Assembly: GCA_903839975.1 (NCBI GenBank) | Contig: CAIMEH010000031.1 | Span: forward strand, 1 to 34,677 | Origin: an uncultured Candidatus Berkelbacteria bacterium | GTDB taxonomy: Bacteria > Patescibacteriota > UBA1384 > 2-12-FULL-50-11 | Length of the DNA stretch: 34,677 nucleotides | Direction of reading: 5' to 3' | Part shown: one piece after another, positions 1 to 34,677 of the stretch | How positions within the stretch are numbered: position 1 is the stretch's first letter | Layout of the letters: the number at the start of each line of letters is the position of its first letter | Made by a program: the position numbers and the translations under genes | Notes under the pieces: generated by a model | Database searches by the model: none | Seen by the model: the letters and a program-made list of their open reading frames with translations, nothing else | Told to the model about the DNA's origin: nothing

Positions 1-389
1 CTTTTAACTATTTATTTGGGAAAGATTTGCCGTTTGATGTAACTGTTTACCTAACTTTGAATGACCGGTGTGCCTATAATTACGCAGGGCACTACTTTTT
101 TACGACCTTAGGCAATCCAAAATATGCGATGAAGGTTATTTTGCACGAATTGTTACATTTTTATACCTATGAGTTTATTCAACCAGAGATGAAGGAGAAG
201 GGAGTCTCGAGGGAAAGATTCAATGACATCAAAGAGGCTTTGACAGTTTTATTGAATATTGAATTTAAGGAACTTCTCGATGGTGAAATTGACCAGGGTT
301 ACGAGAAGCAGAAAGAGCTAAGAGCGAAGGTTGTTGAGCTTTGGAATGACAATAAGGATGTTTACGAAGTTTGTCGGATTCTTGGCTAG
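1..389 (+). CDS. Partial HExxH-motif protein (5' end outside window)
   Basis: The frame is open to the left edge, so the TTG at 27 in the ORF track is not a real start and the N-terminus is missing. The visible part contains HELLHFY, an HExxH zinc-metallopeptidase signature, inside a predicted helix, followed by a charged C-terminal half. Small proteins of this type are often peptidase-like, but a third metal ligand is not obvious and no family can be named. The stop is 66 bases before the likely start of the XRE gene. I see no terminator between them. Activity is not shown; HExxH alone can occur by chance. Confidence 0.65.
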   Translation, partial: FNYLFGKDLPFDVTVYLTLNDRCAYNYAGHYFFTTLGNPKYAMKVILHELLHFYTYEFIQPEMKEKGVSRERFNDIKEALTVLLNIEFKELLDGEIDQGYEKQKELRAKVVELWNDNKDVYEVCRILG

Positions 390-420
390 AAAACGATTGA
401 AAGAACTGTAAGTTTGGCGC

Positions 421-449
421 TTGACACCGTATCACATATAGGTGATATT
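421..449 (+). promoter_or_regulatory. Promoter of the XRE gene
   Basis: TTGACA (421-426) is a perfect -35 box, followed by a 17-base spacer and GATATT (444-449, 4 of 6 to consensus). Transcription would start at or just before the ATG at 456. This argues against the TTG start at 414 in the ORF track, because that codon lies upstream of the promoter. Confidence 0.5.
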
Positions 450-455
450 AATCTT

Positions 456-728
456 ATGGAAACCTGGAAAAGTGTAAAAAAAGAATTGCTAAAAGACCCA
501 GAAGCCGCCAAAGAATATAGGCGGCTAGAACCGACTTACAGTGTTATTTCGCAGTTAATAAAACAACGAATAGATAGCGGCCTAACCCAAGCCCAGTTAG
601 CTAAGAAAATTGGCACCAAGCAGTCAGCCATTTCTAGACTAGAGTCTGGTGAAGCCAACCCAACTTTGCACCTGCTGGAAAAAATTGCCGCAGCAGTTGA
701 TAAAAAACTCGTGGTAACTATTGGTTGA
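456..728 (+). CDS. XRE-family helix-turn-helix regulator (HigA-like)
   Basis: The product is about 90 residues. It has an N-terminal charged region (YRRLEPTYSVISQLIKQR) and then a classic XRE helix-turn-helix, LTQAQLAKKIGTKQSAISRLESG. This is the layout of HigA-type antitoxins and related small repressors, which bind an operator as dimers. I chose the ATG at 456 rather than the TTG at 414 because AGGTGAT lies at 440-446 and a promoter overlaps the upstream codons. No HigB-like toxin is adjacent. The gene before it is the HExxH protein and the one after it a membrane protein, so it could be a solitary regulator or an antitoxin orphan. Confidence 0.8.
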   Translation: METWKSVKKELLKDPEAAKEYRRLEPTYSVISQLIKQRIDSGLTQAQLAKKIGTKQSAISRLESGEANPTLHLLEKIAAAVDKKLVVTIG

Positions 729-780
729 CCTTAAGTTTTCAGAAATTTCTTATTATTTAAATATTTGTTACGGTTAGCTA

Positions 781-1440
781 ATGGCAAGTGTTTGGGACAA
801 TAAAATTAACGACGACTCTTTTCCTGGCCAGGAGACAACGCCAAGTAATTTACCAGTCGAAGAGAAACCAGTGGAAGATCTGCCGGAAGGACTTAATAAA
901 ACCAGCTTCAACTGGGGCGCGTTTTTGCTGCCGTGTATTTGGGGGATCAGGCATAAATCGAAGCTGTCGTATGGGTTATTGGCTATATTGCTATTTTTTC
1001 AGGCATTGCCACTGATAGCATTTGCAGGAATTTTGTTTGGATTAAGTGGCAGGATATCCTTTATGTTATTAGCGCTGTTGCTGGTAGCTATGATGATAAT
1101 CATTCCTCTATGGCTCTATGTTGTTGTGACTGCAGCGGTAATCGTGTTGTTTGTTTTAGGCAATCTAATACCAAGTATTGGAGCGGCTGCATTAATTAGT
1201 ATCGTTCCAGACATTATTATTATCCTTATGGTGTTTAAGCTGGCAGCTAAGGGCGATGATATTGCTTGGAGTTCAGGCAGATATTCAGATGTAGATGGTT
1301 TAAGAAAGTCCCAAAGGCGTTGGACGATTTCAGGAATAGCCGTTTTGGTCGTCGCCGTGCTTATAACAGGAGTGTTTTGGGCCGCAGCTCTAGAGGCTAA
1401 TAGACAAACAGTACAAACATCCTCACAGTGTGATTGCTAG
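781..1440 (+). CDS. Small multi-pass membrane protein with FNWGAF motif
   Basis: This 219-residue protein begins with about 40 polar, acidic residues. Next comes FNWGAFLLPCIWGIRHK, a motif like that of DUF2628-type membrane proteins (FNWGAF...IWGL.HK). About four hydrophobic segments follow: roughly residues 62-85, 90-112, 113-140 and 185-205. The region between the last two (KAAKGDDIAWSSGRY...KSQRRW) is polar. It is probably an inner membrane protein of unknown function. There is no Shine-Dalgarno. A possible -10 (TATTAT, 751-756) lies 24 bases upstream. The ORF at 788-1015 in another frame is a shadow. Confidence 0.75.
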   Translation: MASVWDNKINDDSFPGQETTPSNLPVEEKPVEDLPEGLNKTSFNWGAFLLPCIWGIRHKSKLSYGLLAILLFFQALPLIAFAGILFGLSGRISFMLLALLLVAMMIIIPLWLYVVVTAAVIVLFVLGNLIPSIGAAALISIVPDIIIILMVFKLAAKGDDIAWSSGRYSDVDGLRKSQRRWTISGIAVLVVAVLITGVFWAAALEANRQTVQTSSQCDC

Positions 1441-1497
1441 CGAAATGTGGCGACTGAAACAGTTTGATAGGCGATAGGACAAAGTCCGTCTGCCAAC

Positions 1498-1515
1498 CAC
1501 GGTGGTATCACCGTG
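1498..1515. repeat. Hairpin, 7-bp arms
   Basis: CACGGTG and CACCGTG form perfect arms around a GTAT loop. It lies just upstream of the larger palindrome in the same intergenic gap and has no T-run, so it is not a standard terminator. Confidence 0.6.
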
Positions 1516-1520
1516 TATAG

Positions 1521-1573
1521 ATTGCTTCGTCGCGGTTTTATATGTTTAAACATATAAAACCGCTTCTCGCAAT
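1521..1573. repeat. Palindromic intergenic repeat (32-bp perfect palindrome in ATTGC/GCAAT frame)
   Basis: A perfect 32-bp palindrome (1532-1563, half-site GCGGTTTTATATGTTT) is enclosed by ATTGC (1521-1525) and GCAAT (1569-1573). The outer frame, ATTGCTTCG...CTCGCAATGAC, resembles from memory a dispersed extragenic hairpin repeat found in many bacterial genomes. It fills the gap between the membrane protein and the toxin-antitoxin pair. No coding potential is convincing here; the ORF at 1437-1628 minus is formed by the repeat itself. Confidence 0.75.
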
Positions 1574-1618
1574 GACAGAAAACAATTGTTAACACGCTTA
1601 TATCTGTAAATTTTAGTA

Positions 1619-1654
1619 TTGACAACATACAAGCTTTGTATTAAGTTAATACAA
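1619..1654 (+). promoter_or_regulatory. Promoter and palindromic operator of the RHH/PIN module
   Basis: TTGACA at 1619-1624 is a perfect -35; a weaker -10 (TAAGTT, 1642-1647) follows after 17 bases. A perfect 19-bp palindrome, TTGTATTAAGTTAATACAA (1636-1654), covers the -10 region. A second overlapping inverted repeat, TACAAGCTTTGTA (1628-1640), shares the TTGTA half-site. Three TACAA/TTGTA boxes in a row suit cooperative binding of RHH dimers and autorepression. Confidence 0.75.
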
Positions 1655-1656
1655 GA

Positions 1657-1893
1657 ATGAAAACAAAAACTATTAACTTGTCTTTACCAAATGAGCTGCT
1701 AAAACAGGCAGACGAGGTGGCGAAAAAGGAGTTTCGTACTCGTAGTGAGCTGATGCGCGAGGTGTTGCGACGATATATTCTTAAAAATAAACTTGATGAG
1801 CTAGCCTCTAGTCTTCAAAAAGAGGCTAAGGAAAAAGGGTTCACGGAAAAAGACGTAGAGCGACTAATTAAAGAGTACCGGGCTGGTAAATAA
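1657..1893 (+). CDS. Ribbon-helix-helix antitoxin (CopG/Arc type)
   Basis: This 78-residue protein has the RHH pattern. A beta strand KTINLSLPNELLKQ is followed by helix ADEVAKKEF, the turn RTRSE, and helix LMREVLRRYIL. A charged C-terminal tail (KEAKEKGFTEKDVERLIKEYRAG) would wrap the toxin. RHH proteins of this kind neutralise a co-encoded toxin and repress their own promoter. The toxin gene starts 3 bases after the stop, and the palindromic operator lies directly upstream. The ATG is 2 bases after the operator with no Shine-Dalgarno, so translation may be nearly leaderless. Confidence 0.88.
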   Translation: MKTKTINLSLPNELLKQADEVAKKEFRTRSELMREVLRRYILKNKLDELASSLQKEAKEKGFTEKDVERLIKEYRAGK

Positions 1894-1896
1894 GGG

Positions 1897-2286
1897 ATGG
1901 ATGTTGTGGTTGATACTAATATTTTAGTATCAGGGCTACTTTTTGGCGGAAAGCCGGAAAAAATACTTAATGAAATCGCTAAGGGAAATGTTTGTGGGCA
2001 CTGTTCTGAATATCTTCTCGGGGAGTTAGCAAGAGTGGCCTCTCACAAATTTAAGGTTGGAAAAGAAAAAGTTGAAGGAATTGATAAATTAATGAGGGAA
2101 ATTTTAGTGATACACGACCCAAAGTCGATTCCTAATTTAGTTAGAGACGCAGCAGACAATAATGTTTTGGCAATTGCTGATGAAGCTAAAATGGATTACA
2201 TTATCTCGGGCGATAAAGACCTGCTTGTACTTAAGGGATACAAGAACGTTCCAATTGTTACGGCCGATGAATTTCTTAGTTCTTGA
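1897..2286 (+). CDS. PIN-domain toxin (putative ribonuclease)
   Basis: This 129-residue PIN-domain protein starts MDVVVDTNILVSGLLFGG; Asp6 is the first conserved acidic residue. A conserved Glu lies in LGELARV. The C-terminal acidic cluster RDAADNNVLAIADEAKMDYIISGDKDLL supplies the remaining metal ligands. It matches the PIN subfamily annotated as putative toxin-antitoxin toxin component, related to VapC. Such toxins cleave RNA with Mg2+ or Mn2+. It sits 3 bases after the RHH antitoxin, so the two are almost certainly cotranscribed. All expected acidic residues are present, so it looks intact. Confidence 0.88.
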   Translation: MDVVVDTNILVSGLLFGGKPEKILNEIAKGNVCGHCSEYLLGELARVASHKFKVGKEKVEGIDKLMREILVIHDPKSIPNLVRDAADNNVLAIADEAKMDYIISGDKDLLVLKGYKNVPIVTADEFLSS

Positions 2287-2310
2287 AACGTATGCATTTA
2301 GTGATACATT
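2283..2310 (+). promoter_or_regulatory. Probable promoter of the response regulator gene
   Basis: TTGAAA (2283-2288) overlaps the stop of the PIN gene. A 16-base spacer and TACATT (2305-2310) follow. The ATG at 2320 is 9 bases beyond the -10, so the mRNA would be leaderless or nearly so. Confidence 0.4.
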
Positions 2311-2319
2311 TAAATTAAT

Positions 2320-2733
2320 ATGGCAGAAACAAGTAAAAGTATCTTATTGTGTGACGACGACCTGACGCTTCGCGAGATGTACGGCGAGCGCTTAAAGGCC
2401 GAGGGTTTTACGGTTGATTTGGCGAAGGATGGCGAAGAAGGCTTACAGAAAGCCACTAGCGATCATCCAAATGTTATTTTGTTGGACGTGATGATGCCGA
2501 AGATGAACGGTTTGGACGTGCTCAAAAAGCTCAAGGAGCAGCCAGAAACCAAAGACATCCCAGTTATTATCCTGACCGCTCTAATTCAGGATCGTGAAAA
2601 GATGGAGAGTATCACTCGTGGCGCCGACGACTATATTGTTAAATCGGAAGCTATGCCAGGTGATGTTATCGCCAAAATCCACAAAGTTCTCGAAAAGGGT
2701 GCTGCACCTGCCGAACCAACTCCCGCAGCTTAG
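2320..2733 (+). CDS. Single-domain response regulator (CheY-like)
   Basis: This 137-residue protein has one receiver domain. Asp13/Asp14 (CDDD) form the acidic pocket, and Asp56 in VILLDVMMPKMNG is the phospho-acceptor. Thr86 in IILTA and Lys108 in YIVKSE complete the site. There is no output domain, only an Ala/Pro-rich tail (AAPAEPTPAA). It would act by protein-protein contact after phosphorylation by an unlinked histidine kinase; none is in the window. The murA gene follows after 15 bases with a Shine-Dalgarno, so the two may be cotranscribed. Any functional link to the nearby pilus genes is speculative. Confidence 0.92.
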   Translation: MAETSKSILLCDDDLTLREMYGERLKAEGFTVDLAKDGEEGLQKATSDHPNVILLDVMMPKMNGLDVLKKLKEQPETKDIPVIILTALIQDREKMESITRGADDYIVKSEAMPGDVIAKIHKVLEKGAAPAEPTPAA

Positions 2734-2748
2734 GCCAAAGGTGTAAAA

Positions 2749-4083
2749 GTGTCAGAAACAGAAACCAAAATTGCCAGCTATTTGCGCCTCAACGGCGGAC
2801 AACCACTAAAAGGTGAGGTTGTTGTTCATGGAGCTAAAAACTCTGTTTCTAAACAGATGGTGGCTGCCTTATTAAGCGAAGAGACTTCCGTACTAGAAGA
2901 CGTTTCCTTGGTTGAGGACGTAGAGATTGTTTCCGAGATGATTCGGGCTTTTGGTGGCGAGGTGGAGATTGAAGACCGAAAAGTTACCATTAAAGCCCCG
3001 GAGCTAAAGTTCCCCGACGAGGCGACGATGATCGCTCTCGGTAAAAAAAGTCGTATCCCGCCGCTGGCTTGCGGTCCGATGTTGGCTAGAATCGGCCGGG
3101 CAATAATCCCGATGCCGGGCGGTTGTAATATTGGCCGACGACCGATTAATTTTCATATCGATGCCTTAAGATTGCTTGGGGCAACTATTACCGAGGAAGA
3201 GTGTAGCTTCCACCTTGATGCGCCAGAAGGTTTGAAGGGCGCCAAAATAGCCTTGGAGTATCCAAGCGTTGGTTCAACCGAGCAAGTACTACTTTCCAGT
3301 GTTCTGGCCGATGGCGTGACCGAACTCTCAAACGCCGCTGTTGAACCAGAGATTATCGATTTAATCGCCGTATTACAAAAAATGGGTGCTATTATTTCCG
3401 TAGATACCGACCGCGTTATTACAATTGTTGGCGTAAAGAAGCTGAAGGGCTATCATCACGTCGCTTTACCTGATCGAATCGAAGCCGCAAGTTGGGCCTG
3501 TGCCGCCGCCGTTACAAACGGGCGAATTAAGGTAGTAGGTGCCAGACAGCTGGATATGATGACATTTTTGAATAAATTCCGCCAAGTGGGCGGTGGATTC
3601 GACATTAACTCCGAAGGAATTACTTTTTACCGAGAAGCCGACGAACTAAAATCCATTTCACTCGAGACCGATGTTCACCCAGGTTTTATGACCGACTGGC
3701 AACAGCCGTTTGTTGTTATGCTCACCCAAGCTAAGGGCACGTCTGTGGTGCACGAGACGGTCTACGAAGAGCGTTTTGGTTACGTTGAGGCCCTGAATAC
3801 CATGGGCGCCCAAATACAGCTGTATAACCAATGTTTGGGTGGAAAAGAGTGCCGTTATGCCGGTACTAGCTATTTACATAGTGCCTCGATAACTGGTCCA
3901 ACAAAATTACACGGAGCTGAGATTAAAATTCCCGACCTGCGAGCTGGTTTTTCATACGTTGTAGCTGCCTTGGCGGCCGAAGGTGAATCTAAACTCGATA
4001 ACTTTGCCGTACTTTACCGCGGCTACGAAGACTTACCAGAGAAACTGAAAGATCTCGGCGCCGACATTGTTGAAGTCGGATAA
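2749..4083 (+). CDS. murA: UDP-N-acetylglucosamine 1-carboxyvinyltransferase
   Basis: MurA transfers enolpyruvate from PEP to UDP-GlcNAc, the first committed step of peptidoglycan synthesis in the cytoplasm. Family motifs are clear: HGAKNSVSKQ near the N-terminus, LLARIGRAIIPMPGGCNIG with the catalytic loop Cys at about residue 126, NAAVEPEIIDL, and HPGFMTDWQQPF. At 444 residues it is slightly longer than the usual ~420. The active-site Cys is kept rather than replaced by Asp, so fosfomycin sensitivity would be expected from family knowledge. The GTG start is supported by AAAGGTG at 2737-2743. TDWQQ replaces the more common TDMQ, a small divergence. Confidence 0.95.
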   Translation: MSETETKIASYLRLNGGQPLKGEVVVHGAKNSVSKQMVAALLSEETSVLEDVSLVEDVEIVSEMIRAFGGEVEIEDRKVTIKAPELKFPDEATMIALGKKSRIPPLACGPMLARIGRAIIPMPGGCNIGRRPINFHIDALRLLGATITEEECSFHLDAPEGLKGAKIALEYPSVGSTEQVLLSSVLADGVTELSNAAVEPEIIDLIAVLQKMGAIISVDTDRVITIVGVKKLKGYHHVALPDRIEAASWACAAAVTNGRIKVVGARQLDMMTFLNKFRQVGGGFDINSEGITFYREADELKSISLETDVHPGFMTDWQQPFVVMLTQAKGTSVVHETVYEERFGYVEALNTMGAQIQLYNQCLGGKECRYAGTSYLHSASITGPTKLHGAEIKIPDLRAGFSYVVAALAAEGESKLDNFAVLYRGYEDLPEKLKDLGADIVEVG

Positions 4084-4089
4084 AAATTA

Positions 4090-4113
4090 GCCCCCACCTG
4101 GATAGGTGAGGGC
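4090..4113 (-). terminator. Intrinsic terminator of the lipoprotein gene
   Basis: Read on the minus strand, GCCCTCACCT pairs with AGGTGGGGGC around ATCC (10-bp stem with one mismatch) and is followed by TAATTTTTAT. There is no T-run on the plus strand, so it mainly serves the minus-strand gene, though it also ends close to murA. Confidence 0.75.
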
Positions 4114-4134
4114 ATGAAGCCGATTAATGGGTCA

Positions 4135-4557
4135 TTATGGCCCCCAATATGCATCGTGAAGGGCGTAGAGTGAGTCTCCAACTTCTGGAACGTAACTCCC
4201 CGTTTTTAAGAAGTAGTCGATGCCCGATTTGTAGATTGAGCATGTACTAGCGCTTGGCATGAACACGTCCTTTGTAAAAACGAAGTTGTCGCCGTCGACC
4301 GACCGGCTAATTTGCCACCGGTTGCTTGAGTCGTTTGCTGGATGGAAGACCAGCAATAGCTTCGGATCTACCGATGACTTTATGTACGAGACGAACTCGT
4401 CTCTGGTCAAGGGCGTTCCAGCGCTGGTTTTATAAACCGGCGCCCCGCCGTTGTGATCAACGGCAAAGTAGATATAGGGGTTAGCTGGTTGATTTGGCAT
4501 TACGCCACCACAACCAATAAGACCCAAAACAACGAAAATCAAGATGGAAAACTTCAT
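4135..4557 (-). CDS. Small predicted lipoprotein
   Basis: The start is the ATG at 4557, not the upstream codon of the ORF track. It gives MKFSILIFVVLGLIGCGG, a short lipoprotein signal with lipobox LIGC, and it has a strong AGGAGGTGG site 6 bases upstream. The mature part (about 125 residues) would be membrane-anchored outside the cell. It is polar and has a segment FVSYIKSSVDPKLLLVFHPANDSS. I recognise no family. The gene has its own promoter and terminator, so it is a self-contained unit downstream of the cysteine peptidase gene. Codon 1 is 26 bases downstream of the start-proximal edge of the -10 box. Confidence 0.75.
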   Translation of the reverse strand: MKFSILIFVVLGLIGCGGVMPNQPANPYIYFAVDHNGGAPVYKTSAGTPLTRDEFVSYIKSSVDPKLLLVFHPANDSSNRWQISRSVDGDNFVFTKDVFMPSASTCSIYKSGIDYFLKTGSYVPEVGDSLYALHDAYWGP

Positions 4558-4586
4558 TGTGCCACCTCCTGGCAACTTACCGGCAA

Positions 4587-4615
4587 ATCTTAGCACATTA
4601 TCAGTATTTTTTCAA
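4587..4615 (-). promoter_or_regulatory. Sigma70-type promoter of the lipoprotein gene
   Basis: On the minus strand TTGAAA (4615-4610), a 17-base spacer and TAAGAT (4592-4587) form a good housekeeping promoter just after the stop codon of the cysteine peptidase gene. The predicted leader is about 20-25 bases and includes the AGGAGG site. Confidence 0.7.
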
Positions 4616-4623
4616 GGGTATTA

Positions 4624-6678
4624 CTATCTATTTGTGGATCTTCTTGGCTGAGTGACGCCAACGGAGAATGTTTTACTAGTAACTTTGTTATTGGCCTGTA
4701 GAACTAAAGTTACGCCGTAGGTACCGCCAGCTAAAGGCGTAGCAAGCTTAAAATCTACAGTGCGGTTTGATCTGACGATAGCTGGAGCTGAAGTTGTAGA
4801 GCTAGTAAATAAGGTTTTTAAACTACTTCCAGATCCAGATGTAACGGTTATACCAACGCTAATCTGGTCTGGAATGTTAGTAGTAAAGCCAATTGTAAGT
4901 GTGCTAATTGGGGCAGTTAGCTTTCCTCTAGTAACATTATTACCGTTAACAGTATATCCATAAATGGCCGGTGCTGGATTTGGAATAACTGGTATGTTAA
5001 GTCCTGAGCTGTCTGGGAAAGAATACATTGATGAATCTCCATCATTGGCATCCTCAAGAATTGGAGATCCCGCAGGACAGGTAGATGGTTTCGAGCCAAG
5101 TCCCCAGAAATAGTAGCCGTCACCATCTCGGTCTGTGCAGGTTGCTTGGTGAGAAAGATCTCTTGGATAATATGGCTCAGTTGCAAAGCGAAACTCTAAT
5201 ACTGCCTGATCGTTTAGTACTAAATTTGCAAATCCGGCGTTGGAGCCAGTTCCGCCCCAATCAGTTCCCCAACTATTCTTAACGTGCCAGATTACGTTAT
5301 TGGAAGCGTCAAGCTCGTAGCCAACTATAGACAAGAAGTGATTTATCTGAGGTTTGACATAGACAGTAATCGGCCCTCTTTGAATAAGAAGTTTGATCAA
5401 AGTATCTGCTGAAACCTGACCAGGATAGCTACTGCCACCAGATATCCTAATATGATTAGCTGGGTCAGTAACAGAGCTTTTGTTGTCTCCGCCGACGCCA
5501 GTATTTGGGTCTTCAGCCTCTGTTAAAACATCGTTTCCCATAGCATAGTTATAGACATTATTTGAAAATCCCCCCTTGCAAGCACTGGCCCAGGTTATGC
5601 CAAATTCTCTGAATGAGAAGCTGCCAATCATCTGTTGTTCAGAGAGGTCTCTAGCTATTGGTTCGTTGAATTGAATGTTTGTAATGGCTTCGATTGAGGC
5701 GATTGAAGCGAATGCCCAACAGCTGGAGCATAAGTTTCCTTGATCTTTAACAGGTGTAATAAAGTTAGCTCCATCCCAATTTCTCCAGTCAAATGTTTTT
5801 GGTAATGTACTGGTCGTTGAAACTGAGTAGGAATTTTTAAATCCAAGATTCCAATCCTTCGCCCAATCGTTGCTGACTGGAAATATTCCGCCGTCGTAGT
5901 ACATAAAAGCGTTGGAAGTGGACGATAATGTAGGGTCGCCGCCGGTAGAATCTATTAACTGCTGATATGTTAGATCGGTTAAGCTTGTTCTACCAGCAGT
6001 AAAACCGGCAACAGAAGTGGAAGATGTGGTTGAAGTTGCTCGAGAAGAGGCAACTGCAGGAACAACCTTATTCATTACGTCATTAATGGCGCTAGCTGTC
6101 TTATTAGTGTAATCAACTTTTGTAGCTGAAAGAGCTAGCCCTAAAATACCGCCACCAACGGGCTTTAAGTCTTGGGCTTTTATTGCGGGTACGAGTGCTC
6201 TGGTAGCTTGTTCATTGATATGCTGCTTGGTGATTTGCACTGTACTGCCGTCAGCAGTTTCCCATCTTAAACCAATAGGCTGCACGTCTGGTAGTATGCT
6301 TGTTTCAATAGCTGAAGAATTAAAACTAAAGGTGGTTGAGCCCCCAGTTAGGTTGAAATTATTATAAACCAGATAATTCACCTGCTTTCCCTTTGAATAG
6401 CCCAATAATATAACTCTAACGGCGGAATCTGGTCCAGAAAATGTTCCGGTACCATCAACAGAAAAGCTTGTTAAATCGCTTGTTGTAGTCGTGAATGGAA
6501 CGTCGTGCTTAGTTATAGTTTGGGCAAGGTCATTTGTCTGGGCGTTGTTAGTGGTTTTCAAGGCGTTTACGGGATGTTTGTACAGATAGCAACCGCCACT
6601 AATTATAATAATAAAAGCCAGAATGCCAATTAGGAACTCGTATTTTTCTTTGACTGGGATATGTTTAAAATTCAGCAT
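4624..6678 (-). CDS. Membrane-anchored papain-family (C1) cysteine peptidase
   Basis: This 684-residue protein has a cytoplasmic N-terminus and one membrane segment (about 15-31). An extracellular Ser/Thr-rich region follows, then a C1 peptidase domain from about residue 292. The active site is complete: Gln313 and Cys320 in DQGNLCSSCWAFA, His447 in NHFLSIVGY, Asn468 in KNSWGTDWG. LSEQQM and a CKGGF segment also match the family. After the catalytic domain come DRDGDGYYFWG and EDANDGDSS, which look like Ca2+-binding loops, and a C-terminal beta-rich, Ig-like region. It probably acts on the cell surface. The region before the catalytic domain may be a propeptide. It lies just downstream of the pilus genes. 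TATAAT is only 2 bases before the ATG, which is hard to reconcile with this start. Confidence 0.92.
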   Translation of the reverse strand: MLNFKHIPVKEKYEFLIGILAFIIIISGGCYLYKHPVNALKTTNNAQTNDLAQTITKHDVPFTTTTSDLTSFSVDGTGTFSGPDSAVRVILLGYSKGKQVNYLVYNNFNLTGGSTTFSFNSSAIETSILPDVQPIGLRWETADGSTVQITKQHINEQATRALVPAIKAQDLKPVGGGILGLALSATKVDYTNKTASAINDVMNKVVPAVASSRATSTTSSTSVAGFTAGRTSLTDLTYQQLIDSTGGDPTLSSTSNAFMYYDGGIFPVSNDWAKDWNLGFKNSYSVSTTSTLPKTFDWRNWDGANFITPVKDQGNLCSSCWAFASIASIEAITNIQFNEPIARDLSEQQMIGSFSFREFGITWASACKGGFSNNVYNYAMGNDVLTEAEDPNTGVGGDNKSSVTDPANHIRISGGSSYPGQVSADTLIKLLIQRGPITVYVKPQINHFLSIVGYELDASNNVIWHVKNSWGTDWGGTGSNAGFANLVLNDQAVLEFRFATEPYYPRDLSHQATCTDRDGDGYYFWGLGSKPSTCPAGSPILEDANDGDSSMYSFPDSSGLNIPVIPNPAPAIYGYTVNGNNVTRGKLTAPISTLTIGFTTNIPDQISVGITVTSGSGSSLKTLFTSSTTSAPAIVRSNRTVDFKLATPLAGGTYGVTLVLQANNKVTSKTFSVGVTQPRRSTNR

Positions 6679-6740
6679 AAATTATAGCTAAGCTTAAACT
6701 CAGCGTACTACTGTATAAACTAAAGTCAAATTTAGGAGTT

Positions 6741-7502
6741 TTACGGGGTGGCGAAGGGATTCACGCGGCCGTAAGTGCCCTGCTTGGTGGCATCTGGGGT
6801 AACGGCGTAACTCTGAACGGCAGCAAATAATTTGGTGGTTTTATCAAGGAAAGCCGGATCGCTGCCGGTGAATTCTGTTGATCCGGCGGCCTTAGAGAAT
6901 ATCTGGGCGGTTACCGAAGTTGTTGGTGCGCCACTAGTGCTAGTGATTGTAATGGTTGTAACTTTATTCCATCTGGCAAATGTCTTTAGCTTGGCTAATA
7001 AAGTTTGGGTGGTAGGGTAATCCATGGTGCCAGTTAAGGTAAATGTAATGGCGGCACCGGCGCTGCCGTTTACTATAGGTGCCGAACTGACTGTGCCAGT
7101 TTGGGTAATAGGCTGGGCTCCGTTGGCATTTGTTGCCGAGCTGGCCGATGAGGCTGCAGCAGCAGATTGGAATGGGGCAGTTATGGTTGCGCCCGTAAGT
7201 CCGATACTGTTAAGCATGCCACGCAGCTGCAGAACCAAATCTTCTGGGTCGGTGGTGGTTGGCAGGGCGATATTAGCCGATGAATACAGGCTAGCAACGG
7301 CATCTTTTTTACCATTTAACTGGTTCAGAATATTTAAATGCTGTTGCTGCTGATCGATTTGGGTATTTAATTCGGAAATCTGGCTGCGATTATCTTGAAA
7401 AGCGCTAAGTAATGGCGGATAGGCTAGCCAAATTGTACCGACACCAACAACCAAAAAGATAGAAGTGGTAATCCAGAAATAGGTATTTTTTAATAGGCTC
7501 AT
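6741..7502 (-). CDS. pilO: Type IV pilus assembly protein PilO-like
   Basis: This 253-residue protein has one N-terminal membrane helix (about 10-30), then a coiled-coil stretch (FQDNRSQISELNTQIDQQQQHLNILNQL) and an Ala/Ser-rich linker. A C-terminal ferredoxin-like fold segment contains TFTLTGTMDYPTTQTLLAKLKTF. This is the PilO plan. PilO pairs with PilN on the periplasmic or outer face and links PilM to the rest of the pilus machine. Its start overlaps the pilN stop by 4 bases (ATGA), so translation is coupled. Sequence identity to known PilO is low; the call rests on architecture and gene order. Confidence 0.82.
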   Translation of the reverse strand: MSLLKNTYFWITTSIFLVVGVGTIWLAYPPLLSAFQDNRSQISELNTQIDQQQQHLNILNQLNGKKDAVASLYSSANIALPTTTDPEDLVLQLRGMLNSIGLTGATITAPFQSAAAASSASSATNANGAQPITQTGTVSSAPIVNGSAGAAITFTLTGTMDYPTTQTLLAKLKTFARWNKVTTITITSTSGAPTTSVTAQIFSKAAGSTEFTGSDPAFLDKTTKLFAAVQSYAVTPDATKQGTYGRVNPFATP

Positions 7503-8032
7503 TGTGTCTTAGATCCAAAAGTTATTGTGAAAGTGTAAACCAAGCCTTTGTCGCCCTTAGTCTCGGTTAGGGCGGTCATTGTTACGTTGGAGAAATTTTT
7601 CTCGGCTGTTAAGCGCTGTTTTAGCAGTATCGCCGAGAGCTGATCGGTCGTTTGACCGGAGAGTTCGAGGTTGCTGCTGTCGGTTAATTTAAGCGAAGTT
7701 AGCTGGACGTCGGTTGGTATATCGCCGGCGATTGTGCCTAGTGTTGCGCTCCAATCGGCTTTTTCTTGGTATCTAGTACTGGCAGTAAGCCTATCTTCCA
7801 AAAATGCCGCTTGCTTGGTGATGTCGGAGCCTTTCTGCTGCTGCGATACCAGGCTTTGCAGATCGCCCTGTTTGTTGCCGATATCCACCTGTTGCATATA
7901 GTTAAACGTGGCCAAACCGGCGGCGCCCAAACCAAGAACGGCGATAACTATTAAATAAATCACCGAAATACCGTAGGCCTTGGTTGAGGCGTGGTATTTT
8001 TCCTTAACTTCTTTAGGTAAAAGATTAAGCAT
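7499..8032 (-). CDS. pilN: Type IV pilus assembly protein PilN-like
   Basis: This 177-residue protein begins MLNLLPKEVKEKY, matching the short cytoplasmic N-terminal peptide (NLLP) by which PilN docks onto PilM. One membrane helix (about 22-46) and a coiled coil follow. The C-terminal domain has VQLTSLKLTDSSNLELSGQTTD, typical of PilN/GspL-like ferredoxin folds. It overlaps pilM by 8 bases and pilO by 4, so all three are translationally coupled. The NLLP motif is strong support. Confidence 0.88.
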   Translation of the reverse strand: MLNLLPKEVKEKYHASTKAYGISVIYLIVIAVLGLGAAGLATFNYMQQVDIGNKQGDLQSLVSQQQKGSDITKQAAFLEDRLTASTRYQEKADWSATLGTIAGDIPTDVQLTSLKLTDSSNLELSGQTTDQLSAILLKQRLTAEKNFSNVTMTALTETKGDKGLVYTFTITFGSKTQ

Positions 8033-9212
8033 TTAGTCCCCTCATCGCTAATCCAATACTACCAGTAAATGTGCGGGCTAGATCGGGCTTGATGGGGTAG
8101 TGGTCGATATCAACGTTTTTCAGCGGGTTGCCCAAGCTAGTTGGCAGGCCCATTTGGGTTTGGAAAAGGTCGGCGATGCCTTCGATGTTAGAGCCACCAC
8201 CAGATAAGATCAGTTCCACGATCTTGTTGCCGGGGCAGATTCTGTTCTCGTAGAATTTGGTGACGTGCGAAAGCTCGTCGAAGATCGGGCCGGCCAAGCC
8301 CTTGAAATCTTCCAGTTTCATTAGTGGATGAGCACCGGGGGCGTGAACGCCGATCGGCACGGCTGAAGTTAAGCGAAGCGAATTTCCTTCTGTAACCATA
8401 ACAATAGTGGTGTTGGCGCTTAGCTCCACGATTAGGCGCATCTTGGCGTCACTCGGGGCGATAGCTCGGGCGATGGCACCAGATTTAATATCGATACCGG
8501 CAATCTCCAGGTGGGTTAATTCGCCTAGGTCTACAACAGAATCGATTAAAGTTTTCTTTGCAGCCACGGCAAAAACAGCGGTCTGTTCCATCTTGGTGCC
8601 GGTAGTTTGGGGTAGATCAAGATTTATCGGTACAGCTTTCGGTTTCTCCTTAACGATCCCGCTCTCGATTGGAGATTTTTCTTCTGAAACTGGTGGCATA
8701 CTAGCAACTGGTGGCTGACCGGATCTTATAGATGGTTTGGCATCGCCGTCGCCATCAGTGTCTTTAATCTCTTGGCCGCTACCGCTATCGACGCTCATCT
8801 TGTGTTCGGCGCCCAAAATTGGTCGGCAGGCGCTGTTAGTGAGCTCATAATCGATTGAGTACTCGTCTAAATCTATGGAAAGTTTCTCGGCGATCTCGAA
8901 GGGTAGCGACTGGGTCAGCTCTTTTTTGCTTAAATTTGGCACCGAAAATGTACCAGAGAAAACGGCGGATTCTGGCAGTGACATCATTACTTGCTTGCCG
9001 CTGATGGCGTGAGGTTTGGCGCCACGGAAAGCCTCGTGAATTACTTTGGAGATCTCTTCTTGGTTCTTCAGCTCGTCGGCGGACCAAGAAGCCTCGGGAA
9101 TTGAGGCGACATTTAAACCGATTAAATTAAATTTGTCCGCGCCCTTTTTCTCCAAGGCGATGACTTTTACCGCTTCATAGGCAATATCGATACCGACAAT
9201 TACTTTCCCCAA
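8025..9212 (-). CDS. pilM: Type IV pilus actin-like ATPase PilM
   Basis: This 395-residue actin-fold protein has MGKVIVGIDIAYEAVKVIAL (phosphate-1 loop) at the N-terminus. SLPFEIAEKLSIDLDEYSIDYEL and LILSGGGSNIEGIADLFQTQMG are PilM hallmarks. PilM is cytoplasmic and connects PilN to the PilB/PilC motor. Residues about 128-208 form a Pro/Ser/Asp-rich insert (with DTDGDGDAKP) that splits the actin fold and is not part of standard PilM. The start is TTG, preceded by AGGAGGGAAA, the same arrangement as in pilB. Confidence 0.93.
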   Translation of the reverse strand: MGKVIVGIDIAYEAVKVIALEKKGADKFNLIGLNVASIPEASWSADELKNQEEISKVIHEAFRGAKPHAISGKQVMMSLPESAVFSGTFSVPNLSKKELTQSLPFEIAEKLSIDLDEYSIDYELTNSACRPILGAEHKMSVDSGSGQEIKDTDGDGDAKPSIRSGQPPVASMPPVSEEKSPIESGIVKEKPKAVPINLDLPQTTGTKMEQTAVFAVAAKKTLIDSVVDLGELTHLEIAGIDIKSGAIARAIAPSDAKMRLIVELSANTTIVMVTEGNSLRLTSAVPIGVHAPGAHPLMKLEDFKGLAGPIFDELSHVTKFYENRICPGNKIVELILSGGGSNIEGIADLFQTQMGLPTSLGNPLKNVDIDHYPIKPDLARTFTGSIGLAMRGLNA

Positions 9213-9235
9213 TTTCCCTCCTAATATTTAGCATA
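9209..9235 (-). promoter_or_regulatory. pilM leader: -10 box, strong SD, TTG start
   Basis: On the minus strand TATGCT (9235-9230) is followed by AAATATTAGGAGGGAAA and TTG. A 23-base block (9209-9231) matches the pilB leader with a single mismatch. It predicts a short leader of about 10 bases carrying a strong ribosome binding site. Confidence 0.6.
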
Positions 9236-9248
9236 GCTCAAAAGCGGA

Positions 9249-10457
9249 CTAGCCGCCAAAGTTCTGGACCAGACCGTAGATTGGCTGTAGCACGGCGATG
9301 GCAACGAAGGCCACGCCGATGCCCATGATTATCAGCATTACAGGTTCAAGCAGAGTAGAAAGGTTCTTGGAGTTGGTGTCCACTTCTTTATCGTAGAAGT
9401 CGGCAATCTCAACAAACACACCTTCGAGTGAGCCGGATTCTTCACCCAGACTGGTAAGCTGCGAGACCATCGGCGGAAACAAAACTTCTTTTTCCAAGGC
9501 TGCGGATAATGCCTTGCCGGATTCAACTGCTTTCTCGATTCGATCAAAAGCCAAATCGTAGTGATAGTTGTTGATGGTTTTGCGAATTATTTTTATCGAG
9601 ACCAAAATCGGCAGACTGGCTTTGGTGAGCATTGCCATAGTTCGGGAGAAACGAGCCATATAGACTTTTTTGGTTAAGGTTCCGAAGACCGGAATTTTAA
9701 TCTTGAGCTTATCATAAAATGCTCGGCCACTTGGTTTAGCTACCCAATAACGGAAACCAATATAGGCACCTGCGAGCAAGGCGATAACTATTAAGAAATA
9801 ATGGCGGATAACGTCGCTAACACCGAGCAGTAGTCGAGTAGCGAACGGTAGTGTCGTGTTAGAGTCGGCGAAGACAGTTGTCAAATTTGGCAGAACGAAG
9901 AAGACGATCAAGATAACTACGCCAACCAGGGCTAGCAAGATGACAGCAGGGTAGATCATGGCTGATTTTACTTTCGAGATCAGGTCGGCATCCTTCTCTT
10001 GTTGTTCGGCCAAATTCATTAAAACTTCGGCTAACTGACCGGTTTGCTCACCTGCTTTAACGACGGCGATATAAATTTCCGGAAAAACTTTTGGATACTT
10101 GGCCAGGGCTTTTGATAAGGTTCGGCCGCCTTTTATCTGAACGATAATGTCGCGGATTACTTCTTTGAAGTACTGGCTCTCTGTTTGTTTGGCAAGAGCT
10201 TCCATAGCCTTAACGATCGGCAGGCCTGCTTTGGTCATAACTGAAAGCTCTCGGGTAAAAATAATCTTATCTTTGAACGGCACTTTTTTGGTGAAATTTT
10301 TTAGGCTAAATGGTAGGCCGTGTTCCTCGGTTAATTTGAGAATACTAAAGCCTTCCGCGTGAAGTTTTTTTGAGGCTTCGCCCAAGGTCTCAGCCTCGAT
10401 TTTGCCTGATTGTATCTTGCCGCCGTGCGGACGGACGGTGTAGCTAAATGTGGACAT
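9249..10457 (-). CDS. pilC: Type IV pilus inner membrane platform protein PilC
   Basis: This 402-residue GspF/PilC-family protein has an N-terminal region of about 60 residues (TFSYTVRPHGGKIQSGKIEA). Two repeated GspF domains follow (about 70-190 and 270-395), each ending in a membrane segment, with a further TM pair near 165-235. Characteristic stretches are FTRELSVMTKAGLPIVKAMEALAKQ, YPAVILLALVGVVI and LTSLGEESGSLEGVF. PilC is the platform turned by the PilB ATPase to add or remove pilin. It lies 110 bases after pilB and 36 bases before pilM on the same strand. No Shine-Dalgarno is visible before the ATG. Confidence 0.95.
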   Translation of the reverse strand: MSTFSYTVRPHGGKIQSGKIEAETLGEASKKLHAEGFSILKLTEEHGLPFSLKNFTKKVPFKDKIIFTRELSVMTKAGLPIVKAMEALAKQTESQYFKEVIRDIIVQIKGGRTLSKALAKYPKVFPEIYIAVVKAGEQTGQLAEVLMNLAEQQEKDADLISKVKSAMIYPAVILLALVGVVILIVFFVLPNLTTVFADSNTTLPFATRLLLGVSDVIRHYFLIVIALLAGAYIGFRYWVAKPSGRAFYDKLKIKIPVFGTLTKKVYMARFSRTMAMLTKASLPILVSIKIIRKTINNYHYDLAFDRIEKAVESGKALSAALEKEVLFPPMVSQLTSLGEESGSLEGVFVEIADFYDKEVDTNSKNLSTLLEPVMLIIMGIGVAFVAIAVLQPIYGLVQNFGG

Positions 10458-10471
10458 TGAGATTAATTCTC

Positions 10472-10542
10472 GCTGGAAACGTTATTGCTTTTCGACCGGG
10501 CTCGCGTTCGCTCCAAGTCATCAAAGCAACACCATTTCCAGC
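10472..10542. repeat. Long imperfect hairpin between pilB and pilC
   Basis: GCTGGAAA (10472-10479) pairs with TTTCCAGC (10535-10542), and TTGCTTT (10485-10491) pairs with AAAGCAA (10523-10529). The loop contains GCTCGCGTTCGCTCC. No T-run follows on the minus strand. It may regulate the ratio of PilB to PilC, or be another extragenic hairpin repeat; its ATTGCTT...AAGCAA frame recalls the one at 1521. Confidence 0.6.
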
Positions 10543-10567
10543 TCTTAGAAACTTCAAAGTATTCATA

Positions 10568-12454
10568 TTAGTCTTTGGTTACTCGCCAGACTTCTTCCAG
10601 AGTGGTGAGGCCATCAAAAACTTTTAGTAGGCCGTCTTGGCGCATGGTAATAAAGCCTTCTTTCTGAGCCTCTGCGAAGATATCGCTGCTGGTGGCACGC
10701 TTGAGAGCGAGTTGTTTAATAGGTTCGGTAACGCCCAAAATCTCGAAGATACCGATTCGGCCTTTGTAACCGGTGTTGCCACAAGCACTACAGCCCTCGC
10801 CTTGGTAGAACTTAAAGTTTTGTTTGGCCTGGGTTTTTTCTGGCTCGGGCAAGGCATCTAAATCCTTAGCCAAAAGCGCAGTTTCTTCGTCTTTGAGAGT
10901 AATTTCTTTACGGCATTTGTCGCAAATCTGGCGGCAAAGACGTTGAGCAATAACGGCGTTGGTACTGGAGGTAATCAAGAACGGCTCGATACCCATATCG
11001 AGCAAACGGGGGATAGCGCCGGCGGCATCGTTGGTGTGCAAGCTGGAAACGACGATATGACCTGTTAGAGCGGCATTAATAGCGATATCAGCGGTTTCTT
11101 TGTCGCGAATCTCACCGACCATAATAACGTCTGGATCCTGACGCAAAATCGAGCGCAAACCGTTGGCGAATGTGTAGCCGATCTTAGAGTTTACCTGGCT
11201 CTGGTTGACGCCGGTCATACGGTACTCGACCGGGTCTTCCATAGTAATAATATTGATGCCGTCGCCCTTTATCTTACTGATAATGGCGTAGAGCGTTGTT
11301 GATTTACCCGAACCGGTTGGGCCGGTAACTAAGGTCATGCCGTGGGCTTTTTTGGTGTTGTCTTCAAGAATTTGCAGGGCGCGGCCACGCAAGCCAAGCT
11401 GTTCGAAAGTTAGCGTGCCCTTGGAGTGATCCAAGACACGAGCAACTACTTTTTCACCTGTAACAGTAGGAATCGTGGAGATACGAAAGTCCACGTTATT
11501 GCCGTCCATCAGAACCTGGATACGGCCGTCTTGAGGTAGGCGAGTCTCGTCGATTTTAAGGTTAGACAATATTTTTATACGAGAGATAAGGCTTGATTGA
11601 ATCTCTTTTGGCAGCGTTAAAACTTTGCGCAACACACCGTCAACACGGAAACGAACCAAAACAGCTTCTTCACTTGGTTCAATATGAATATCCGAGGCTT
11701 TCTCGCGGACAGCTCTTTTTAAAAGGGTGCTTATTACTTTGGCAGCTGGCGAGGCTTCGTCGGCATCTTCGTCACGAGTCTGTTGATCTTTCTCCTCGAC
11801 TGGAGTTATCTCCTCGGTGTCGTCGCTGGCAAGCATCTCTTTCATCTCTGATTGCAGGGCTGAGTACTGGTCTAGGGCATAAGACATATCTTCGTCAGTG
11901 GTAATAAACGGTTTCACAATCTTGCCGGTGATCTTGCGAATGGCGTTGAAGGCCTCTTCGTTTTCTGGGTCGGTCATAGCCACGGAAAGTGTTTTATCCT
12001 CGAGTAAAAATGGCACAGACTTGTATTTTCGGGCGATTGGCTCTGGAATCAAAGAAAGAATTGGCTTGGGGATGGTCTTACCGTTGAGCTCTATAAATTG
12101 GACGTTACTCTCGGTGTTTCTGAGTGTTCCAACGCGGAAGATGCTGCTTGAATTGTCAGTTTTGACCGGAGCTGGTTTAACGGCCTGGTTTGGGGCAGGA
12201 TAAGGCTGAAAATTTGGGACGACTGTTGGTTCAAGGTCGATATCTTGTTGTTTACCTCCCAGTTTGGCGGTAACTTCGCGCTCGGGGAGCTGGATTAACT
12301 GAAATTTGCCCAGCGGTTGAATATCTACAACTTTACCGTCCCGGATTCCCGAGGTAATCGAATCTGTTAGCGCTTTCAAATAAGCCCGACTTTTGTACGT
12401 TGGTACACCAGTTTTTTTGCTTATTTGTTTAATAACATCAATAGTAACGGCCAA
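10568..12454 (-). CDS. pilB: Type IV pilus assembly ATPase PilB with N-terminal HU/IHF-like domain
   Basis: This 628-residue protein has three parts. Residues 1-93 look like an HU/IHF DNA-binding domain, with the HU-like run GKFQLIQLPERE... and VVPNFQPYPAPNQAVK at the end. Residues about 120-205 are the usual N-terminal GspE/PilB domain (LIPEPIARKYKSVPFLLED). The ATPase core follows: Walker A GPTGSGKST at 378-386, Asp box, Walker B DPDVIMVGEIRD at about 440, HTND His box, and zinc cysteines CRQICDKC and CSAC. PilB powers pilus extension from the cytoplasmic face by ATP hydrolysis. All catalytic motifs are intact. The start is TTG with AGGAGGGAAA just before it. It is first in the pilus cluster. 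Ordinary PilB lacks an HU-like domain. Confidence 0.93.
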   Translation of the reverse strand: MAVTIDVIKQISKKTGVPTYKSRAYLKALTDSITSGIRDGKVVDIQPLGKFQLIQLPEREVTAKLGGKQQDIDLEPTVVPNFQPYPAPNQAVKPAPVKTDNSSSIFRVGTLRNTESNVQFIELNGKTIPKPILSLIPEPIARKYKSVPFLLEDKTLSVAMTDPENEEAFNAIRKITGKIVKPFITTDEDMSYALDQYSALQSEMKEMLASDDTEEITPVEEKDQQTRDEDADEASPAAKVISTLLKRAVREKASDIHIEPSEEAVLVRFRVDGVLRKVLTLPKEIQSSLISRIKILSNLKIDETRLPQDGRIQVLMDGNNVDFRISTIPTVTGEKVVARVLDHSKGTLTFEQLGLRGRALQILEDNTKKAHGMTLVTGPTGSGKSTTLYAIISKIKGDGINIITMEDPVEYRMTGVNQSQVNSKIGYTFANGLRSILRQDPDVIMVGEIRDKETADIAINAALTGHIVVSSLHTNDAAGAIPRLLDMGIEPFLITSSTNAVIAQRLCRQICDKCRKEITLKDEETALLAKDLDALPEPEKTQAKQNFKFYQGEGCSACGNTGYKGRIGIFEILGVTEPIKQLALKRATSSDIFAEAQKEGFITMRQDGLLKVFDGLTTLEEVWRVTKD

Positions 12455-12477
12455 TTTCCCTCCTATTATTTAGAATA
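12451..12477 (-). promoter_or_regulatory. pilB leader: -10 box, strong SD, TTG start
   Basis: TATTCT (12477-12472, minus strand) is followed by AAATAATAGGAGGGAAA and TTG, nearly the same as the pilM leader. The shared block suggests both operon segments are started and translated in the same way. Confidence 0.6.
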
Positions 12478-12549
12478 CCAAAATATCCAAGCTTGCGAGC
12501 AAAAATCTCGTGACAATTGGGGTTAATTGTGGCATGGTCAAAAACGAAG

Positions 12550-14091
12550 ATGAGTTCACTCTACCGCAAGTACCGTCCAGCCAATTTTACAGAGGTAATT
12601 GGCCAGGATCATATCAGTGAAAATATCAAAAATTCTTTGAAGAAAGGCACGGTCGGTCATGCCTATTTATTCTCTGGGCCGCGTGGAACAGGTAAAACAA
12701 CACTTGCTCGCTTGTTTGCTAAAGCAGTTAACTGCCAGAGCCCGATTGATGGCATCGAACCATGTGGCAAGTGCGAGATTTGTTTAGAGATGGCTAATGG
12801 CAGCTTAGTAGATATTATCGAGATTGATGCCGCTTCCAACCGAGGCATTGACGAGATTCGCGAGCTACGTGAACGCGTGGCTTATGCACCAAGTCGAGGA
12901 AAATACAAAGTTTATATTATCGACGAGGTTCATATGTTAACCAAAGAAGCCTTTAATGCATTATTAAAAACCCTGGAAGAGCCACCGGCGCATGTAATTT
13001 TTATTCTAGCCACAACCGAGCTCCATAAGGTTCCAGATACGATTATTTCCCGTTGCCAGCGCTACCAATTTCATCGAGCGGGTGACGAATCGCTGCGCGA
13101 GTTACTCAAGAAAGTTGTTAAACAAGAAAAAATTGGTCTCGATGACGAGGCGATAGAGGTAGTTGTCGCTAGGGCAGAGGGTTCGTTCCGCGACGCTTTA
13201 ACCCTGTTAGGCAACGTTGCCAGTCAAGATAAAAAACTTGATGCCGCTATGCTACGAGAACTGTTGGGAATGCCGGAAACGGCCACAATTGAGATTGTTC
13301 GCGCGTCATTAACAGGCAAGGATTCAGACAAACTTATGGCCACTCTGCGTGAATTTATTAACGGTGGTGGCGATATAATTGTTCTGGTAAAAACTTTAAC
13401 AGACCTTTTAAAGAAAGAGATATTGGATGGTAGCTCCAAGCAGCCATACGTCATATATGACGTATGGCTGCTTGAGCAGCTGCTTGTTGTTCTAGCACGT
13501 GTTCGTGGTTCGGCCGATCCGACAGCGTTACTACTAGCAAAGCTCTACGAGTTGGCTTCCATCGGCCAAACACCTCAACCGACTGAGGTGTTTAAGACCA
13601 TACCTGTAGTTGAACAGGCTAAGCTTTCTGCTCAAGAAGTAGTAAGGGCAGTACCCGTAGTAGAGCAAGTTCCAGAGCCACCAACAGTATCAGACATACA
13701 AAAGCCCGCCGAGATTAAAATTGAAGAAGCTCCGGTTGCTGTCGACGCTGTTTCACACCCAGTAAAATCGGAAGGTTCTGATGAATTCTGGAATTCGTTC
13801 TTGGTTGAAATTAAAGAAGTGAACCACGCAATCTATGCCGTTTTGCGCTCGGCCGAGCTGGAAAGCTTACTTGAAGACAAGATGATTACGGCCGTTAAAT
13901 TCCGTTTTTACTCGGAAAGACTTTACGAGCCAAAAAATCGTAAACAAATAGAAACAGCGGCCAGCAAGGTTGCTGGCCGAGCGATAAGTCTAGAGTGTCA
14001 CGTCCGAACCGACGTGAAGCTTTCACCCGAGGTGAAAGCCGAAGAAGATCTCGTAGGCGCAGTCGTCGACGTTTTTGAGATTGAGGGTTGA
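12550..14091 (+). CDS. dnaX: DNA polymerase III clamp-loader subunit tau/gamma
   Basis: DnaX is the AAA+ ATPase that loads the sliding clamp. I chose the ATG at 12550 (MSSLYRKYRPANF, the family N-terminus) rather than the TTG at 12517. Motifs: Walker A GPRGTGKTT (43-51), zinc cysteines CQSP...CGKCEIC, Walker B IIDEVHML, sensor 1 ATTE, and the arginine finger SRCQRYQF. Domain III, a Pro/Val-rich linker and a C-terminal domain (DEFWNSFLVEIKE...) follow, giving about 513 residues, a full tau-like form. The 3' half contains several perfect inverted repeats, including a 38-bp palindrome at 13437-13474, and a T TTA AAG heptamer at 13407-13413. A short form of about 294 residues by -1 frameshift is possible but unproven. 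Confidence 0.96.
   Translation: MSSLYRKYRPANFTEVIGQDHISENIKNSLKKGTVGHAYLFSGPRGTGKTTLARLFAKAVNCQSPIDGIEPCGKCEICLEMANGSLVDIIEIDAASNRGIDEIRELRERVAYAPSRGKYKVYIIDEVHMLTKEAFNALLKTLEEPPAHVIFILATTELHKVPDTIISRCQRYQFHRAGDESLRELLKKVVKQEKIGLDDEAIEVVVARAEGSFRDALTLLGNVASQDKKLDAAMLRELLGMPETATIEIVRASLTGKDSDKLMATLREFINGGGDIIVLVKTLTDLLKKEILDGSSKQPYVIYDVWLLEQLLVVLARVRGSADPTALLLAKLYELASIGQTPQPTEVFKTIPVVEQAKLSAQEVVRAVPVVEQVPEPPTVSDIQKPAEIKIEEAPVAVDAVSHPVKSEGSDEFWNSFLVEIKEVNHAIYAVLRSAELESLLEDKMITAVKFRFYSERLYEPKNRKQIETAASKVAGRAISLECHVRTDVKLSPEVKAEEDLVGAVVDVFEIEG
13437..13474. repeat. 38-bp perfect palindrome inside dnaX
   Basis: The half-site CAAGCAGCCATACGTCATA is followed directly by its reverse complement with no spacer. 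It encodes roughly residues 296-308 of DnaX (KQPYVIYDVWLL). It lies 4 bases after a TAG in the -1 frame. In RNA it would form a very stable hairpin. Confidence 0.9.
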
Positions 14092-14094
14092 GTA

Positions 14095-14229
14095 GAGTCC
14101 CGAGAAATATCCTTTCGCAACCGGCCTCTCGCTCCTGCGGCTCAAGGCCTAATTCCGGTTATTTTCCCGCATGGCGGGGCCAAGCAAAATAACCTTCATA
14201 CGTTGCTGCAAGGATATTTCTCGGGACTC
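14095..14229. repeat. 135-bp inverted-repeat element between dnaX and dnaB
   Basis: The ends are perfect 20-base inverted repeats (GAGTCCCGAGAAATATCCTT at 14095-14114, complement at 14210-14229). Inside are nested pairs: AACCGG/CCGGTT (14119-14124 with 14155-14160), GGTTATTTT/AAAATAACC (14157-14165 with 14186-14194, sharing bases with the previous pair), and CCCGC/GCGGG (14166-14170 with 14174-14178). It fills most of the 194-base gap, begins 4 bases after the dnaX stop and has no ORF. It could be a MITE-like insertion, an extragenic repeat or a structured RNA. No clear target-site duplication flanks it. Confidence 0.85.
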
Positions 14230-14285
14230 GTGGAAGTGAGGAGAGGTGCTTGCTTCAACAATATTAAAACGTTAATAGTGAGACT

Positions 14286-15659
14286 ATGGCCAAAAGTGAA
14301 TTACTAGGGAAAATACCGCCGCAAAATATAGAAGCCGAGGCAGCTGTACTCGGTGCAATCTTGGTAAACAAAGAGGCTATGGATAAGGTTGCCGACGCTG
14401 TTGGCGATAAAGATTTTTACCGCTCTGATCACCAGATAATTTTCCGAGCCATTCTGCGACTCTACGACAAACGAGCGCCAATCGACTTAGTAACGCTCAC
14501 CAACGAGCTAGACGGTTTAAAACAGCTTGATCACGTTGGTGGGGCGGCCTATTTAGCAACTTTAGTTAACTCGGTGCCAACGGCCATTCACGTTACTCAT
14601 TATGCCGAGATTGTTAGGCAGAAAGCGGTGTTGCGCCGAATTTTGGCGGCCGGCCAAAAAATATCCCAACTTGGCTACGAAGAGGACAGGGAAGTTCAGC
14701 AGATTCTGGATGAAGCTGAAAAGGCAGTTTTTGAGGTCTCTCATGAATTGGTTAAAGACAACTTTATGCCAATCTCCGACATTCTGGCCACTAGCTTTGA
14801 TAGAATTGACCGTCTACACCGAGAAAAAGGTTTGCTTCGCGGTGTTACTACTGGCTTCAAACAGTTAGATAATCAACTGTCAGGTTTCCAAAATTCAGAC
14901 TTAATTATTTTGGCCGCCCGCCCTTCGATGGGAAAAACTACTTTTGCCTTGAATCTGGCCCTTAATGCTGCCACCAAAGGTAAGGTTCCGACCGGTTTCT
15001 TCTCGCTAGAGATGAGCAAAGAGCAGGTGGTGGATAAGCTTATCTGTGCCCAAGCGATGGTTGACGGTTGGAAGCTTCGCACCGGTAACCTGAGCGAGGA
15101 TGATTTTCCGGCCATCGGTATGGCGATGGGAACTCTGGCCGAGGCCCCGATATTTATCGACGATTCACCAGGTTTGACGATTTTAGAGATTCGTACTCGT
15201 GCTCGTCGCCTAAAAGCCGAACATAACTTGGGGCTAATGGTTGTAGATTATCTGCAGTTAATCGACGGTGGTTCTGGCGCTAATGCCGACAACCGTGTTC
15301 AACAGGTTTCTGAGATCTCTCGTAACTTGAAGGGTATCGCTCGTGAGCTGGATATACCTGTTATTGCCCTGTCACAGCTTTCTCGTAACGTGGAAAATCG
15401 CGATAAGAAAACGCCGCAGCTTTCCGATTTGCGCGAATCTGGTTCTATCGAGCAAGACGCTGATATTGTTATGTTCCTATTTCGAGAGGACTACTACGAC
15501 CGTGAAACAGAACGCAAAAATATTACTGATCTACTGATTAGAAAGCACCGTAACGGCCCGATAGGCGAGGTAGAGCTTCACTTCCGCCCAGAACAGAGCC
15601 GCTTCTTCGACATTGAGCGAAAAGCCAAACCAGCGTCCAAGGTTTCTCATGAGGAGTAG
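14286..15659 (+). CDS. dnaB: Replicative DNA helicase
   Basis: DnaB is the hexameric helicase that unwinds DNA ahead of the replisome. At 457 residues it has the normal length. The N-terminal domain (PPQNIEAEAAVLGAILVNKEA...) is followed by the RecA-like core: Walker A ARPSMGKTTFALN, FFSLEMSKEQ, Walker B LMVVDYLQLI, IPVIALSQLSRNVE, and the arginine finger region LRESGSIEQDADIVMFL. No intein is present. The ATG at 14286 has no Shine-Dalgarno. It follows dnaX after the inverted-repeat element, so two replisome genes are neighbours. The frame ends in a short Lys/Ala tail typical of the family. Confidence 0.97.
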   Translation: MAKSELLGKIPPQNIEAEAAVLGAILVNKEAMDKVADAVGDKDFYRSDHQIIFRAILRLYDKRAPIDLVTLTNELDGLKQLDHVGGAAYLATLVNSVPTAIHVTHYAEIVRQKAVLRRILAAGQKISQLGYEEDREVQQILDEAEKAVFEVSHELVKDNFMPISDILATSFDRIDRLHREKGLLRGVTTGFKQLDNQLSGFQNSDLIILAARPSMGKTTFALNLALNAATKGKVPTGFFSLEMSKEQVVDKLICAQAMVDGWKLRTGNLSEDDFPAIGMAMGTLAEAPIFIDDSPGLTILEIRTRARRLKAEHNLGLMVVDYLQLIDGGSGANADNRVQQVSEISRNLKGIARELDIPVIALSQLSRNVENRDKKTPQLSDLRESGSIEQDADIVMFLFREDYYDRETERKNITDLLIRKHRNGPIGEVELHFRPEQSRFFDIERKAKPASKVSHEE

Positions 15660-15684
15660 GCTCCTGGGCTTGTCTATGATTGTT

Positions 15685-15693
15685 TGATATAAT
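15685..15693 (+). promoter_or_regulatory. Extended -10 promoter of the 227-residue gene
   Basis: TGATATAAT is a TGn extended -10 with a perfect TATAAT (15688-15693). The best -35 candidate (TTGTCT) is spaced too closely, so recognition would rely on the extended motif. GGAGGTG lies 4 bases before the ATG at 15720. Confidence 0.6.
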
Positions 15694-15719
15694 CTTGCAA
15701 AGATCTTCTTGGAGGTGAA

Positions 15720-16403
15720 ATGAAGGTATTTTTGTTCCTTTACCCGTACCGTAGGTACTTTGAAACATGCATAGGTTATCCAGACTATCAACCAGATCTG
15801 GCGGACTTGGCTTTGGGTCACTATTCCAAAGCGATCGATCTTCGCTATAGACAGCGTGGTTTCCGTGTCTGTTGGCTGATGTTTCGATCTGAGGGCGGCG
15901 GACTTGAATATGAAGGGGTTGATCAACGCGTTGGAATACACTCGTCAGATTTACTGATAGATGCTGGGATGACTTTTAATCAGCATTGTCCACCAGAGTT
16001 ACAGGTTTTGGGAGCCGACAGAAGCAAGTGTCCAAAACCGATTTACGCCAATCTTCCTTATGTATTTTCTCAGTTTCCTGAGCCGATATGCGAACTGTGG
16101 ATTGGTGGGCATCGGCAACAGGACTGCGTTGATAAGGTTGCTCGCTTTGCCTACTTTAAGCAAATGCTTAAAGGTCGCGTTCATGTTGACGAAGACCTGA
16201 CGGAGATGGGGATGTTGGCAGCACGTTACTATTACTTGCCGAGAACAGATCCTCTTGAGCGTTTTAACAACTTCCCGCTGGTTAGAGATGTTTGGAGCTA
16301 TGAAAGCCTGGGCTTCTCTGCTGAGCAATGCTGGCAAACGGATTATCTATACAAGCGATTAAGACGGATTCGGAACCTGCATCCGTGGTTAGTGCACAAA
16401 TGA
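15720..16403 (+). CDS. Unknown protein, stand-alone transcription unit
   Basis: I do not recognise this 227-residue protein. It is rich in aromatic residues, Arg and Cys (YPYRRYFETCIGYPDY, YRQRGFRVCWLMF, LWIGGHRQQDCVDKVA), has no signal peptide or membrane segment, and is probably cytoplasmic. The GGHRQQDCVDKVA stretch faintly recalls the Cys region of isochorismatase-like hydrolases, but the rest does not fit. The gene has an extended -10 promoter, a strong GGAGGTG site and an intrinsic terminator overlapping its stop codon, so it is a self-contained unit between dnaB and the helicase gene. That layout, unlike its neighbours, may point to an accessory or acquired gene. Confidence 0.8.
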   Translation: MKVFLFLYPYRRYFETCIGYPDYQPDLADLALGHYSKAIDLRYRQRGFRVCWLMFRSEGGGLEYEGVDQRVGIHSSDLLIDAGMTFNQHCPPELQVLGADRSKCPKPIYANLPYVFSQFPEPICELWIGGHRQQDCVDKVARFAYFKQMLKGRVHVDEDLTEMGMLAARYYYLPRTDPLERFNNFPLVRDVWSYESLGFSAEQCWQTDYLYKRLRRIRNLHPWLVHK

Positions 16404-16427
16404 GCGACAAGGATGTCGCTCTTTTTT
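16402..16427 (+). terminator. Intrinsic terminator after the unknown gene
   Basis: GAGCGAC and GTCGCTC (7 bp, loop AAGGAT) are followed by six Ts. The stem begins inside the TGA stop codon. It lies within the 5' extension of the helicase ORF in the ORF track, showing that the helicase start must be downstream. Confidence 0.9.
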
Positions 16428-16459
16428 CATATGCTCTTTTCCGGTACGCTGAAAACCGC

Positions 16460-18334
16460 ATGTCAGAGACCCAAACTACAGATATTTTTGCCGGCCTAAA
16501 CGAGCCCCAGATTGAATCCGTAAAAGCGACCGAAGGACCGGTCCTAATATTGGCTGGCGCAGGTTCGGGAAAAACTAAATGCCTAACTCACCGTTTGGCT
16601 TATATAATTGACGAAAATAAGGCAAAGCTTGATGAGATCCTCTTAATAACTTTCACAAATAAGTCGAGCCAGGAAATGGCCAAGAGGGTTATGAAGATTC
16701 TTGGTTTGCCTTTGGCCGAATTTGAGAAGAACCCTGCTTTTGCAATGCGACGTTATTTGCCTTGGGTTGGTACGTTTCACTCGATTTGTGTGCGAATTTT
16801 GCGTGAACAGGCAGAGAATATTGGGCTGTCGAAGAACTTTACCATCTTCGACACCGATGACACTCTCTCGATAATTAAGGGAATTCTAAAGGACAAAAAT
16901 CTTGACCCGAAGATGTATAGCCCGCAGGCGATAAAATCGATTATCAGCAATAACAAAAATGAGCTGATGAGTGCTGATAAATATGAGCAGTACGTACAGG
17001 GGCATTTTCAACAGATTGCCTTGGAGGTTTTTCGTGAGTACGAAAAGCAGTTGAAAAAACTCTCGGCCTTAGATTTTGATGATCTTATCGGTATAACCGT
17101 AAAAATGCTCGAGGAGAACCCAGAGATTCAGCAGAAGTATTGGGAAAAATTTAAATACGTCATGATCGACGAGTATCAAGACACTAACCACGCCCAGTAT
17201 CGCCTAACCTTAGCGCTGACGAACAAACAGACCAAGAATCTTTGTGTAGTCGGTGATGATTTCCAGAGTATTTACGGCTGGCGTGGGGCTAATCTCCATA
17301 ATATTTTGCACTTCAACCGCGATTTTCCCACCGTTCAAACCATAAAACTGGAGCAGAACTATCGTTCGACTAAAACAATCCTCAAGGGCGCTTCGCAGAT
17401 TATGGATAAGGTAAAAAAGAAGTCTGATAAGAAGATCTGGACCGATAACGCCGAGGGAGTGCCAATTACTATTTTCGAAGCTCATAACGCTTATGCCGAG
17501 GCAGACTTTTTGGCAACCGAAACCAGAACACTTCAGAGTATGGAACACAGCTGGAACGGTTTCGCTGTTTTGTATCGAACCAACGCCCAGTCTCGTGTGA
17601 TTGAGGAAATTTTCCTAACTGAAGGCATACCTTACCGCTTGGTTGGAGCGCTTCGCTTCTACGAACGAAAAGAAATCAAAGATATGTTGGCCTATTTACG
17701 TTTTTTACTGAACCCAGACGACACTCATTCACTTTCCCGAATCATAAATACGCCGCCACGAGGTATCGGCCCTAAAACTTTTGCTGCCGGTGGTGAGAAG
17801 GTTAATGCCTTTCTGGAAACTATGGAAGAGATCCGCGGCAAGATGGCCGGCAACCCACCTCAGGTGGCACTAGAAGCAGTTATTAAGGCCACTAAGTACC
17901 AATTGTTCGTTGACGACGGAACTGAAGAGGGAGAGGGTCGTTGGGAGAACGTGGAGGAGCTTATCAATCTTTCGGCTGAGTTCGAACAGATGCCAGACTT
18001 TCTCGAGCACGTGGCTTTGGTTTCTGATGTCGATAACTTCGACGGCACTGCCGACGCTGTTACCATGATGTCGCTGCACGCCTCCAAGGGTCTGGAATTC
18101 AATACGGTATTTCTAACAGGTATGGAAGAGGGTCTTTTCCCTCACATGCGATCGCTGGATGACGAAGCTCAGATGGATGAGGAGCGTCGACTCTGTTATG
18201 TCGGTATGACCAGGGCGATGAAACGGCTATATATGACTTACGCTCGCCAAAGAATAATTCACGGCGGCCTGACAAATACTTTGCCCAGCAGGTTTATCTA
18301 CGAAATTGATAAAAGCCTCATTGATAGGGTGTAA
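16460..18334 (+). CDS. UvrD/PcrA-family superfamily 1 DNA helicase
   Basis: This is a 3'-5' DNA helicase for repair and for clearing the replication fork. I set the start at the ATG at 16460 (MSETQTTDIFAGLNEPQ), since a terminator lies in the longer ORF. Motifs in order: Q motif LNEPQ, Walker A AGAGSGKT (about 32-39), TFTNKSSQEM, GTFHSIC, Walker B MIDEYQDTN, VVGDDFQSIYGWRGA, LEQNYRST, LYRTNAQSR, MSLHASKGLEFNTVFLTGMEEGLFPH, and EERRLCYVGMTRA. At about 624 residues it is shorter than typical UvrD/PcrA (~720) because the C-terminal RNA-polymerase-interaction tail is missing. UvrD and PcrA cannot be told apart here. Confidence 0.95.
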   Translation: MSETQTTDIFAGLNEPQIESVKATEGPVLILAGAGSGKTKCLTHRLAYIIDENKAKLDEILLITFTNKSSQEMAKRVMKILGLPLAEFEKNPAFAMRRYLPWVGTFHSICVRILREQAENIGLSKNFTIFDTDDTLSIIKGILKDKNLDPKMYSPQAIKSIISNNKNELMSADKYEQYVQGHFQQIALEVFREYEKQLKKLSALDFDDLIGITVKMLEENPEIQQKYWEKFKYVMIDEYQDTNHAQYRLTLALTNKQTKNLCVVGDDFQSIYGWRGANLHNILHFNRDFPTVQTIKLEQNYRSTKTILKGASQIMDKVKKKSDKKIWTDNAEGVPITIFEAHNAYAEADFLATETRTLQSMEHSWNGFAVLYRTNAQSRVIEEIFLTEGIPYRLVGALRFYERKEIKDMLAYLRFLLNPDDTHSLSRIINTPPRGIGPKTFAAGGEKVNAFLETMEEIRGKMAGNPPQVALEAVIKATKYQLFVDDGTEEGEGRWENVEELINLSAEFEQMPDFLEHVALVSDVDNFDGTADAVTMMSLHASKGLEFNTVFLTGMEEGLFPHMRSLDDEAQMDEERRLCYVGMTRAMKRLYMTYARQRIIHGGLTNTLPSRFIYEIDKSLIDRV

Positions 18335-18344
18335 TATCTAGGTG

Positions 18345-19073
18345 ATGCCCAAAGTTTCGCTAATCCTGCGCCTGAAAAACGAGGAGAGATTTTTGCCACA
18401 AGTTTTAGAAGCGCTTTCTAAACAAACATTTAAGGACTTTGAAGTAATTGCCGTTGATGATAATTCAACCGATAAAACTGTTGAGTTTCTGAAAACTTTT
18501 CAAGATAAGCTCGATGTTAAAATCTATCAGTTACCCAAGAAATTCAGCTATGCCTACTCCTGTAATTTCGGCGCTGAAAAAGCCAGTGGAGAAATCATTG
18601 GTTATCTTTCGGGCCACAGCGTGCCAATCTTTAACGACTATATTAAATCTGGTCTAAAATATTTTGCCAGTCCTAAGATTGCAGGGGTTTTTGGTACCTG
18701 TATGACACTTGAAAACGCTAGCACGACTGAAAAGATATATTACAGCAGCCTGATGGGAAGAAAAATAAGAACATTTGTCATCGAACATTCGAAAGCAGTT
18801 GCAATATCAAAGCCCAGAATTGGTTTACTGGGAAACACCAACTCACTTATGCGACGGAAACTTTGGCAAGTATATAATTTTAGCGAAGAGATGGCTGAGG
18901 GCGGTGAGGATGTCGATTGGGCATTTCACTTTCTGAACAAAGGGTACGTCTTTGTTAAAGACCCGAGGATGACCGTTAAGCATTCTCATGGCATTGGTTT
19001 TAAAAAGTTCATCAAACAACATCAGCATTGGCTGAAAATCCACAGACAAGCCTTGAGACGTAACGGCTACTAA
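18345..19073 (+). CDS. Family 2 glycosyltransferase
   Basis: This 242-residue GT-A fold enzyme has MPKVSLILRLKNEERFLPQVLEAL at the N-terminus, the nucleotide-sugar site AVDDNSTDKT, and GYLSGHSVP in place of the usual DDD/DxD region. GGEDVDWAFHFLNKGY is the ED motif of the catalytic base. GT2 enzymes transfer a sugar from a nucleotide donor for polysaccharide or glycan synthesis; donor and acceptor cannot be told. There is no membrane segment. It starts 10 bases after the helicase stop, at ATG 18345 (a GTG immediately precedes it), and is probably cotranscribed with it. Confidence 0.88.
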   Translation: MPKVSLILRLKNEERFLPQVLEALSKQTFKDFEVIAVDDNSTDKTVEFLKTFQDKLDVKIYQLPKKFSYAYSCNFGAEKASGEIIGYLSGHSVPIFNDYIKSGLKYFASPKIAGVFGTCMTLENASTTEKIYYSSLMGRKIRTFVIEHSKAVAISKPRIGLLGNTNSLMRRKLWQVYNFSEEMAEGGEDVDWAFHFLNKGYVFVKDPRMTVKHSHGIGFKKFIKQHQHWLKIHRQALRRNGY

Positions 19074-19080
19074 GAATATA

Positions 19081-19104
19081 GACCCGGGCTTGGAAGACCG
19101 GGTC
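19081..19104 (-). terminator. Hairpin after the 70-residue minus-strand gene
   Basis: GACCCGG and CCGGGTC (7 bp) enclose a 10-base loop. On the minus strand TATATTCTTAG follows, a weak U-rich tail. It may serve both converging genes. Confidence 0.5.
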
Positions 19105-19116
19105 GTGGGTTGGTGC

Positions 19117-19329
19117 TCAGGACTGGCTATTTTTGTGGTAGCTGTACCTGTTACTGGATCTGATATTCTTTGGTGGCTGATACGACACCGGTTGGTGTTG
19201 TTCAACTCCTTGATTGTCCAAAGGCAGACACAGTTGTAGTGCCGAAGGTCTGAATAGCGTCAGCCCGGCGAGCCCTCGGGCGACTTCATATAGAAATCCG
19301 CTAGTAGCTAGGCGATGTGCATATGGCAT
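19117..19329 (-). CDS. Small unknown protein (70 residues)
   Basis: The strongest evidence is translational: AAGGAGGAAGGG lies just upstream of the ATG, a better ribosome binding site than any core gene here has. The product MPYAHRLATSGFLYEV... is polar, with a short hydrophobic patch (ARGLAGLTLF) and a Gln/Ser/Asn-rich C-terminus. No family is recognised. A hairpin follows 12 bases after the stop. It belongs to a run of three small minus-strand genes with the same design. It overlaps no other credible gene. Confidence 0.5.
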   Translation of the reverse strand: MPYAHRLATSGFLYEVARGLAGLTLFRPSALQLCLPLDNQGVEQHQPVSYQPPKNIRSSNRYSYHKNSQS

Positions 19330-19392
19330 AAAACCCTTCCTCCTTCTTCGAGCAGAACTATATTAATGTAGTTACGATAAGTTTTAAAGATT

Positions 19393-19413
19393 CGCCCCCG
19401 ACTAGCGGGGGCG
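19393..19413 (-). terminator. GC-rich hairpin after the 49-residue gene
   Basis: CGCCCCCG and CGGGGGCG (8 bp) enclose a 5-base loop. On the minus strand AATCTTTAAAAC follows, so the U-run is short. The hairpin begins 13 bases after the stop of the 49-residue ORF. Confidence 0.65.
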
Positions 19414-19426
19414 TTCTGGGTGCGCG

Positions 19427-19576
19427 TTAGCGCTTTTTGGATTTCAGCAATCGTTGCTCTCTAAGGCTTGAGCGCCTAACGATTACAATTGGTTTCTTAC
19501 GTGGCGTTAGTGTCTCTAAAATGTAGACACCGTTACCACAAGAGATGGCGAGCCTATTTGTAACGACAAGTCTCAT
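19427..19576 (-). CDS. Very small basic protein (49 residues), below the ORF track cutoff
   Basis: Reading the minus strand from the ATG at 19576 gives MRLVVTNRLAISCGNGVYIL, then ETLTPRKKPIVIVRRSSLRE and a basic tail ending KSKKR before TAA. GGAGGT lies 4 bases before the ATG, and a GC-rich hairpin follows the stop. The second half is strongly basic, which would suit nucleic-acid or ribosome binding, but that is inference. No family is recognised. Start, ribosome site and terminator together make it more than a chance ORF. Confidence 0.6.
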   Translation of the reverse strand: MRLVVTNRLAISCGNGVYILETLTPRKKPIVIVRRSSLREQRLLKSKKR

Positions 19577-19634
19577 ACAAACCTCCATGTTGAACAAGAA
19601 TATTTTACCTAAAATTTCTGTAGAAAAAAGACAT

Positions 19635-19654
19635 GTCCCCGGAGAACCGGGGAC
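19635..19654 (-). terminator. Intrinsic terminator of the 111-residue gene
   Basis: GTCCCCGG and CCGGGGAC form a perfect 8-bp stem with a 4-base loop. On the minus strand ATGTCTTTTTTC follows (19634-19623), a good U-tract. Confidence 0.85.
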
Positions 19655-19665
19655 GAAGTGGGTTG

Positions 19666-20001
19666 TTAGGCGGAGGCATATGCACCGCCGTAAGTTTTTG
19701 TCGCAAGCCTGGCTCGCTCGATTTTCTCGATATAACCCTTTTGGGTCAGTCGATAAACGGTTGTTGTCGAACGAAATACTGATACTCGCTCGTTTCTTTC
19801 GGCTTTCTCAACCAAATTGCCACGCCCCATCTGGTGAAGGGTTATAGCAATGTGGCCTTGAGTCAGAAGAATCTTCTCCAAGCGATCGCGACCGTAAAGT
19901 TGCCTTCTTTCAAGAGCCTCTTTAATCTGAGAGGTGTCTTGCCAGTTGTCGATGTCCAATACTTCGAGCAACGCGTGCTCGAGTTCGTAGTTGTTACCCA
20001 T
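19666..20001 (-). CDS. Small putative winged-helix protein
   Basis: This 111-residue protein begins at an ATG 4 bases after AGGAGGG. Predicted helices (LEHALLEVLDI, TSQIKEALERR, GRDRLEKILLTQGHIAITLHQM) are followed by a strand-turn-strand (ERVSVFRSTTTVYRLTQKGYIEKI). This resembles a winged-helix DNA-binding domain with the wing near TTTVYRLTQKG. It could be a small transcription regulator, possibly of the small genes next to it or of the divergent surface protein gene. I cannot assign a family. Promoter, ribosome site and terminator are all present, so it is a complete unit. Confidence 0.7.
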   Translation of the reverse strand: MGNNYELEHALLEVLDIDNWQDTSQIKEALERRQLYGRDRLEKILLTQGHIAITLHQMGRGNLVEKAERNERVSVFRSTTTVYRLTQKGYIEKIERARLATKTYGGAYASA

Positions 20002-20029
20002 TCTTCCCTCCTACGAAAAGAGTAAAGAA

Positions 20030-20056
20030 ATTTTACCACCAACAGCAGTTTTTCAA
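20030..20056 (-). promoter_or_regulatory. Promoter of the winged-helix gene
   Basis: On the minus strand TTGAAA (20056-20051), a short 15-base spacer and TAAAAT (20035-20030) preceded by TGG (extended -10). The start codon is about 28 bases downstream. Confidence 0.45.
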
Positions 20057-20108
20057 CATAGCTGCCGACTTGAAGTTTTTGGTCTAAATGTTAGTGTGAA
20101 AGGCAGTC

Positions 20109-21107
20109 ATGTCATCCGGGATTAAGTGGGCAGTATCAGTGGTAGTTATAGCGGCAATCGGCATTGGGGCTTACCGCCTCATTTTTCCGGCGCCGCAAGG
20201 CGAGCTTTTTGCTCAAGCTTCAGATGGAACCGACTCAACTTTGCACCCGAGCATAAAATTCTCATACCCAGCTTCTGCCAAGACAGTGCCGGCGGCATTT
20301 GCTGCGGCCAACCAACCATATTATCTCGAAGATCATGTAACTGCTTTTCCAGACCCTTCTTTTGGGATAGGGGGTGTGATAATTGTCGAGCGGGCCCTGC
20401 CGATTACAGTGATAGATGGCAAGAAATCTTCCACTGAAAGAACTTGGCAGGGAACAGTTGGGGACTTACTAACCGAGAAGAATATCGATTTGGGTAATGA
20501 CGACAAAATTTCGCCGGCGCTGGCTACGCCGCTTACGCCCGCTACTACAATTAAAATCACTCGAGTTGCCCGGACAAACGTCACTGAAACTAGTCCAGTG
20601 TCTTTCACGACAATTACCCAACTTGATTACACTCAATTCGTCGGCAACCAGACAATTGTTCAGCCGGGAATTGATGGCCAAGTCCAAAAAACCTATTTGG
20701 TAATTCGCCAAGACGGTGAACAGATCAGCAAGACACTTATTTCTACGGTAACTACCAAGCCAACCCAGAATCAGATAGTTAAAGCGGGCGGGCTTGAGAC
20801 TTCAATCAAGGATCACACCTCGTGCTCTCAGTATATTTCGACCGTCGTTGCCGCTGCCACCAAGTACAAAATTGACCCAAATAGCCTGTTTAATAGTATG
20901 ATCGCCGAAAGTAACTGTCACGCAAATTCTATCTCTGGTGATGGCTATTCCGGGCTGTTCCAGTACGACCCGGGCTGGTGGCCATCTGCCTCGGCCCAGG
21001 CAGGTTACTCGGGTGCTTCAATATTTGACGCTAATGCCCAGATCTACACCACCGCCTATCAATGGGCTCACGGACAGTGCCGTCGCTGGCCAACTTGCCA
21101 CCTCTAG
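20109..21107 (+). CDS. Surface protein: DUF348, G5 and transglycosylase-like domains
   Basis: This 332-residue protein has a signal-anchor helix (about 7-25). A DUF348 ubiquitin-like domain follows (PITVIDGKKSSTERTWQGTVGDLLTEKNIDL), then a G5 domain (SFTTITQLDYTQFVGNQTIVQPGIDG...). The C-terminus is lysozyme-fold, SLT-like (KYKIDPNSLFNSMIAESNCHANSISGDGYSGLFQYDPGWW), with Glu in AESNC as the probable catalytic acid. The layout is that of resuscitation-promoting factor and YabE-like wall enzymes, which cut peptidoglycan outside the cell. Two Cys near the C-terminus could form a disulphide with those in the domain. AAAGG lies a few bases before the ATG. The catalytic part is short and diverged. 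Confidence 0.85.
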   Translation: MSSGIKWAVSVVVIAAIGIGAYRLIFPAPQGELFAQASDGTDSTLHPSIKFSYPASAKTVPAAFAAANQPYYLEDHVTAFPDPSFGIGGVIIVERALPITVIDGKKSSTERTWQGTVGDLLTEKNIDLGNDDKISPALATPLTPATTIKITRVARTNVTETSPVSFTTITQLDYTQFVGNQTIVQPGIDGQVQKTYLVIRQDGEQISKTLISTVTTKPTQNQIVKAGGLETSIKDHTSCSQYISTVVAAATKYKIDPNSLFNSMIAESNCHANSISGDGYSGLFQYDPGWWPSASAQAGYSGASIFDANAQIYTTAYQWAHGQCRRWPTCHL

Positions 21108-21128
21108 AAATCTCGAGCGAAAATTCCT

Positions 21129-21169
21129 AAAAATTTTTGTTGGCCGTCAGTTCAATGTTAAAAATTTTT
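21129..21169. repeat. Two AAAAATTTTT boxes, 31 bp apart
   Basis: Identical self-complementary A5T5 boxes (21129-21138 and 21160-21169) are spaced close to three helical turns. This could bend DNA or bind a nucleoid protein. They lie in the 210-base gap before rsmA. Confidence 0.5.
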
Positions 21170-21216
21170 AATGAATTTTCACATCACGCCTGTGGCAGCG
21201 ATTCGGGGTAGGGAGT

Positions 21217-21261
21217 GTGAGGGCCTAGGGGCCGGCTCGCAAAAAGGCCCCTGGCCTTCAC
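21217..21261. repeat. Long GC-rich hairpin before rsmA
   Basis: GTGAGGGCCTAGGGGCC pairs with GGCCCCTGGCCTTCAC with one mismatch and one bulge, around GGCTCGCAAAAA. An A-run, not a T-run, follows on the plus strand, so it is not a usual terminator for the gene upstream. It may be a small structured RNA or an extragenic repeat. Confidence 0.65.
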
Positions 21262-21303
21262 AAAAAATGGTGCTAAAAAGAATTATTTTGTTCTGTTTCA
21301 AGG

Positions 21304-21309
21304 TATAAT
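21304..21309 (+). promoter_or_regulatory. -10 box of rsmA (leaderless)
   Basis: A perfect TATAAT lies 8 bases before the ATG at 21318, so transcription would begin almost at the start codon. The -35 region is poor. Confidence 0.65.
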
Positions 21310-21317
21310 GGCTTTAT

Positions 21318-22121
21318 ATGAATCCGAGCGACATTCTCAAAAATATTAATACCCTCCCAAAAAAGTGGTTCGGCCAGAATTTTTTGCATAACGATGCAAT
21401 TTTGGACGAAATTGTTGCCGCCGGTGAGATTAAGGACGATGAGACCGTTGTCGAGATTGGTCCAGGCTTGGGCGCCTTAACGGAAAGGCTTCTTAGAGTG
21501 GCTGGTAAGGTAATTGCCATTGAGGCCGATCGCGAGCTTGCCGACTACCTTCGTGGCCGAAGATTACCTCGTTTTACTCTTATAACTGGCGATGCTTTGC
21601 ATATCGACTGGACCATAGACATCCCCGGCAAATACAAGATTGTGGCCAATATTCCTTATTCAATTACCTCGCCACTTTTGCGCAAAATTTATCATTTAGA
21701 GAAGAAACCAGAGAGAGTTGTTTTATTAGTGCAGAAAGAAGTGGCAGAGCGCTTAACGGCCGAGGCTGGCGATAATAGTCGCGGCTTTCTAACACTTTTA
21801 ACCGAGGCTAACGCCAACGTAAAAATACTGCGCCATGTTAAACCTGGTAACTTTTTTCCAGCTCCGAAAGTAGATTCTTCTGTTATTATCCTTGAGCTAA
21901 AAGAAACCCGCGAAGAACAAATATTTTGGCCGGCGGTTGAAGCGGCTTTTTCCCATAAGCGTCAGACTCTAGTAAACGGTCTAAAAATTATGCCAATCTC
22001 CCGAAATATTCTTAATGTTATTCTGGAGGACATGAAATTATCGCCAATGGTTCGCCCGGCAGAACTAACATTTGAGGAGTGGATGGTATTATCTAAGCGT
22101 ATCAAGGAGCAGGTAGAGTAA
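21318..22121 (+). CDS. rsmA: 16S rRNA dimethyladenosine transferase
   Basis: RsmA (KsgA) dimethylates two adjacent adenosines in helix 45 of 16S rRNA, using S-adenosylmethionine. The 267-residue protein has KKWFGQNFLHN, the SAM-binding EIGPGLGALTERL, EADRELADYL and the catalytic NIPYSITSPLL. FPAPKVDSSVIIL is also conserved. The length is normal. The next gene, rsmI, begins in the last base of the stop codon (TAATG), so two methyltransferases for 16S rRNA are translationally coupled. No Shine-Dalgarno is present; the start fits a leaderless mRNA. Confidence 0.96.
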   Translation: MNPSDILKNINTLPKKWFGQNFLHNDAILDEIVAAGEIKDDETVVEIGPGLGALTERLLRVAGKVIAIEADRELADYLRGRRLPRFTLITGDALHIDWTIDIPGKYKIVANIPYSITSPLLRKIYHLEKKPERVVLLVQKEVAERLTAEAGDNSRGFLTLLTEANANVKILRHVKPGNFFPAPKVDSSVIILELKETREEQIFWPAVEAAFSHKRQTLVNGLKIMPISRNILNVILEDMKLSPMVRPAELTFEEWMVLSKRIKEQVE

Positions 22122-22777
22122 TGCTTTACGTTGTGGCCACCCCTATTGGAAATTTGGGCGATATTACTTTTAGGGCCGTTGAAACACTAAAAAACGTCGA
22201 CAAAATTTACTGCGAAGATACTCGCCGTACTCGAGTGCTACTCGATCATTACGATATTAAAAAGCCGTACGAAAGTTTTCATCACCACAGCTCAGACGAG
22301 AGAATCGAACAGATTGTTCGTGGTCTAAAAAATGGCGACGAGATTGCTTATGTTAGTGATGCCGGCACGCCCGGTGTCGCCGACCCAGCTGGCAAGTTAG
22401 TTGAGCGCTGCCATCAAGAGGGAATTAAAGTTTCACCGTTGCCAGGTCCGTCGGCCGTAACTTCGCTTCTGTCGGTGGCCGGTATTTATGCCAACGAGTA
22501 TACGTTCTCAGGTTACGTTCCTACCAAGAAAGGACGCCAAACATTTGTTAAAACTATGCTCAAAAGCGAGATACCAGTTGTCTTTTTTGAAACCGCCCCA
22601 CGGCTAATTAAGTTACTAGACCAGATTATGGAATTCGGTGGCGAGAACCGAAAACTTATTGTTGGCCGTGAGTTAACCAAGCAGTTTGAGCAGATAGAAG
22701 TTGGTAAACCAACCGAGCTGAAAGATAAAATTAAAGAAATTCGTGGCGAGTTCGTATTGGTCTTATCTACAGAGTAA
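22121..22777 (+). CDS. rsmI: 16S rRNA 2'-O-ribose methyltransferase RsmI
   Basis: RsmI methylates the ribose of C1402 (E. coli numbering) in 16S rRNA. The fold is that of tetrapyrrole methylases: YVVATPIGNLGDITFRAVETL, CEDTRRTRVLLDHY, VSDAGTPGVADPAGKLV, PLPGPSAVTSLLSVAG and FSGYVP. At 218 residues it is shorter than E. coli RsmI (~286) because the C-terminal extension is missing; the core is complete. It overlaps the rsmA stop by one base. A promoter-like sequence begins 10 bases after its stop and starts the candidate RNA described next. Confidence 0.95.
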   Translation: MLYVVATPIGNLGDITFRAVETLKNVDKIYCEDTRRTRVLLDHYDIKKPYESFHHHSSDERIEQIVRGLKNGDEIAYVSDAGTPGVADPAGKLVERCHQEGIKVSPLPGPSAVTSLLSVAGIYANEYTFSGYVPTKKGRQTFVKTMLKSEIPVVFFETAPRLIKLLDQIMEFGGENRKLIVGRELTKQFEQIEVGKPTELKDKIKEIRGEFVLVLSTE

Positions 22778-22786
22778 TTCCAGCTC

Positions 22787-22814
22787 TTGCGCAGCAAAGA
22801 ATTAGTACTACAAT
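22787..22814 (+). promoter_or_regulatory. Promoter of the candidate structured RNA
   Basis: TTGCGC (22787-22792), a 16-base spacer and TACAAT (22809-22814, 5 of 6). The predicted start is near 22821, directly before the first hairpin. Confidence 0.5.
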
Positions 22815-22820
22815 TATTTT

Positions 22821-22996
22821 AACTCTCAGTTGAGAGTACAATCGCGCTTCGGCGCAGGCTACGAATGTTTCGTCGTTGAAAGCCCTGTGGCTTTTGGGAC
22901 TCGTCCGTTGGGATGGTTCGTCCGGATTATCCTGGCAACAACTCGTGTAGCGAAGTGGGGAGACAGCGCTTACAAGTGTCTCCCCCTAATTCTTTT
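22821..22996 (+). ncRNA. Candidate structured RNA or leader before metG
   Basis: The 240-base gap between rsmI and metG contains a promoter, a dense set of hairpins and a terminator. Seen in order: ACTCTC/GAGAGT with an AGTT loop; GCGC-TTCG-GCGC with a UUCG tetraloop; a closing stem GCTAC (22858) with GTAGC (22947); GTTG (22875) with CAAC (22936); and inside it AAAGCC-CTGT-GGCTTT and further GGAC/GTCC, GGAT/ATCC pairings. A final stem, GGGGAGACA/TGTCTCCCC, precedes a T-rich tail. I cannot match it to T-box, SAM riboswitch, SRP RNA, RNase P, tmRNA or 6S consensus. It may be a free RNA or an attenuator acting on metG. The ORF at 22830-23057 is a shadow. Confidence 0.5.
22957..22996 (+). terminator. 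Terminator upstream of metG
   Basis: GGGGAGACA (22957-22965) pairs with TGTCTCCCC (22977-22985), followed by CTAATTCTTTT. It ends about 30 bases before the metG start. Confidence 0.75.
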
Positions 22997-23011
22997 ACCC
23001 AGAAAAATTGC

Positions 23012-23017
23012 TAGAAT
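23012..23017 (+). promoter_or_regulatory. -10 box of metG
   Basis: TAGAAT directly abuts the ATG at 23018. With a normal -10 to start distance, transcription begins near 23024, so the second ATG at 23027 is the likely start of a leaderless mRNA. Confidence 0.5.
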
Positions 23018-23026
23018 ATGGAAACA

Positions 23027-24442
23027 ATGCAGAAGTATTACATCTCAACCTCAATAGCTTACATCAACGCCGAACCACATATCGGTTTTTTACTCGAGCT
23101 TGTCTCGGCCGATATTTTGGCTCGTTATCACCAGCAGCTTGGTGAAGAAGTTTTCTTTTTAACAGGTACGGATGAGCACGGCGCCAAAGTTGCCCAGGCC
23201 GCCGAGAAAGCTGGCCAAGAAACCCAGAAGTACGCCGACCAAGTCTCGGAGAAGTTCCGCGAGCTAACCAAAGAATATAACATTGGCATCAGCGAATTTA
23301 TTCGCACTACCGACCCAAAACACATCGAGTACGTCCAGAACGCTTGGAAAAAATTGGCGGAGAAGAAAGTTCTGGAAAAGCGTTCTTATACCGGCCATTA
23401 CTGTACCGGCTGCGAGGCCTTCAAAACCGAGCGCGAGATCGTCGACGGCAAATGCACAATTCACGAGACACCGGTTGAGAAGATCGTCGAAGAGAACTGG
23501 TTCTTGGTAATCTCGCCAGAAGTAAAAGCCAAAATTAAAGAGTGGCTACCGGCTGTATACCCAGCCCACAAGCAGAACGAAATTTTAAATATTCTTGATG
23601 AATACGATTCTATTAGCGTATCCCGACCAAAGGAAACCCTGAAATGGGGGATCGAAGTTCCGAACGACCCGGATCAGGTGATGTACGTCTGGGTTGATGC
23701 TTTATTAAACTATGTCACCGGTATTCTGGTGGCCGGCAAGAAGATCGAAGATGTCTGGCAGAATCAGACTCAGATTATCGGCAAAGATATCTTAAAATTC
23801 CACGCCATCATCTGGCCAGCATTATTAATTGCCTTAGATCTCCCTTTACCAAAACAGCTTTTGGTTCACGGTTTTGTGAACGTTGAGGGCAAGAAGATGT
23901 CCAAGAGCTTGGGCAACGTGATTACACCAACCCAATTAAGGGAACGTTACGGAGTAGATGCAACGCGCTACCTACTTTTCCGCCAGCTCAATTTTTACGA
24001 TGATAGCTCGTTCTCTTGGAGTGAATTCGACGCCATCTATAATGGCGAGCTTGCCAACGGTATTGGTAACTTAACAGCTAGGCTTATTGGGTTATTAAAT
24101 AGACTGCCAAACGGCCAAGAAAAAGTTGTTCAATATCTAAAAAGCTTAGATAGCGAACCGATAAAAAATATCTCGCCGCTCAAACAGGTTGATTACTCGG
24201 CCACATTACAACAGGTTAACGAATTGCTTAAAGAAGGCGATGGCTGGATCAGTGATCAGAAACCATGGACCTGGACCGAAGAAGACTGGTCTAAATACGA
24301 CGTTGCCAGTTTTAAGCCACTGACCAAATTATTTGAAGCCAGTGTATTGCTACACCCATTTATTCCCAATACTGTCGAATCGATTCGCGATCAACTTCAC
24401 TCCCTAAAATCCGACCCATTGTTTCCACGATTAACTAAATAG
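23027..24442 (+). CDS. metG: Methionyl-tRNA synthetase
   Basis: MetRS attaches methionine to its tRNAs. The sequence MQKYYISTSIAYINAEPHIGF carries the HIGH-type signature as HIGF. The zinc-binding insert has CTGCEAF...GKCTIHE. KKMSKSLGNVI is the KMSKS loop, and WPALLIALDLPLP with WVDALLNYVTG are family-typical. At about 471 residues it is the short form without the C-terminal dimerisation/tRNA-binding domain. The ORF track starts at 23018; I prefer the ATG at 23027 because of the -10 box. The structured region upstream ends in a terminator and might control this gene. Confidence 0.95.
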   Translation: MQKYYISTSIAYINAEPHIGFLLELVSADILARYHQQLGEEVFFLTGTDEHGAKVAQAAEKAGQETQKYADQVSEKFRELTKEYNIGISEFIRTTDPKHIEYVQNAWKKLAEKKVLEKRSYTGHYCTGCEAFKTEREIVDGKCTIHETPVEKIVEENWFLVISPEVKAKIKEWLPAVYPAHKQNEILNILDEYDSISVSRPKETLKWGIEVPNDPDQVMYVWVDALLNYVTGILVAGKKIEDVWQNQTQIIGKDILKFHAIIWPALLIALDLPLPKQLLVHGFVNVEGKKMSKSLGNVITPTQLRERYGVDATRYLLFRQLNFYDDSSFSWSEFDAIYNGELANGIGNLTARLIGLLNRLPNGQEKVVQYLKSLDSEPIKNISPLKQVDYSATLQQVNELLKEGDGWISDQKPWTWTEEDWSKYDVASFKPLTKLFEASVLLHPFIPNTVESIRDQLHSLKSDPLFPRLTK

Positions 24443-24482
24443 GTGCTTGCGTTCGACGATAAAGTCCGCCAACATTAAATTA

Positions 24483-25328
24483 ATGTTAGCTGCGATAATA
24501 TCGTCAATCGCCAATGCCGGCAGTCTGATTACAGACAAGATTGCTCTTTCGAGAGAGCAGATTAGCTTAAAGGTCTTTTTGCCAATTTTGTTCATATTCT
24601 TGTTCGGCTTCACCCTAATACTAGTGCCGATGCTCGGCCGATTTGATACTTCGGTAGCCTTACTTCCTAGTACGTTATTCTTGGTATTTTTAATGATAAT
24701 TTTGGCAGTTGCATCTAACGCGCTCTACTACGAGGGCGTCCAAAAGAACAAGATTCATCATCACGAAATAATGATGATGTTGTTACCACTGTTTACCGTT
24801 GTTCTAGCAGCCATCTTTTTCCCAGAAAACTTTGATCTGCGAATTTTTGGCTTAGCTTTTGTTGCTAGCTTGGCGCTAATTTTTGCCAAAGGCTCGAAGG
24901 AACACTTCTTTATCGACAAAGACTCGTACAATACATTTCTGGCGGTAATCTTAATGGCTGCAGAGGCAATCGTGGCCAAAGAGCTGCTATACAGCTTCTC
25001 GCCGGTGGCGCTCTACGCCATCCGCACATTGTTCATAGCTGTCTTCTTCATTTTCTATTATCAACCTCGTTACTCAACTGTGAAACTTGGCCATTGGTGG
25101 ATAATTGCTGGCTGCGCTGTAATCGGCGTTGTAACTGTTATAGCGCAGTATTATGCCTACTCGTCGCTCGGAATTATTTACACCACCTTGGTGGCCGCTC
25201 TTGCTCCGATAATTGTATTCTTAGCCTCTTGGGAGATATTACACGAGAAAATTAAACCTCGCGTTGTTATCGCCGCCATGGTTATTTTGGCCTGTGTTGT
25301 GGTAGCCACGGTACTTCAGTTCGGTTAA
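24483..25328 (+). CDS. DMT-superfamily (EamA-like) membrane transporter
   Basis: The protein has about ten hydrophobic segments arranged as two similar halves, the plan of drug/metabolite transporters. The first half starts MLAAIISSIANAGSLITDKIAL; the second starts at about NTFLAVILMAAEAIVAKELL. VTVIAQYYAYSSLGIIYTTLVAALAPIIVFLASWEILHEKI is the EamA hallmark region. The substrate is unknown. The TTG at 24447 of the ORF track is possible, but the first ATG is at 24483 and gives a full first helix (about 281 residues). It follows metG after a few bases, so it may be cotranscribed. Confidence 0.85.
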   Translation: MLAAIISSIANAGSLITDKIALSREQISLKVFLPILFIFLFGFTLILVPMLGRFDTSVALLPSTLFLVFLMIILAVASNALYYEGVQKNKIHHHEIMMMLLPLFTVVLAAIFFPENFDLRIFGLAFVASLALIFAKGSKEHFFIDKDSYNTFLAVILMAAEAIVAKELLYSFSPVALYAIRTLFIAVFFIFYYQPRYSTVKLGHWWIIAGCAVIGVVTVIAQYYAYSSLGIIYTTLVAALAPIIVFLASWEILHEKIKPRVVIAAMVILACVVVATVLQFG

Positions 25329-25341
25329 TTTATATAGGTGT

Positions 25342-26127
25342 ATGCGCTTAATCGACACCCACGCTCATCTGGATTTTCCAGAGTATAACGCCGATAGGAC
25401 GGCGCTAATTGCCAATTTGAAGAAGTTGGAAATTGGAGTGGTGAATATTTCTACGTCACTAGAGTCAATTCCCGAGGTAGTAAAACTTGCAACAGAAAAT
25501 GAACTAATTTGGGGAATGATAGGAATCCACCCAACCGATATTACCTCGGATATCTTGCTGAAATTGCCCGAATTAATCAAAAGCTGGGAGAAAATATTTG
25601 AAGAAAACCACAAGATTGTGGGTATCGGAGAGATTGGCCTGGATTACTTTCACGACCGTTCAACCGAAGCGGCCAATCGCCAGAAAGCGGCCTTGAGGCA
25701 ATTTCTAACATTCTCTCAGGAGAAAAACCTGCCAGTCTCATTTCATTGCCGCGATGCCTACGGCGATTTAATTACAATTCTGCGAGATTACGACGGCTTA
25801 CGTGGCGTAATCCACTGTTTTAGTGGCAGCGTATCTAACGCCGAGGCATTTATAGAAGCTGGAATGATGATTTCATTTACTGGCATGATAACTTACCCGA
25901 AGAACGAAGAGTTACGAGCAGTCGTTGAAAAAATTCCACTCGAGAAAATAATGCTTGAAACCGATTCGCCGTTCTTGTCACCGCAAGATAACCGAGGTAA
26001 TCGTAACGATCCCCGCAGTGTAGAAAATATCGCTTCATTGGTGGCGCAATTAAAACATGTTAGTGTTGAAGAAGCAGGGAAACAAACCACCATGAACGCA
26101 ATAAACTTTTTTAATCATAAAGAATGA
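25342..26127 (+). CDS. tatD: TatD-family metal-dependent DNase
   Basis: TatD proteins are TIM-barrel hydrolases with DNase activity on 3' ends. The 261-residue sequence has the metal ligands DTHAHLDF, GEIGLDY with its Glu, SFHCRDA, GVIHCFSG and ETDSPFL, all in the expected order. The length is typical. TATATA lies 5 bases before the ATG, which may be a -10 box for a leaderless start; GGTG between them is too close to act as a good ribosome site. It overlaps the CvpA-CAP gene by 4 bases (ATGA), so they are translationally coupled. Confidence 0.95.
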   Translation: MRLIDTHAHLDFPEYNADRTALIANLKKLEIGVVNISTSLESIPEVVKLATENELIWGMIGIHPTDITSDILLKLPELIKSWEKIFEENHKIVGIGEIGLDYFHDRSTEAANRQKAALRQFLTFSQEKNLPVSFHCRDAYGDLITILRDYDGLRGVIHCFSGSVSNAEAFIEAGMMISFTGMITYPKNEELRAVVEKIPLEKIMLETDSPFLSPQDNRGNRNDPRSVENIASLVAQLKHVSVEEAGKQTTMNAINFFNHKE

Positions 26128-27098
26128 ACTGGGTAGACGGCCTAATTATTGTCACGTTCGTAATCTACCTGGCCGAAGGACTTAGGAGGGGATTTTTTGA
26201 ACAAATTTTAGAGTTGTTTGGTTTTTTCTTAACGATATTCTTGGCGCTTTGGACCTATCCACCGCTGGCCAGCTGGATTGTGCCGCATTTCGGTGTTCAA
26301 CAGGTTATGGCCGAGCCGATAGCTTTTTTAATCACCTGGATAATTCTGCAGGCCCTCTATTCGCTGGTTCTGCATCTGGTTTACCCACTATTTCCTAAAA
26401 GAGCCGTCAATAATAATCCAAACCATATCGCCGGGTTAATACCGGCTCTACTTAAGGCATATGTAATCGTTTCCCTATTAGTCACGTTAGTGGCGATATT
26501 GCCAGTTACCCCAGAGCTAAAGACGGCCATGAGCGAATCAACTATCGGTGGTCGCTTCTTGTCGCAATCCGGCACTGTCGAGAATTATATGAACAAATTG
26601 TTCGGCCGTAACGTCGGCCAGAGTTTAACTTTCCTTACCGTGCCATCGCAGAACGAACAGATAATCGAACCGGATCAACGAGTTACTTTGGATTTCAAAA
26701 CCACTAACGTCACTATCGACCACGAAGCCGAGCAAAAGATGCTTACAATGGTAAACCAGGAGCGTGCCAAGGTCGGTCTGCCAGCGCTAGTATGGGACGA
26801 GAACTTGGCCAATATTGCCAGGGCTCACTCGGCCGATATGCTGGCACAGGGTTACTTTGGCCACAAAGACCTGAACGATAAATCGCCTTTTGATCGTATG
26901 ACAGCCGCCGGAATTACCTATAAATCGGCCGGCGAGAACTTGGCCTTTGCTGCCAACGTTCAACTTGCTCACAACGGCTTAATGAACTCACCAGGACACC
27001 GTGCTAATATTCTTGAGACCAACTTCGGTCATGTCGGAATCGGTGTTATCAACGGCGGCATCTACGGTGAGATGTTCACCCAGGACTTCACTAACTAA
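26124..27098 (+). CDS. CvpA-CAP domain fusion membrane protein
   Basis: This 324-residue protein has an N-terminal CvpA-like domain with four membrane segments (about 1-140; MNWVDGLIIVTFVIYLAEGLRRGFFEQ). A linker of about 60 residues follows, then a CAP/SCP (YkwD-like) domain from about residue 205: MVNQERAKVGLPALVWDENLANIARAHSADM, GYFGHKDL, AGENLAFA and LMNSPGHRANIL. The CAP cavity His residues (AHS, GH) and Glu (AGENL) are present. The CAP domain would face outward. The exact activity of bacterial CAP domains is poorly defined. CvpA relates to membrane or envelope functions. Confidence 0.93.
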   Translation: MNWVDGLIIVTFVIYLAEGLRRGFFEQILELFGFFLTIFLALWTYPPLASWIVPHFGVQQVMAEPIAFLITWIILQALYSLVLHLVYPLFPKRAVNNNPNHIAGLIPALLKAYVIVSLLVTLVAILPVTPELKTAMSESTIGGRFLSQSGTVENYMNKLFGRNVGQSLTFLTVPSQNEQIIEPDQRVTLDFKTTNVTIDHEAEQKMLTMVNQERAKVGLPALVWDENLANIARAHSADMLAQGYFGHKDLNDKSPFDRMTAAGITYKSAGENLAFAANVQLAHNGLMNSPGHRANILETNFGHVGIGVINGGIYGEMFTQDFTN

Positions 27099-27117
27099 CG
27101 ACTTTCAGTCTGATTCC

Positions 27118-27126
27118 TGGTAAAAT
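27118..27126 (+). promoter_or_regulatory. Extended -10 of mnmA (leaderless)
   Basis: TGGTAAAAT: an extended -10 with TAAAAT at 27121-27126, 6 bases before the ATG at 27133. Confidence 0.55.
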
Positions 27127-27132
27127 ATCCGC

Positions 27133-28254
27133 ATGAACAAGCGGGTAATTGTTGGTTTGTCTGGTGGCGTGGATTCTTCTGTTGCCGCCGCATTACTAAA
27201 GGAACAAAACTACGACGTTATTGGCGTCTACATTTTGGGCTGGACTGGAACCGACAAATTCCCGTGCAACTGGCAGAAAGAAGAAGGAGACGCCCGCGCC
27301 GTGGCAGAGAAGTTACAAATTCCTTTTTACACAATCAACCTCTCGAAAGAGTACGAAAAAGCCGTTATCGACGAGTTTTTTGTCGTTTATAAGGCTGGCG
27401 GTACCCCAAATCCTGATATTTTATGCAATAGCCAGATAAAATTCAAAGCTCTTTGGCAGGCTGTTCGTCAGTTCGAGCCAGATTTTATTGCTACTGGTCA
27501 CTACTCAATCTCTAAAGACGGTAAAATATACAAAGGCGCCGACAATAATAAAGATCAAAGTTACTTCCTTTGGGCAATCGATCCCGAGATTTTGCCACAC
27601 ATATTATTCCCAATTGGCCATCTGGAGAAACCAGAAGTTCGCAAGCTAGCCAAGAATTACAATCTTCCAACTTCAACCAAGAAAGATAGTATGGGCATCT
27701 GTTTTGTTGGGCCGCTTAAGGTTCGCGAATTTTTGGCAAGTCACCTTAAGGCCGAGAAGGGTGAGGCGGTTATGAAAGATGGTCGTGTTTTGGCCACTCA
27801 CCGAGGTTTGCCGTTCTATACTATTGGTCAGCGCCTAGGTGCCGGCTCGGTAGACTGGACGGGCGATGTGCCGCCTCTTTTCGTAATTGCTAAAGACATT
27901 GAGAAGAACAAGCTTATAATCGGCACTGAAGCAGACACTTACGCAACTGAACTTTTGGCCATCAAACCAAATTGGCTTTCACCAGACGCCCAAAAGCTTG
28001 TGGCCACGGCCAAAATTAGGTACCGTCAGATAGATGTTGCTGTTAAAGTAACCGAGACCGAAACTGGTTTGCAGGTAACATTTAAAGATAAGGTTCGGGC
28101 CATTACACCCGGTCAGTCGATAGTTTTTTACAGTGCGGACAACCAACTACTGGGAGGAGCGATAATCGCTTCAAGTCCAGATTTAGACAATATAATTAAG
28201 AATGCCAACACCAAGAATAGACCTAAAGAAACTTCTAGAAATTCTAAAAAGTAA
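27133..28254 (+). CDS. mnmA: tRNA 2-thiouridylase MnmA
   Basis: MnmA inserts sulphur at U34 of Lys, Glu and Gln tRNAs, using ATP. Motifs: the PP-loop GLSGGVDSSVAAALL, GTPNPDILCNSQIKF with the first catalytic Cys, ATGHYS, KDQSYFLW, and DSMGICFVG with the second Cys. FYTIGQRLGAG and RYRQ belong to the C-terminal domains. At 373 residues it is complete, with a charged tail that is coded within the overlap with the next gene. The S41 protease gene starts 53 bases before this stop, in another frame. No Shine-Dalgarno; the -10 box predicts a leaderless mRNA. Confidence 0.96.
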   Translation: MNKRVIVGLSGGVDSSVAAALLKEQNYDVIGVYILGWTGTDKFPCNWQKEEGDARAVAEKLQIPFYTINLSKEYEKAVIDEFFVVYKAGGTPNPDILCNSQIKFKALWQAVRQFEPDFIATGHYSISKDGKIYKGADNNKDQSYFLWAIDPEILPHILFPIGHLEKPEVRKLAKNYNLPTSTKKDSMGICFVGPLKVREFLASHLKAEKGEAVMKDGRVLATHRGLPFYTIGQRLGAGSVDWTGDVPPLFVIAKDIEKNKLIIGTEADTYATELLAIKPNWLSPDAQKLVATAKIRYRQIDVAVKVTETETGLQVTFKDKVRAITPGQSIVFYSADNQLLGGAIIASSPDLDNIIKNANTKNRPKETSRNSKK

Positions 28255-29383
28255 GCGTTTTCTGTCGAAATTTTTTGTTGGGGTAGCAGTTGTCTTAGTC
28301 TTTACCGCCGGCTCATTCGCCGGTATTTTTTATGATCAACACGGCCGTGGCGCTGACATGTCCAAATTCTGGAACGTCTATAACCTAATACACGAGAACT
28401 ATGTTGGTTCGGTTGATAATTCAAAACTTATCGATGGCGCAATCTCGGGGATGGTCTCAGGTTTGGGCGATCCGTTCAGCTCGTATCTGCCGCCAACCGA
28501 CAAAACTAATTTAAACACTGAATTATCAGGCCAATTCGAAGGCATCGGAGCTGAATTAGTAGAGAAGGACAATGTAATTACGGTGGTTGCGCCGCTTCCA
28601 AGCACTCCAGCTGAAAAAGCCGGCCTTAAAGCCAAGGATGTAATCGTTAAAATCGACGGCACCTCAACCGAGGGGATGACCGTTGATGACGCTGTTAATA
28701 AGATTCGCGGACCAAAAGGCACAAAAGTAACTTTAACCGTGCTTCACGAAGGTGCCTCGGCCACATCCGATATTGCCATTACTCGCGACTCGATTACAGT
28801 GGCCAGTGTCTCCTCGAAGATGATCGGCAACGTTGGCTATATCGAGGTTGATCAGTTTGGCGAGGATACCATAACCGGTATGCAGAACGCCGTTAACGAC
28901 CTCTCAGCCAAGAATCCAAAAGCAATTGTTATCGATCTGCGAAATAACCCAGGCGGATACCTTAACGACGTGCCACCGATGGCCGGACTTTTCTTGCCAC
29001 CGTCAGTTGTAGTAAAAGAGCAGTATAAAGATGGCAAGTCCGACGAGCTGCGTTCAACTGGTTTGCCGGTGATGCCAAACACGCCAATGTATATTTTAAT
29101 TAACGGCGGTTCTGCCTCTGCGGCCGAGATATTTGCCGGCGCCATGCAGGACTACAAGCGAGCCACAATCATCGGTGAGAAATCATTTGGTAAAGGTTCG
29201 GTTCAGGATCTAATCGATCTACCGGGTAATAGCGCTTTGCGTGTTACTATTGCCGAGTGGCTAACGCCTAACGGCCGCAGTATCTCTAAAGTTGGTATTA
29301 CACCTGACGTGGTCGTTACCGACAATAAAACCGACAGCTCTGACCCAGTTCTAAATAAAGCGCTCGAGCTTGCCAACAAGTAA
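28202..29383 (+). CDS. C-terminal processing peptidase (S41 family)
   Basis: This 393-residue protease has a cytoplasmic stretch and one membrane segment (about 21-43). A helical region (FWNVYNLIHENYVGSVDNSKLIDGAISGMVSGLGDPFSSYL) comes next, then a PDZ domain (about 115-195, FEGIGAELVEKDNVITVVAPLPSTPAEKAGLKAKDVI). The catalytic domain has NGGSASAAEIFAGAMQD with the nucleophilic Ser and GEKSFGKGSVQ with the Lys. It would cut proteins outside the membrane at their C-terminal ends. The ATG lies inside mnmA (53-base overlap), and no later start precedes the membrane helix, so the overlap is real. Confidence 0.94.
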   Translation: MPTPRIDLKKLLEILKSKRFLSKFFVGVAVVLVFTAGSFAGIFYDQHGRGADMSKFWNVYNLIHENYVGSVDNSKLIDGAISGMVSGLGDPFSSYLPPTDKTNLNTELSGQFEGIGAELVEKDNVITVVAPLPSTPAEKAGLKAKDVIVKIDGTSTEGMTVDDAVNKIRGPKGTKVTLTVLHEGASATSDIAITRDSITVASVSSKMIGNVGYIEVDQFGEDTITGMQNAVNDLSAKNPKAIVIDLRNNPGGYLNDVPPMAGLFLPPSVVVKEQYKDGKSDELRSTGLPVMPNTPMYILINGGSASAAEIFAGAMQDYKRATIIGEKSFGKGSVQDLIDLPGNSALRVTIAEWLTPNGRSISKVGITPDVVVTDNKTDSSDPVLNKALELANK

Positions 29384-29437
29384 CATTGAAATTGTCTGAT
29401 TTCTGGCATAGGCTTGTAATAACAAAGGAGAATTTAA

Positions 29438-29986
29438 ATGACACTATGGATAATTATTGGAATCGTTGTCTTGATCGTCTTGTGGCTAATTGTCACTTAT
29501 AATGGATTGGTTCATCTTAAAAATCAGACTGATGAGGCCTGGAGCGATATTGATGTTCAACTCAAGCGTCGTTATGACTTAATTCCAAACTTGGTTGAGA
29601 CAGTTAAAGGTATTACCAAACAGGAACAGACTGTTTTCCTGCAGGTAACACAGGCTCGCTCGGCTGCCATGGGTGCCCAAAGCATTGAAGATAAAGCCAA
29701 GGCTGAAAATGCTCTTTCGAGCACCTTGAAGTCGTTGTTTGCCGTAGCTGAAGCCTACCCAGACCTTAAATCTTCCCAGAACTTCTTGCAGCTACAGGGT
29801 GAAATTACCGACACGGAAGATAAAATCGAGGCAGCAAGACGCTTCTACAACGCCAACGTTCGCGATATCAACATCAAGATCGAAGTTTTCCCAACCAGTT
29901 TAATAGCTGGCATGCTCGGCTATGTTAAGAGAGCTTTCTTCGAGACTGCCGCTAGCGAAAAAGAACCGGTCAAGGTTCAGTTCTAA
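29438..29986 (+). CDS. lemA: LemA family protein
   Basis: This 182-residue protein starts with a membrane helix (TLWIIIGIVVLIVLWLIVTYNGLV). The LemA helical bundle follows: NQTDEAWSDIDVQLKRRYDLIPNLVETVKG, then helices up to ARRFYNANVRDINIKIEVFPTSLIAG. The bundle is probably exposed outside the cell. LemA's function is not well known; it is often found beside HtpX-type proteases, and here htpX is the next plus-strand gene. GGAG lies 8 bases before the ATG, so it has a ribosome site, unlike most core genes here. The length is typical. Confidence 0.95.
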   Translation: MTLWIIIGIVVLIVLWLIVTYNGLVHLKNQTDEAWSDIDVQLKRRYDLIPNLVETVKGITKQEQTVFLQVTQARSAAMGAQSIEDKAKAENALSSTLKSLFAVAEAYPDLKSSQNFLQLQGEITDTEDKIEAARRFYNANVRDINIKIEVFPTSLIAGMLGYVKRAFFETAASEKEPVKVQF

Positions 29987-30006
29987 AAGTTAAATAAAAA
30001 GAATGA

Positions 30007-30031
30007 GGTGGCGAGCCGTTGGCTCGCCACC
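30007..30031 (-). terminator. Intrinsic terminator of the small minus-strand gene
   Basis: A perfect 11-bp stem (GGTGGCGAGCC/GGCTCGCCACC) with a 3-base loop. On the minus strand TCATTCTTTTTATTT follows. It lies between the converging lemA and small genes and may end both. Confidence 0.9.
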
Positions 30032-30041
30032 ATTGTGGTTA

Positions 30042-30233
30042 TTAGTCCACTACCTCTCGCTCGAGAATTATTCTCGGTTCTTGAGATGACCATGAGCCAT
30101 CATCAAAAGTTTGGCGATAGGACTGAATTATATTACATATTCTCCAGCCCTCTTTGGCAAGGGCATTCACTTTATCCTCGGGCGTAGCCACTGGACCAGC
30201 GTAGTAAACAAATTGATATTCATATTTTGGCAT
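30042..30233 (-). CDS. Small DUF4177-like protein (63 residues)
   Basis: The sequence MPKYEYQFVYYAGPVATPED... NALAKEGWRICNIIQSYRQTF matches the pattern of DUF4177-like small proteins (YEY..V, then a helix and LA.EGW.l). The molecular function of that family is unknown. It has a strong promoter, an AAGGAGC site 9 bases before the ATG, and a clear terminator, so it is an independent unit. It diverges from htpX, and the two promoters overlap. The complete set of signals makes it a real gene. Confidence 0.85.
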   Translation of the reverse strand: MPKYEYQFVYYAGPVATPEDKVNALAKEGWRICNIIQSYRQTFDDGSWSSQEPRIILEREVVD

Positions 30234-30265
30234 CGAGTTGCGCTCCTTGTGGGAAGATTAAAGAA

Positions 30266-30294
30266 ATTCTAGGCTTTTTGGTGTAATATTTCAA
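30266..30294 (-). promoter_or_regulatory. Promoter of the DUF4177-like gene
   Basis: On the minus strand TTGAAA (30294-30289), a 17-base spacer and TAGAAT (30271-30266): a near-consensus sigma70 promoter. Its -35 box touches the htpX -10 box. Confidence 0.75.
30284..30289 (+). promoter_or_regulatory. -10 box of htpX (leaderless)
   Basis: TAATAT lies 7 bases before the htpX ATG at 30297. It overlaps by one base the -35 box of the divergent promoter. Confidence 0.5.
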
Positions 30295-30296
30295 CT

Positions 30297-31212
30297 ATGT
30301 ACGACCAAATATCCACTAACAAACGCCGAACCGCATACTTATTTATTATATTTGCCGTGGTTATTATCGGCCTTGGTTACGTGCTGAGCTACTACTACAA
30401 CAGCATGCTAATTCTTTATATCGCTGTCTTCATCGCCGTTTTTCAGAGCTGGATTAGCTACTTTTTCTCTGATTCCATCGCCTTGGCCACCTCAAAAGCC
30501 CAGGAAGCTCCTCGAGAACAATTTACCGAATTACACCGAATTGTCGAGAACCTAGCCATCACCGCTGGTTTACCCAAGCCAAAGGTTTACGTTATTGCCG
30601 ACCCAGCGCCGAATGCTTTTGCTACCGGTCGCGATGCAAAACACGCGTCAATCGCCGTCACAACAGGTTTATTGCAGATTATGGACAAGAACGAGCTTCA
30701 AGGAGTAATTGCTCACGAGATGTCGCATATCGGCAACCGAGACATCTTGGTTATGACAGTGGTTGTTACTCTTGTTGGTACGATAGTTTTGGTGGCTGAT
30801 ATCTTTACTCGTTCAATGTTCTGGGGCGGAATGGGTCGCCGTAATAGCAATAATAACAATAACGACGGCGGTCAGTGGGTTCTGATAATAGGGATTATTT
30901 TGGCTATTTTGGCGCCAATATTTGCCCAGTTAATTCAGTTGGCCATCTCTCGAAAGAGGGAATACTTGGCTGATGCTTCTGGCGCACTTCTAACCCGTTA
31001 TCCAGAAGGCCTAGCCTCTGCTCTGGAGAAGCTGGAACAGTACGAACGGCCAATGATCTCGGCTAACCGCGCCACCGCTCACTTATTTATCAACGAACCG
31101 TACGGCCGTAAAGACGACGAAAACAAACGTTCTTGGTTTGCAACCGTTACATCAACCCATCCACCGCTCTCCGACCGCATCAAGAAATTACGTGAAATGG
31201 GCGGGCTTGGAA

Positions 31213-31217
<5 letters not shown>
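30297..31217 (+). CDS. htpX: Membrane zinc metalloprotease HtpX
   Basis: HtpX is an M48 membrane protease for quality control of membrane proteins. The 306-residue sequence has two N-terminal membrane segments (about 13-32 and 35-57). The active site HEMSH is at 140-144, preceded by PAPNAFATG, and the third zinc ligand Glu222 is in KREYLADASGA. Two further hydrophobic segments (151-170 and 194-216) lie between them, with an Asn-rich stretch (RRNSNNNNND). The end, STHPPLSDRIKKLREM, is typical. No Shine-Dalgarno. It follows lemA, with the small minus-strand gene between them. Confidence 0.96.
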
Positions 31218-33226
<2,009 letters not shown>

Positions 33227-33227
<1 letters not shown>

Positions 33228-33736
33228 TGCCCGCTAAAGAGATCTCGCTGAAAGAAGCTAAAACCAACAAGTTATTTTACTTTGTGGCTAATGTAGTGGT
33301 TTACAGAGAAAAAGACGGTCGTTGTTTGATAATGAAGCGCGACGAACGCGAGAAAGTTCACCCGGGACGTTGGTCGGTTTTGGGTGGCAAGCTCGAGTGG
33401 GAGGATCTAGATTTGAAGAATCCAACCAGAATGAACGGCGATGTTTTCGATTTCGAAGATAAAATCGACGAACTACTGCAACGCGAAGTTAAAGAAGAGG
33501 CCAATATCGAGATTAAAAAAGGCCTGAAATATATCAATAACGTGGTTTTTGTTCGACCTGATGCTGTGCCGGTTGTTTTAATGAAGTTCGCCGCCAGGTA
33601 CAAAGCTGGTAAAGTAGTACCGGAAAAAGGTGGTTTTACCGATTTTGCCTGGGTGGACGCTAAAGAGATTAAAAAGTATGCCTGTATCGACGGTATTCCA
33701 GCCGAAGTTTCAGAGACAATTAAGCTTTACAGTTAA
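33227..33736 (+). CDS. NUDIX hydrolase with an insertion in the Nudix box
   Basis: This 169-residue NUDIX-fold protein has strands FYFVANVVVYREKDGRCLIMKR and PGRWSVLGGKLEWED, then REVKEEANIEI, the catalytic helix. In the standard box the G and the RE pair are about 15 residues apart. Here G53 and R86 are 33 apart, so about 18 residues (LDLKNPTRMNGDVFDFED) are inserted in the loop. The Glu residues of REVKEE that bind metal are kept; the final Gly is Asn. The substrate is unknown, perhaps a nucleotide. It overlaps ligA and the next gene by one base each (TAATG), forming a tightly coupled set. Confidence 0.88.
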
Positions 33737-34137
33737 TGAAGGTATATATCGCTAGTCGGGTTCGGGACGCGAATACTGTAGTAAAAACACTTCGAGAAAA
33801 ACTTAGTGGTTTAGGTTATGAAATTTCTTTTGACTGGGCTCTTGGTAGAAAGATTCCTGAACCATACACGGAATATAAAGACGAAGCTATGAAACTGGCC
33901 GAGAACGCCAAGCAAGGTGCGCTTGACGCAGATATATTTATTCTAATTTGGGATGAAAATCTTTATGGTGCTTTGATTGAACTCGGGATATTTTTAGCTG
34001 GAAGCACCAAGAAAAAACCAAAACCCGTTTATATTCTCGGGAAAAAAGATCGGGTTTGTGTTTTTGAGATGTTGCCAGAATTTAAATGCGTTGAAACTAT
34101 TCCAGGGCTGCTTGAGCTGATGAAATCTCATCGTTGA
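33736..34137 (+). CDS. Nucleoside 2-deoxyribosyltransferase-like protein
   Basis: This 133-residue protein has the Rossmann-like fold pattern of nucleoside 2-deoxyribosyltransferases: MKVYIASRVRDANTV at the start, ALDADIFILIWDENLYGALIELGIFLAG in the middle, and VYILGKK. The Glu in GALIELG fits the conserved catalytic Glu. Such enzymes exchange bases on deoxyribonucleosides or hydrolyse nucleotides, so a role in nucleotide salvage or cleansing beside the NUDIX gene is a reasonable inference. A relative with another nucleotide substrate cannot be excluded. It starts in the last base of the NUDIX stop codon. Confidence 0.82.
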   Translation: MKVYIASRVRDANTVVKTLREKLSGLGYEISFDWALGRKIPEPYTEYKDEAMKLAENAKQGALDADIFILIWDENLYGALIELGIFLAGSTKKKPKPVYILGKKDRVCVFEMLPEFKCVETIPGLLELMKSHR

Positions 34138-34162
34138 GATAGTTTGGGCTGGTTGGTATACT
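34134..34162 (+). promoter_or_regulatory. Promoter of gatC
   Basis: TTGAGA (34134-34139), a 17-base spacer and TATACT (34157-34162), preceded by TGG (extended -10). The ATG at 34174 lies 11 bases further on, giving a leader of about 5 bases. Confidence 0.7.
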
Positions 34163-34173
34163 CAGACCTAGAC

Positions 34174-34491
34174 ATGACAGAAGTTACGCTCGGCGACATC
34201 CAGCATCTGGCCGATCTTTCCAGGCTAAGCTTGAGCGACGAGGAGAAAAGAAAGTTTTCTTCGCAGTTGCCCAAGATTGTTGAGTTTGTGGAAGAGCTCG
34301 GTAAGGCTAAAATTTCTGAGAACAAAGACGAGCAGCCAACTATTGCTCTGAATGATCTGCGCCAGGACGAGATTTCTAGTGAGCATCTGAGCCTGGAGCA
34401 ACTAAAAGAGTTAGCTCCGAAATGGACTAATAACCACGTGGAAGTGCCAGCCATTTTTGGGGTTACTGTTGACGGGGGCGACGATGATTAA
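34174..34491 (+). CDS. gatC: Asp/Glu-tRNA amidotransferase subunit C
   Basis: GatC is the small subunit of the GatCAB complex that converts mischarged Glu-tRNA(Gln) or Asp-tRNA(Asn) to the amide form. The start is the ATG at 34174 (MTEVTLGDIQHLADLSRLSLSDEEK), not 34144, which lies within the promoter. LPKIVEFVEELGKAKIS and the tail VEVPAIFGV are family features. The length, about 105 residues, is usual. gatA begins inside the end of this gene, as expected for a gatCA operon. It implies that the host lacks GlnRS or AsnRS, or both. Confidence 0.93.
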   Translation: MTEVTLGDIQHLADLSRLSLSDEEKRKFSSQLPKIVEFVEELGKAKISENKDEQPTIALNDLRQDEISSEHLSLEQLKELAPKWTNNHVEVPAIFGVTVDGGDDD

Positions 34492-34561
34492 AACAGCTGA
34501 GTATATTACCCGTATTACAGATAAGAACCCCGATCTTAACGCATTTTTGTTCACGGATTGA
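34484..34561 (+). pseudogene. gatA: Start of gatA, cut off after 25 codons
   Basis: The ATG at 34484 overlaps the gatC end by 8 bases. It gives MIKTAEYITRITDKNPDLNA followed by FLFTD, the expected N-terminus of the amidase subunit GatA (lone helices ending in NAF). Then TGA TAG stops the frame. GatA is normally about 480 residues. The following bases do not continue GatA in any plus frame. The gene is broken by the junction near 34550-34562, which may be an assembly artefact rather than a real mutation. Confidence 0.7.
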
Positions 34562-34677
34562 TAGTGGTAATACCATTTGCCCAAATTATTTTTGATCGTC
34601 ACCCCGGCAGGTTCCTTGGTGTAGTAATCATCTGCCCACCAGCGACCCTCAGTAAAGTCAACACCATATTTAAACTC
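34562..34677 (-). other. Fragment of an unrelated minus-strand gene at the right edge
   Basis: On the minus strand the frame is open from the window edge and reads EFKYGVDFTEGRWWADDYY, then TKEPAGVTIKNNLGKWYYHY, a natural-looking protein sequence rich in aromatic residues. It then runs into gatA antisense codons without its own stop. Both genes are therefore interrupted at one point. The family is not recognised. The ORF at 34411-34602 in the track joins this fragment to noise. Confidence 0.55.

Follow-up and report, generated by a model that had tools for sequence, protein, structure and literature searches.

In comparing the intergenic region between rsmI and metG with described systems, a close counterpart is the intrinsic (Rho-independent) terminator placed between tandem units, with which it shares a GC-rich hairpin followed by a T-rich tail after rsmI; the T-tract is here interrupted (CTAATTCTTTT), as is common in this genome. 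Orphan intergenic small RNAs resemble the region in having promoter-like element(s), a length of about 150-175 nt and a terminator, but for the present spacer no conservation was detected. The T-box and SAM riboswitch leaders of methionine genes have in common with it a position upstream of metG; in contrast to them, the spacer matches no such family and metG carries a predicted promoter of its own 3' of the terminator. The promoters of leaderless bacterial mRNAs are comparable to the predicted -10 element of metG, which precedes the start codon by 9 nt here and by 6 nt in five relatives, and the genome shows an excess of such elements at this kind of spacing; nothing in it is unusual beyond the lineage.

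Signals and folding of the rsmI-metG spacer

The window, that is, the whole stretch of 34,677 nucleotides analyzed, corresponds to contig 31 in a Berkelbacteria-like Patescibacteria genome of 680 kb (G000), and the nearest named relatives of its MetG are those of Candidatus Berkelbacteria and other MAGs of the Patescibacteria group. The genes around the spacer, which are rsmA, rsmI, metG, and those encoding an EamA transporter and TatD nuclease, are all on the + strand. The features of the region are as follows.

21318-22121, + strand: rsmA, first gene of the rsmA-rsmI pair, with a 1-nt overlap with rsmI
22121-22777, + strand: rsmI, 16S rRNA 2'-O-methyltransferase family (Pfam TP_methylase, PF00590), second gene of the pair
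22787-22814, + strand: promoter-like sequence 1, TTGCGC-16-TACAAT (TTGCGC 22787-22792; -10 TACAAT 22809-22814), matrix score 9.1
22796-22805, + strand: 5' arm of a long-range, perfect 10-bp complement, AAAGAATTAG, located within the promoter 1 spacer
22822-22837, + strand: near-perfect 16-bp palindrome ACTCTCA-GT-TGAGAGT (ACTCTCAGTTGAGAGT)
22837-22842, + strand: promoter-like sequence 2, -10 TACAAT, matrix score 9.6
22844-22855, + strand: GCGC-UUCG-GCGC hairpin GCGCUUCGGCGC, pair probability 0.97
22858-22951, + strand: predicted three-way junction, closed by a helix (22858-22863/22946-22951) and bearing hairpins at 22872-22900 and 22907-22936
22957-22985, + strand: hairpin of intrinsic-terminator type, GGGGAGACA...TGTCTCCCC, tail CTAATTCTTTT to about 22996
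22986-22995, + strand: 3' arm of the 10-bp complement, CTAATTCTTT, identical with the tail of the terminator
23012-23017, + strand: metG -10 element TAGAAT, putative leaderless promoter, matrix score 9.7
23027-24442, + strand: metG, methionyl-tRNA synthetase (Pfam tRNA-synt_1g), start from alignment to relatives, first ATG at 23018

The promoter-like sequence TTGCGC-16-TACAAT, which the original prediction of a structured RNA or attenuator had named, is indeed present, even if its -35 is weak and a consensus promoter scan missed it. Under a matrix derived from 46 -10 elements of this genome that sit 6-8 nt ahead of starts, its score equals the median of the genome's own promoter set, and a score this high has an expectation of 0.08 per 240 nt. 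A second TACAAT scores slightly higher 28 bp downstream of the first, the expectation for each of the two being below 0.1 per 240 nt. Between these -10 elements sits the palindrome at 22822-22837, of a kind for which 0.09 occurrences are expected in the window at two mismatches or fewer, and which has one exact copy in the genome; it could form a hairpin at the 5' end of the transcript or serve as an operator-like site.

The UUCG hairpin and the multibranch core were found as they had been described, the GCUAC/GUAGC closure being located within 22858-22863/22946-22951, but the energy of the core lies close to that of shuffled sequences. Folded at 22842-22953, it has a z of -1.4 and is equalled by 18 of 200 shuffles; with other limits the values are -1.8 (22821-22953) and -1.9 (22857-22953), so that the core is not clearly above chance. 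The longer span 22816-23000 reaches -3.2 because the terminator drives the value, and when the genome's same-strand gaps measuring 140-450 nt are ordered by folding z, the gap as a whole is 29th of 72. The only named piece that folds clearly above chance is the terminator hairpin (z -4.8, with none of 200 shuffles as good). Its stem is followed by seven T in CTAATTCTTTTA, a tract broken by C and A, and a strict consensus terminator scan was negative; interrupted T-tracts of this sort are usual after gene-end hairpins in this genome. Since the tail is interrupted, read-through into metG is possible.

A small coding gene in the gap was considered and rejected, as the ORFs of the gap cross the terminator and enter metG out of frame. 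A repeat or mobile element was likewise rejected, the genome holding no second copy.

The start of metG and the locus in relatives

The original prediction made no mention of the -10 element TAGAAT at 23012-23017, which ends 9 nt ahead of the metG ATG at 23027 and lies 3' of the terminator. Across the genome, -10 hexamers pile up 6, 7, and 8 nt before starts, in 21, 17, and 8 genes (46), versus ~3 to 4 per position elsewhere, counts that derive from crude gene calls (longest ORFs), so that the true peak may be sharper. Leaderless promoters thus appear to be common across this genome. Hexamers of this type in G000 are often preceded by GG.

Among the family genomes in which metG is complete or almost so, rsmI lies directly upstream of it in seven of seven, the window included; in G003, neither gene was found. 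The length of the gap is 249 nt in the window, 158 in G002, 152 in G001 and 82 in G006, which belong to one genus, 152 in G004 and 19 in G007, which belong to another, and 19 in G005. Because the gap differs within both genera, the spacer has been gained, lost, or rewritten within them. None of the relatives, when paired with the window, has a spacer similarity above that of dinucleotide shuffles, the fold is likewise not retained in any of them, and the gap of G004, considered as a homologue, was discarded after an alignment without real similarity. What recurs is the GC-rich hairpin that ends each of the five long gaps (the window, G001, G002, G004, and G006), and a good -10 hexamer that precedes the metG start by exactly 6 nt in five of the seven genomes (G001, G004, G005, G006, and G007), with a weaker match in G002. 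The conserved feature is therefore the start point of metG, 3' of the terminator. The 19-nt gaps of G005 and G007 leave no room for any leader.

The Rfam search proposed as a check of the original prediction found no family match at the locus: at gathering as well as permissive thresholds there was no credible match, and none that was meaningful up to E 10. For T-box, SAM riboswitch, SRP RNA, and tmRNA, whose motifs the original prediction had also missed in the sequence, the locus gives no Rfam match. BLASTN of the spacer against 61 related genomes and phages, and a single-sequence covariance model (R1) run on 55 genomes, on 35 metG loci, and with its filters off on six syntenic loci, recovered the window itself alone, in sets of genomes where its genus is represented by one species. 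The only other R1 hits were short look-alikes scoring 4-12 bits. Exact pattern scans of IMG/VR viral contigs gave no match.

Other structured elements and the signal recognition particle

The strongest-folding gap inside the window is that between dnaX (12517-14091) and dnaB (14286-15659), at 14092-14285, which contains an element folding as a three-way junction closed by a long stem (14094-14230, - strand as modelled). BLASTN found a second copy elsewhere in G000 (C33:5327-5457), with 80% identity over 109 nt. The model of the element also matches G003 (two copies), G005, and G038, and weakly G019, at unrelated loci. Covariation among the copies is strong: in an alignment of eight rows that was fitted to the model, one row being the window copy read on its other strand, 27 of 36 pairs are changed on both sides, 94% of cells are paired, and none of 500 shuffles is as good. 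The element has no Rfam match and probably represents a dispersed structured RNA not described before, or else a palindromic mobile element. Its signal is much stronger than that of the rsmI-metG spacer, even if the homologue yields are not exactly comparable, this model having been built from two sequences and R1 from one. The possibility that the spacer is a degenerate copy of this element was rejected, for the spacer does not match it. The strongest fold among all gaps tested belongs to another intergenic region, G000:C3:17438-17642 (- strand; z -9.3), with several near-perfect hairpins in a row.

A separate observation concerns the signal recognition particle, which seems to be missing in G000, its class, and its phylum. 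SRP RNA (RF00169, RF01854) was not found over cut-off in 55 genomes of the class; the Ffh M domain (PF02978) was found in one of 55 class genomes and in none of 192 phylum genomes, and the SRP54 GTPase (PF00448) over cut-off in none of 21 genomes, with both domains detected in 14 of 14 controls. No statement of such a loss in the class or phylum was found in the literature searched. The tmRNA gene of the genome lies at G000:C5:12441-12992, and its predicted tag is rather long (ANAFSKAKASVANLFAAPVFAPAFA).

Explanations of the spacer

How, then, did this region come to look like a structured RNA ahead of metG? The explanation that we favor, with moderate confidence, is that it comprises the terminator region of rsmA-rsmI and a lineage-specific spacer, with metG restarted from its own promoter and the spacer probably giving a short non-coding transcript. 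Transcription of rsmA-rsmI would stop at the intrinsic-type hairpin (22957-22996), and metG would begin afresh from the TAGAAT promoter at about 23023-23027, producing an mRNA with no leader or almost none. The spacer would probably have its own promoter (TACAAT 22809 and/or 22837), from which a non-coding transcript of ~150-175 nt may run to the terminator. To this extent the earlier suggestion of another RNA of ~175 nt survives: the promoter-like signal(s) and the terminator make a short non-coding unit plausible, but no homologue was found in the genomes searched and the core is unremarkable for this genome. The weak -35 of promoter 1, the interrupted terminator tail, and the 10-bp complement, which it leaves unexplained, all count against the favored explanation.

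It is possible, if on the unlikely side, that the gap is nothing but the 3' end of rsmI, a terminator, and the metG promoter, its upstream hexamers and hairpins being due to chance and yielding no discrete small RNA. The core fold close to shuffles, the rank of the gap (29th of 72), the two relatives that manage without a spacer, and the unrelated spacers even inside one genus are consistent with such a view; two genome-typical promoter-like elements within 30 nt, versus ~0.08 expected per 240 nt, and the palindrome with 0.09 expected occurrences argue against it. More doubtful is a genus-restricted, independently transcribed structured RNA between rsmI and metG, which might be under the operator-like palindrome at 22822-22837 between tandem promoters. 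We consider improbable a genuine structured RNA that is very young or of very narrow distribution, acting in trans as a small RNA and possibly closed by the 10-bp helix. This helix (22796-22805/22986-22995), which the original prediction did not mention, is rarer than expected by chance, being seen in three of 300 shuffles and in only two of 52 gaps of this size; it forms when the RNA is lengthened by ~30 nt at its 5' end, and the fold of 22793-22998 has a z of -4.8. Yet the spacer of promoter 1 contains its 5' arm, so that the helix is incompatible with the transcript of that promoter and the arm is absent from the transcript of either one; moreover, the alternative fold displaces the core initially proposed, which refolds, so that the structure is not well determined, and neither BLASTN (61 genomes), R1 (55 genomes), nor the syntenic loci provided a homologue.

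A cis-acting leader or attenuator of metG sensing methionine or tRNA supply, as the original prediction had offered, is suggested by the position of the spacer ahead of metG and by a terminator directly upstream of the gene. It is nonetheless very improbable: a good -10 lies between terminator and gene, five relatives have the same layout, two have gaps of 19 nt, and at neither threshold did Rfam give a match to T-box, SAM, or any other family. With the -10 of metG placed 3' of the terminator and kept in relatives, the spacer element is very probably not a leader or attenuator of metG; a methionine-sensing leader is unlikely, while read-through from upstream may still occur. Hardly credible is a diverged housekeeping RNA (6S, SRP RNA, or tmRNA), for which one may cite a length near that of 6S and the failure to find SRP RNA and 6S over cut-off elsewhere in the genome. 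The 6S-like RNA formerly envisaged has no RF00013 match at the locus, where the fold has another shape than a long rod with a central bubble; Rfam gave nothing meaningful up to E 10, and relatives do not conserve the sequence. For SRP RNA there is no RF00169 or RF01854 match and Ffh was not found in the genome; with the Ffh M domain and over-cut-off SRP54 GTPase both missing, no SRP RNA is expected. The tmRNA gene lies on another contig.

The analysis thus establishes a terminator-type hairpin, a metG -10 element together with its conservation, and the absence of a detectable homologue of the spacer, for which no conserved function is indicated. The locus is an ordinary intergenic architecture, with an orphan small RNA as a weak possibility. 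Of little significance by itself, the case shows that a gap which looks convincingly structured may turn out to be a terminator plus a fast-changing spacer, and that leader hypotheses need a check of the real start of the downstream gene. For these uncultured bacteria, the widespread leaderless promoters would make regulation by 5' leaders unlikely for many genes.
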